Positions 1 through 64,000 of a DNA stretch of 64,000 nt are shown here, piece by piece. The notes under the pieces are model-generated. The model saw only the letters and a list, made by a program, of their open reading frames with translations. It did not search any database and had not been told where the DNA came from. The position numbers and the translations under genes are program-made. Source of the DNA: Rhizophagus irregularis (lineage: Eukaryota > Glomeromycota > Glomeromycetes > Glomerales > Glomeraceae); contig NC_089440.1 of assembly GCF_026210795.1 (NCBI RefSeq), forward strand, positions 2,046,001 to 2,110,000, written 5' to 3'. Numbering within the stretch: position 1 is the stretch's first letter; every line of letters starts with the position of its first letter.

Positions 1-1870
1 GGAGGGAGATTTTTCCTTACCCCTTATATTCGAAATATTTGCCCAATAATTTTTAATACCGTAATTTAAAATAAAACCAACTTTTTTCCCTCTTTCACTC
101 TTTCTCTAGTTAGCACATATACATTGCATTGCTTTTATAGATTGCGCCTCTTAATAAATAATAATTCTCTATTTGTTTCATCATTTCTTGAGCCTTTAGA
201 GGGGAAAATTGTCAAGCTTTAAATCCTGTTTCATGTAATACAGTGAAGTATATATACTTGTATGTTGTATATATGTATAGTAATATAAATACACATATGT
301 TGTCATATAAAAATATAGTTACGTTGCATTTTTTTTAAAAAAATTTCAAATCAATTTTGGCTCCTTAAATGAAATGTGTCGCAGTCAATAGTTGATATAA
401 ATCTCCTGTTTCGTTAATGGACAAGATGGACAACCAGCATTCTAAAGAAAAAAAAAATCTAAGGATTGTTAATTCCGAAATCATAATAATCTTTTTTAAT
501 TAAACTTTAATCATCGATGAACAGTTATAGGAACAATGTGTAATACAATAAAAAAAATCTGATGTTATCATAATAAATATCATAAAATATCATAAATATA
601 AATGTACCCCCTTGGATAACGGTAACAATGGATATGACATAAATAAAACTTAAAAATCAAACACAAAAAAGAAACAAAAACTTGACCTGAAAAAAAAAAA
701 AAAAAAAAATTTTATTGAAACAATGATGGTACGGTACTGGAGATGCTAATATGTGAGATATGTAAGCGAAACATAATACAAACATGAGAAATTGCCTAAC
801 TTAACAAAAATTAACACACGCGTGGTACACATATTAAAATAACAAAGGAAATAACACATTGAACCCCTTTGTATGTATTATGTATATTTCTCTTTTTTAA
901 TTCCAAATTTGATTCTCACCTCTTTTTATGCTCTGTGGCGCTAATAATAATTTGTAATTTTACACTACATTTATAATTTCATTGGCCGCAGAATCATACA
1001 AAAGTAATGAAAGAAAGTATTGTACTCTTTTTGTAATTGATTGTGGCTTTATTTACTAAATTGGTTAATCTTATGGGAAATCGGAGATTGGTGCACATAT
1101 ATTTTTATATATATCTTTTTTTCCCTTAAACTATAAAAAAAAAAATTTGTCACATTATAAATTTTATCACAAATAAATAAATAATCCGGTTAAATTTGTT
1201 TGTTTTTGAATCAAAGATAAGAATTCGCATCAAGAAAAATTTTTGTAGTGACTTCTTCATATTCAACTATTTATAGATTTTTTGCTGATCCTTTCCATTT
1301 ACATTTTTCCTTATCACCAAAAACATACAAGAAATAAATTGTGTCTGTATTTGACACCAATTGAATTCGTGTATTACACTTGCGGTAGTACTATTCGGAG
1401 CTCATCCATTTAACTTCCTTACTTTATACTAAGATACACATAATATATTATATAATGTTATACACTAAAAACTTTATATATAACCTATATAAACGAGTGT
1501 TTTCTTGGTTCCTTTGGAAACCCTTTTTTTCCCTTTGAATCTCAATCGATTTGATATTTCGCTACGAAAATTTTTCATTTTTCTTTTCAAATAAAAATAT
1601 ATATTTTTCTGTACATAAAAAGACTGTATTTTAAATATTTAAAAAAATATTTCTCAAAAAAAAAAAAATACATTTATTTACCTTGTAAAAAAAAAATAAA
1701 AAAAAATAAAAAAAAATAATAATCCTGTTTACATTTAAGTTACTACTATCAAAAGTATATATATTATAATACAAAGCCGGCTTTGTTATATCATTTTTTT
1801 TTGCATTTTATTTAATAATAACTTCTTCACAATACCTCACTTTACACGTTTGCATTCCTCAATTTTAAAA
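1..1870. other. AT-rich intergenic DNA, no gene seen
   Basis: No reading frame with coding character is visible here. The stretch is AT-rich with many A and T runs, including an A-run near 691-709 and A/T-rich simple sequence at 1688-1720. A short palindrome, AAAGCCGGCTTT, lies at 1773-1784. The last few hundred bases are probably the promoter and 5' leader of the Gln/His-rich gene that starts at 1871. Confidence 0.6.
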
Positions 1871-2755
1871 ATGCACGCCAACAATCAAACTAATAATAAT
1901 AATAATAATTCAACATCGGCAATCGATCTTACTTATATTTATACTTTATCAATTGTAAAAATTAAATCTATTGGTAATCAAACTAATTCACCAAAAATTC
2001 GTAAAGATTCTTCTAATCATTTACGTAAATTGGTCTTAATTAATACTTTTATTGAAAGAAAAATGGCTGTTTATGGGGAAATATTAAAATCGAAGAGAAG
2101 TCAGCAGCAGCATCAACAACATCAACAACATCAGCAACATCAACAACAGCAACTTGTTCATCAGTTACCTCCTCTTACTCCTCCTCCATCTCCTCCAATG
2201 AATAAACATTTTGTAATGTCCCCTTCCCAAAATGTTCAACATAAACAACAGCAACAGCAACAACAGCAACAGCAACATCAACAGCAACATCAACATCAAC
2301 ATCAACATCAACATCAACAGCAACATCAACATCAACATCAACAACAACAACAACAGCAGCAACAACAAAGGGTGAAGAAATCTGGTTATTCGTATGGTGG
2401 AGGTTTTAAAAGGGTTCAACAACAACAAAAACAACAGCAACGTCAAAAACCTTTCCAAGTTGTTCAACCTATTCAAGTTTATAGTAATCAAGTACCGTTG
2501 GTTCCTCAAAGAACTGGATTCAATTTAGTTCAACAACCGCAAATTCATTGGATTCCAATTCAAGTACCCACTCATCATCATCATAATAATAATCATAATC
2601 ATCAAATGCATTATAACTATAGCGTGGTACAGACCCAGGAACAACAACTTTACTTGCAACAACACGTTTTCTTGCCTCCTCATCCGCGTGGCCCTCATGC
2701 TCCACCGCTTCATTTGGCCAAGTTGGTTAGAAGGCCTCAATTGGTTAGAATGTAA
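1871..2755 (+). CDS. Gln/His-rich low-complexity protein, function unknown
   Basis: Single-exon frame of 294 residues. The open frame extends upstream to a TTG at 1850, but the first ATG is at 1871 and is the better start. The N-terminal 75 residues are ordinary sequence: Asn-rich, then a Lys/Arg/Leu-rich segment containing LRKLVLINTFIERKMAVYGE. From about residue 77 to 190 the protein is mostly CAA/CAG and CAT codons giving Gln and His runs, broken by a proline segment (PPLTPPPSPP). The C-terminal third stays Gln/His-rich with PxxP-like pieces. I see no catalytic domain. Short segments around residues 15-40 weakly recall helical motifs of fungal transcriptional regulators, but not enough to name a family. 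Low-complexity tracts like these are common in fungal transcription cofactors, so a nuclear regulatory role is only a guess. The codon tract is a likely site of repeat-length variation between isolates. Confidence 0.6.
   Translation: MHANNQTNNNNNNSTSAIDLTYIYTLSIVKIKSIGNQTNSPKIRKDSSNHLRKLVLINTFIERKMAVYGEILKSKRSQQQHQQHQQHQQHQQQQLVHQLPPLTPPPSPPMNKHFVMSPSQNVQHKQQQQQQQQQQHQQQHQHQHQHQHQQQHQHQHQQQQQQQQQQRVKKSGYSYGGGFKRVQQQQKQQQRQKPFQVVQPIQVYSNQVPLVPQRTGFNLVQQPQIHWIPIQVPTHHHHNNNHNHQMHYNYSVVQTQEQQLYLQQHVFLPPHPRGPHAPPLHLAKLVRRPQLVRM
2101..2370 (+). repeat. CAA/CAG/CAT trinucleotide tract
   Basis: Two dense blocks (about 2104-2160 and 2246-2368) of CAA, CAG and CAT triplets encode the Gln/His runs of the 1871-2755 protein. 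The purine/pyrimidine-biased triplets are interleaved, not a pure single-unit run. Confidence 0.85.
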
Positions 2756-3239
2756 TATATAATTGATGATTAATAACACAATTGAGGATGGATATTGGGA
2801 GATTGGAAAAGGTGAAGTAAGAGGCGAAAATATCTAAAAAGATTTTCTTTTTATCAAAAAAATTGAAAGAATTCGATATTCTTTCCTAATTTCTTTTATT
2901 CACTTTGTAATTATTTTTCATTCTTTTTTTAAAACTAAATTAATCATATATAGTTTCAAAAGAATATATATATATATTTTTTTTTTTGGGAAGGTTCTTG
3001 GGATTTATTTAGGGGTTCAAAATAAAAAAAAAATTTCATTTTTTCTCTCTCTCAATCATTTTCAAATTAATAATGTATTTTTGTTAAATAGATAAAAAAA
3101 AATATGGACTTTATTCTTAAAAAAAAAATAATTTAAAGTTTATTGCATATGTTTTCTTATCTTTTTTTTTTTAATTACTCTTGCATTATTTTTTTCCTTT
3201 TTCTTTTTCTGTAATTATTTTTGTTTTTAATTATTTTTT

Positions 3240-3288
<49 letters not shown>

Positions 3289-3757
3289 CTCTGTATTCAA
3301 AAATTTAATAGAATCTGGTAAATAATAAAATTTTTATTTTTTCTTCTTTTTTTTTGTAATCAACGTTTATTAAGGAGTATATAATTATGTTTGTTTTAAA
3401 TCACAGTGTTTGTAAAAAAATGCAGATTTTCGATTTGTGAAAAGTTAAATGAGGCATACTGCAGGGTTCAAAACTTGTAAAATCGTTGGTGTTACTGTAT
3501 GATCGTGATCTTGTGTCTTTATTTCTTTTCCCTGTTCCATAAATTTTTTTTAATTATACAATCATGAAAAATTGCTTATTCTTTGACGAAAGATTATGGT
3601 AAGTACCAATATATTGCGAGTAAGTCTTATACGCGGGAATTTTAAAATTTCATATGATTGTAGATAGTAATGTTCATAGAATGCTACAATTGCACCTAAA
3701 ACCGACTTTCTACCGTAGTAAAAATTAAATAATCACGTGTTATAATACGCATATATG

Positions 3758-3763
3758 ACGCGT
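3758..3763. promoter_or_regulatory. MluI cell-cycle-box-like site (ACGCGT)
   Basis: ACGCGT sits inside the ten-base palindrome TGACGCGTCA about 275 bases upstream of the ATG at 4036. A second copy lies at 4013-4018. In yeasts ACGCGT is the core bound by MBF (Mbp1/Swi6), which drives G1/S genes for DNA synthesis. That it works this way here is inference. Confidence 0.35.
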
Positions 3764-4012
3764 CACGAGTTTCATCATGATATCCGTCTCTTTAGTCTTT
3801 ACGCATAACATAATATTTCTTTTTAGAGTTCGAAATTTTTCCTCATAGTACGAAACTTAAAATATTGTCCCGTAAACAGGTAACTTTACCAATATTGGTA
3901 CAAATAGAAATTAACAATTCATAAGCTTTATTCGAATTTTTTTTTTCTTTTTTTCCCCTTATTTTTAGTTTTGACAAAAATTTGGTTTTGTTTTTTTTTT
4001 TAAAAAAAAACA

Positions 4013-4018
4013 ACGCGT
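4013..4018. promoter_or_regulatory. second ACGCGT site next to the HMG-box start
   Basis: ACGCGT 18 bases before the ATG at 4036, in the sequence context CAACGCGTTT. A third copy lies within the first exon at 4075-4080. Such GC-containing six-mers are rare by chance in DNA this AT-rich. Confidence 0.3.
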
Positions 4019-4035
4019 TTTTTAAATTAATAAGG

Positions 4036-5110
4036 ATGAATATGTTAGGAAAATTATCACAAAGCTCTTTAGCAACGCGTATACTAGGAACCACGCCTTC
4101 TCTTTATTGTAATGGTCGTATTGTTTGTGTTAATTTATTACGACAATATGCTACTACTACGACAAAAAATACAAAGAATACGAAGAAGAATACAAAGAAT
4201 ACAAAGACCACAAAGACCACAAAGAGTACAAAGACTAAACGAGGAAGTGACTCTAAATCAACTCAGAAAAAAAGTAGTAAAATTACGAAAGCTTTTTTTC
4301 AGAAGAAGTGTTATGATAATAAGTTTTGTTTTATTAAAAATGTGATTGAATGCTAGAAAAAAAATCATTGTTAAAAATATATATGTTTTTTTTTTTAAAG
4401 AAAAGGAAAAAGAAAATGTTTATCTTATACCTCAAGAACCAAAAAAGCCTTCAACAGCTTATACTCTTTTCTTCCGTGATTTTTTTTACGAAAGACATAA
4501 AAAGAATCCAGAAGATAAAGTAACTGAAATTGCTAGATTAGCTGGTAATGAATGGGTTAAATTATCAGCAGAGGAGAAAAACGTAAGAAATTTTTCTTAA
4601 CGATTTTTTTTAACTTTATTTGGCTTAATTCATTTTTAATTCCGAAATCAAGAAATATACAAATCAATATAAAGAAAAAAGGGATGAATTTAAGACCTCT
4701 CATGAAGCGTGGTTAAGGTCTTTGACACTTGATCAAATTGCCCAAGAAAATAAACGACGTAGAATGGAGATGTCTAAGGGAAGGAGAAAATCAAAATTGA
4801 AATTGCTTAAACATCCTGATCAGCCAAAGAGACCTAAAACACCTTATATTCATTTTGTTGTGGAACGTATGAGTGACAATGCAGAGAAAGGAGCTGTTCG
4901 GATTAAAGAACTCGCTTCTGAATGGAGACAACTCAGTGATGAAGATAAAGAGGTAGGTTGAATTTTTTTTGTATATATCAATTTGAATTTTTCTAAAAAT
5001 TATTTTTTTTTTAAAAAAAAAAGCCGTATAAAAAAAGATATCAACAATCTAAAAGTGAGTACGAAACAGATATGAGAGCGTTCGAAGAGAAATACATCGT
5101 TACTAATTAG
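4036..5110 (+). CDS. mitochondrial two-HMG-box protein (TFAM/Abf2 type)
   Basis: Likely mitochondrial nucleoid DNA-packaging protein with two HMG boxes, as in yeast Abf2 and animal TFAM. Exons read as 4036 to about 4276, 4401-4582, 4653-4952 and 5024-5110. The first donor is uncertain: GTAAAA at 4277 keeps the frame, and other GTs nearby could be used. The protein is about 269 residues. The N-terminus has a presequence-like stretch without acidic residues (MNMLGKLSQSSLATRILGTT), followed by a Thr/Lys/Asn-rich basic linker. HMG box 1 begins EPKKPSTAYTLFFRD and continues across intron 2 (EEKN, then KYTNQYKEKRDEF). HMG box 2 begins QPKRPKTPYIHFV and ends after the last intron with YKKRYQQSKSEYE. 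The protein ends eight residues after box 2. The gene is convergent with the bL21m gene. Both products are predicted mitochondrial, but that may be coincidence. Confidence 0.85.
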
Positions 5111-5253
5111 AGATAAATGCGTGGATAAAAAAAGTGCGGATAAAAGTAAGCTCAAGAAAAAGGATTCGGTAATGATTTAATTACTTAAAAAAAAGATTAT
5201 TTTATATATAATAAATGAAATGAAAATTGCACAAATTCTTAGAAATTCTTTTT

Positions 5254-5920
5254 TCAATTCAATTTATTAATTTCAACTTCAGAAATTCTCAATATGGTGT
5301 AGGTTTGTTTATGAGTAACTCTTTTTTTGTGTCTATTCCTTCGTTTCTTCTTAAAAATTTCAATAAAAGGTCCTTTAGGTTGCTCAACTACTGTAGCTTT
5401 GATACTATAAAATGCCTCGGAAACTAAAGGTTGCCCTTTAATCGTATAATCCTTTGAACCTATTTCCGTTACACGATTCAATTTTATTTCATCCCCAATG
5501 TCTACGTCACTTAATCTATGAGTTATAACTAAATCATTTTTTGTTATTAAAAATTTTTGTGACCGAATTTCTACTACTGCATAAAAATGAAGTTGTTCTC
5601 TTAACCGATTTAAATAATCTTTTGTTGCAATAGAGAATGATGGTATATGAGAGTACTTTGACAATGAAAATGAATATGACGAAGATGGTGGATCCGTTGT
5701 ATCCGTTGTAGTCGTAGTTGTCGTCGTGGAAGTGATCAATTTATAAGTCGTTGAACTATAAACCGCTTGAATTTGAAATGTTTATTTTAGTTAAACTATT
5801 AAAAAGAATTTAAATGATATAATTGTTACCTTTAGGCATATTATTAATATGTTGTGGCATTCGTAAGAACGGACTTATAACCATTTTAGAAATATGCAAA
5901 ATAGATAAAAAATTTTTCAT
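5254..5920 (-). CDS. mitochondrial large-ribosomal-subunit protein bL21m
   Basis: Homologue of bacterial L21, a component of the mitochondrial large ribosomal subunit that contacts 23S-type rRNA. There are two exons on the minus strand, 5920-5830 and 5765-5254, with a 64-base intron; the donor is GGTAACA and the acceptor TTCAAG. The protein has 200 residues. The N-terminus (MKNFLSILHISKMVISPFLR) lacks acidic residues and looks like a mitochondrial presequence. It is followed by a Thr-rich linker and then the L21 core: FYAVVEIRSQKFLITKNDL, a GDEIKLNRV strand, and the basic C-terminal block KKKRRNRHKKRVTHKQTYT, which is the family signature. Without the first exon the frame would have no ATG, which supports the splice. 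The start lies 220 bases from the divergent ubiquitin-hydrolase start at 6141, so the two genes may share a promoter. Confidence 0.87.
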
Positions 5921-6140
5921 TTCTTCTAAAAACGATTGATTTTTTCTTTTTTTGAATGATTTTTTCTTTTTTGAAATTTTTTTTCTTTGATAATCTTAAT
6001 CCGACTTCCATGTGACCTTCATTGTCATTTAAAGATATATAAGATATACGTAATTGTACTTTATTACACAGCAGTTTTGTGCTACCTTGTCATTTTTTGA
6101 CCATACGAAAAACATCCCGGACTTTTAAAAAAACCAAGGT

Positions 6141-9100
6141 ATGAGTAAAAAAAAAAATAAGAATAAAGCTAAAAACAAAAAAACTCGTAAGATGGCCTCC
6201 CAAAATCACGAAAATAATATGTCGGTTGATAATGAATTAGAAGGAAGTAGTGTATCATTTCTATCTAACTTTCTATTTCTTTAGTTAATTTTATTTATTT
6301 TTATTCCTATTTTATTTTATTTTATACCGGAGTTTTTTTTTACTAACTGGACATGATTTGTGATCACCTTTCATTAGGTACTTCTCAACATACTAAAAAT
6401 ACTTCTTCTGATGACGATAGCCATCCTAATGGAAAATGCGGGCATGTTAGTAAAGAAACAGTAAAAGCGAACAAAGTTGATAAAAAAGTGAAAAATACAT
6501 TTTTAGAGATCAATTGTATGGTATATATTCAAACAAATGGTTTTCTTTTTGAAATTCTTTTTAATGATTTATAAATGATTGTCTTTTAATGATATATTAT
6601 TAATCAAATTTGTGTTTTCTAAAACAGACTTGCAAGGATAATAACGAAACCCCTTCAACGTCTACGACAGATTCGAATGATGCCGTATCACCGCCTGTTA
6701 ATATTTGGATATGTCTTACTTGTGCTGAAATGCATTGTGGCCGCGACATCAAAGGGCATGCAATTCAACATTTTAAAGACAAGGACCATCCCATATCACT
6801 CAATATGGAAACTCTTCAAACTTGGTACGTTAATTAGAAATTGATTTACTTTTGCCCATGCGATATTTTTTAATGTTATTACGTTATTTTCAGGTGTTAT
6901 GAATGTGACGATGAAATTACTCCTTCAACCAAAAATAATCAAATTTTATCCCAAGTACAGGCCGCTATTCGAAAACATTTAAAGAAAGACGAGGAAGATA
7001 GTAAAGGTTAGTTAATGTTAATCTTGAATGAAATTTTGCTTTATAAAATAAATATTTACATTTTATTTTATTAGCAATAGAACCTTATGATTATGAAAAA
7101 CCAAAAAGAAAGTGGCAATATGAAATTACCGCGCCAGGGTTGAGCAATCTCGGAAATACTTGTTTTTTCAACTCCGTCATGCAGGTGTGTTGAAATTATT
7201 TTAATGCAAGTAGACATAGACTTTACCTTTGCATTTGTGAACTAAAACTAACTAAAACTAGGTTGTTGTTGGTACTTCCGTGCTTCATGATGTACTTACA
7301 CCGTCAGATCCCTATAATGATCCGCCGCATATTGATGCTACAAAATGCATAGCGGCTAAAGAAGATACTGAGAATGATGCCGGTCCTCTTACTAATGCTT
7401 TTAAAGAATTTCTTCGTGATATGTGGCGAACGCGTGAAGATACAATCGCACCAAGAGAATTATTTAATCAAATTTCTAAGAAATGGCAACAATTTCGTGG
7501 ATGGAGACAACAAGATAGTCAAGAACTTATGCGCTTTTTATTTGATGGAATAAAAAGTGAAGAAATTGAGGTAGGAATTTTTTCATTCATATTGTACATT
7601 ACAACATTCACAATATGTGGTAATCATAAATCATACCATATATTCGTACCTTCTTAATACTTTAGTGAATTCTACAACTAGATTAGAATTTAATTGGATA
7701 ATTAAAATTCTATATTACTATTATATGTTATATGTTATGCATTAGAGGTTGTATATGCGTCATTAAAGGGACTTGTTAATTCTTGATAGAACATATAATA
7801 ATCAACGTATGAAAAACTGGCATTCAATAATTTATCTTTTAAATTATAGCTTATAAGGAAATTACGATTGCAGTCTCAAGACCCTCAAGATGAAGATGAG
7901 GAAAGAATGGATGATGATAGTGAAGAGGGTAATTATGCCCTTATTTTCTATTATATAGAAAATCTTGCTGAAACCTTATATATATCTAATATATATCTAT
8001 ATAAATATTTTAGAGGAAGATTTAGAAAGTAATGAAGATGATACGAAAAAGGAAGTTAGCGAAAAATATGAATCTTTTATCGATGCTTGCTTTGGTGGAA
8101 AACTAGTCAGCGTCATTGTATGTGACGTATGCAAAAATGTAAGTTTTACTAACTAATATGTTCGTTTATTTGAATGACTTTTAACATAACAATTATTCAT
8201 AATCGATTATAGTGTTCGTATTCATACGAAGACTTTTTGGATGTTTCATTGCCAATTAAATCATCGCCTGATTCAAAGGTAAGATTATTATTATTATTTT
8301 ATACTTAAATAAATAAATTATCAACTTAAAAACTTTTATATTCGTAAATTCATAGAACTCATATGGGTTTGAATATAACAGTATATATCATAATACATCA
8401 TATTCATTTAATAATGATACATTTAAAAAAAATAATGAGGGCAGTCCGTCCCAGACTCAGAGTGAGGATGGCTCAGAAAATGAAGATGAGAAGTCTAATG
8501 AGGAAGAAAGTTCTGATACCGAGATAGAAGAAGGAATTCCGGTTCCTACTAAAGAGGAAAGAGAGAGAATTAAATTGCTTTTAAGAGATCTTCCATCGGA
8601 TTCAGGACGATCAACTCCGAACTCATCAAAGGAACCTGTAACACTCCGAGATTGTTTAAAAAGTTTTGTGAAGGTTGAAACCCTAGAAAATGACAATAGC
8701 TTTGCTTGTGACAATTGCTGGAAACTCAAGGAAGTATACGATAAACAGATGAGAGAAAACGAAATAAGAGAAAACGAATTAAGAAGAGAAAACGAATTAA
8801 GAGAAAGAGAATTAAGAGAAAGAGAATTAAGGGAAAGAGAATTAAGAGAAGAAGAATTAAGAGAAAAAGAATTAAAAGACAAAGAATTAACTTCTGAAGA
8901 AATTGACACTGATGAGAATCTATTAGATGATTCAAAAAATACTGAATCTGAAGGAAATGGAGTACATACTCAAGATACAGAAGATACTCAAGAAGTCATG
9001 GAAGATATACAATACACGGGAAGAAATGATATAAATAACCTACGTAATAATGTATCTAATGATTCTCCTCCATCAGAATCTGATAGTTCAAGAATAGATA

Positions 9101-9765
9101 ATGAAAATTCATCAGACGCAAATGATATCAATTCTTCTTTTAATAATAATAATTCGTACACATATACGAACTCTTTGTCAACTAAAAGTTCCAAGCCAGA
9201 ACGAACGTATATTCTTCGCAAAGCTTATAAAAGATATCTTTTTGATTCTTTACCCCCTGTGTTGGTCTTTCATCTTAAAAGGTTTCAACAAGTTGGAGGT
9301 AGATGGTCAGTTAGTATGAAAAAGATTGATGATTTTGTAGCTTTTGATGAAGAATTGGATGTCGGTGATTTCGTTGTTCCACCTGAAATTGAAAAGAAAA
9401 ATGAAAATGGAATTAACAACGGACATATAATTGATGATGGTAATAATACACACTCATTATTGAAACAAAATAAAAAACATACCAAGTATCGACTTTATGG
9501 TGTGGTAGTACATCTTGGAAGTTTATATAATGGACATTATATAGCGTATGTACTTTCAAGGAATATTCGTGAAGGAGATCATTATGGTTTTAGTTTTTCT
9601 TCTGATACTTTAAAAAAAGTAGATCGGATTGAACGACAAAAGCATAAAACAGGTAGTGAAAGGCAATGGATCTATTGTAGCGATAGTTCTGTAAGAGCTG
9701 CTAATGTTGATGAAGTACTTAAAAGTGGTGCATATTTATTATTTTATGAGCGTGTATATGAATGA
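6141..9765 (+). CDS. ubiquitin carboxyl-terminal hydrolase, USP16/USP45 type
   Basis: Cysteine protease removing ubiquitin; USP16/45-type enzymes act on nuclear and chromatin substrates. Exons: 6141-6246 (donor least certain), 6378-6520, 6628-6824, 6894-7006, 7075-7184, 7262-7570, 7850-7928, 8014-8138, 8213-8278 and 8356-9765. Together these give 885 residues with consistent phases. After a Lys-rich start (MSKKKNKNKAKNKK) comes a ZnF-UBP domain with CGHV, C-x2-C, WICLTC, HCGRD, HAIQHF and the WCYEC pair. The catalytic domain has the Cys box (GLSNLGNTCFFNSVMQ, Cys about residue 216), the QQDSQEL box (about 307-312), a C-x2-C pair (CDVCKNCSYSYEDF) spanning an intron, a second one (CDNCWKLKE), the His box (GHYIAYV, His about 810) and CSDSSV (Asp about 859). 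A variable acidic and charged insertion lies between the zinc ligands and the His box. It contains about seven ELRER-type repeats (8755-8890). All catalytic residues look intact. Confidence 0.93.
8755..8890 (+). repeat. charged E-L-R-E-R coding repeat in the USP gene
   Basis: Tandem 15-base units (GAATTAAGAGAAAGA and variants) encode ENELR, ERELR, EEELR and EKELK pentapeptides, about seven copies, inside the last exon of the ubiquitin hydrolase. They should form a highly charged helix. The units are nearly identical at the DNA level, which suggests recent slippage. Confidence 0.85.
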
Positions 9766-11448
9766 ATTAATTAATGATGCATTTAAAAATAATTATTATT
9801 GATATATTAGAAATAATTTCATATTAAAAACTGCTAAAAACTATTAAGCGCTAGCGCAGTTTTATCAATGTGCATTTTGGCCACATGATAAATATTTGAC
9901 TTTTTCATATTTTTATTTATTTTAACCAATAATAAAAAATTCTTAATTATTGAAAATAAATTAAATCTACATATGAGGATTCATTAGAAGCAATAAAGAG
10001 AAAATATGAAATTGAAAACAAAATAGATAATACCATATTAGTAGTACCAAATCTGGTAATCTGATTAATTTGAAACCAAAATGCAATTATTAGTATGGTT
10101 TTAAAATCATAAGAATATTTTCAAATTGCAAATCTTAAATGAAAACTAAAATTATTAACTGGAGTCTGAACTTTGAAGATTATAGGTATATGGTATTTTT
10201 TTACATTTAAAGACTCATTTCTTACAATCAGTATTAGCCAAATTATATATTATGATACCAATTAGGATTGCTTTATTTAATTATAAACAAAAAATATATA
10301 TAATTAATATCTAATTGCAATTGCAAATATTAATATTACTAATAAGAGGTATTTTTACTTTTTATATATTTATTATTAAAATATATATTGATTTAAGATT
10401 TTTACTTCAAATCACCGGGGGTGATTATCACCGTTGGCCAGAATTATCAATTTTTACCAGCACTATATTTTTTAAATGCTGGTCAATCATCATAATTTCA
10501 GTCACTGGTGATCATCACCTCCAGTGATAGTTGGAAAAATTCTTGATTTAATATTGATTTTATACATTTTATAATAAATAATTATAAATTTATACTGTAC
10601 TTATCTCTTTAATAAAATGTGTATTGCTTGTTCTCTTTGAAAGTAATTTTTTTTTTTAAAAAAAAAAATTATATATTCATATTTATTTTTATTTTAGTAA
10701 TACACAATATAAATATTAAATAATACTTTCAAAATTTAAATTAAAAAAAAATTATATATAAAAAAATTGACTAAATTGGATTAAATTTGGCTAAATTTAC
10801 TTTTTCTTTATTAAATTATAACTTATTTTATATATATTTAAAATTCTTATATAATTAATAGTAAATTTTTTTTATTTTTATTAATAATTATATAATTAAT
10901 TTCTTTTATAAGTACTTTCTATATAAACATTTTTTCTCTTTAAGTATATCTACTTTATTTAGTTATTAGTTCCAATAATATAATAAATATAATCTTTTAT
11001 ATAATTATATGTAATAGTATAATTTAAGCTAAAATTACAATTTTATATAACAAAAATTTTTTATAAAATTATATTATAAAATCAAAACAAGTAATTATTT
11101 AATAGTAAAATTTTAATAAAAAATTAATATTAAAATCATGTAATTATATAAGTTAATTATAAATATATTTTATATAATTATATTATTTATTAATGTACAA
11201 ACAAAAGTAATATAATTTGTTATATTTAAATAATTATTTTATTTTATTTAAAGTAATTATTAAAACCAAAATAATTATTATTAATAGTAAATACTATAAA
11301 TGTTTTAATTTTATAATATAATTCTATTAAAAAATTTGATTTATCTAAATATTATTAAAAAATTTTAAAAATCAAAAAGAAATTTTATTATATATAATAA
11401 TATAAAATTATATTTGGTGGATCCCATGATCACCAAACATTGAAAATA
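9766..11448. other. AT-rich intergenic DNA with degenerate repeats
   Basis: No coding frame is supported. Around 10410-10530 there is a small cluster of GGTGAT/ATCACC words forming imperfect palindromes, such as TCACTGGTGATCATCACC. The segment 10592-10670 (ATAAAATGTGTATTGCTTG, then T- and A-runs) recurs in similar form at 17408-17460, so both are probably pieces of one repeat family. The remainder is over 80% A+T. Confidence 0.55.
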
Positions 11449-11560
11449 GGGCCTTTATGGCTAAGATAACCCATTATTAAATGAAGTCTATCTACGGAGT
11501 TAAACGATTACTTGACAGTGCACACATAAGGTACTACTATCGGTATAACAAGTGGTTTGT
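11449..11560 (+). ncRNA. possible degenerate 5S rRNA-like sequence
   Basis: Two blocks resemble conserved parts of fungal 5S rRNA in the right order. The first is GTCTATCTACGGAGTTAAAC (compare the GTCCGATC...AGTTAAGC region, which includes box A). About 21 bases later comes TAAGGTACTACTATCGGTAT followed by AACAAGTGG (compare TTAGTACTANGGTNGGNGACNA). A T-rich run follows at 11572. The terminal helix does not pair well, so this is more likely a pseudogene or a 5S-derived retrosequence than a working gene. No covariance-model search was possible. Confidence 0.3.
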
Positions 11561-11606
11561 AGTTTAATTATATTTTTTTATTTTTTATTTTTTTTTAAAT
11601 TTAAAG

Positions 11607-11615
11607 TTTATTAAT
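11607..11615. repeat. 9-bp target-site duplication of MULE 1 (left)
   Basis: TTTATTAAT immediately left of the element; the identical nine bases are at 13407-13415. Nine-base duplications are typical of Mutator-like elements. Confidence 0.8.
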
Positions 11616-11873
11616 GGATTTTTTTTTTATCGCTATGGTGATATATCGCTAGTCCTCAAATATCACGTGTTTAGACTATTATCATGTGATTAGTTTATCG
11701 TTATTTTTATTAAAGCAAAGCAATAACTATACAAATTAATTATTAACAATTATTAACATATTACTATTATCTTTCTATTGATACATTCTTTCAATTAATA
11801 CATTTTTTCTATTGATACATTATTTCTATTCATGCATTCTAATTAATTATTCCTGACGTTAAATTTCTTGTTC

Positions 11874-13068
11874 TTAGTTATAGAAATAAAATTTAATGTA
11901 ACTTGCGTAAAAAACCATAATATTTACATACGCTATAGCTAGATCAGAATTAGTAATAATAACAACTGGTCGAATTCCAGTAGCTTCAACAATATTATTG
12001 AACATCCAAATATGCGAATCAAGACTTTCATCAATCAATAGTCCTTGAGCAAGTATCAAATTTTTTCGATTATTATTAAATCCAACAATTAAAGACAACG
12101 CCATACCATAGCAATTAGTCTTATGAGTAACATCATTTATAACACAGTCAGAATATTTCACCCAATTCTCAACTTGATATGGTGTCATCCAAGACAAATA
12201 AGTTAAAGTATTATCTTCATCCCAACCACGAAATATAAGCCAACGAGAATCAATTTCCTTTTGACTATCAAACCAATTAGAAAGTTTAGCTGCATCATTT
12301 AATAATGATTCCTTTGTAGGTCAAAATCTTTGAATAGTGTTGTGAAGTTCGTGAATAAAGTGGATGGGTTGGATATTTCACTCAAGGAATTTTCTTTGTG
12401 CTGTAGCTCCAAACTTACAAGAAACTGTCATAAATTTGATATCTTCGATCATTGAATCAGTAAATTTTCTAGAATCTTCAAATTCAACTATTGATACATC
12501 TAAAGAATGGTTATGTTGTTCAACTATCTTATTAATAATCACATATTTCTCAAGGTTTTTCAATTTTGGGCATGATGTATTGATAACAAACGGATAACTA
12601 ATTTTTTTTGTAATAGTGTCTCTAGTAAAATTTGATTCATAGGTACGACTGTAAGAACATATATATGTGTGATGACAGATGATACCTTCCAAACGTACTA
12701 CACGATCTTTAATAATCTGAAAGCCCTGCTTCTTGGCTCACATGATAATAAAATTTTCACAAGCTTCCCATGATTCAAACTTCCTTCCTGAATACAATAA
12801 TGTATGGTGATTCTTATTAGACAAGATCATTTCGTTACCTATATTATTGCAATTATCTAAAAAAAAAAAATAATTAATTAGTAAATTATAAAGTCCACAT
12901 TACTAACACTAACCTACTATCCTAATCTAACCCTAACCCTAATCCAAACCCTAATCCAAATCCTAATCCAACATACCCTAACCCTAACCCTAACCCTAAA
13001 CTATACGTACCATGTGTAAATTCCGAGATTTGAGTATCTTCGCTAGACTCTTCTTCCATATTTTCCAT
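11874..13068 (-). pseudogene. FAR1-domain/MULE transposase, broken
   Basis: Reading on the minus strand, the probable start is MENMEEESSEDTQISEFTHG at 13068. This is followed by the telomere-like insert, then a FAR1-type zinc-binding N-terminal domain (12840-12378; GRKFESWEACENFI, GIICHHTYICSYS, IVEQHNHSL). After two stops comes the start of the MULE transposase domain (SWMTPYQVENWVKYSDCVIN, DVTHKTNCYGMALSLIVG). The first catalytic Asp of the DDE triad (NDVTHKTN) is kept. The second motif reads TNSDLA, where relatives read TDNDPA. The frame has at least three in-frame stops (near 12743, 12375 and 12320) and ends before the third catalytic residue, so it cannot make an active enzyme. Confidence 0.8.
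12921..13000 (-). repeat. interstitial telomere-like repeat, TTAGGG type
   Basis: On the plus strand there are runs of CCCTAA with some degenerate units (CCTAAT, CCAAAC, CCAAAT). The last four units (12977-13000) are perfect. This is the standard fungal/vertebrate telomere sequence TTAGGG in minus-strand orientation. It lies well inside the chromosome, inside MULE 1, between the first transposase exon and the FAR1 domain. Confidence 0.85.
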
Positions 13069-13406
13069 AGAGTAGTAAATAAAGTAGTTTACATTCGATA
13101 TTAATGAAAAAAAGGTATGTTTATGTTTAATATTAGCGAAAAAATAGTGTTTTACGTTCAAATATTAATGAAAGTAATAGCTAAAATGAAAACATTTCAA
13201 GAGAGAGAGAGGGAAGCTGTGGGAAATACTGATCCAATTGATAATTAAAAGTTTATTAAAAGTATAATTCACGTGATTATAGTTTATTTTACATCATTAC
13301 AATAAAATGATTATGCAAATCCATATCTATTATATAATTAAACTAATCAAATCACATGACAAATGGGGTATAACGATAAATCGCATATGCGATAAATCAT
13401 AATTTT

Positions 13407-13981
13407 CTTTATTAATTATGACATTTGAAACCATACAATATAGGAGTTACATCCCACGAAAATACAGTAAATAAGACAACCACCCCACAGTGCAATGAGA
13501 ATGCATTAATAAACTTGATGCAAATACACCTACACACTGAAAGAAAAAAGATGCAGGAAAAAACAAAACAAAAAAAAAAGATCCTTACATACAAAAATGA
13601 TAACAAAAAAAAACAAATTGTAAAAATAAGGAAACAGTAGTTTAATTTTATTAGAGTAGTTATTAGGGAATTTTACTTAATATATATTTTTTTATTTTTT
13701 TTTACTTTAATAAAACTGCAAATGCATTGCAAAAAAAAAAAAATGAATAAAAAAATAAAATTATATTTGTACAATTTCAAATATTTTTAAAACAAATCAT
13801 AAATTATATTTTTAACAAATTAATTATACAATTTTCTTAATATTTTTGCAGCATATTTATATTCTTGTTAAATAAAACAAATATTACAAATAATTAAAAA
13901 TACATGATAATATCTTCAACTACCTAATATAATTAGAACACAAATCATTCATCATACTATATAAAGTACCTTACATATATA
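13407..13981. other. intergenic DNA, no gene supported
   Basis: Begins with the right 9-bp duplication of MULE 1 (13407-13415). The only open frame (71 codons, Lys-rich) is an artefact of A-rich sequence. Nothing else is recognised. Confidence 0.5.
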
Positions 13982-14480
13982 CACAGGTCGAAAAGTGAAA
14001 AATCAGGCATCAGTCACCAATCGGTTACTAATCAGGTAGCTGATTGATAACTGATTGGTGACTAATTGGTGACTTATTGGCATTTTCGCCAAATATCGTT
14101 ACCAATCAGGCAGTTTGCTAACTTTTAATCCAGTGATCAGAAAAGGATGAAATATAGCTCATTGGAATTGTCTTAACAAGACGAATCTAATGGTAATAAA
14201 ATCGCATTTCTAGAATTAATACTTGATAAGAAATTAAGCAAAATATAAAAATAAAAATATATCATTTATATTTTATTTAATTATTTATTAACTATTAATC
14301 CTAGAAATGCGATTTTACTACCATTAGATTCGTCTTATTGAGATGATTCCAATGAGCTATATTTCATCTTTTTCTGATCACTGGATCAAAAGTTAGCAAA
14401 CTGCCTGATTGGTGATAATATTTAGCGAAAATGCCGATTAGTAACTGATTGATGCCTGATTTTTTACTTTTTGACCTGTG
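13982..14480. mobile_element. fold-back MITE, family A, copy 1
   Basis: About 500 bases forming one long imperfect inverted repeat. Each arm is over 200 bases around an AT-rich loop near 14230-14290. Termini are CACAGGTCGAAAAGTG (left) and, read inward from the right, CACAGGTCAAAAAGTA. Each arm carries GGATGAAATATAGCTCATTGG or its complement and the hairpin GATTCGTCTT..GAGATGATTC. The flanks are ATA and GTA, a 3-bp duplication with one mismatch. A 3-bp TWA-like target fits PIF/Harbinger-type MITEs, but no transposase is present to prove it. Copy 2 is at 31764-32210, inverted relative to this one. Confidence 0.85.
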
Positions 14481-14745
14481 GTACTGTTAAGTGGTTAATT
14501 GTTCTCAATAAGTAAAATCATATAAAAATAATTAATTTTAATATAAAATATTTTATTTTCAATACAAAACTATTATAAAACCTATTATAGGACCTGAACA
14601 ATATATATATAGGTCAGATAAAAAATTCAAAATTTACTAAGGTCAATAAGCAAATATTTTTCATGTCTGCTAAGCAAACTTTTATCCAACCCATAAATTT
14701 TTTACACTGCTAAGCAATTTATTTTATGACATATATATATTTATA
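14481..14745. other. AT-rich spacer between two MITEs
   Basis: No feature recognised; ends at the TA target of the next element. Confidence 0.5.
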
Positions 14746-15676
14746 CAGTCAACTCTCTTTATAGTCACACATTTGGAACAGTCTATATTTGGTAATTATA
14801 AAGAGATGTAACTATATAAAAAATTTCTTATATTAGTATATCATAATTCTGGCCAAAAATTAATATAATTTTGGCTAAAATTATACTTAAAACTTTATTG
14901 TATCGTAACTCAGCCAATATTAATCATAGAGAAATGATGATCTTACCGCCATTCGATTCATCTCGATGAGACGGTTCTAATAGTATAAAATACATCAAAA
15001 TCCAATCACTAGATTAATTTCTGAAGTTAAAAAAATATTAATGGTTTTTGTGTAATAACTCTGCTAATATTGATCCTAGAGAGATGATCTTACTACCATT
15101 CGATTCGTCTTGATGCGACGAATCTAATGGTATAAAATACATTGAAATCCAATCACTAAATCAATTTCCGAAATTAAAAAATATTAAATGGTTTTAAGTA
15201 GTAACTCCGTCAATATTGATCACAGAGAGATGATCTTACCACCATTCGATTCGTCTTGATGAGAGGATTCCAACGAACTATTAATCGTCTTTTTATAATC
15301 ACTAGGTACTGAGAAATTCAGCAAAATGTTAAATAGCGCAGTAAACGTAAATCAAGAAATATAATAATGCCGATGCTTAACATTTTGTTGAATAACTTAT
15401 CAGCTAGTGATCATGAAAGGATAAAACTACCACCATTCGATTCGTCTCAGTGAGACGATTCTAACAAGCTATGGTACATCTTTGTACGATTATTAGATGC
15501 CAAGTTATTTAATATATTCTTTATATAACTGTGATTATAAACGGTTTTTTTTAATATAAGATTTTTGAGGATAGGTGTGATTGTGACTATATAGGATAGA
15601 TTTTAATAATAAAGTGTTTTGAACATTCAACTGGTGTGACTATATAGTAGAATGTAACTATAGAGGGAGTTGACTG
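14746..15676. mobile_element. pogo/Tc1-like non-autonomous element
   Basis: A 931-bp element with terminal inverted repeats beginning CAGTCAACTCTCTTTATAGT (left) and CAGTCAACTCCCTCTATAGT (right, read inward), flanked by TA on both sides. The terminal sequence and TA target suit the pogo branch of Tc1/mariner. There is no transposase frame. The interior holds three tandem copies of a unit of about 149 bases (starting near 14907, 15057 and 15206). Each contains the hairpin motif ATTCGATTCGTCTTGATGAG. A related truncated end is at 63495-63760. Confidence 0.8.
14905..15300 (+). repeat. three tandem ~149-bp repeats inside the pogo-like element
   Basis: Units start with AACTC(A/T)GCCAATATT-like sequence, then AGAGAGATGATCTTAC, CCATTCGATTCGTCTTGATG and ATCCAATCACTA. 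They are about 80-90% similar by eye. Confidence 0.75.
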
Positions 15677-15693
15677 TAGTAATATACTATATA

Positions 15694-15883
15694 CATACGT
15701 CAAATGATCAAAAATAGGCAAAAAAAATGGCGCAAATCGCATAAACTATTCGCAAATTTGTATAAACTATTTACAAATAGTATAGGTTAATTCGTAAATA
15801 GCCAAAAACAGCCAAGAATAGCCAAGAATAGCCACTGCTTTTCGCGCCATTTTTTTTGCCGATTTTTAGCATTTCGACCTGTG
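15694..15883. mobile_element. short MITE with CACAGGTCG-type ends (family A relative)
   Basis: A 190-bp palindromic element. Left end CATACGTCAAATGATCAAAA, right end read inward CACAGGTCGAAATGCTAAAA. Both arms then contain GGCAAAAAAAATGGCGC. It is flanked by ATA on both sides. Its ends resemble those of the 13982 and 31764 elements, but the inside is unrelated, apart from short GCCAAGAATA repeats. Confidence 0.75.
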
Positions 15884-15899
15884 ATATATATAATTTTAT

Positions 15900-15980
15900 A
15901 TATACTGTAGTCATATTTTTTATAGTTACCTAATATAAATTATCTTAAATATATAACTATAAAGAGAGTTGACTATACCA
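15900..15980. mobile_element. tiny TIR remnant with pogo-like end
   Basis: About 75 bases bounded by TGTAGTCATATTTTTTATAG and the inverse of TATAGTCAACTCTCTTTATA. It looks like a minimal internally deleted derivative, or two adjacent ends, of the element family at 14746. Confidence 0.45.
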
Positions 15981-17471
15981 AATTAGATGTAACAAATAAT
16001 ATAAGTTTCATATTAAATTATAATAATAATAATTATATAAATGAAGATATCAATTTACTGAATCCAGTAATTTCAAGTTATATATTATATTAAATAATAT
16101 CACTTTCTATAAAGAAAATATCTAAGTAATTTAATATATTATTAAAGTAGAAATATAAGAAAAAAAATTAGCTAAAGAAAAAGTAACTTTTTTATTAATT
16201 AAAGCTAAATTAAAGCTAAGATTACTGGAAAAACTAGAGGGTTTTGGCAAGTTAGTAAAATATTGAATTAGTGAAATTTTACTAAAACTATTTAGAAACT
16301 TTGAAAAAAAGCAAAACTTAAAACTATAATAAATTTATAGTAAAATTTTAAAGAAACTAATTGTAGGATTTTGGAAAGGTTTAGGTAAACAAATTTAATT
16401 AAAATAGAAGGCTTTATTTTTACAAATAAATTGAATTGAAAAAAGTATAAGATAACAAATTAATATTAAATTTAAAAATTCTAAATAAGGATAAAAAAAA
16501 AATGATAAACCAGTTACTAAAAAGAAAGCTATACATATAATTACAGAATATTAACTAAAAGAATTTATATAAATATATATTAATGATATTATTATTTATG
16601 ATATTTTTTTAAGTTAAGATTAGGATAAACAAACTATATGAATTTATCTAAGATAATAAAGTTTGAATAATTTATCTTTATCAAATACCTGGTTTTTTCA
16701 TAAACAGAAAGAAAGAGAAAAATTTTAAGTAGTATTATATAATATTTCAAATTCAATGATAAATGCTTTTTTATATAGCAACTAAAGTTTTTATCTGATT
16801 TTAATAACTTTATATGATTATAATATCTTTAAAGTTTTAAGAGTAAAAATTAGATTGATATTACTATACTTTTCTTTGTTTTTATAAAAAATCCAAAGAA
16901 TAATAATAAAATCAAGAACTTTAAAAAATCCTTTATAAAAATTTTAATATAACAGAAAAAGTTATAAATACTAATTAGATTTTACTAAATATGTGCAGGC
17001 AAAATTAATATAAAATAGGAAAAACAATACAAAAGGATCTTTCATTTAGAATTGCCAGTTGAATTTCAAATAAGATAAGACAAAGAAGGTTTTCAAAATC
17101 TTTAAATGAAAACTCTATTAGGAAGTAACAAAACTGAAGAAAATACTAAAGTTAATGGATAAAATGTAATATTGGAATGCTAATAGTTTATTTAGTAAAA
17201 AGTCAATTTCTTAATCAATAAACTTAGTTTCATTTTTATTTTTAGTTAGTTATTCTTTTTTTTATATAGAGTTTTTTTCTAAAAAATATTAACTTTAATT
17301 CCTTTTTTTCTTCAGTTTATTTACTTATAAGGTGTATTTTGCATTGTTATAATACTTTGTGAAATAAAATACCAGTTTTATTATAATATTTACCAACTTA
17401 TCTATTTAATAAAATATGTATTGCTCTTTTTGTAAGTAATTTTTTTTAAAAAAAAAATATTAAATTTTAAC
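15981..17471. other. very AT-rich DNA, no gene seen
   Basis: No coding frame and no clear repeat. The last 65 bases repeat the AAAATATGTATTGCTCTTTT-type sequence also found near 10610. Confidence 0.5.
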
Positions 17472-18022
17472 TTTACTACTACTTTTTTTTTTTTTTTTTT
17501 TACGTTTTAGGGAGACATCAGCATGCTTGGTTGCCCCGAGCTACCCATGGAGGGAATGTTACAACTAAAGTTGCAGAAATGCATTTCTACTTGGATTGAG
17601 CGATAAACTGGCAAGCCTTTTCTTACAATTATTTAGAAGTAACCAGATGTACATCCCATCTCCCCTACCCCTATATACCACACTTGGAAAGACGACCCAA
17701 ATTTATACCCACACAAGGATGATCGTAGTGTAGCGAGGGGTTTGACGCAGTTATATTACGCATTGCGCCTGTCGAAGTGACGCACGCAGCGTATGGCAGA
17801 TATAACGGAGCAGACATCTAGAAGTAATTCACCATGATGCAATCCAGCCTACACTAATTCCTATACCTTCACACTATTGGTAGTAGTGTCTGCAGTAAAA
17901 TTCTTTTAATTTCTGTGATCGGCAGAATCAAACCTGCAACTTCACTATACTCAAGCTTCACGAGAGGACTCACGGACTAGCCAATGAGCCAAGGGTGATC
18001 AACCCTATTTTACTACTACTTT
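17472..18022 (-). mobile_element. full-length tRNA-headed SINE with target duplication
   Basis: Minus-strand retroposon. The head (about 18000-17920) has an RNA polymerase III promoter: box A TGGCTCATTGG and box B GGTTTGATTCT about 55 bases apart. The T-arm stem GCAG/CTGC pairs around box B. A tRNA-unrelated body follows (to about 17510), of clearly higher GC than its surroundings. The element ends in an A-tail, seen as a T-run at 17483-17501. The exact 14-base duplication TTTACTACTACTTT flanks it at 17472-17485 and 18009-18022. The intact promoter boxes and perfect duplication suggest a recent insertion. No partner LINE tail was identified. Confidence 0.82.
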
Positions 18023-18519
18023 ATATTATAAACTTATAATATATATTTTTATAAAACTTTTAAAATTATTTGAATAATATATAAAATCAACAACAAAATC
18101 TTAAAATCCTAATAAATCATTATACTGACAAAGTGACAAGTTGATTATTCTGATAATTTTAGAACAAAATTATAAAATTTACTATATTTAAACTAAATAT
18201 TACATATTTGCAACAAATTACTTTATTAGAATACATATCATTAAATTTACAAAATTGTTAATATAATGACTTAAAGATTTTGTTAAAAATTACTTTACAT
18301 CTTTGAAAATAATCAGAAAAAAATTATTATTAATATTATTTTTTTTTTATATATTGCAAATATTACAAAATAAAAAAAATCATGCAAACTATATTACAGT
18401 ATTTTTAAACTAATAATATTAATAATATATAAATAAAAGTTAAATATCAATAAAACACTATGATGTAAAATATAATAAAATAAATTAAACAATGATTTTT
18501 TTTATTAACTGTATTAATT
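18023..18519. other. AT-rich 3' flank of the chitin synthase gene
   Basis: Non-coding, extremely AT-rich. It should contain the 3' untranslated region of the minus-strand chitin synthase whose stop codon is at 18520. Confidence 0.5.
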
Positions 18520-21500
18520 TTAATAATTATAATAATTTTGTTGCCTATATGGATTATATGGATTTATATATTGTTGTCCTGATGAAGGAGATGAAAACTG
18601 GTTTGAATAATTAAAGTTATTTGTATAAGCTGAAGTATTAAATTGTTTTTGTTGTAATTTTACTCTTAAACTAAATTTTTCCCACTTTTCCTTTTTTAAC
18701 CTATCTCTTTCCCAATTTTCCCAATGTTTAAGTGGAACTTCAGAAGAATTGAATAATCCTTCTTTTGTTCCATGACCATCATTATTATTTTCACCTTTAA
18801 CTTTTCTTGTTTCGCCCCACGAAAAATCATCAAAGTGCCAATAAGCATATATAGGTAAAATTAAATTCCATATAGGTAATGCTAATAAATATATAAACAT
18901 CCAAAAAATATAAACAAATTTTCTTGTTGTAATTAAAATTAGCAAAGCAGGTAATCCAAGAATGGATATTAACATTAATATTGGAATTGCTTCAGAAAAA
19001 GTCTTTGGAGGTTGTATAAAAGTTGCAATAATTAAGCTATAAGTTAATAAAACTGCGATCGGTAATGAAACAGATCCCATTAATTCCATAAAGATAACGA
19101 ATTGCATAGAAAAACAAAAAGTTCCACAAAGATTTCTAACTAATACAAGTTCCATAAGATTATGAATTGTTGAATTAATCCATCTACGTCTTTGAGATAA
19201 TAAAACTCCAAATTTATCTGGTACAATAGTTTTACAAACAGCTTGAGGACATAACATCATTTTACGATGTGGAAAATTTCTCAACATGAGCGTTGTCAAG
19301 AACCGATCTTCTCCAAGAAGTAATAGATTCTTTTGATGAAGAGTGTTTACACTATTCTGAGAATATTCTTGTACGATTTCTGGTTTCGTTAAAATTGGAA
19401 CCCAAACGTTATCTTTACGAGTTTTAAGCCGATACATAGAGAAACAACCTGGCAAACAAGTTACAGCGCCGAATACTGATTCAAAAGCTTTACCTAAATG
19501 GTGAGAAATAAAATATTCAAACACTTGAATACATGTAACCCATGAGTCTCGCTTATTTGCAATACGGGTCTCTCCGCAAACTCCCATAATTTGAGGATCG
19601 TTACACATAACATTAACGAGTAATCGTAAAGAATTAGGATATATTTTTGTATCAGCGTCCACCTTTTTGAAAAAAAAAAAATCAACAAGGAGACAATGAA
19701 TTTGTTGTATATATAATATTGGAATATTTGAAAATTTATTTACCATTAAAACAACTTCGAAAAAATCTGGTGTCACTTTCATAAGGTGAGTAATCTTACG
19801 GAACATATCATAATCCAAAGCGGACATCCGGTCATTGTACGTAACGCGACTGAATAAATTCATTAAAATCACTTGAGAATCACGTTTTCCACGATTTCCA
19901 GGTTTAGGTTGGCATTGTTCTTGAGAATTTCCACATTTTACAAGAGTAATCATTGGAACTCGGTTATTTTTATAAGCTAAAGGAAATTTTTTTTTTTTTG
20001 ATTATAAAAATAATGTTTAACGTGTAATTCAAAAAGGAAATCTTTTTTAAAACTTACGAAAATAACCGGCATAAACTTTAGCAGTGTTGTTTTGTTTAGC
20101 ACCCTCGCCAATTGCAATGTAACTCATCGGCCGAGGATTTTCAAATTCTGGAATAAGTTCCATCATTCCTATACAAATATTCGGAGTACTCCTCAAATTT
20201 CCGCTACCAGTAATAATTCCATCACAAATTAAAAACAATAATTTCTTGTCATTTGGGTAATCAGTAGCGGCTAATGATTCACAAGTTGTTCTTATACCAA
20301 TTTCACCTTCCGAATAACATGTAACTAACAATACACAGAATAAATTGTTTCCAATTTTACTCATTATTTTACTCGTATTAGTTGGAGTCTTAGAAACCCT
20401 AGAAGTTACTTTCACTGGTTTAAGAGAAAGTCTTGGTAAAATAAACCAATTAAAAACACAAGCCAATAAAAATCTTACAAATACAACTCCTAAGATGGTA
20501 GTCAATGAAATATTTAAGAAAAGTAATGACGTAAAACACCCAATAGTTTGTTTATCAATTTTTCCAGCAAAATATTTATCAACAAGACAATCAACAGCAC
20601 CTTTCGTTTCTGGATTGTTATATAATAAACGCGTCGCATCCTTTCCTTTTGATTTTAACGTTTTACGAACAATTATATCCATTAAATCATTATTTACTGG
20701 ATCTGGATATGATGTGATATAGGGTACTAGATTTAATACATTCCCATTTACAACCATATAATATTTTAAGGGTATAAGTTGATCCCAATCATAGCCCACC
20801 ATTTTTGTCGTATTAAAAATATTTAATGAATTTAGAGTTTTCTTAATTGGAGGTTTCAAAACGCAAATATCACTTTTTGGACTGGAACAAGGTTCGTGAC
20901 TAACAATTGTAAAATTTTTAATGCCACGTTTTACGCAAGGTTTAATTTCTTGATTTTCACGAGTGAAATAATTTGTAATGTCTTGTCCATTTCCATGTTT
21001 TAATATGTCGAAAATAGGAAGTTCTGGGGGTACTTTTGCATTTGTTACATCAAATTGCCAACCCAATATTCCAAGATGTCCTATTTATTATTAAAGATAA
21101 TAAGAATAATTTATCAGGTTCATATAAATTTCGGTTTTTATCGGATACGATGTAAAATTACCTGGTGTTTGATTAAAACTCGAATAAAAATGGTCATTAT
21201 CTTCTTCAGAAACAGGACAAATAAGCGAAGAAAAACCAACAGTTAAAAAACCAACCGTGCCACTCAAGAAGAGAAAAATAAAACATAGAGTAATTTTTTC
21301 ACGCCATGCTTGTCTTGATGGTCTATCATGAAGACCTCCTATTGAAGATAATAAAGCAGGGTGTGCCCAGAACGTTACTATTCTAGAAAATATCACCCAA
21401 CAAGTTTTCTTTTCTTGAACTTTTCCTGTCAAAAGGGGAGCCTTTGGTTGATGACGTTCTGGCTTATTTAGTGATTTAGCATGACTTAGATTCTCTCTAA

Positions 21501-21591
21501 TCATGGCACGGTTTCGATTTATGTAAAAGGATGAATCGTTAATCGTAATCGGTATTCTTGGATGTGTGCTATTTGATGAAGGTGATGACAT
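18520..21591 (-). CDS. chitin synthase, division 2 (class IV-like)
   Basis: Membrane glycosyltransferase polymerising UDP-GlcNAc into cell-wall chitin. Four exons on the minus strand: 21591-21162, 21080-20058, 19976-19744 and 19662-18520. They give 942 residues with consistent phases. The N-terminal cytoplasmic segment is Ser/Pro/Lys-rich. A first membrane segment lies at about residues 97-119, and a second pair near the end of the large luminal-type domain ([20 protein letters not shown]). Catalytic motifs: VDADTK (563-568), GEDR (679-682), QRRRW (719-723), and the division-2 tail SWGETRKV (843-850). Several membrane helices lie between 740 and 835. There is no myosin motor domain, so it is not class V/VII. 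The C-terminal tail is Asn/Tyr/Gln-rich. The third intron (81 bases) has no stop and stays in frame, so retention would add 27 residues just before the VDAD motif. The gene is divergent from the CH-domain gene across 611 bases. Confidence 0.95.
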
Positions 21592-22202
21592 TTTTAATAT
21601 ATAATTAATTAAAGAACGTGAACGAGTTTGCTATAAACAACGAGTGAAGATTATTAGAGACTCGAGTGCAATCGATGGAAGGAAAAAAAAATAAGAAAAA
21701 AAAATAAAATAAAAAAAAGAGAAATAATTATAAAATAATAATTCGTCTCGTATCGCATATGAATATTTTTTTTTTAGCGAGAATCTCTAATTTCACATTT
21801 GTATCACAAACACTTATTTCGGTATTAATTATTAATTTTAAATGGGAAAAAAAATAAATAAAGATCATCGAAAAATGCTGATACATCATGATATAGTGAT
21901 ATAAGATCTTCGGAGAATAGATCTCTAATTTTGGAATTGTGCAGGATGACGTATGACGTTTTATGTTTTACTGCGTCATGTCGCGCATGGTATGAGGGGT
22001 GGGTAAATTAGCAAACTGGTAATTTTTGTTTACAATTGATCACTTGACTAAAAGAAACCCCTAGGTCGTGTAATATCCATCCCTTAATAATAATTAATTA
22101 TATAAAATCCATTCGTTACCATTTTTTTCCTTATCTTTTCCTCTTTTTCCTTTTTTTTTTTTTTGAAAAAAAAAAAAAAAATTTAATTAATTTAATTGAA
22201 AC
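21592..22202. promoter_or_regulatory. shared intergenic region of two divergent genes
   Basis: 611 bases separating the start codons of the chitin synthase (minus) and the CH-domain protein (plus), so it must hold both promoters. It includes a GC-richer patch at 21940-22000 and T/A homopolymers just before the ATG at 22203. No specific site is claimed. Confidence 0.5.
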
Positions 22203-23959
22203 ATGTCACAACCATCTTCACCAATTTCACCAACGAAACCAAAACGTCGCAATTCGTTAAAGGAACAATGGGATACAACAACAAAAGTTGTTAACGTTAA
22301 ACAAAAATTTCATTCATACGTAGTAGATAAATATACGGAATTACAAAAAGCAACATTCACGAAATGGGTTAATATACAGTTACGTATGATTGATATTAAT
22401 CAATTAAATTCTAACAAAAAAATTCCAGAAATTAAATCAATTGATAAAGATTTCCGAGATGGAAAAAAATTAATTCAATTACTTGAAATACTTTATCCAA
22501 ATGACCCAGAATTACCAAAAATTGAACGTGGTAAAACGAGACATCATCATATTGCAAACGTTAATAACGTGTTGGAATTTTTAAAAAAACGATTGGATGA
22601 AAAAAGTTTAATTGCATTAGAAGCTATAGGAGCAGTAGATATTGTTGATGGAAACGTTAAATTAACTTTAGGTTTAATTTGGTTAACAACTTCAAAATTT
22701 TTAAATATGTTTAGCGTACAATTTGAAGTTACTGAAGAAGAATTAGAACAGGTTGAAGAAAGATTTAAAGAAAGTATTAAATATAAGAAAGAAAATAATA
22801 ATAAATATAATGATATTCAAAAATTTTTGTTTCATAATGATGATGATCTTTCTTTTGAACAATTTCAACAACAATTTAGGTCACATTTTGTTGAGGAGGA
22901 ATTATTAGATGTTCCTAATACCATTATTGAGGAGGAAGTAGATATTGAAACTTTATTACATGATGATCATTCAGAGCAGAAAACATTTACAGAAGATAAT
23001 TTAGAAAATTCTTCCACTTCCTCACAAAACAACAAAACATCTCAACCCCTCCCTTCTCAAATTAAAGTAACAATTCCTTCACTTCCCACTCCAATGGCAA
23101 ATAAGCGTTTGCAAGATTTATCAAAATCCGAAAAACGATTGTCATTACCAATATTTCAAACTAACAATAATAATAATTTAACCATAAATCCTACCAAAAT
23201 TTCATCATCTAATTCAAAACCATTTAGAACTTTACGTTTAAATTCTTCACCAATAAATTCAAATACTTCTAATTTATTGTTTTGGATTAATATGCAATTA
23301 ATTAATTATTCATCATTATTACCTTCATCAAATTATCCTCTAGAAGATTTTATAGGATTGAACGATGGCATTGTATTGTCAGCCTTAATTCAATATTTGA
23401 ATATTGAATGGAAAATGGATGATTTAAATTTATTAGATCCCGATGATATTAAGAACGACAAAGATGAATTTTGTGAAGAAATAAAAACAAAAGAAAGATT
23501 ATCAAAATGTTTTGATATAATCGAAAAAAAATTAAATGTACGACAGCCAAAAGCATTAATCTCGATGTTAATTGAAAAAGATTACAATGATAAAGAAAGA
23601 TTAAAAAGAACTGGGCTGGCTTGGAGTGTTTATATAAGTGAAATATTTTTGGCCATAACTAAGTCTAAAAATCAACGAAAAGAAATGAAAAGACAAAATA
23701 GATTATCAATGCTGAATAATATAGAAGAAAATAAAGAGGAAGAAGAAAAAAAAGGAAAGTCCAAAGAGCATGTTGTTAGGATTATTGATTATGATGCTAT
23801 ACATTATCAATCTCCAAGTAATGATAGACATAAAAAACACAAGAAGTCAAGAGGATGTCTTCCATTTTATACATCAAATGATGAAGATTCATTCTGGACA
23901 CCTTCTGCAGCCTCATTAATTGTAATGATATGGGAATGGACCTTACATTGGTTATTAAC

Positions 23960-23992
<33 letters not shown>

Positions 23993-24023
23993 CAGCGATA
24001 CGGATTTGTTTTTTGAAGTATAG
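22203..24023 (+). CDS. tandem calponin-homology protein with C-terminal hydrophobic segment
   Basis: Single-exon protein of 606 residues, probably actin-binding. The N-terminus is Ser/Pro/Lys-rich. The first CH domain (about 50-165) is clear: FTKWVNIQL, DFRDGKKLIQLLEIL, NVNNVLEFLKK, GLIWLTTSKFLNMF. A charged, Ser/Asn-rich linker follows. The second, more divergent CH domain (about 358-485) has LLFWINMQL, LNDGIVLSALIQYLN and GLAWSVYISEIFLA. After a Lys/Glu-rich stretch comes a Cys/Phe-containing segment, then one hydrophobic stretch of about 18 residues (AASLIVMIWEWTLHWLLT, about 567-584). The protein ends in a short tail dominated by 11-12 Asp. Tandem CH domains plus a C-terminal membrane-like segment recall calmin or KASH-type linkers. 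The hydrophobic segment is short and Trp-rich, so membrane anchoring is uncertain. Yeast fimbrin and alpha-actinin lack it. Confidence 0.88.
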
Positions 24024-25246
24024 ATTATAACGTAATTTTTATCTTCAATAGTGTTTTTTCTTTATTTATCTATTTGTATTAATTTGTATTATATATATAT
24101 ATATGAATATATTAATTTTAAGTTTCTATATTATTTATTAATTTTATAATAGCAATCAATTGTATTATTATAGTAGTATATAAATAAGCAAAATTTTGTA
24201 TATTATATAAAAAACATGAGTTATTTTTATTATTATTATTATTATTATTCAAATCCGCAATGTTTCTTTTTTGATGCAAGTTGGATCTATTATCCAGTAT
24301 CCACACAATTAATGTGATTACACCTATAAAACTGTGTAAATGACAGGGGATAAACACTTCAACATGTACCCATAATTAAGAATTGCATAATCGGTTATAA
24401 TTAGATAGAACAAAGCGAATTCACTGCCAACTAATAGTAACGTAGAATTGTTTTTATTGTGAGAATTTTCAAAATTTTTGCAGATTTTCAAAAGTAACAA
24501 TATACTAACCTAGAATTGACATGTCGAAGAAGGGGAGAATCCTTCTCTTTAATGGTGATTAAACATCATTATTTTGTAAGAATGGTAAGAATGGAAAAGG
24601 AGTGTTCCCAAACCGGTCCCTCCCGCAAATGTATCGTTCTTGACCCACCACGCGGTGTTGACTTGACCTGCATAATATAAGGAGGGTCAAGATGATGGTC
24701 AATTCCGATACTTTTGCGTCCCTCCTTCATATAAACACGTGATAATCAACACCCAATTCGACAAAAAAGGTAATATTTATTTTGTGAAAATGTGTAATAA
24801 AGATCATCTGATTTTTTCAATACAAAATTTACACTTTCTATATTCGGATGACAGTATGGGTTATATTAAGTGTAAGTTTAGTAAGAAATCTAACGATTCT
24901 ATATATAAAAGATAAAAAGGATTGAGAAACTTTATAATGATAAATTAAAATGAAATAATATAGTATGTTTAATTTTTTTTAAAAAAATTGTCTATATTAG
25001 TATACGGAAAAAACATTTTTAATATTAGTAATATTAGTAAAGAAAAAAAAAAAGTGATACATATTTAAAAATTAAATTTCCTTTTTTAAATCAAACATAC
25101 AAAATTGACCATTCAAATTAACCATTCAAATTAACCATTCAAATTATTTTCGATCTCTCTAGATTCTTGAATAAGGCTAAAGTACATTTATTAGTTAATA
25201 AATAAATAATAAACAATGAAATGAATCAAATAACAATATTAAAAAT
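24024..25246. other. intergenic DNA with a small inverted repeat
   Basis: No gene is supported. Near 24617-24723 two inverted words (GCAAATGTATCGTTCTTGACC and the complement of GCAAAAGTATCGGAATTGACC) bracket a GC-richer core of about 110 bases. This is a possible tiny MITE. The rest is AT-rich, with simple repeats at 24230-24250 and ATTCAAATTAACC-type tandem copies at 25110-25145. Confidence 0.5.
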
Positions 25247-25856
25247 TTACCCGCAGCAACAACAAAAACAATGTGTACAACAATCTCCTCCTAGGGATCC
25301 CTACAAAAAAGGGATCGGTATTTGATAATTTTTTTTAAAAAAGAATTATGATTTATGAATGAATACTTACTTTTATGTTATATTTTCTTCTAACATCATA
25401 TCTTGAAAGAGCTCCAAGGATACATGGACAAAAAAAACAATATAATATTGAACATATAATGTTATTATTCTTTTTTGTAATATTTGAACGATTTTCTCCC
25501 TATAAGAAAAATAAAATAAAATAAAAATAAATAAATACAGTAAATAAATAAATAGTAAATAAATAAATAAATAAATAGAAAATTTAAGACCACATAATAA
25601 ACCTACATAAGTTACACATGGACAAATAAAAGTTTTCGTTGCTAAAAGAAAATAAATATGTGTGTGTATCATAAATAAAATATAATTATTTGTAAATTGA
25701 GAAATGAAAGAAAGAAAATAATTTGTTACATAGGAAACAAGCGTCATGACAATCTCCAAGTTTATAACTCCAATCCTTTTCTTGAATATTTCCATTTTGA
25801 TTATTATCAGGACCAACGCTCATTTGTTCAGTTCTTGGATACGAAGAAGATGACAT
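25247..25856 (-). CDS. PLAC8-family cysteine-rich small protein
   Basis: Small membrane-associated Cys-rich protein of the PLAC8/FCR family. In fungi and plants this family is linked to metal resistance or cell-size control; its role here is unknown. Four exons on the minus strand: 25856-25730, 25641-25607 (only 35 bases), 25499-25367 and 25290-25247, giving 112 residues with consistent phases. Signature elements in order: KDWSYKLGDCHDACF, FICPCVTYG, FFCPCILGALSRYDVRRKYN and the Cys-rich end GDCCTHCFCCCCG. The paired CPC motifs and the basic RYDVRRKYNI link are typical for the family. The C-terminus stops right after the Cys cluster, so the protein lacks the longer tail often seen. The splice after KYNIK uses GTATTC, the weakest junction. 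Simple-sequence DNA fills the second intron. Confidence 0.75.
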
Positions 25857-28788
25857 ATTGTAGTTGTTGAGAGAAAATAAAATTTAAGAAGGATGAGGGA
25901 ATATTAATCATTCGAATACTTTAAATATAAATATAATATAAACATATCCACAGTCTTGGCAGTCTTGGCAACACGAGACAACCGGATTTATGACTCGTTC
26001 TATGAGTTACTAATTTTGTCAAAATCCAGGCTTATTAAACCATAATATGCACATTATGATGAATATGACACACGTTATAATCTTAATTTATGGCAGTGAA
26101 ATGGTCCCAACAAACAGTACGAGGAGTTATAAAAAGAAATTTTTATGATAATCGGTAACATTTTTATTTTGACTTTAATGTTTTTTACCAGTTATTTTCC
26201 TTATTAGTATACAATTTAAAAATTTCTAAAGTGAGATAAGATTTACGGTCGTTTTTATCATTTTTATCATTGAAATTATTCTTTTGGTTCAAAAAATCAC
26301 AAAAAAAAACAAATAACGGGTAATCTATATGAAAGGAAAAAAAATAAAAGGATTGGTTCAATGAAATAATTTACTATAGATATATATATATAGATAGATA
26401 TAGATAGATATATATAATTGCATAATAGAACCTCTTAACAATTCCAATTAAAGCTTAGTAAGTAGTCTGTCTGCAGTCTTTTAGTTCATTCCTGCAGATA
26501 TTGTACATAAATACATACATTTTTAGAATGGATTAAAAATGTACAATTTTACTACATTAATATTTGTCACATTTGACATATAATAATTTATATATATATT
26601 TTTTTTTTTTGAGAAAGAAAAGAAAAGAAAACAAATGTCTTTAATTAACGTTCATTTATTTGATCTAAAATAAACACAAATAAATTTGTAATTTTGGTGT
26701 TACAATGAAAAAATCAGGCGATAAAAAAATTTTGAAGATCGGTGCAATCGTGTAACCACGTAGATAAACAAATGAAAGATTGTCGCAGTAAATAATAACA
26801 TTAATTGACCAACGCGTTCGAATTCAGAATCTGGATTTGAGTTTAAAGATTTTCAAAATAAAAAAAATAAAATAAAAAAGAAAAAAAAAATTTCTTATTA
26901 AAGAATTTTAAATAAAGGAAACTCTTAGATCCAATAGATAAAGATAAAAGATTTATAGATGTAAAAATAAGTTAAGCAATAATTTCGGAGAAGAAGATTA
27001 AAATATACACCGAATATTAAACCGTGATAAAATGCCTTTGTTGATCCACGCCACCGGATAAGATATTTGTCGTACATTTTCAATCGCGTAATTCGATAAT
27101 CTCAATCATTAGAAATTCTTTATTCTTTTGAGAAATTCAAAGGGTTATCTATCAAAAATTTGTAACTGTACCTGACACACGATAAACATTGATGTAGTTA
27201 AAAGAATAAATTTGTTTCCCCTTATGCAATACAACATTAAAGAAATTAACATGTCTTATACCAAATAAATTAAACTGATTTTCCAAACAAGCATAAAATG
27301 GGTTACATTTGTTTATTTTTTATTAATTAAAAATTCATTTTGTTACAATACAAAAAAATTTAATGATTGTTCTTTTAAATTATTATTGGATCCTAGTTTC
27401 AATTATTAACCAAAACCAACGTTTTTAAAAACAAATATTAAAGTTTCTTGAAAATAATGTTGCATCATTGTTTGTAAGTAAAAAAGGAAATATGTTGTAT
27501 GTTTTGATTTATTATGTAATGTATAAAAAAAAAAGATGTCATAATCTAATAATTTGTAATTAATTATATGACTAATACAAATCGAGTAATCCCCTTTTTA
27601 TTTTTAAATACTCTAATTTCTCCTTTTGTTCTCTTGTTTTTTTTGAGAAGTCTAACAATTTCGAATTAAACAGATCTTTTTTTTTTCGTCACAATGTAAA
27701 TCTTGTCATAATGAGTATTCACCTACCGATTTTTAATTCCAGATATTATTATGTTACGTCTTTCGCATTGTAAGTGTTATATTTTTCAAAATCATTCAAA
27801 CTCATTTAAACTCATTTAAACTTATTTAAACTTATTTAAACTCACTCTAGATCTTTTATCGTGAGTAGTTTACTTCCTCGATTACTCATGAAATTTGTTA
27901 ATTAATGGTTAGTAATTGTTATTATTAACATCTTTAATAAACCTTTTTTTTTCTTATTATTTTATTCTTAAATTAGGAATTAAAAATCATTCTTTCGAAG
28001 GTGTTTACTCCTTTTTATCGTATATTTCCTATCTTTTTAGGATTAAATTTCTTGTTTTTTTTATCTTTTTAACATTTCGGTTAAAAAAAGAATATCGTAG
28101 ATATTTTATCCATTCATTTCTGTTCATTAAACACAACAACAACAAATCCAAGAACATTTTATTTTTTTATGAGATCTATATTTTATAACTTTATATGATG
28201 ATATTCGACGATTATAATTCGTCTATTCTTTTTTATTCTTTTTATGCAAATAATTCACGTGTATACTTTTCTATTTTATGATTTAGTCTCCTTTTTTTTA
28301 AAAAAAAAAAATTATGCTTTTCTTTTTTTTTATTATTTCTTTTTCATTTCTTATTATATATCGGAATATCATTCAGCGAAACAGACATGATCAAATAAAA
28401 TTATAAAATAACTTTATATAAGATTTTCTACAGGTTTATTTTTCTTGTTATTCAGAATATTAGAATATTTCTTTTTTTCAAGTGGATGAAAAAAAAACGC
28501 GAAATCATATTCAAAATTTTAGTAAGTCAATTTCATTTTTATTTACATATATTTACATTGTTACATTATGAATATCCAAATTACTTATTATAGTTAATTA
28601 TCAATTAAATCACAGTTAATAATTTATGGTCAACAAGAATTCCGTTTTTTCGATAATTAAAATTTTATTTCATTTTTTTCTTTTTTATTCCTAAGATACC
28701 GATACCGGACATCTCCCTTATTTTATTTTAGTGTATTTCAATTTCAATAAAAAAAATAGTTTATTACATAATCTTTATAAATCAAACG
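25857..28788. other. long AT-rich intergenic region, no gene supported
   Basis: Frames here are short and made of A- or T-rich words, including the 90-codon frame at 27916. A minisatellite-like run of ACTCATTTAA/ACTTATTTAA units lies at 27787-27845. TATAGATA-type simple repeats lie at 26378-26415. Confidence 0.5.
27787..27845 (+). repeat. short tandem repeat, ~11-bp unit
   Basis: Five imperfect copies of CTCATTTAAA or CTTATTTAAA. Confidence 0.7.
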
Positions 28789-28932
28789 ATGTCTAGCTTA
28801 TCTAAGACATTAACTGTTAGGTTACGTTACATTACTTTGTGGGTATGTTTATCATTGTCAGTTTGGCCAGCATTATTTAAATTCTCAATTCAACTAACTG
28901 TCCTAAATGTGATGTTCGGAAAAATGTTTTAG
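28789..28932 (+). CDS. possible small hydrophobic protein (47 residues)
   Basis: An ATG-to-stop frame of 48 codons with noticeably higher GC than the surrounding DNA. The product begins MSSLSKTLTVRLRYITLWVC and has a hydrophobic centre (LWVCLSLSVWPALFKF) that could form one membrane helix. An AT-rich leader precedes it. I do not recognise a family. It could be a small organellar or ER membrane subunit, or a chance frame. Only a transcript or conservation in relatives would settle it. Confidence 0.3.
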   Translation: MSSLSKTLTVRLRYITLWVCLSLSVWPALFKFSIQLTVLNVMFGKMF

Positions 28933-31760
28933 ATCTAATAAATATTATTTTTGTATTACAAAATAATTAATTGAGTAACTTTCGGAATTTTATATTATGC
29001 AAATGGATGTATGAATTTATTCATTTGTTATGAATGGAATCGAAATAAATGATTTTTATGTATTTCGGATTATAATATTTAATAAAGGTCTGTATTATTA
29101 TTTACTTTGTGAAATTTATGATATTTGATATAGGTTTTAAATTATAAAATGTATTAATGATTCTTTATAATATTTATAATATTTATAATATATATTTATT
29201 CTGGTATTCCCAAAAATGATAAACAAATGTAGTTTGTTAATCAATCGGAATACTAAAATAAGAAGAATTTCATATTAATCGATTCGTTTGTTTCGGATCT
29301 TCCGCGATCCCTTTTGATCATTATTCGATAATTCGTTTGATCATTATCCCATAATCCGTTTGATCATTCATTTGTTTGATAATCCGGTTTTTATCTAAAA
29401 TTTACCATATTTGGTTTTGTATTTAATTTTGATAGTCCGTGAATAATCCGTAAACCATTACTAGTTCCATAAAATAGGAAATTCTGTAGACTATCAAATT
29501 TAATTTTCTTAATGAAATGCTTAACTTTAACACCATATAAAGAGTTCGATTTTTTTTATGATTGTTAAGTTATTTATTATATTAATAATTGATACTTTTT
29601 AGAGGGTGCGAAAAATTTATTTATAATGAATTTTATCTTGATTTTGTATTACTTTCATTTTTATAGTAATGCTTTAAAGTCATACAGTAAGGGTCAATGA
29701 ACTTTATCCGTTATTTTTTGTAAAAACTCCGTAAAAATTAGCCTTTCACGGATCCATTCACAGAAAATATAAAAATCCGTGATATAAGGTTTATATTAAT
29801 TCCAGAAATATGAGCCTTTTACGGAAAAAAGAATATCGTATTATCAGTTATCACAGTGTAGATCCATTTAATTTTGTATTATGTATTTATCTAAAGAGAT
29901 TTTGTAAAATCAAGCGTGCGCATCTTTATTAGCCAGATTTCATGATGTTACACAAAAATTTGTGATATATTTCCTATTTTAATTTTGAAAATTTAATAGC
30001 AAAACTCAAATATATATTTCAATATTTTAAACTCTTTTACTCTTTTTAGACGTTTTACAAAATAATTTGAATATTAGAGAGGTAATTCGGAAGTTACATA
30101 TATGTTAAAATTTCTCATAAAATAGTAATATTATACTTTATCTATTATGATTATTTTATTCACTCTGTATTTATTCTTATTATTTAATACAACTACTTTT
30201 TACTGTAACAGCCTATTGAAATAAATAAAGTAACAAGGTAAATGTTTTGACCAAATATTTTTATAAGTACAGGATTTTGAGAGGGTTTCTTCTAAGCATT
30301 TTGGAGTTTTTTTTTCTTTTTATAATAAACTAATTATATATATTTTTCCTATTTCTTTTAGGAGTTATTTTGTAAAAGTCATTCTATTAAAAGCTTAAAG
30401 AAAAGAATTCTATAATTTTTTATTATAGTAAGAAATATAATTTAAATTTTGCTGATTGAAGTAATATATTCATTAATTTTTTATTATTTATACATATATA
30501 CTAAACAATTATTTTACATTTATTACATTTATTTGAAAGAAAAAAATCTACCCTAATTTTAAAATCAAAAACTATTTGTATTGAATTACTATATATGTGA
30601 AGATATTAATAATTAAACTTAAAGATAAAATTATTCATCAATTAGTAATTGAATTCATGTAATTTTTAACCATTAAATAAAGTCAATGTAAAATTATGTT
30701 TCATGTTTCTAACATATATATATATATGTCAAATTATTTAAATTTCACTAAAAGAATTATATTTGATTTCTAAATTAAATGAATGATATTAAAGTTTTTC
30801 AATTTTTTTCTGATTTAATTAAATTTTAGATACAAATATAACAAATTAATATTAATTATAATGTAAAGTTTGAAATATATTTGTTATAAAATTATATAGG
30901 TAATGTTAATTTAAAAAGTTACTACATATGAAAGTTAATTAATAATAAATAGATTTTTATAAAAATAAGTATAAATAAAATTTAAAATAAAATTATTATA
31001 TTTTTCAGAATTATCTAATAAAAAAGATTATAATACTTATTGGATATAATCTCTAATCTGATAATCTGATAATCTTTTTATTAGGTAATTTATATAGAGA
31101 TAGTAAAATTTTAAAGCAGGATAAAATGTTTGCAAAATATGTAAATATATCAATATTTAGAATTTTCAATATACAGTAATATCTTGTAACAGTACTTTAT
31201 ATTATATGATAAAATTAAAAATAATTATCAGTAAAATTCATGTAATAATATATAAAGTCTGCTATACTAAAAAAAAATAGAATATAAAAAATGGATTAAC
31301 TTTTTTTATAATAATATAATTCATCTTTGAAGTATAAATAATTTCAATGATTTTTTATAAAATTTTTGATTTAATCTTATATATATATTTATCCTATTCA
31401 TTATCCCTTAAACGGTAATATCAGCAAATTTACTTGCAATTTTTTAAAATAAATTATATTCAAATACAAACTTTATCAGTATGATTTAGATTATCCTATA
31501 ATTCTGCAATTATATTGATCTATATTCTTAGCATCAATTGTATAGTTTGATATATAGCTAATTACCAAAATTAGACACAAATTAACCTTAAAAAAATAAT
31601 ATTAGAAATTTTATATAATAAATTAATTTTCTTTACCATAATATTCTGCTTTATTACAAAGTATTTTAATATACTTATTTATTTTATTATAAAACTTCAA
31701 ACCCTAATAAACAAAATAGAGATAATAAAATTTAATTAACTTTATGCATTTTTTACAAGT
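28933..31760. other. AT-rich intergenic DNA
   Basis: No coding frame. Repeated TTTGATCATT-type words occur at 29310-29385, and short near-duplicates of AATCTGATAATC occur near 31050-31075. Nothing else is recognised. Confidence 0.5.
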
Positions 31761-31763
31761 TTA

Positions 31764-32210
31764 CACATGTCGAAAAGTGAAAAATCAGTCACCAATCGGT
31801 GACTAATTGGCATTTTCGCCAAATACCGTCACCAATCAGGCAGTTTGCTAATTTTTAATCCAGTGATCAGAAAAGGATGAAATATAGCTCATTGGAATCG
31901 TCTCAATAAGACGAATCTAATGGTAGTAAAATCGCATCTCTAGGATTAATAGTTAATAAAAAATTAAATAAAATATAATTGATACATTTTTATTTTTATA
32001 TTTTGCTTAATTTCTCATCAAGTATTAATCCTAGAAATGCGATTTTACTACCATTAGATTCGTCTTGTTAAGACGATTCCAATGAGCTATATTTCATCTT
32101 TTTCTGATCACTGGATCAAAAGTTAGCAAACTGCCTGATTGGTAACGGTATTTGGCGAAAATGCCAATTGGTGACTGATTGATGCCTGATTTTTCACTTT
32201 TCGACCTGTG
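31764..32210. mobile_element. fold-back MITE, family A, copy 2
   Basis: 447-bp inverted-repeat element closely matching the one at 13982-14480 but in the opposite orientation; the loop and arm variants match in reverse order. Ends are CACATGTCGAAAAGTG and, read inward from the right, CACAGGTCGAAAAGTG. It is flanked by TTA on both sides (31761-31763 and 32211-32213), a perfect 3-bp duplication of PIF/Harbinger type. It carries one copy of the shared hairpin module on each arm. Confidence 0.87.
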
Positions 32211-32213
32211 TTA

Positions 32214-33592
32214 CAAAAATAAATTGCCAGTTCTAAACATTAAAAATCATAATAATAAAAGTTGTTTCTTATAGCAAAATATATATATTTTATTAAGTCA
32301 AAGTTAAATGCAAAATTTTTCAAAATTTTTTATCATTTAGCAATTATAGAGATTTGACTGTAAAAAATTATAATATTTAAATAGTATTAATAAACTATAC
32401 AGTAGTACATTATTTTAAGTATTTTTAAGAAAATTTTAGCTAAAAATTTACTCTGCATTATGTATTTTTTAAGTAACAGTGTTTTACTCTTTGAGCATGA
32501 AAACATATTCTATCTGTTAGCATTGTAATAAGTAAATGTTAGCCTTCAAAAATAACTTTTTTGGAATTTTTAAATGTCATATTTTAATGAAATAGAGCCG
32601 GTTTAAAAATAATAAAATAAAAAAAATAAAGTTTCATTGCTATGAAATATTATGATGTGATTTTTACAATTAAATTTATATGTATTTAAGAAATCCGACT
32701 CTATTAGTTTGTGTATGCTTGACTTTAATATCATAAACAGTTATTAAAAATGGAAAGTTAAACATGCATATAAAGTTATAGGCAATTTAATTTTACTAGT
32801 AATTTATTATATATTAATAAAAATATATAGTATTAACCAATATTATGATTTTAAATAGAAAAATTTAAATATAAAACTTTTTTTAAATGATTTAAATTTA
32901 AGATTCTAAAATATTAATAAATTATAAAATGATTGACAGATGATCAATAAAAAAATCCTTAATAAGGATGTTTACTATAATAGTTGTACTATATTTGTGA
33001 TTAAACTAATATCGCACACTTTAAAGAACTATGTCATAAAACGCATTTTAAGTATTAATTTATATACTTTTTGTCAAAATGACAAAATACTAATTAAATT
33101 TATTTTGACAGATGTAATGTATTTTGACAGATATAATTAATTTATAATAATTTTATAATAAATAGTGAATTAGTCTATTTACTGAAATATAACATAATTA
33201 ATTAGCAGAGAAGTATATTAATTTAATATAGTGCTAGAAGTTTATACTCAATAATCATATGACTTTGTTTTAATTTTTCTGGAACTAACTCTTAAGCATG
33301 TGACTAAAGATCAGCCAATAAAAAGCTGAGATTTTGTGAATTTTAGAATATCAGAATTTTTCACATGTATAGCGTTATGTATTTTTTATTTTAATTTCAA
33401 AAGAAAAAGATAAATTCAGCAATGCAAACGCTATTAATACTGCTATTAGAAGCTATATCATAAAAGCAATTAAGTATTTATTAATTAGTTTCTTTATTAT
33501 TATTGATTATGTATCTAACTGCTCCATTATTTTTTTAATATTTTCAGGTAAACGATGATGCGATTTATATTTGCTAACAACCCACTCGGTGG
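32214..33592. other. AT-rich intergenic DNA
   Basis: No gene or repeat structure that I can support. The short repeated phrase TTTTGACAGAT(A/G)TAAT occurs around 33100-33135. Confidence 0.5.
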
Positions 33593-34017
33593 CAGCGCAG
33601 AAAATCTATTATAATTTAACTGGTTTTTCCAGTAAATTTCTGATAAAATCAGTAAAATCTTATAATCCCAGAATTGTTCTGGTCGTGGTGTAGCAGATTT
33701 TCAGAATATTTTGTAAATACTGGAAATTTCATTTAATAAATTTATATTGCAAAAAAGTTTTTATCTTTAATTTTATTATTTATTATTTCAGTAGTTTATT
33801 ACAATATGATTATTTAGAGCCAGTACGTCTTTTCTGGTTATTCCATATTGTATATGCATAAATAAAAAAAAGTTAAAAGATTATTATATATTTAGTAATA
33901 CCATCTAAAACCAGAACTTTTTTTTAATTCCATACCGGTTGAAAAAATAAATTTCCAGAATTTTTATATTTAACCAGAATTTTTCCAGAATTTTTCCAAG
34001 GTTTTTTTCCCGCGCTT
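33593..34017. mobile_element. hAT-like MITE, family B, copy 1
   Basis: About 425 bases that match, almost end to end, the outer element at 34375-35431 once insertions are removed. Ends are CAGCGCAGAAAATC and, read inward from the right, AAGCGCGGGAAAAAAACC. It contains the words CCAGTAAATTTCTGATAAAA and CATACCGGTTGAAAAAATAA. I could not find a matching target duplication, so one end may have been reshuffled. Confidence 0.75.
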
Positions 34018-34116
34018 CGTGATGCCTTACCTTCCAATCCTTTATCATATACATCCACGTACCTTCACTATTCGAGTACTACAAAAAGGTGTAGAATAGT
34101 ACCACTGTGATGAGTA

Positions 34117-34281
34117 GAGTATAGTGACATTTGGCAGTGTGTAACATAATGGGTGTGAAGTATACGCAAGTGATAAATAAACACTCACAAGTTCAGTCCA
34201 GTGGTTTGGCTAGAGTGTATTCATCACTGTCATATGCTTCATACCTTACCTATATATACACTGCCAAATATCACTATACTC
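34117..34281. mobile_element. small inverted-repeat element
   Basis: A 165-bp segment bounded by GAGTATAGTGACATTTGGCA and its near-perfect complement (GAGTATAGTGATATTTGGCA), about 24 paired bases. The interior includes a frame without coding character. The target duplication is unclear. Confidence 0.65.
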
Positions 34282-34526
34282 CACAATTTGCATGCAAACT
34301 TATGGATAGTAGTTACAGAAACACCAATGAACACTAGTCAAAAAAGAAATATTCGGCTTTAGTAAAATTCAGCCTAGCACAGAAAATCCATTATAATTTA
34401 ACCAGTTTTTCTGGTAAATTTCTGATAAAACTGGTAAAATCTTATAATCCTAGAATTGTTTTGATCATGGCGTAGCAGATTTCCAGAATATTTTGTAAAT
34501 ACCAAAAATTTCATTTAATAAATTTA

Positions 34527-35142
34527 GACTATTTCTATTTATACACTACGTGTGTAAACACATATCATGTGATCGTTGTCATTTTTCAGTGATCTGCATA
34601 AAAATTTCCTATTTTGGAAATTTGTGTAATGCATTTTCATTTTTACCGAGAAATATAATTTCCTTTTTGGGTTGTATAACGTTACTCTGATATCCAAAAT
34701 TGGAAATTACAGTAATTTTTGGCTGGAATTATTGGAATTATAAAATTTGGCCGAAATTATGGTATGTGTAAGGTTGCTTGTCTAAACCTCTTCAAAATTT
34801 TACTATATATTTATTATAGTTTCGGCAGAGTTTCAGCAGTTTCGGCATTTATAATAAGTTTCGGCAGTTTCGCCTTTCTCCAAAGTTTCGCCAGTTTTTT
34901 AATATAACTTTAATATGGTTTCAGCAGAATTTCGCTTTTCGGCGAAACGCCATCTTGCCTAAACCCCTAGGTTTTGGCAAGCAACCTTAGGTATGTGTAA
35001 TAAATAAAGTTTTTCCTACCGAAAAAATTCAAGTCCCTAGAATAAATAGTAAAAATGGAAAACTATAGGGGTGTGACATGAGTGACAAATTATAGTCACG
35101 TGATATATGTTTCACACACTAGTATACATTAAGAAATTATCA
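34527..35142. mobile_element. middle nested element, inserted in the family B MITE
   Basis: 616 bases inserted into the family B element. It is flanked by the exact 8-bp duplication TAAATTTA (34519-34526 and 35143-35150). Ends are imperfect inverted repeats (GACTATTTCTATTTATACAC; from the right TGATAATTTCTTAATGTATA), followed by GTGTG and ATCANGTGA words on both sides. The uninterrupted target is visible in the sister copy at 33593-34017, which proves the insertion. Confidence 0.82.
34769..34989. mobile_element. innermost nested MITE with perfect 12-bp TIR
   Basis: 221 bases with perfect ends TAAGGTTGCTTG / CAAGCAACCTTA. It is flanked by the exact 8-bp duplication GGTATGTG (34761-34768 and 34990-34997). 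The interior repeats GTTTCGGCAG/GTTTCGCC-type words. An 8-bp duplication suits hAT-type mobilisation. Confidence 0.87.
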
Positions 35143-35919
35143 TAAATTTATATCGCAAAAAAGTTTTTTATCTTTAATTTTATTATTTATTATTTCAGTA
35201 GTTTATTACAATATAATTATTTAAAGCCAGTACATCTTTTCTGATTACTTTATATTGTATATGCACGAATAAAAAAAAGTTAAAAGATTATTATATATTT
35301 ATATATTTGGTAATACCATCTAAAATCAGAACTTTTTTTTAATTTCATACCGGTTGAAAAAATAAATTTCCAGAATTTTTATATTTAACCAGAATTTTTC
35401 TGAAATTTTTCCAAGGGTTTTTTCTGTGCTGATTCAGCTTATATTTGACTAAATTAAAAAATTTGACCTCAATTAGTAATGATCTACAATTAGACAACAT
35501 GCATGTTAGTCAAATATTTACATCACACATTACGCGTATCAAAAGTTTAAAAAAATTCTTATACATTCTGTTTTAAACTTTTATTCCTCCTTTTCCTCAT
35601 CCTTTGGCTCTATAGACGTAGGAAAAAAAAAAATTTTTTATTATTTATTTTTTAAATTTTAGTGGTTTTGTCTTTCCCTTCCCAGAATGCTGATCAAAAC
35701 TATGTAAATGGGAGGGGGAAGTCAGTTTTTTTATTTTAGAAACGTTATAACATTTCTTTTCTTAGTTTTTTTTATTTATTACGAAACCCATTTAGTTCAG
35801 AAATACCTGCAAGAAAAAGAAAGATTTGTAAGTCGAATCTTAGTTTTTTTTTTAATATTATAGAACAGTTTGTTTACTTTGCTAACCATTCTTGTTTTTT
35901 TTATAGATTACAGAAAAAT

Positions 35920-36050
35920 GAAAAGGAAAGGGAAAACGAAAGGAAAAGGGAAAACGAAAGAGAAAGGGAAAATGAAAAAGAAAAAGGAAAAATGAAAGGA
36001 AAAGGGAAAACGAAAGGAGAAAATGAAAGGAAAGGGTAAAACAAAGGGGA
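35920..36050 (+). repeat. purine-rich tandem repeat (GGAAAAGGGAAAACGAAA type)
   Basis: All-purine strand except for occasional C or T, with a loose unit of 15-20 bases. It lies near the start of the hairpin array. Confidence 0.7.
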
Positions 36051-36230
36051 AAATAACGTATTTTTAGGATTCGTAAATATTAATTTTAAATTTTTTTTTT
36101 CTTTTTATAGGTTTCAGTATCACAGGAGGGCTTTCGAAGAATAAATAAACCCAAAAATTTGTAAGTACGAACGATTTTTTGGGTTTTTTTTATTTTTTTA
36201 ATATTATGAACAGTACTAACCATTTTCATA

Positions 36231-37141
36231 TGGGCTGATTTGTTTACCTTTAATTAAAATATTAATTTTATTACATTTTTATTATACAAAATACTATATA
36301 ATATACAGTAAATTGGAAATGAGTATTAAAAAATTTTTATTTAATGTTATTATACTATAATTTGGTAAATATTTCTTTTAAATTAATATAATTCTTAGCA
36401 CTTACTATATATATTAAAAATTTGTATCTCAACTTAAAACATAAATATCTCCAGATCCAGTGATCCAATTGGCAAGCTCTTTTTTTGTTCATATAGACCA
36501 GATTAAAGGCTTTCCAAAGAGCCTAAATTTATAAAAAATGGATCAGTGGATCCTAAAATATTTGCATTTAAGCATGTTAAAAAGTTCATACCTCAACTTT
36601 AAACGTAAATATCTCCAGCAACAGCAAGCTCTTTTTTCGCCTATAAAGTCCAGAATAAGGGCTTTCCAACGAGCCTAAAATTATAGAAAACAGATCAGTG
36701 AATCTTGATATATTTGCGTTTAAAGATGATAATACAAACTCTAACATAAAATAATTATTTTTATTGTTTGAAAATATTTATTATAATACCATCTTTTATA
36801 TGATATTTTTATTATACTTTTATAAACATTTATAGCTACTAAGGCTATATAATTTTTATTTTACTTTATATTTTATTAAAATATACTTACTTTTTAATAA
36901 TATATATTAAAAATTCTATATATATGAGAAATGGGTTTTTTATTAGTGAAATGGGTTTTTTCACAGCTCTTTTACATTTAATAATTTAAGTTTCGCAAAT
37001 GTAAATTTTTGTTCAACTTATTATTTAGTCAAGTGATAATCAATCAGATGATTTTTTGGTATTACAAAACAATTTTGAGTAATAAAAATTGTGAAAATCA
37101 ATCAATAACTCTTTTTAATGCAGAGTAGACAAATCAGCCCA
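36231..37141. mobile_element. TA-flanked TIR element inserted in the hairpin array
   Basis: 911 bases with ends TGGGCTGATTTGTTTAC and, from the right, TGGGCTGATTTGTCTAC, flanked by TA on both sides. The interior has two copies of a segment of about 150 bases (from about 36418 and 36582) sharing AAATATCTCCAG, GCAAGCTCTTTTTT and GGGCTTTCCAA-type words. It splits an array unit right after its TACTAAC site. Termini and TA target suit Tc1/mariner-type MITEs. Confidence 0.78.
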
Positions 37142-37644
37142 TAAGTTTTTCTTTTTTTTATAGATTCAGTATTTTGGAAGGACTTCCAAAAAACAGAAAA
37201 ACCAAAGATTCACATACAAATCTTTATTTTTTTTATTTTTTTAATATTATGAACAGTACTAACTATTCATTTTCTTTTTTTTTTATAAGTTCAGTATCTC
37301 AGAAGGGCTTCTGAAGAATGAAAAAACCTAAAGATTTATGTACAAATCTTATTTTTTTTATTTTTTTTAATATTATGAATAGTTATTAATAACCGTTCTT
37401 TTCTTCTTTTTTTAGGATCGGGTGGACTTCGAGCTAAACGAAAAAACGAAAACTAAGATTCATAAGACGAATCTTAGTTTTTTTTTGTATTTTTTGTAAT
37501 ATTAACAAACAGTTACTAATAACCGTTCTTTTCTTTATTATTTTAGGATTAGGTAGGCTTCTGACCTTTGGGAAAAAAGGAACCAAGATTCATAAGTACA
37601 AATCTTGGTTTATTTTTTTTATATTTTTTTTTTAATATTAATGA

Positions 37645-37796
37645 ACGATTAGATATTACGTAATATTCAGTTTAATATAAACTTACTCCCTCTCTTGTCA
37701 GATTTAATAACCAATCAAATTATAATATTTATAAATTATATATTTTATTAAGTGTAATGTAAGATTTTGGTTACTTCCTCTCCCCTTTGATAATTA
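37645..37796. mobile_element. small inverted-repeat insertion in the hairpin array
   Basis: About 150 bases bounded by AGATATTACGTAATATTCAG and the complement of CAGATATTACGTAATTATC, disrupting one unit of the array. The target duplication was not resolved. Confidence 0.55.
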
Positions 37797-39072
37797 CGTA
37801 ATATCTGTAAGCTCCTTTACTAATAAACGTTTTTTACTTTTTTTTAGGTTCAGTGGCTTCCAAATTCTGAAGGACGAAAAAAACAAAGATTCGTAAGTAC
37901 GAATCTTGGTTTTTTTTATATTTTTTGTAATATTAATGAATAGTTACTAATAACTGTTTTTTCTTTATTATTTTAGGATTGGGTGGGTTTCTGACCTTTG
38001 GGAAAAGAGGAACCAAAATTCGTAAGTACAAATCTTGGTTTATTTTTCATATATTTTTTTTTAATATTAATAAACAGTTACTAATAACTATTCTTTACTT
38101 TTTTTTAGGCTTCGGGTGGACTTCTGAAGAACAGAAAACTCCAAAGATTCATAAATATGAATCTTTACTTTTTTTATTTTTTTATTATTATAAACGGTTT
38201 ACTAACTATTCTTTTTTTTTTATAGATTCAGGTGGACTTCTGAAGAACAGAGGAATCAAGATTTGTAAATAAGTACGAATTTTGATTCTATTTCTTTTTT
38301 TTCTAATATTACAAATGGTTTACTAACAGTTCTTTTCTTTTTTTTTATAGATTCGGGTGGACTACTGAAGAACGGAAAACTTTAAAGATTCGTAAGTACG
38401 AATCTTTACTTTTTTTATTTTTTTATTATTACGAATGGTTTACTAACTGTTCTTTCTTTTTTTTTATAGATTCAAGTGGACTTCTGAAGAATGGAAGAAT
38501 TAAAATTCGTAAGTACTAAGTACGAATTTTGGTTTTACTTAATATTATTATGAACGGTTACTAATAACCGTTCTTTTCTTTTTTTAGGTTTAGGTGGCTT
38601 CTGAGTTTTGAATAATGGAAAAACTAAGATTCATAAGTACAAATCTTGGTTTTATTTTATTTTTCTTTTTTTAAAAAATACGAACGGTTCTACTAATAAC
38701 CGTTTTTTCTTTTATAGGTTTGGATGAACACAACGAATGGAGAAACTAAGATTCGTAAGTACGAGTACAAATTTTGGTTTATTTTATTATTATTTTATTA
38801 TTATGAACGGTTAATAACCGTTCTTTTTTTTTCTTTTTTATAGGTTTAGTGTCTCAGGTGGGCTTTTGAAGAATAGAAAAAAAACCATAGATTTGTAAGT
38901 AGAATCTTGATTTTTTTCTGCTTTTTTTAATATTATGGAATGGTTACTAACCGTTTTTTTCTTTTTTTTATAGTTTCAGTAAATTTCTAAAAGATCAAGA
39001 TTCATGAATACATGAATCATGTGATTGTGATATTGTAGATTAGCAATAATTATTTGTAATTTAGATAGATTA

Positions 39073-39245
39073 TACATGCTGCCCAAATTATTTTGGGATG
39101 CCATAATTATAATTTGGGATGCCATAATTCATTCGGTTTATATATAATTTACTATATAAAGTGCCAAAATAATTTGGGATGCCATAATTGAATTTGAGAT
39201 TTTACTTATAATTATGGCAGTCCAAAATAATTTGGGTGGCATGTA
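39073..39245. mobile_element. short TA-flanked MITE
   Basis: 173 bases. Ends TACATGCTGCCCAAATTATT and, from the right, TACATGCCACCCAAATTATT, about 35 paired bases. TA occurs on both sides. An internal repeat of TTTGGGATGCCATAATT (three copies) makes most of the element self-complementary. Confidence 0.8.
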
Positions 39246-39247
39246 TA

Positions 39248-40735
39248 AGATAGATGCTAATAATAATAATAATATAATTAAGCATTTTTTTAATGTATAA
39301 TTTTCTTTTATAATATTAGATATATAATAAATAAATTTATATAACTTGTATAAATATTAATTAATAAGTTACATATATTGCATATATATAAAAATGTATT
39401 GTACTAAAAAGTTTCAGTACAGTATTGTACTTTACATATTATATGAAATGTACTTCGTACGAATCCCAACCCTGTATATAGGATTTATATTAAAAGTAAA
39501 ATCTACACAAGTTTCTAGCAGTAATTTGATACCAAATCTAGCCAATAAAATTGCAAGTTTAACATATCATGTATATTTTAAATTTGACTGTTTAAAAATT
39601 TTTTTATTAAAATTTATTATTTTTTATCTCTTTGTATTAGCTTTTAATATATCAATATATAATTGCAGGCTTTTATTTATATTAAAGGTAAATTTTCATA
39701 TTATATAAAAAAAATTCATATCAATTACTTATTTTCTATACATTTTACATTTTTTGTATTTTTTCATATTAGCTATTTGCATGTAATAATTTTTAAATAA
39801 TATTTGATTTCTCATTACAATTAGTTCATACAAATACACTTTTTTTTTTATTTAAAATATAGTTAAACACTATTAAAATTATAATAGGTTGGAAATATTC
39901 AAAAAAACATTTGAAAAAGTATTTATATTGCTAAAGTTTTATCTGCTAAAAAAGTTATTTGTGTATATAGTATAGCGATTAAATTTTCAAGAAAATGGAA
40001 ATGAATATTATATTGATTATCATATGCCTTTAAAATGTATTATTAAATATATTTGAATAGTTTCAGATAATAATTCTGTAATATTTTATTATACTAGCAT
40101 AATTATTTGGTTTGAAATTATCTGAAGTAAATCTTATAATCAGAATTTAAAGAAATGCAACGGAAATATATATATAATTAAATTTTTTAATAAAAATTTA
40201 TAAATAAAGTTTATACAGTTAAAGATTGTAAAAAAATATAATTTGAATCATTGATTACATTAGTCATTAGTTTTCAATTTCATCAGCTTTACTGTTCTAT
40301 AATTATATGAATCTGTAATACGGTAAGTTATAAAAATTTTTAATAATCAAACAACCTTTTTAGTATATCAAAAAAATACTTGTTTAAAAAAAATTACGTG
40401 TAAATAACGTTATATCAGAAATCATAATAGAACAGTATTTTCTTATTTTCTATAAGTTTCTTCTAAAACTGGACTTTTAAAAATTTTGGCATACAGTAAT
40501 CTCAGTAACCTACAAGTTCGGTTTGACCTTTGTCTGTGGAAGACCGCCTACAATTTCTGATACTATTTAAGTAAAATACTATGTAAACTTAATTTGATTA
40601 GTATCTCCCGGTATTTATTGTACAAGGGGTAATACCTAAGTTAAATAAATTTTGATCCATCAATTAAACTGATCAATTATTCGTTGATCGAACCTGCCAT
40701 TATTGATTAACCATTATTTGAAAATACTATTATAA
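39248..40735. other. AT-rich intergenic DNA
   Basis: The 104-codon frame at 39394-39708 is AT-driven and has no recognisable motif, so I do not call it a gene. The final 200 bases are the 3' flank of the LENG1-like gene. Confidence 0.5.
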
Positions 40736-42031
40736 CTAATATGGTCTATATCTCCTTGAACGATACCTATTATTGTATTTATCTGAATTATCTAAACTGG
40801 ATAGTTCCGATAACTCATGAGCTGCTTTAGTAGCATCAGGATTAAATTGTGAATTATATCTGCCAGTAGATCCAGAATCAGCCACCAAATTAGGATTTAG
40901 AAGTTTTTGAACACGTAAGTGCTCTTTTTTCTCTCTCGCAAGTCTTTCGGCACGTAACTTTTCTATAGATGACGTCGATTGTGCTTCTGAATTACTTCCG
41001 TTCTAATAAAATATGTAAAAAATTATTAATTTGTCAAGTAACACAATTTTTGAATTAGCTTATTTATCCTTACACTTGATCGATCTCGTTTCTCACGTTT
41101 CTCGTGTGCCTCATTTTTATTTTTATTTTTATTTTTCGATTTTGCATCTAATTTTGATTTCATCGTTAACAATGGATCTCCAATAGTTGTGGTACCCTCA
41201 TCTTTGTATCTAACAATTTTTGTTCAGTTAATAATCAACCTAAAAGTTTTGATAAGAGTAAGTTAATAAATATTTTGCATGTACCTGTTCATACGCTCTT
41301 CCTTGTATTGTTTTTCGAATTCACTTTCTACACGTGTATACCATGGTTTCTGTTCTATTATATAAAGAATTATGTTATCAATATTGAAAATACTAGTTAA
41401 TTAAAAGGATAATACCTTTGACTACATCTCCTAAATACATTGTAAATTGTTTTTCCCATTTTTTCTCTTTTGCTTTTTTTTCTGCTTCATATTCTGGGTT
41501 TGTTGATACAACAGCTAATGACTCCTAATAAAATAAAGAAATGTATTAATTGTAATGATCAATAAAACAAAATAGTAAATGATAATAAACACCTTTTCTA
41601 TATCAGCCCAAAAATTTATATGGCCTTGTATGGAGTCGGTATTTTTTACGGTTTGTATGGACATATCCTGATTAGAATTATCTTCTAGTTGTTCATCCTT
41701 AGTTGTTTCTACACCAGTTTGACGTTGCTTCGCGCGCTGCCGTAGAACTGACAATCGATGTTCTCGCTCCTAAATTTGAATTTATAATCAGCACAAATGT
41801 AAGAAAAATTATTATAATAAATAGTACATACCGCAATGCGAGATCTTTCTTCTTTTGCTGCTGCTTCTTGTTTTGCTTTTTCCTCATCTTTTCGTACACG
41901 CTCTTTGTTCTTAAGGTTATATACATGATAACTTAAAAAAACGGAATTTATTTAACTTTTATAGAACATTTATATAAATCCATGTTAAAATAGATCTTTA
42001 ATGGATACCTCTTATGTGGTAAAATGTTCAT
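40736..42031 (-). CDS. LENG1-like nuclear protein
   Basis: Homologue of leukocyte receptor cluster member 1 and fungal relatives with the N-terminal CIR-type motif, usually spliceosome-associated. Seven exons on the minus strand: 42031-42009 (23 bases), 41931-41832, 41769-41593, 41524-41416, 41354-41285, 41209-41074 and 41002-40736. They give 293 residues with matching phases. Diagnostic parts: the N-terminus MNILPHKSYHVYNLKNKERV (animal LENG1 starts with MNILP and a similar WHV segment), a Lys/Glu/Arg-rich coiled-coil, KPWYTR, a Lys/Asn run, EKLRAERLAREKKE, and the near-C-terminal RYNSQFNPDATKAAHE, which is the family hallmark. The tiny first exon explains why the second exon has no usable ATG. 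The gene is tandem with, and downstream of, the histidine phosphatase on the same strand. Confidence 0.86.
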
Positions 42032-42178
42032 ATTGAATTCAAAATTACAATAAATAAATACGAATTTTATTTTTGATCAAATTTTTTTATGGATTATTTA
42101 AACACGTGTAACTACTGTAATTACTAAATTTAGTATGAGTCCGTGCGTTGATTTGTAATATGGATAAAAAAAAAAAAA

Positions 42179-43205
42179 CTAATCAAAAGCCCAATTGTTC
42201 TCTTCACCACCGCTCAAAAATGAACAATCTCCATTAAGTCTAAGTTTCCATTTACCACCTTCTCTAACAAATTTTGATAATGAACAAGTTCCACAATTAA
42301 CCACAGCCAATCGGTCCTCAAGAACAGCCCTTACACCAGCAGTTACAGATGCGGCATGTCCAACTAACAAAATAGATTTTATTTGACCTTCAGCCTCACA
42401 ACGAGAAATAATTTCTTGCATAGTTTTATTTAATCTGTCATGAACATCTTGTATAGTTTCATCGGCTTTTGGATGATTACTAACAGAAGTATATAAAGTA
42501 TTAATTCTAGGAAAGAATTCGCGTAATTTAGAGGTTGATGCAGGTTCAGGAATTTCCCATTCTCTATAATACCAATATTATTTTTTTTTAAAGATTAAAG
42601 GATTAATTATGATATATACAGTATAATAATTTATCCCATCGGTATTATGTATACACCGATGGATTTTTTTGTAAATTATTCCACCGGTATAAAAAAAGTA
42701 TAAAAAAGTATAAAATCCATCGGTGTATACGCCATACACAATAAAATAAACCTGTTATTCCATGGGTATCTAATAAATACTCCATATACACCGATGCTGG
42801 GGGGGGGCCAAGGCATCGGTGAATATTTCAGTTATTCATTGATACCCATGGAATAACAAGTATGTACATACCCCAAACCATTCTCAACAAGGATCTCTAG
42901 ATCCAAATTTTCAGCAACATAATTTGCAGTCTGCACGGTACGAAACAAGGGACTGGAATAGATTTTATCGAGCTGTATTGTATTATTCACAAAGTACTGC
43001 GCAAGTTCTTTGGCCTGATTGCACCCATGTGGAGAAAGTTGAGGGTCATAAAAAAGTCCAGTGGGATAACAATTATTTAATACCGGAACAATCCAATCAG
43101 AACGATGTCCGTGCTAAATATAGAATAAAAATTAGGGAAATCACAGTTTATTAAACACTTGTGCATATTGTAACTCACCCGCGTAAAATAAATTGTTTCC
43201 AACAT
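42179..43205 (-). CDS. histidine phosphatase superfamily protein, Tfc7 type
   Basis: Member of the phosphoglycerate-mutase-like (histidine phosphatase) clade 1. Overall organisation and ends match yeast Tfc7 (tau55), a TFIIIC subunit, and its free-standing relatives. Exons on the minus strand: 43205-43179, 43113-42872 and 42563-42179, 217 residues. The catalytic RHG motif is split by intron 1: MLETIYFTR, then HGHRSDW. It is followed by YSSPLFRTVQTANYVAE (second Arg), GLGEWEIPEP (Glu) and LLVGHAASVTAGVRA (second His). The C-terminus LNGDCSFLSGGEENNWAFD closely resembles the Tfc7 end. All active-site residues are present, so it may be an active phosphatase as well as, or instead of, a TFIIIC component. 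Intron 2 is 308 bases and filled with palindromes. Confidence 0.86.
42635..42860. repeat. palindrome cluster in intron 2 of the phosphatase gene
   Basis: Nested hairpins: a 19-bp perfect stem (42649-42667 with 42712-42730), then a 16-bp perfect stem TTATTCCATGGGTATC (42755-42770 with 42841-42856) enclosing CACCGATGC/GCATCGGTG (42789-42797 with 42813-42821). A run of nine G lies at the tip. CATCGGT or its complement occurs five times. It could be a MITE that has become most of the intron. Confidence 0.8.
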
Positions 43206-43479
43206 ATTGTGGAGAAAGGTAAAAATTTTGATGATAACATTGAAACATCATTTATGGTAAACCAAATGGCATTTACTTTTTTTGATTAGATAAATATGCA
43301 GGGACAATTGTAATACGGAAAATTTTATTATGCTTATTAATTATTATTCGTACTTTATTACAATACATGCATAATTATCGAGATATCGTAAATACTAAAG
43401 TAAAATGAAGGGATAATATAAAGTTATCTTTTACAAATATAAAATTTGAAACAAGGGATGGTACAATTGTTGTGGTAAT

Positions 43480-44913
43480 TTATGATGTTTCTTTACGGTG
43501 TGGATCATGAATCTCGGATGATTGAGTATCATTAAAATTATATTGAACGAAATTATTGTCATGATAATAGTTAAAGGTATTATTTATAGGATCTGTAAAT
43601 TGGTTTTGTAAAAAATCGGTCAATGATGATAATGATGGTGATTCGTATTCATTGGTATTCATTTGCCAGCTTGAACAATATTCATCAATATCATATGTTT
43701 TCACAATTGCATTCGGTGGGCTTGAATTAAGACATTTTTGTTTATCTGCCCGTCTATATGGATGAGCCTTGTCCCTCGAATAGAGTTTGCTTGGACGATG
43801 TTTTAGCTTGTTCGAAGTTATAACCATAGAGCTCGAGTGTTGTGAGTCTTTGACGGAAATTTGAATCGGATTTTCAGGAGAAACATCGGCTTTAATATTT
43901 GAACGCGGTTTTGTAATTTTCGTTACCATTGGTGTTTTTTTAGTATAAGGCGCTGCTGTCGATTTATGAGATCCTCTAGTTACACGTGAGCGTATTACCA
44001 AGGAATTATGAGATGAGGACGTAGTTTCATCGTTGTTATTATTATAGACTTCGATTGATTTGTTAGTTGTTTCCTTTATTTCGTCAGATAATCCAAGAGC
44101 AGCAGTAGTAAAAATAATCATGTCTTTAGATGTCTCTTTTCCAGATTCAATAGCATTAAACATTTTTTCCCAATCCATTTCGTTTCTAAGGAATCTCTCC
44201 GTGCATGCTTCAAATTCTTGAAAGTCTTTTTCTTCGCGATTTCTTCTATTATTGAACCATGTCTCTATTTGTTTCACTGTAAGTTCAGTTTGATGACTTA
44301 ATTCTATTTTTTCGTAGTTGCTTGGTCGATTGTTTTTTACATAAAATGCTTCAAGAATTTGTTTAGTTGAGCCAGTGAAACGTGAACCAATATCAACCTT
44401 TACTGGATATCGAATAATGTGCAATTCTGTAAATTTGTGAAGAACAATGTTTTGAAATTCGTGTATAATTTTTGAAATCATAAATGAGAAAGTTTTATCG
44501 ATTTTCGCCAAAATTTCTTGTACATGCTCGCTGCCTCCATTTGGCAAAATAAAATAACTTTGTAGAAGTGTCAATTTTTGTTTTTGACATTTTTGTTCTA
44601 ATACATTTCTAACTTTTTCGATTTCTTTACAATACATATTATGTATTTTGATTCTCAAATCTTTACAATTATTATCACATATATTCTCAAAGAAGGTATT
44701 ATCAATGTTCGGTTCGACTAGTTTGACTGATACTTGATTTTGAAAAAGACTAATAAATTGCGATTCATCATTATAACTTGATTTATAAAATTGGTCAAAA
44801 AGTTTTTTTCGAATAGGCAAATTAACTACTTCGCTCGAATTTGAATTACTGCAATGAATGAATTTAGATAGTTTAATTTGAATTTCTTTCAATGTTTGAA
44901 CATTTAATTCCAT
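43480..44913 (-). CDS. HD2: homeodomain transcription factor, HD2-like (putative MAT locus)
   Basis: Intronless gene of 477 residues. A typical-length homeodomain lies at about residues 176-232: RFTGSTKQILEAFYVKNNRP, then VKQIETWFNNRRNRE, where the recognition helix keeps W, F, N and R. The N-terminal 170 residues are helical with several Cys. In basidiomycete HD proteins this region mediates dimerisation. The C-terminal half is Ser/Thr/Asn- and Lys-rich (KHRPSKLYSRDKAHPYRR), low in structure, and may hold nuclear-localisation and activation functions. It is divergently transcribed from an HD1-like gene across 183 bases, the arrangement of fungal HD mating-type loci. It matches the published description of a putative MAT locus in Rhizophagus irregularis. 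Function in mating is not proven for these fungi. The gene symbol follows that convention. Confidence 0.88.
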   Translation of the reverse strand: MELNVQTLKEIQIKLSKFIHCSNSNSSEVVNLPIRKKLFDQFYKSSYNDESQFISLFQNQVSVKLVEPNIDNTFFENICDNNCKDLRIKIHNMYCKEIEKVRNVLEQKCQKQKLTLLQSYFILPNGGSEHVQEILAKIDKTFSFMISKIIHEFQNIVLHKFTELHIIRYPVKVDIGSRFTGSTKQILEAFYVKNNRPSNYEKIELSHQTELTVKQIETWFNNRRNREEKDFQEFEACTERFLRNEMDWEKMFNAIESGKETSKDMIIFTTAALGLSDEIKETTNKSIEVYNNNNDETTSSSHNSLVIRSRVTRGSHKSTAAPYTKKTPMVTKITKPRSNIKADVSPENPIQISVKDSQHSSSMVITSNKLKHRPSKLYSRDKAHPYRRADKQKCLNSSPPNAIVKTYDIDEYCSSWQMNTNEYESPSLSSLTDFLQNQFTDPINNTFNYYHDNNFVQYNFNDTQSSEIHDPHRKETS

Positions 44914-45096
44914 GATTTTGATTTTTGAAAAAGAGATTTTTTTTATTTATGAAGAATCCCAATTATTGTTTTCAATTCGAAACAATACTGCAAAACCTGC
45001 AGTGTTCCCGCTTAAATTGTATTATAACTCCATTGTATATTTAAAATATTTAAATGATTTGATTTCTCCTTTTTTTAAAAAAACTCTCATCTTAAA
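44914..45096. promoter_or_regulatory. bidirectional promoter of the HD gene pair
   Basis: Only 183 bases separate the two start codons, so both promoters lie here or reach into the neighbouring gene. An open frame of 62 codons (44912-45100) runs from an ATG sharing the CATG palindrome with the HD2 start to a TGA overlapping the HD1-like start codon (ATGA). It could act as an upstream ORF if transcription starts far enough left. A run of seven T then A (45071-45083) precedes the HD1-like ATG. Confidence 0.5.
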
Positions 45097-46023
45097 ATGA
45101 ATGTTCAAGAAAGATCTTTCTACCGCCCTACACAATTTTCTGATCAGTCACAATTTAGCACATCATCAACGCTTGAGAAATATCAACAAGCCAATAATGT
45201 ATTATTTTCATTAGAAAATAGTGAAATTATAGAAGGAAATATTAATACTAATTCAAAAACATTTACTAGTTTTGAACACCATATCATGTATCCACTTTTA
45301 TTAAAACTTATAGATCATAGAGATAGTCTATATTTTAATACGGATTTAAACGAAATATTGTCTCGTACCGAAGAGTTATCTGCTGAATTAACTAAAATTA
45401 GTAATATAAGCGATATAAATATGAATTCAGATTTAGACAATGATATTCGATCTTGTATATCAACTGTAATATATCAGATTGTAGAAATATGTAATAAGGA
45501 AGAAGATTTTAGAAATGATCTTGTTGAAATAAAAAATGATATGATTGAGAATATTTCTTCGCAAAAAGGGTTATCATATTCTTCTATCAGTAATGTTATT
45601 TCTTATGATAATGAACCGAGTAAAGAAATACCAACACACAACCATTTTTTTGAATCGGGAAAATCCAAGAATATTCGTCAGAACATGGATCCAATGGCAG
45701 TATTATGGTTTATTAAATACTTAATTGATCATAAACTAGAAAAACCAAATAAAAAGCATCGTTTTCTACTTTCACTTTGGACGAATGTTCCAGAACATGA
45801 CATTGACCGATGGTTTATAAGGACGATGAGCAATTACGTAAAGAAATTAAATGACGCTGAGAAAGCTAGAGAGAAATTAAAAGAACGCGCAATTAATACT
45901 ACACGACAATTACGAAAACCAAATTCGTTAAAAACAAATAGTGAGTCCCGACAAGTTATTCCGCAAAGAAATTCGCCTTACAAAAGACCTACTCGAGGTA
46001 GAAAGGAAAAAATTAAACAATGA
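45097..46023 (+). CDS. HD1-like protein with degenerate homeodomain (putative MAT locus)
   Basis: Intronless gene of 308 residues. Residues about 194-253 look like a diverged homeodomain: AVLWFIKYLIDHKLEKPNKK, then NVPEHDIDRWFIRTMSNYVK. The WF pair of the third helix is kept, but the N of the WFxNxR signature is replaced, so DNA binding may be weak or altered. The larger spacing between helices 1 and 2 fits TALE/HD1-type proteins. The N-terminal 190 residues are helical and probably the partner-recognition part. The C-terminus is basic (TRQLRKPN, KRPTRGRKEKIK) and could be a nuclear-localisation signal. The gene is paired head-to-head with HD2. Such HD1/HD2 partners heterodimerise in basidiomycetes only when they come from different alleles. 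Whether that applies here is inference. Confidence 0.72.
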   Translation: MNVQERSFYRPTQFSDQSQFSTSSTLEKYQQANNVLFSLENSEIIEGNINTNSKTFTSFEHHIMYPLLLKLIDHRDSLYFNTDLNEILSRTEELSAELTKISNISDINMNSDLDNDIRSCISTVIYQIVEICNKEEDFRNDLVEIKNDMIENISSQKGLSYSSISNVISYDNEPSKEIPTHNHFFESGKSKNIRQNMDPMAVLWFIKYLIDHKLEKPNKKHRFLLSLWTNVPEHDIDRWFIRTMSNYVKKLNDAEKAREKLKERAINTTRQLRKPNSLKTNSESRQVIPQRNSPYKRPTRGRKEKIKQ

Positions 46024-46389
46024 GACTTCTATCTACATTAACCTTAATTTGTAAATAGTTTTAAATAGTTTGTATACTATAGTATTTAACTAAATTTGTA
46101 AAAATCTTAAACTGCGCTTTTAATTTTCTGGATCTTACTAAAATTAGGTGTAAAACCAACTTGTTCTTGGCAAGGGTTTCACAAATAATTTTTAGTGTGC
46201 TATAATGAATTTTCCTTTTTTATTATTATAAGGTTTCATACCCCCAAATTTGAATTTTTTATTTTTAGCTTGTTACCCGAAACTTGTAAATAGAATATAG
46301 TACTATTTGTTTTTTTGTAAAATCTGTCGTCAAAATTTTCAACATTAGTTTAAAAAAGAGACAAGAAACTTTTTTACTCATCGGTTGCA
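46024..46389. other. short intergenic region between HD1-like and Pns1-like genes
   Basis: Holds the 3' end of the HD1-like transcript and the promoter of the downstream plus-strand gene. No specific site recognised. Confidence 0.45.
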
Positions 46390-48379
46390 ATGAGTCAATC
46401 ATATTATCCACCACCGTATCCTCCTCCTCAGCAATATTACTCGCCTCAACAACCACAGTACTACCCTCCTCAGACTGCGGGTTCATACTCATATAATCAA
46501 CCTCCAACATATGAACAAAATCATGGTCAAGAGGAAAATTATAATCATGGTCGGGAGGAAAATTATCCCGATTATCAAGTGCATAATACCGTAGCAGAAA
46601 AATGGAATAAAAAACCAAGATTTCAAGGTATATAGTCTTAATTTGGAATATTTTAAGTCGGAGAGAATTATCTTCGAATTCACATGATAACTAACAATTT
46701 ATTTTTATTTAATAGATTTATGGGCTATTATTTTGTTTATGATTCATTTAATTGGATTTGCTGTACTAAGTTATACCGGAATAAATGAATTGATTAACAA
46801 GAAGAATCAACCTTCCAACACAAATCCCAATAATTCCGACAACATTAATATTAATATTTCTTCTAATGTTATAACACTGCTTGTAATTGTAGGAATATTT
46901 GGATTTGTCTTAAGTTTACTCTACATGCTTTTAATGCAAAGATTCCCAAAGCCTCTTATAAAAGTTACATTATATCTTTCAATCGCATTTTATTTTGTTG
47001 CTGCTGCTGCTTATGCATATTTTAGACAATACATAGCGGTAATTAAATTTTTTTTTTTTTCGAGTAAATGATTCTTTTAGCAATTTAACTTATGCGTTAT
47101 TTATTTAGGCTATTTTATTGGCAATTTTTGGAATCTTTTATTTGTTTTGTGCTTTCACATGGCGTGATAGAATTCCGTTCGCAGCAATTATGTTAGAAAC
47201 TGTAACCACTCTCACGAAAAAATATTATGGCACTATAATAATGGGGTTGGTAGGATTGGTAATTCAAGTAGGATGGACAATTTTATGGATAATAACTTTG
47301 ATTGGAGCGTAAGTTTAACTTTATTAAAATAATGTTAAATATATATTGTATTTTATTAATATATTGCTTTTTTATAATAAATTTTATAGAAAAGATAAAT
47401 TTTATGAATCAAGCGGATGTGGGGAAACACAAAACGTTAAAGGGAGAAGTTCGTTCAGTTGTAGCCAACCAACTTTATATCTTATCGTGTTATATTTAGT
47501 TTTTAGTTACTATTGGACAAGTCAAGTTATAAAGACCATTATTCATGTTACCGACTCTGGAGTTTTTGCCACTTTTTATTTCCTCGAAGGTACCCCTAGT
47601 GGTACTGGTTCTACTCCAACTTTAAGCTCATTGAAACGTGCTTGTACTACTTCAATTGGTAGTGTTTGCTATGGTAGCTTAATTATTGCCATTCTTAGTA
47701 CAACAAGATTTATCCTTCGTAGCATTGCACGCAGTGATGATGATGCATGTGGGTTTATTGCTGCTTGTTTGGAATGTTTATTATCCTGGATTGAACAGCT
47801 TGTAGAATATTTTAATCACTATGCTTATGTTCAAGGTAATTTATGTAAAACTTCATTCCTGTTTTATTTTTTACACTATCTAATACCATTTATTGCAATA
47901 TAGTCGCAATTTATGGCAAATCATATTGTGATGCAGCAAAAGATACTTGGAGATTAATCAAGGAACGTGGTGTTGACGCCATCATTAACGATAATCTTGT
48001 TGGAAATGTACTTGTAATGGGAGCTGTATTTATAGGCGCTCTTTGTGCATTATTTGGTTTTGGCTATATTCGTCTATTTTTAAGTAATGATATAGTAGAC
48101 AATAATGCAATTCTAATTCTTGTTCTCATCTGCTTTTTCTTTGGTCTTGTAATGACGGTAATTAAAATCTTTCTTTTTTTTTCACTTCGTTTCATCTTTA
48201 TAGTTTTTAATCATAATTCTTTCAATTTATTTTAGGGTGTTATAACTAACGTTATTGATTCCGGTGTCACAACTACATTTGTTGCCCTGTCCGAAAGTCC
48301 TGACGCATTAAAACGTACTAAACCACAATTATTTGAAAGAATTAGACGTGAATGGCCTCGAGTTGTTCAAGGAATATAA
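46390..48379 (+). CDS. choline-transporter-like membrane protein (Pns1/SLC44 family)
   Basis: Plasma-membrane protein of the CTL/SLC44 family (yeast Pns1). Animal members carry choline or ethanolamine; the substrate of fungal Pns1 proteins is not settled. Exons: 46390-46627, 46716-47038, 47109-47308, 47390-47835, 47904-48157 and 48236-48379, giving 534 residues with consistent phases. The N-terminal cytosolic 75 residues are rich in Pro, Tyr and Gln (YPPPYPPPQQYY), as in Pns1. About ten membrane segments follow, including AIILFMIHLIGFAVLSYTG, ITLLVIVGIFGFVLSLLYML and VLVMGAVFIGALCALFGF. The family's conserved C-terminal half is clear: SYYWTSQVIKTIIHVTDSG, the VCYGSLIIAI segment, CGFIAACLECLLSWIEQLVE, FNHYAYVQVAIYGKSYC and RLIKERGVDAIINDNLVG. 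It lies downstream of the HD1-like gene on the same strand. Confidence 0.93.
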
Positions 48380-50104
48380 TCTTTTTAATCTTTTGAATAT
48401 AAATATAGTAAATATTATATGTGTTTTATATTATAGATATCATTATAATCAATTTATTTAATTTATTCAATAAAATCAGAAAACTATTTATTTATTATGC
48501 ATGATCACGACGCCCCATGTATAATGATCATCTTGTATTATAACAAATGAAATACCAAGCCTCTCGTGAAAAGAGATGTGATCCTTTTGTTTGTGGCAGG
48601 AAATAGATTATATCCGTCATTAAGTGTTATCCGTAGAGGCGTAGATCATACAGGTTTTAAGAACTTTTCGATCACAACAATTTAATAGAATGATTATGAA
48701 ATTATAATCCCGTGATCAAAAGAAATAAAAGTAAAATAATCATATAAAGTATAAACATTATAAACATCTCCTTTTTCAGATAATTCCAGCAGAAATTTAT
48801 TTACAATTCGAGTCCTAAAAAAACACGTAGTAAATTTTTTATTCTTACTGATCAGTATTTTGGTTGAAATTGTTATTAATTAATATTAAGTAATATTGAT
48901 ATTATTGATATTATGATTTAGTAATACCCCTTAGACATTCTGCATTTTCTTAAGGGCAACATCACTCCTGGAACCGAACAATCATTACAGAACTACTTGA
49001 AATTTTTTATTTACAAAATTTATCAACATATATATTCTAGAAAAAAGATGTTATAAGGGCAAACAACCTTCATCATTTTCTACTATGACAAAAAACAAAA
49101 AAGTAATCCAAAGAATAAAGAAAATGTAATTGAAATTCGATATTTGCTATGTTCTGTTCATTGTACCATTACAATAATCCATTTCATTTGTTTGCATTTG
49201 TAACGAGATTCTTAGAATGGAAACTAGGCATTAGTCCTGATGACAAAAAAAGTGCTAAAATCTTATATTACATAGACTTTCCCTTGATTACAAAAAATCT
49301 TTAATCTGATAATTTTAACCAAGTTATGAACGGAGCAAATACTAATCATGTCATGTAAACTAAATCAATTAATGTTTGAATACTTACTATTTATTAAAAC
49401 TATACACACTGTACGTATTATAAAAATTTTGAAATAAAAGCAAGAAATGGTATTACATAATATAATATAATCAAATGCTGTGAAATGAATCATAGTGGTA
49501 CTTATTTCTTTTTTACCTCAGTTGCTAATTCCCAATTTATGCTATAGTTTTGAAATTACTTAAAGTTCTCTTGTAGAGCTTAAAACTTTATATGATCTGT
49601 GTAGGTGGGAATGATATCGATATACGTAGATATCAGTGACTATTGTATGCATTTATAATTCTAATAAATTTGCAGTTAAATTTACATATGCTTTTACTTT
49701 TATACAAATTAACAAATAAAGAAAACCATATAATACAGCCTACTCTAGAGATCTTGGGCAAAACTGAAATATTTAGTCATTTGACTAAACTGAAATAGTT
49801 TAGACATTTAAAATTAAAAGACAAAATGCCGAAATTCAATATTCCATAGTATTTCTATGTATTTTTTATAGATTTCTATGGATTTTTAATTATAATAATT
49901 ACTTATAAAAAAAAAAAATAATAAATTTATATTAAAATATAATATTTTTTAAAGAAATTTATAAAACTATTATATGTATAATATAATTTCTTTTTATAAT
50001 AAAATTATAATTTTATATAATTAAAATTTAAACTTAAAAATTATTACTATATAGTTTAGTCAAACTAGTCTACTCTACAAATAATTTAATTGAATAAGTG
50101 CTTT
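48380..50104. other. AT-rich intergenic DNA
   Basis: No gene is supported. Short inverted words around TTTAGTCA(AA/TT)TGACTAAA occur near 49785-50075. Nothing else is recognised. Confidence 0.5.
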
Positions 50105-50400
50105 TCATTTTTTTTCATTTTTTTGTTGCTTCTCTTCTTCACCCATTTCTAACTTATGCTTTTGTAATATCTCAGTTACATTAATCTTCTCAAAATATTT
50201 CTTGGGTGACTTATTTCATTTTTCAACTAATTTATCATATGCATTTATTGGTATCAATTTGTGAGTAAATTCATCAACATAACAAAAATTTTTATGATTA
50301 AAAAGGTAATTTGTTAAAACTTCTTTTAGATTAACTTCTTCACGTATTATGCTATCATCTATGTGAAATTAAAGATAAATAATACCATCAGGACCTTCTA
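50105..50400 (-). pseudogene. coding relic, unidentified, with stops
   Basis: On the minus strand the sequence reads as protein-like text in one frame with three stops: GPDGIIYL, then FHIDDSIIREEVNLKEVLTN, FNHKNFCYVDEFTHKLIPIN, AYDKLVEK and SPKKYFEKINVTEILQKHKL. Composition and low stop density suggest a decayed gene or transposon ORF. I do not recognise the family. Confidence 0.4.
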
Positions 50401-51976
50401 GTTAAAAGACAGAATTTTCATATGTTACAAACATGAGGCAGAAATCAGTAATGCCATACAATTTATTGAAGAGTCAAATCTCACAGTCATTCAAGATATT
50501 TTTGTTTGCATTTTTACAATATGAATATTTATCATTCAATAACTCAAGAAAGGATCCCGCCTATTATTAAGATAGGTCACCTTGTGGCCTAAAGTAAAGT
50601 TTACATATGAAACTCATTGAAGATCGTACTATAAAAGGAAATTTTATGTTACATTGTTATGATTTTTTTTTTTTTTAGTCAATTAACCAATAAAATTTAT
50701 ATGAAAGTGAAATTTTTACCGGTAACATATCTTAGTAGTAGGCAGGGTCCTCCCAAGAAGCAATGGCAAATCCTGTGTGTGCTGCAGCTCACGCACATTT
50801 GGCAATTCCTGCAAAGTGATCTCTCTCATTATGTATATGTCATTATTGCATAAATTTTGATTGGTAGCTTGGGTCTCTATGCTGCTAGATGAAACCATAC
50901 ATTTGTTTCAATGCAATTAAATTTTTCAGATAAAAAAAAAACACACAGATTTAATCCAATAAAACAGTGGCTTACTTGTTCAGTATTTATATTTAGCAAA
51001 GTGATGTACATTAACTGAGACATAATTTGATATAACTATAACCTTTAGCCACTTAACTATCAGTGACTATTTTTTTGATTACCATATAATAATCCTGTAA
51101 TGTATATTTTGTAATAATTGACAATATAATTGCTATTATAATTTAATATATATTAAAATACCATATTACAATGAAATGTAAAAAAATAATAATTTTGTAA
51201 TATATGACAATTATCCTTTTATATTAGTTACAATATTAATATTAAATATCATACTTGTTAATAGACTTATTAATATATATGTTATTAAATATGATATTTA
51301 CATGACATGTCAAAAATTCCTATTAATATTATTTAAAAAGCATTGTAAAATACTACTAAAAAAATCACCACTGATAGCAAAGCAGTGAATGGTATTCATT
51401 TGATGTGTGAGCAATGCTCTGGAAAATAAGATAATGCTGATCTAGAAAGACTTGACTATTGTGTGTGAAGAATAATGTCACTGCAATCAGATTTTTATGA
51501 ATAACGGTTAATATTGAAAGAGGTGATAATTAAAGCTAAATATATTTTTGAATGTTATCTGAAATTTCATTACAAATGCAACTTCATTGAAAAATACTAA
51601 GGTTTTACAAAATGAGAAATAAGGTAGCTATGCAATTATAATTTCAGTGACTTATTGATACAGGTTTCAGAAGTCCTTCACTAGTTGAAATAGGACAATT
51701 CGGCCTAAATTTGATTAGGTCAAATATAGGTCGAATAACAATCTAACCTGTGTCAAATTGAGATTAAATTTTCGGGCACATTTAGGGTGCCAATCGTCTC
51801 AAATTCAGAAAGGATATTTGACTAAAATTAGACCTAAATTAAACCAATATTCAATATTAAACTTAAGTCGAATTATAGTCTAACAACCACCTATTTATTT
51901 CCGAATTTATTTTAATTTTATTATCAAATTTATTAAAGTATTTATTTATAAGAATTACACAAATTATCTTCAAATA
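50401..51976. other. repeat-rich non-coding DNA
   Basis: A GC-richer patch at 50738-50898 carries a 60-codon minus-strand frame (MVSSSSIETQATNQNLCNND) with no recognised domain. It may be another transposon fragment. The segment 51660-51890 repeats TAGGTCAAAT/TTAGACCTAA-type words with partial self-complementarity. The rest is AT-rich. Confidence 0.45.
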
Positions 51977-52258
51977 CTGGTAAAAAAATGATTTATTTTA
52001 CATATATCTTACATATATTGGGTACTTAAAATGTAGAAAATTTTATACAAATAATACACATATTATACACATATCGGTAATCAGGTATTTATATATATAT
52101 TATATACATATCAGATACCTGATAAGTATACAATATATATAAATACTCGCTATATGTATGATATGTATATTATTTGTATAAAATTTTCTACATTTTGAGT
52201 ACCTAATATATGTAAAATATGTGTAAAACATGTATAAGATAGATTGTTTTTTTACCAG
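51977..52258. mobile_element. TA-flanked MITE with long inverted repeats
   Basis: 282 bases. Ends CTGGTAAAAAAATGATTTAT and, from the right, CTGGTAAAAAAACAATCTAT. Pairing extends over about 100 bases per arm, including GTAGAAAATTTTATACAAAT. TA occurs on both sides, as in Tc1/mariner-type MITEs. Confidence 0.8.
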
Positions 52259-52489
52259 TAAAATATAATTTCTAATTTCTATTTAACATTAATATTTTTT
52301 CAATATCTTCAATATTTAAATCACTAAAATCTTTTTTTACCCTCAATTAGCATCATCAAAAATCTGGCTTAAAATATTATAAGTCTCTTCACCATGAAAT
52401 ATATATTTATAATTATTAGATTTTAATTATATTAATATATATAACCGTTAAAAATCCAAAAGAATTTACTTTTTGTAAACTTGTATGTT

Positions 52490-52690
52490 TATCATATTAT
52501 TTTAATTTATTTTTTATTTTATAAATAATTGCTATTTTAATTTCTGCTATTACTTCTGATGGTAATTGATAAACTTCTGGTTTTTCACTATTTACTTCAT
52601 TAATAATCTTCATATAATTATTTAAAGCTGTTTGTCTTTTATATTGTTTATAATAAATAGGACACTTAACCATTATTTTTTTTGGTAAAG
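52490..52690 (-). pseudogene. fragment of a transposon-like ORF
   Basis: Minus-strand frame LPKKIMVKCPIYYKQYKRQT, ALNNYMKIINEVNSEKPEVY, QLPSEVIAEIKIAIIYKI, then a stop. It looks like part of a transposase or other mobile-element protein, but the family is uncertain. Confidence 0.35.
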
Positions 52691-53094
52691 AAATAGTTGA
52701 AAGTAAAATAAATTTCTAAAATATTGATACAAGTATATATATAATAAAAGTAAAGTGGTAAATATAAATACCAGAAGTATAAATAGTGTAATTTATTAGC
52801 TGACAATTAATATAATGATCTCTTTTACTAATTGCAAAAATATCTCCCAAAATTTTAAAAACTTTTTTTATTAGCTGATATGAATAATAAAAAAGATTAG
52901 ATTTGACAATTAGACTTAACTTAATTAGAGGTTAGACTAGCAGTTAGATTTAATTAAAGGTTAAATTTAATAATTGCAAAAAGAGACATATCCAATATAT
53001 GTTTATAAAATTAGTTGCAAAAAAAAATTATTTTTTATTTTTAATATAATGATAGAAACTGCCATGTTACTTATAAATGAGTGGAAAAAAGTCT

Positions 53095-55160
53095 TCTTAT
53101 TCTTTCAAAAGCTAAAATATGGATGAAGATCTGAATTAAACCTTTCTTTAAGAAGTATATAATATTTTATCTAATATTAAGTAATCAAATTGATAAAATG
53201 TGTAATACATTATCACAAATTTAATATTTTTGGATATTCCTGAATTACTAGTTCATGAGCCAATCGGATATTGGCTGCATTATTGGTAACAATGGCACTA
53301 AATTTTTCTGTACTGATATTTTCTACAAAAAATTCATCAGTATGATGAGAAGAAAAATAATCCTGAAGATAGTAAAGGTATTGCTAATTGGAAGGAGGTT
53401 AAAATAACTAAATTATAAATGGAAATTGTGCTTGCACATAATACGTTAAAATAAATTTTATGTAATAATAAATTAATTGCCGATCCATTTAAGAACAGCA
53501 CTATTGTATATATAAAATACATATAGCTTTTAAATCTGACGCGCGTACAATGTAAAGTCATTCTTTTCCATAGTAAGTTATAATTTTTTTAACATATTAT
53601 TTTTCCTTGGGTTTTTTTTATATATATTATATGATTTTTATTAAAAAATATTGAGTTATCGCAGTTTTAGTATTTGTGAATTTATTGCCAACTATGCAAT
53701 TTTCGTTAAATTTCACCCCGCATATATAATGCTAAAAAAGTAAAAATTGTGCCAATATTAAACGAATTGACAATTAAATAATTAATAAATAGTTTTTTTT
53801 AGTAATTTAAAGTTGGTTGATTGTTGCTATAAGCCATTTGTTGATATTTAAATATAATAATATAATAAAAAGTTATCAAAATTCACATATAAAAGTTAAA
53901 TCTGACACGCGTGAAATGTAAAGTTGTTTTTTTCAATAATAAAGGTACAAATATTTTAGCATATTATTTTTCCTTGGGTTTTTTTACATATATTATATAA
54001 TTTTATTATATATAATGAATTATTCCCTTCTCTAGTATTATGTAGTTTTCTTACAATTGTGTGATTTTTGCTTAAATTTAACCATTAATTAACCCTGAAA
54101 AAAGTGCCGATTTTAAATGGATTAGCAATTAAATAATATATAATTACCAAGTATCAAATTTTTTGAAAGTTTTAATTCCTTTTTAACAGCTATATTAATT
54201 CATGAAATTTCTTGATTAAGAAGATTTTCTGAAAATACTTTTGAGAAGAAAGATCATAATTGATAAAGTAATTCATGGAAAAATGGATTATCAATTACAG
54301 AAAAGGGCTTAATAAGTGCTTGATCAATTGATGTTATTTTACTTTCTGGTAGTTCTCAATTTTTGTAATAATCCTCAATTTTGATCTTAATAAAAAATAA
54401 ACAAAGAACCAATTTTTATTTTTTTAAAAAAAAGAATAAAAAATTGATATTGATTTCCTTTCTTTTTTTATTTTTAGAATTTGTTGACTCTTGTGAAGTA
54501 ATAGAAGTATATCATCGTCATTTAAGGAATCCTTTGCAGAAAATATATCCAAACCAGTAATAAAGCTCTGAACAGTTCAGTTCAGCAGTTCTTTTTTGAT
54601 TGGACAGAATCCATTTTGCACAATAACTCGCCATCTAGTGATTATAAAAATCTGATCAATAGTTCATTAGAATTGTTCATCGAAATGATTCAAATAATAC
54701 CAAAATCATTCTTCTAGCATTGATAAATGGTGAATTATTTTTGGAAAAATTGGCAAAATTAACTTTCCATATATTGATGCTAGAAGAAAGATTTTGGTAT
54801 TATTCAAACTGTCTCAATGAAACGATTCTAACAAGTTATTGATCAGGTTTTTACGATCACTAAATGGCAAGTTATTGTGTAAAATGGATTTTGACCAATC
54901 AGAAAAGAACTGAAAAATGGAACTGAACTGAACCATTCGGAGCTTTAGCCAGTAATTTTAAATTTTTTCAGGACATTCAATACACTCATTAGCAAGATAA
55001 GATTGTAACATGTGTACATATGCACGATTCTATTTCATATGACAAAATTTACATTTTTCTGAAAAATGACCAAATAATTTTAAGGTTTTTTTTTAAAATA
55101 CTTCCAAACTTCATCTTGTTTGCGGCTAATTTGTCTAACTATTTAGGATTTTATATTTGA
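53095..55160 (-). pseudogene. hAT-family transposase relic with BED-type finger
   Basis: Minus-strand pieces in the right order. N-terminal BED-like zinc finger at about 55140-54960 (RKQDEVWKYFKK, HFSEKCKFCHMK, LQSYLANECIECPEKI). A linker follows at 54560-54460. The conserved core is at about 54330-54230 (SIDQALIKPFSVIDNPFFHE, LLYQL). The catalytic region is at about 53345-53170 (FSAIVTNNAANIRLAHELVI, EYPKILNL, CITHFINLIT). These motifs match hAT transposases, where the Asp of VTDNAAN is catalytic; here it reads VTNNAAN, so the Asp is lost. Several stops and frameshifts are present. AT-rich insertions separate the pieces, and a MITE (54562-54948) sits just after the zinc finger. Confidence 0.7.
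54562..54948. mobile_element. fold-back MITE inserted in the hAT relic
   Basis: 387 bases forming one long imperfect hairpin. Ends AAAGCTCTGAACAGTTCAG and, from the right, AAAGCTCCGAATGGTTCAG. It is flanked by the exact 8-bp repeat CCAGTAAT (54554-54561 and 54949-54956), a hAT-sized duplication. Each arm contains the shared hairpin module (GCCATCTAGTGATTATAAAA, GAATTGTTCATCGAAATGAT). Confidence 0.85.
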
Positions 55161-55596
55161 TAAAAATGCTGAGTGATAAGTAATATCTGATAAGATTGTA
55201 AAATATCAAATAAAGTTGTTTATTTTAGAAATAAAAGAGGTATTAAAAAGAGATTTTACTTGATAATCTCATTTTTTAAAAGATTATCTTGATTTTAAAT
55301 TGGCTATCTGAAATCAAAATCTTGGATTTAATATCAGATTTTGGATTTAATTTTGAATTTCAGAATTTTGACTTCTGAAAATATTTCAGATTTTAGTTTC
55401 AAAATTTTAGCAAATCTGAAATATTTTAGTTTTAAGGCCTATCCTTACCTAAATTAGTAGTCCAGTAAAGGATAAATAAGGGAAGAACTATTTTAATTTA
55501 AACAGTCTTATACTTATACTGATGATTAACTCAAACATTAATATTATATCATAAACTTATTCCTACTTATTCAGACTGATTGAAAATCCTAAAAGT
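55161..55596. other. AT-rich DNA with ATTTCAGATTTT-type repeats
   Basis: Low-complexity stretch with many near copies of AATTTTGA and TTCAGATTTT, partly self-complementary. No gene. Confidence 0.45.
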
Positions 55597-55752
55597 ATGT
55601 CTAAATTATCTAATCAATATCAATATATTTATATTGTATTTTGTGATAATAGCAATAATATTAAAGATGGAGAGGAAAATCCTATTGCAGCTGCATTGAC
55701 TTATAAAATAATTAAAAATTGTGCAAATCAAAATGCATATATGGTCAATTAG
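55597..55752 (+). CDS. possible 51-residue protein or ORF fragment
   Basis: ATG-to-stop frame starting MSKLSNQYQYIYIVFCDNSN and containing GEENPIAAALTYKIIKN. Codon use looks protein-like, but the frame ends exactly in the target duplication of the next retroelement (55744-55756). It may be the start of a gene cut by the insertion, although the stop codon lies within the original target bases. No family recognised. Confidence 0.3.
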   Translation: MSKLSNQYQYIYIVFCDNSNNIKDGEENPIAAALTYKIIKNCANQNAYMVN

Positions 55753-55756
55753 TAGT
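55744..55756. repeat. 13-bp target-site duplication of the old LINE-like element
   Basis: GTCAATTAGTAGT; the identical 13 bases are at 63445-63457, enclosing the whole nested block. Confidence 0.85.
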
Positions 55757-56309
55757 TTATTTTATTTATTTTATTTTATTTTCAGAGAGAAGTAACTGAT
55801 GACAAGTGAATAATAGGAGACACCAATACATTGAAAAGAATCTACACTATTATTGGTACTAAGGTTATACATTTCATACAAATTTGTACAAAACCTCATC
55901 TCTGATGAAAAGTAGAGCACCCCTAGATGAAACTACGCCATGTAGGTTTGCCTATACGCAGTGTTGTACATTTTTGATGTCCACAGCTTTTTTTGGTTAT
56001 CCTGGACATGTCCACGCTCTGTCCATACTCATCTGTAACTTAAAAAACTCTACAAAAATTATATATATTTATGTATAATTGAATGCTAAACATTTTTGCT
56101 AAGTATCAAACAAGGTTATCATAGAAAATTTTAAGGGGTTATCATTTCTTTTTTGTGTAACATATTTCGGACATTATCCTGCGACAACACTACCCATACG
56201 CACTGGGTAAAAAAAAAAAAAGGGAATTAACTGAAATAAACCTCTCTAAAGCATTAGGCTTATAGAGTAAAAATAAAAAAATAATCTAAACTCTATAGGC
56301 GCCATGACT

Positions 56310-57245
56310 ACACTAGTTTCTGTAATAAAGATAAAATTTCTGCTAAAATCTCCTTGTTATCCTTATTACCACCTCCACCGTTCTTTGGGAATTTCTTTGC
56401 TTTCTTCTGAATGGTCAGATTCTTTGACTCGTTATTATTCTTAGAAGCTTTTGTCAAGAATTGTTGTTTATCCTTCTTTTTAGACTGATTACTATCTGAT
56501 ACTTTACCTGTCTTACTAGATTTCTTCTTGTACGATGTATTTTTATTTTAGCCTTCAGTTTAAATTGTGCTTTCTTCAAGTTAGGAATGGAGTGTTGACA
56601 CCATTTCAACTCTTTACCTGACAGTAAGGTGAAAATAGGCTACCAGTTTTCTTCTTCCTTTGCTTGTTTGAATTATTTTAAATGTGCTAGCACTGCACTG
56701 CATTAAAAATTCACATGGTTTACGGTTTGCCCACAAGGTAGCCATCGTCATATTCTCTGGAATGTCATGAATAACAGCTTGAAACTTTTCTTGTTGTTTT
56801 TTATCTTGTAAAGTTCAACTTGCAGGAAACCATCTCACAAATATATCTTCTAGGTCTGTCATCCAATAATTAGTAAACTGGGAAAGGGCAAAAGAGGATA
56901 ATGCTATCTTGACTCGAAGAGTCTGATACTTGTACTGGTGTTTGATAGTATTCCTCTAAAGTTTTAATTCTGCTATTATTTTCTGCAGGTTCCAGGTATA
57001 CAGGATATTATAAACTATTATGTTTCAAACTCATTCTAGCTCTCTCTGACAGCTTTGTATCCTTTCAGTATTTAAGTGGCCTCAGGAATAGATGATTTTT
57101 TTTCCTTTTGGGAATTTTTGGCTGATGTTTTTGCATCAGGTTTTGCCATTGTTGATTGGTTCTTGACTTGTTTATCATCTATAACACGCGCCTTTTATTT
57201 ATTTTTCTTCCAAAAATTTTCAGGTATCACAGTTTGATCAACAGC
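56310..57245 (-). pseudogene. ORF1 (gag-like) of the old LINE-like element, 3' part
   Basis: Minus-strand fragments match the plus-strand ORF1 at 61151-62618: a Lys-rich middle, a FVRWFPASWT-type segment near 56835, and the Lys/Asn-rich C-terminus (SDSNQSKKKDKQQF, IQKKAKKFPKNGGGGNKDNK). Frameshifts and stops are frequent. The 5' part continues at 62962-63290. Confidence 0.65.
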
Positions 57246-57253
57246 ACATCAGG

Positions 57254-57665
57254 AGGTCTTCTAAAGCAGGGCAAATCACGTGACTTCAAAAAAAAATTGT
57301 TTCATAAAATAAAACTTTTTACCATATATTCAACCATTCTAAATACACATTTTAAATGCATTTTTGCCTGTTCTGCAAGTTTACTTAAAGCACAGAGTAG
57401 GGTTTTGAATGCTGTTTTTGATTTATTTGACTTTTTCAATTTTGTTATCTATTTTTGGATATGATTGGCAAAGTTTCGTTCATTCATATGTAAAATCAAA
57501 AACAATATTCAAAATCCACTTTTTTTCCTTAAGTAAACTTGCAAAGCAGATAAAAATACACTTATATTATGATTTTAAAGTTTCTATTAATCTTTTTTTA
57601 TAAAAAATTATTCTAATTAAAATTACACTGAATCACGTGATTTGCCCCCACTTTAGACAACCTTT
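57254..57665. mobile_element. fold-back MITE with CACGTGA-containing ends
   Basis: About 410 bases. Ends AGGTCTTCTAAAGCAGGGC and, from the right, AAGGTTGTCTAAAGTGGGGG, both followed by CAAATCACGTGA. Internal arms AAGTTTACTTAAAG / AAGTAAACTTGCAAAG pair as well. It is flanked by ACATCAGG (57246-57253) and ATATCAGG (57666-57673), an 8-bp duplication with one mismatch. The empty site can be seen by comparison with the sister element near 61640-61670. Confidence 0.75.
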
Positions 57666-57678
57666 ATATCAGGCAGTA

Positions 57679-57693
57679 TTGGAAGCATTTCAA
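57679..57693. repeat. 15-bp target-site duplication of the younger LINE-like element
   Basis: TTGGAAGCATTTCAA; the identical sequence is at 62947-62961, directly after the (AAATA)n tail. Confidence 0.88.
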
Positions 57694-57753
57694 GAGAAAA
57701 ACTCTTTCCCAAATACATTTTTTACGAAAATTTCTGCGTAATAATTTTTTTAA

Positions 57754-60700
57754 GAAATTTACTACGTATCACCACTGGTATTCACCACCGGTGTCACGTG
57801 TTTATTATTTATCTATTAAATTATAGCCCCTGGATGCAGCTTATTTGTTTATTAACAATTTAGTCTAGCCTCCTGATTAGTATTTATTAAACGCGTTAGT
57901 ATTTATTGAACGCGTCATCATTGTTACATCATATACAATAAAAAATTGCTGCGCGTCGCTTTGCTATAAACAATGCTAGCTTCATACATATTGTATCATC
58001 GCTGCGGCTTGTATTCTGTCATATACCCACGGCGCCTTTTCATTTTCTTTCTCTATCTCTGTCCGGTAGTTTTCTATTAGGTGACTGTTCTATTAGGTTG
58101 CAGTAAATATCATATAGCCCATTGGTTAAAATACACTAATACACTCCCTTATGTAATTCTCGTCAAAAAACAGTAATAGCCCTCTCTGTCCAACTCCCTT
58201 ATAAAATTCTCGTCAAAAAATAGTAATAGCCCTCTCTGTCCATATTGTATTACTTCTACTTATGGATAATGAAATAGATGAAATATTCTGGCCTGAAGAA
58301 ATCAATAACACGTCGGAAAATCAATTATCCGGTTATAACGAAAGTGATACAGATGGTGAGATAGTTAATGTAAATGAAGTTGTATTAACGATCAGTGATT
58401 TATTCAATGATTGGAAATCAGTCCAAGTGATTATTGATTCGTATGCAAAGCAAAACGGGTTTGTAGTAGCTAAAAGTCGCAAGGATGTTGATCCTATTGA
58501 TAAATCTATTATCTGACGCCATGAATATATTCGCTGGAAATCTGGAACTCATCAATCAAAGAAAGTTGAAGATATTAGTTTACACTGGGAATGTTCATCA
58601 TACAAAACAAATTGTCTGTGGTAAGTTAGTTTTTATCTTGGGAAAAAATCAAATCTCATACGTCTTACCAAATTTGTACAGGAACATAACCATCAATGTG
58701 ATCCAAAAACTATTGAATTAGCACCAAAAAATCTACGGCTTCCACAACTAATCATCGATAAAATCAAACACTACACTACAAATGGAAATCTAGGCGCTGA
58801 ACAGCAGTATAAACTGCTTGTTCAAGAATTTCCCCAGTATAATATTGCAAAGAAGAACTTATATAATGCAATTCACAAGTTCTGGGAGGTTAGGATTCAC
58901 GGTAAAACTGATGCTGCCACGATGCTTTTGTCTTTATTAAAGCAACGGGAAGATGATCCAGATTATGTTGTCATACCACGATTAGAAGGACCGGCCAATG
59001 AGCTGACTGGGCTATTTTGGATGACTAGCTATCAATGTAATGATCTATGGCCAAAATATCATGACGTTATTGTATATGTTACAACCTTGAAAACAAATCG
59101 ATATGAAATGGTACTCAGTCTATTTGTTGCTGTAGACAATAATTATAAAACAAGAATTGTAACACAAGCGTTGACTAAATATGAAAATCAGGCTGATTTT
59201 AATTGGATTCTCCAATGTACATTGCAAGCATCCAACAACCTTCCACCTAAGGTTTTATTTACTGACAATGACCCGGCCATAATAGCAGCTGTTCAGGTAG
59301 TTTATCCACAAACACACCACTTATTATGTATTTACCATCTCCTTGAAAATGTAAAAAAGAAAGCCAAATCTAAGCTTTTGAGGTGATATGGCGTCGAATT
59401 TTGTTGAAGATTTTTACACTATAAGGAATAGCTACAGTGAAGAACAATTCAATACGAAATATCAAGAAATGTTGGCCAAGTACGAGCCGTGTCATCCATA
59501 TCTTGAAAAACGAATTTATCCTAGTCGAGAATCTTGGGCTCGATATTGTATTTCAAAAATATTTACTGCGGGCATAGAAAGCACACAGCGTGTAGAATCA
59601 ATAAATGGCGTTATAAAAAAACTTGTTGACCGAGGCACTTTGTTAAAAGAGCTAGTAACGGCCATTGAACGCGAATTAGACAAGGAATCTCATTATACCC
59701 GAATTAATGATTTTTATGGATCAAATCCGTCGGTTGGGCTTCCTTCAACTTATAACACCATTTTCAAAGAACTCGATTCTGTATTGCAAGCGAATTTATT
59801 GCCTATTCCCTTGTCAATTCAAAGAGCTTAAATGAACCAATCATTGCTTTATCAAGTTAATTTAGTTTCAATTAATCAGATTGAAGATGAAGAAAGCAAT
59901 GTTAATAACGGTATATTAGGACATTCACATGATATACCTCAAATTCGTTTACGGGACCTCCTTAATGGTATATCCTACAATGATATTATCGAGATTTGGG
60001 AAGTATTGTATATTGCATCAAAAACTTCCAAATCACACTATGTTGTTATACTCAAAGACGTGACATTACTTTGTACCTGTATGTTTATTGTTAATCAAGG
60101 AATGATATGCCGTTATCAATTCAGGGTGCTTATTCAGTCAGACAACGCGATATTTCATATTTCACATATTCATACACGTTGGTTTAATTTGAGTTCAGAT
60201 CTACCTACCAACTCAACAGGTTTTATTACGATTATAAATGGTGAAAAAAATCATACAACAATACCATTGAGTTATATGAATCAATTAAGAACAGATAATG
60301 TATACACTATGACGATCAGAGAGAAGGTCAATAAAAAAATTCAATATGGTGCCGCGATGTCTATAGCTAAAACGAGCATTCAAATTGCCGTTACGGAAGG
60401 TATTACAGCTGAATTAATAGGAATTTTAACGCAGTTTATCATGAAATATCGTAGAAGCACCAGTTTAAGCATTGAAAAGAGTACTATTTCTTTCTCAAAT
60501 ACCATAGATGCCATATATTGTATATCATGGGTTTAAGCTTCGAAAATATTAAGAACTTTATTTTTTTTTCAGGTACTGAATCATTACAGGATTCGCAAGG
60601 ACTTTCTATTCAAGATAATTTTCAACCTTTATCCGTTCTTTCTGATATATCAAATCCCGAGTATCACAAACCAAAAGGATGACCTCCAAAGCAGTATAAA

Positions 60701-61100
60701 TCGACGGTAGAAAATAATCGTGTTACATCAGGAAAACCCGATGATGTAACAGTACAGAAAACGTGTAGTTATTGCTCTGGAAAAGGTCATAATATTCGTG
60801 GATGTCCAAAATACAAAGCTGAATCATCCGCTAACAAAGAAAATGAATATTTAGTTTAGTTTTACATTGTTGGGTATGGTGGTTAATAATGTAATGGTTA
60901 AGTTGCACACTTGCACTCAAATAAACAAAGATTTAGCTTGTATCAATTTCTTTTATTAAATGTATTTCTTTTAAATTTATTACAAAGTTTTTACATATAG
61001 ATTATAATAAAAATTTCATTTCTGAAATTGCGAAGTCACGTGATATATATGATCACGTGACGCCGGTGCTGACCACCAGTGGTGGTAAATAGCAAACTTC
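57754..61100 (+). mobile_element. MULE 2, Mutator-like element with FAR1-type transposase
   Basis: 3.35-kb DNA transposon. Terminal inverted repeats are about 47 bases: left GAAATTTACTACGTATCACC, right (inward) GAAGTTTGCTATTTACCACC, both continuing through ACTGG, a CACCGG-type word and TCACGTG. It is flanked by TTTTTTTAA on both sides (57745-57753 and 61101-61109), the 9 bp expected for MULEs, although T-rich. The insertion point is confirmed by the uninterrupted leader of the old sister element near 63370-63400. It contains a transposase gene (58262-60859) with a few inactivating changes. Confidence 0.85.
58262..60859 (+). pseudogene. FAR1/MULE transposase with SWIM region and zinc knuckle, inactivated
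   Basis: Recent transposase pseudogene. In order: acidic N-terminus (MDNEIDEIFWPEEINNTSEN); FAR1-type domain (SDLFNDWKSVQVIIDSYAKQ, then HEYIRWKSGTHQSKK and HNHQCDPKT); linker; MULE domain (LTGLFWMTSYQCNDLWPKYH, VLFTDNDPAIIAAVQVVYPQ, HLLCIYHLLENVKKKAK); FTAGIESTQRVESINGVIKK with the third acidic position; a degenerate SWIM-type region (LLCTCMFIVNQGMICRYQF); and, after a probable short intron near 60531-60572, a CCHC knuckle (CSYCSGKGHNIRGC). Damage: stops at 58516 and 59831, a frameshift near 59380, a further stop near 60681, and the first catalytic Asp region reads VYVTTLKTNRY where the relative at 12120 reads NDVTHKTN. Confidence 0.85.
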
Positions 61101-61150
61101 TTTTTTTAAATATAATTTCCTTTATTAAATTTTATTACATAAATATAAAA

Positions 61151-62618
61151 ATGTTTATGGATAAGAGCCGAACATCAAACGAAGAAGCTTTAGACTTCGT
61201 TTCCAAGTTTAATGAAATTTATTTTCATACTTTTACACATCATTTAAGTTCTTTTGTACAGGATGGTTTCCTCAAGAACTTATTTGAAAAAAACTCCTCA
61301 GTACCTAAAAATAAACCCAGTTACTGATACAGAAGTTTGGCGAGATAGCCAACCCTGCGAACTTCTCTTCACGAGCTCAAGCTACGAATATACAACCCAC
61401 CACCCTTTCGCTAATATTTTCTATAGCGCTATATGCTGCGTCCAGGTCTTGGGATAATTTTTCAAACCAATTCTTTTGCAATTTTGGCGATATGGGTGAT
61501 TATGATGATGACGATGATGATGAATCTCAGAATACTGATGATTATCTGATGGATGAGTCACCTTTGCTACTTGATGAAGATGATCTTTTACGCCAAGGAT
61601 TCCAGAAACCACCAAATCCAGTACCTATCAAGCTTCCATCAATGCCTGATTTAGTAATGACCCTGTTGATCAAACTGTAATACCCGAAAACTCCTGGAAG
61701 AAAGATAAACAAAAGGCGCATGTTACAGCTGATAAACAAATCATGAACCAATCAATGAAGGCAAAACCTGATGTGAAAACATCAGCCAAAAATTCCCATA
61801 AGGGAAAGAAATTATCCGAACCGGAAGCCACACAGATACTGACAGGATACGAAACTGTCGGAGAGGAGCACAAGTGAATCCAAGACATAATAGTTTACGA
61901 TATCCCATATACCTGGGACCTGCAGAAAATTATAGCAAAGTTAAAACTATGGGGAATACTATCAAGTGTTCGGTTAAATGCCAGCACAAGTATCAGACTC
62001 TTAGAGTCAAGATAGCACTTTCCTCCTTTGCCCTTCTCCAGTTTAATAAACATTGGACGACAGATTTGGGAGGTATACCTGTTAGATGGTTCCCTGCAAG
62101 TTGGACTTTACGAGAAAGAAAACAATGTGAAAAATTCTAAGCCGTTATTCATGACATTTCGGAGGATATGATGATGGCTACCTTGTGGATGGACCGTAAA
62201 CCATGTGAATTTTTAATAAAATCATTCAAACAAGTAAAGGATTGTGTCCTATTTCGAGAATTGGGAGACTACACTAAGGGCCTTAGATACGCCACAGTTT
62301 TTCGTACCTGATGGTAAGGAGTTGAAATGGTGTTGATACTCCATTCCTACCTTGAAAAAAGCACAACGTAAACCGAAGGCTAAAAATACATTGAATACGA
62401 AAAAGTCAGGTGAGTCTGACAAGAATTTGGACCGTAATCAGCCTAAGAAGAAGGATAAACCTGCATCCTCAAAAAAAATCTCTAAAAATAATAACCAGGA
62501 GGAGAAATATCTGAATACTCAAAAGAAGGCAAAGAATTCCTCGAAGAAAAATGGTAATAATAAAGATAACAAGGCAGTTTTAGCAGAAATTTTAACTTTA
62601 TTACAGAAACTAGTTTAG
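61151..62618 (+). pseudogene. ORF1 (gag-like) of the younger LINE-like element
   Basis: Starts MFMDKSRTSNEEALDFVSKF. The N-terminal part is damaged by stops near 61325. It is followed by an acidic segment (GDYDDDDDDESQNTDDYLMD), a Lys-rich linker (KKDKQKAHVTADKQ) and an RRM-like region (VYDIPYTWDLQKIIAKLKLW, IPVRWFPASWTLRERKQCEK, ATLWMDRKPCEFLIKSF). The C-terminus is very basic and ends LAEILTLLQKLV at 62618. A basic, RRM-like RNA-binding ORF1 is typical of LINE elements, but the family call rests on overall layout and on the A-rich tail with target duplication, not on a matched domain. Confidence 0.65.
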
Positions 62619-62946
62619 CCTATGCTTTGATTAGCGGTTTTACGAATTTCAGAATTGTATTATTTTTAGGATAGAATATATTTATGTGTTGTACCACAAT
62701 TTCTTGGAAAGAGGACTTGTTTTCTCCACTTTTTTTCCCCTCCTTTTTTTTACCCAGTGTGTTTGCCTGGACTTTTATTGGACGTGGTAGTAGTGCAGGT
62801 CTTTTTTTTCAGGAAGTTCGGGTCAGCTTCCAGCTCCTCTGGTTGTTGATGGTAGGATTCGGTTAGGTGGTACTATTTTATAGTCATGCCTTTGTATATT
62901 TCTCTCCCTACTTCACATAAAATAAATAAATAAATAAATAAATAAA
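62619..62946 (+). other. 3' region and (AAATA)n tail of the younger LINE-like element
   Basis: About 300 bases of GC-richer, non-coding sequence with T-runs and a TTTTTTACCCAGTGTGTTTG word (matched in the old copy near 56200). It ends in AAATAAATAAATAAATAAAT-type repeats. Confidence 0.7.
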
Positions 62947-62961
62947 TTGGAAGCATTTCAA

Positions 62962-63444
62962 CTACTAAATTTGGTATTTGTAATCCTATTTTATTAATCA
63001 TTTGATCGAATTTATCTTCATCAGGCTTATCTTCAGATGACTCATCTAATCCAAGAATTGGCAGCAAAATATTCCCAAGACCTGGACGAAACATATAGCA
63101 CTATAGAAAATATCAGCAAGAGGGTGGTAGGTTGTATATTCGTAGCTTGAGCACTGCTTGAGCTTGTGAAGTAAAGTTCGCAGGGTTGGCAGCTTCGCCA
63201 AACTTTTCTATCAGTAGCTGGGCTTTATCCTTAACTACTGACAGGTTTTTTTTGAATAAATTCTTGAGAAAACTGTCCTCTATAAACGAACTCTACAGCT
63301 AGTTTGTATTATATTCTATTCTTGTTCATATTCATTTTTTTTATTTGTAATAAATTTTAATAAAGGGGATAAATTTTTTTAAAAAAAATATTATTACGCA
63401 TAAATTTTCATAAAAAATGTTTTTCAGGAAAGAGTTTTTTCATT
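62962..63444 (-). pseudogene. 5' leader and N-terminal ORF1 of the old LINE-like element
   Basis: Minus-strand sequence matching 57694-57753 plus 61110-61560 of the younger copy: ACTCTTTCC leader, FSQEFIQ, SCQPCELYFTSS, a PPS-type segment, MFRPGLGNILLPILGLDESS and an acidic SSEDKPDEDKFDQ. It is cut at 62961 by the younger insertion. Confidence 0.7.
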
Positions 63445-63494
63445 GTCAATTAGTAGTAAAATGAAAAGACAAAAAAATACTGATTTTAATGGTA

Positions 63495-63765
63495 CAGTCA
63501 ACTTCCTTTATAGTCACTCTCATTATAGTTACATTCTACTATATAGTTACATCAGTTGGATGTTCAAAACATTTTATTATTAAAATCTATCCTATATAAT
63601 CACAATTCATTTTCAAAAATCTTATTAAAAAGTACTGTTTATAGTCACAGTTATGTAAAGAATATAATAAATTGCTCAGCATCCAATGATTGTAAAAAGA
63701 TGTAATACAGTTTGTTGGAATTGTCTTATTGAGATGATTCTAACAAGCTGTATTAAAAATTTAAT
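63495..63765 (+). mobile_element. truncated pogo/Tc1-like element
   Basis: Starts CAGTCAACTTCCTTTATAGT after TA and follows the reverse complement of the right arm of the 14746-15676 element: TGTTCAAAACATTTTATTAT, CTATCCTATATAATCAC and TTATAGTCACAGTTAT. It then reaches the shared hairpin (GAATTGTCTTATTGAGATGA) before similarity stops near 63765. The other end is missing. Confidence 0.75.
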
Positions 63766-63800
63766 TTTTATGTATTTTTATAATCACAGAAAATGGCTTA

Positions 63801-64000
63801 CTATAGACTACCCTTAATTAAGTTATAATACAACATGAAGAGGGCCTTAAATTTGGATAAGAGAGTTGGCTTATTCTTGTATGACTCACAGATTTTGGCT
63901 ATCTTAGTGGTATATGTTTGGTCTCTAGTGTTCTTGTCCCCTGGAAATAACTTTTTTGCTACAAACTTCATGTATGCTATAGGAGACTTTGCTATCTGGG
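63801..64000 (-). CDS. partial ORF at window edge, unidentified
   Basis: Minus-strand open frame entering from beyond the window and ending at a TAG at 63803-63801, 66 codons visible. Text: IAKSPIAYMKFVAKKLFPGD, TRDQTYTTKIAKICESYKNK and TLLSKFKALFMLYYNLIKGS. It is Lys-rich and predicted helical, with GC higher than its flank. No family recognised. It could be the 3' end of a gene or another mobile-element ORF. Confidence 0.4.
   Translation of the reverse strand, partial: QIAKSPIAYMKFVAKKLFPGDKNTRDQTYTTKIAKICESYKNKPTLLSKFKALFMLYYNLIKGSL

Follow-up and report, generated by a model that had tools for sequence, protein, structure and literature searches.

Results

The window, a 64-kb stretch of the Rhizophagus irregularis genome (C12:2046001-2110000; the assembly searched comprises 146,748,485 bases in 32 contigs), bears an array of intron-like units on its + strand, several genes and a number of repeats. 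A divergent gene pair lies about 4 kb from the element that contains the array; it consists of a gene with a homeodomain (43480-44946, - strand; PF00046, E 9.5e-12) and a gene without a family above the cut-off (45079-46023, + strand). We take this divergent gene pair (43480-46023) to recall the putative mating-type locus of R. irregularis. A MULE transposase domain (PF10551, E 1.6e-20) extends over adjacent reading frames at 58625-60536 (+ strand), and a 147-base tandem repeat of 2.4 copies, containing a GATTCGTC...GACGAATC palindrome, is located at 14905-15264. No Rfam family reached the gathering score within the window.

The first-pass annotation had described the interval 35800-39015 as a tandem array of intron-like units, in which donor, branch site, T-run and AG recur about 17 times in one orientation. 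The recurrence in one orientation is borne out: a donor-branch-polypyrimidine-AG pattern matched six times on the + strand of this interval and never on the - strand, and 300 dinucleotide shuffles of the same interval yielded 0.01 matches on average and never more than one. One of the six matches, at 37759, begins inside an inserted stretch (see below). The number of units has to be lowered, as a unit profile derived from 77 introns in six related copies recognizes 15 units on the + strand (35817-38968), 12 of them near full length, in an array that is interrupted at about 36225-37146 and at 37652-37816. Seven weaker profile matches on the - strand (E 6e-4 to 2.3e-6) are ascribed to palindromes. 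Furthermore, not every complete unit carries the full signals, as had been supposed; five of the 12 near-full units do have all three in exact form, but GTAAG is found in only seven and ACTAAY in nine.

The interval does hold the array, but it is only part of an element whose 5' end lies at 34332. The terminal 45 bases of this element (CACTAGTC...; 34332-34376, + strand) are 84% identical to bases 1-45 of copies at three other loci (L021, L022 and L018) and include the TIR with two mismatches. Bases 36-356 follow at 35432-35738 (+ strand; 75% match to L018), leaving about 1.05 kb between the two pieces; element bases 36-45 are present on both flanks of this inserted stretch (34377-35431). Downstream of the 5' inner region are intron unit 1 (35817-35907, + strand; GTAAGT, GCTAAC, TTTTATAG; unit profile E 2.8e-6), a purine-rich exon block with tandem AAAACGAAAGGAAAAGGG repeats that matches the purine block of L018 (35915-36047, + strand) and intron unit 2 (36148-36224, + strand; E 1e-7, model positions 2-84). 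Unit 2 is interrupted by a further inserted stretch with inverted ends GGGCTGATTTGT (36225-37146, limits approximate), which has no counterpart in related copies. Units 3-6 (37199-37278, 37325-37418, 37450-37539 and 37579-37651, + strand; E 1.2e-4 to 9.2e-14) are followed by another stretch without such a counterpart (37652-37816); unit 6 ends at model position 72 and matches restart at 37817. Units 7-15 (37880-38968, + strand; starts at 37880, 38009, 38139, 38252, 38384, 38499, 38620, 38742 and 38882; E 1.1e-8 to 2.6e-15) complete the array. The element match ends at 39070 and restarts at 39245, after a last inserted stretch (39071-39244), with a 3' inner region that is 73% identical to bases 2931-3032 of L013 (39245-39341, + strand). 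Among the inserted stretches at 36225-37146, 34377-35431 and 39071-39244, two of three have inverted ends (GGGCTGATTTGT; GCACAGAAAA).

Upon element comparison within the 64-kb window, no 3' end was found adjoining 39245-39341. At 51679-51949, on the - strand, lies a further 3'-end piece of this transposon family; it has no array, and its identity to the final 279 bases of L021 is 82.5%. A 12-kb inversion carrying off the 3' end of the main copy to this place was considered and rejected, as the flanks disagree (the 5' end is preceded by GAA, the piece followed by AAG); we therefore take the piece as another copy. The window array is real, yet it belongs to a single decayed copy of a larger element that is dispersed in the genome, and it is older and more broken than the first reading supposed.

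Ends, copies and kinship of the element

A genome search with one unit gave at least 215 matches; those listed mark 33 sites separated by 10 kb or more, the window included. From the surroundings of the best unit matches we extracted 20 stretches of 9.9 kb, which together with the window make up the 21 loci compared below. L012, L016 and L021 are 95-96% identical to L013 across 3.3 kb, and the similarity then stops abruptly. The element ends are CACTAGTCGAAAAAGGA... and ...TCCTTTTTCGACTAGTG, that is, CACTAG...CTAGTG in inverted orientation. Allowing for one mismatch at most, the TIR has 103 matches in the genome and its reversed control none. Both ends, with up to three mismatches each, are present in 12 of the 20 stretches and enclose copies of 2,397 to 4,291 bases; a 3-bp flanking duplication is identical in 11 of these 12, the exception being L013 with its damaged 5' end. 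Joining the flanks at L014, L021, L023 and L024 gives frames of 204-547 aa, and L023 sits at the end of a Transposase_21 frame. The motif ATTCG[AG]C, counted on either strand, occurs four and seven times in the 300-base ends of L013 and four and six times in those of L021.

Transposase_21 has 155 matches across the genome. One of them belongs to a complete element of 7,109 bases at C18:4192363-4199471, which has TGA on each flank and contains an 814-aa frame with this domain (PF02992, E 9.3e-12). Its 5' end agrees with the 3' end of the array elements in 64 of 70 bases (L021, L022, L016 and L018), and its 3' end with their other end in 33 of 40 bases (32 in L018). Based on the CACTA ends, the 3-bp duplications and the ends shared with a complete Transposase_21 element, we classify the array elements, by structure, as non-autonomous CACTA-type transposons. 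They resemble non-autonomous members of the CACTA/CMC/EnSpm group (Transposase_21, PF02992) in CACTA ends, TIRs, a short end motif, the 3-bp duplication and kinship with a transposase-bearing element, but differ in their cargo of up to 19 near-full intron units. The array is thus not free-standing but carried by a dispersed transposon, whose inverted ends and 3-bp target duplications also set it apart from a simple satellite, i.e. a tandem array without defined outer ends; such a satellite, dispersed genome-wide and without spliced reads, had been named at the outset as one refuting case. PMC11075540 describes the Plavaka branch of CACTA elements as common in R. irregularis. In addition, the flanks of L012 and L022 contain purine/pyrimidine-rich or array-like sequence running in the opposite direction, so that these elements appear to be inserted into older copies.

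Layout of the intron units

The units have the layout of spliceosomal introns, with GT-AG, a branch site and a polypyrimidine tract at intron spacing. Over the 21 loci, 263 near-full units were counted (5 to 19 per locus, L020 being a partial element); GTAAG is present in 215, ACTAAY in 235 and all three signals in exact form in 187. Introns with both signals measure 71-101 bases, with a median of 84 (21 loci), rather than the roughly 75 bases estimated at first, and the exons between them are mostly 36-57 bases long. Four copies of 95-96% identity have 15 near-full units each, and two copies of about 90% identity have 14 (L027) and 19 (L022). The first acceptor lies about 335 bases inside the element, after a long pyrimidine tract; in L013, no GTAAG donor was found upstream of it, which suggests that transcription may start in flanking host sequence. 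In a neighbouring host gene (choline-transporter-like; P0128, aligned with three mismatches), five introns measure 68-88 bases and have less regular signals; P0121, tried as a second host-intron yardstick, gave no alignment. At L011 (4948-5450), the usual units are followed by a second intron set with GTAAGTTT donors, some of which lie in other palindromes.

Deposited proteins and splicing

With the translated spliced exons of L021 as query, 137 deposited proteins matched at E 0.01 or better, and all 120 matches listed are from R. irregularis. The family therefore already enters the gene catalogues of this species and probably inflates its orphan-gene counts. Each of the 120 listed proteins was tried on those of the available loci that contain 40% of its six-residue words. 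Exact spliced alignments resulted for four, namely P0005 to L016 (13 introns), P0009 to L021 (14), P0024 to L023 (15, beginning outside the element) and P0094 to L018 (6), all computed here from the proteins and not from deposited exon coordinates. Among the 48 aligned introns, 37 have GTAAG donors and 46 a branch-like motif. The early impression that the units resemble true introns thus gains from other copies, to which deposited R. irregularis proteins align when spliced at these very donors and acceptors. Some aligned donors are displaced by 4 bases, however, which looks like software keeping a frame and counts against splicing as annotated. P0005, P0009 and P0094 bear OCT59_ names and P0024 a GLOIN_2v name; according to PMC10234402, the OCT59_ annotation (R. 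irregularis DAOM197198) was built with Illumina and Nanopore RNA.

The matches listed also include 17 RIR_jg proteins from 13 genes, six of which have isoform numbers of at least 2, up to.t6. A paper on this R. irregularis genome lists 41,572 genes with 43,675 isoforms and describes intron hints taken from RNA reads (PMC6123716), so that multi-isoform genes are expected to make up at most about 5%; six of 13 then has a binomial probability of 2e-5, in a rough comparison, as RIR_jg may be another version, multi-isoform genes are listed more easily and repeat reads mis-map. The isoform excess hints at RNA reads over varied junctions. Taken from the genomic and protein sequences, it is likely that the units are spliced when an element is transcribed, yielding an RNA that would keep no reading frame.

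Reading frame and decay

We also considered that the array might be a protein-coding gene, decayed or changing fast, in which each exon holds one repeat; this reading could draw on the many deposited protein matches and on open stretches of up to 241 aa in single copies. However, the chained exons of the six related copies contain 13-31 stops per frame (a last exon of 425 bases and some units left unspliced are part of these chains). Short marker peptides place the exon block in two or three frames in 67 of the 120 listed proteins (24 in all three) and in one frame in 37, with no marker in 16. No one frame is therefore kept across copies, and such a gene is very improbable. The lack of one common open frame, first noted for the blocks in the window, thus holds for the related copies as well.

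Decay was compared as identity to the consensus of the six young copies, with gaps excluded and the acceptor (272/273) biased by the end of the profile. At the 15 loci outside the young copies, identity is 96.3% for the donor, 95.5% for the branch site, 95.7% for the palindrome arms and 94.1% for other conserved sites; in the window alone, the corresponding values are 92.2, 91.5, 90.0 and 92.4%. No selection on single copies was seen, as donor and branch site decay no slower than other sites at the 15 older loci, indicating that single copies drift. Any function belongs to active elements and not to single old copies.

Neutral drift in old copies, the lack of a kept frame and the differing numbers of near-full units in the related copies (14, 15, 15, 15, 15 and 19) would all fit a cargo that merely hitchhikes, originating from a captured intron and its flanking exon by tandem duplication; its inherited signals may work without any service to the element. 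Two observations argue against such filler. GTAAG is retained in 84 of the 93 units of the six young copies although the donor loop has at least six lengths (the other nine have CGTACG in six cases and ATAAG or GTAAA in three), and the arms of the donor palindrome co-vary (see below). We regard hitchhiking as a tenable but distinctly less probable account than the one favoured below.

Palindromes at donor and branch site

Each unit combines two palindromes: AAGATTC/GTAAGTACGAATCTT spans the exon-intron boundary (slash) at the donor, and GAACGGTTACTAATAACCGTTC lies separately at the branch site. The exact donor palindrome occurs 268 times in the genome and its reversed control never. In folding calculations, five sense stretches gave z values of -2.7 to -5.2 and one antisense stretch -6.6. 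When arms are exchanged among units, the mean longest donor stem drops from 8.59 to 7.21 (sd 0.11; maximum over 200 swaps 7.52), and a unit's own arms outperform exchanged ones within all 21 loci. For the branch site, the stem is 6.25, compared to 5.81 (sd 0.15, largest swap 6.25), and own arms are better in 18 of 20 loci, the exceptions being L015 and the window. Co-variation is therefore clear for the donor arms and weak for the branch arms. Single positions were compared in 52 distinct donors with the standard spacing, which had been chosen beforehand by their five inner pairs (-4/+11 among them). Four of 14 positions (-4/+11, -8/+15, -10/+17 and -11/+18) exceed all 500 shuffles, which do not remove relatedness; the remaining ten either show no variation or cannot be told apart from the shuffles. 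Template-switch correction of imperfect palindromes could yield the same co-variation without selection.

RNA-level selection on hairpins gained no support: the donor-stem mismatches of the 52 donors comprise 22 G.T, 28 A.C and 14 others, so that G.T is not favoured, and one antisense strand folds equally or more strongly. Since folding is not confined to the sense strand, the role of the palindromes may lie in DNA rather than in RNA. They might, for instance, be binding or recombination sites (e.g. for the transposase), with the likeness to splice signals being secondary; strand-symmetric folding and the missing G.T bias are compatible with this, as are a few palindromes that persist without GTAAG, such as GATTCTTAAGAATC in L011. 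On the other hand, palindromes alone would not need GTAAG, every intact array has a polypyrimidine tract, a branch motif and AG at intron spacing, and the end motif ATTCG[AG]C is a different one, which is absent mid-element in the two elements counted. We therefore consider a purely DNA-level role unlikely.

Discussion

The window element is probably an old copy of a non-autonomous CACTA-type transposon whose cargo, a tandem run of strong spliceosomal introns, would be spliced when transcribed. On transcription, the units would be removed from the RNA, and the product would have no kept frame. Active elements may benefit from producing RNA that looks like the transcript of an intron-rich host gene and could thus be exported, be less subject to RNA silencing or be less harmful within a host transcript; this benefit of resembling a spliced host gene is one that we infer. 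The array could grow by slippage or unequal exchange, aided by the palindromes. A bolder version, which we put forward as tentative and rather doubtful, sees an intron-array transposon with an evolved, near-consensus intron cassette that presents donor and branch site in hairpins; its transcripts would be heavily spliced, pass as host-gene RNA and evade or weaken RNA silencing, and the palindromes would both build the array and tune splicing. Silencing that senses poor splicing is known in Cryptococcus, and introns are known as a barrier to nuclear RNAi in worms. If the arrays are spliced, a transposon consisting mainly of introns would offer a natural test of splicing as a shield from silencing, and a stock of ready-made introns for uptake by host genes.

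An intron-array cargo is unusual for a non-autonomous CACTA-type element, rows of intron-like units taking the place of a gene. A search of the open-access literature found no paper on a transposon with an intron array, and we know of no CACTA-type transposon with such a cargo. The nearest relatives in kind are introners and fungal introner-like elements, which are likewise repeated introns tied to DNA transposons or introns that form hairpins (PMC9860276, PMC8469720). If the array units were introners, each would be a mobile intron spreading singly into genes. Many introners derive from DNA transposons, with inverted ends in 72 of 177 families (PMC9860276), and fungal introner-like introns are symmetric (PMC8469720). 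In contrast to the introners described there, the array element has many introns, each with its own exon, and its ends, CACTAG...CTAGTG, are not splice sites. Among the first 100 of the 268 places with the exact donor palindrome, ten palindromes seemed isolated; all ten adjoin further array units, i.e. single dispersed units were found at none of the ten sites checked. The introner reading was rejected for these sites and is barely credible for the family.

Symmetrical stwintrons and sister introns of Hypoxylaceae also contain inverted repeats and a palindrome within introns, and their predicted hairpin is reported to leave the donor G, branch A and acceptor G unpaired in many cases (PMC8469720). 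As described there, they have one inverted repeat across the intron, and no target duplication was seen (PMC8469720); the array unit, in contrast, has two separate palindromes, with the donor one across the exon-intron boundary. A further observation concerns the orientation of the donor palindromes: in a minus-strand array at L029 (300-1500; C1:4309000-4310700), some have an inverted centre (GTACTTAC vs GTAAGTAC), as if the hairpin had flipped.
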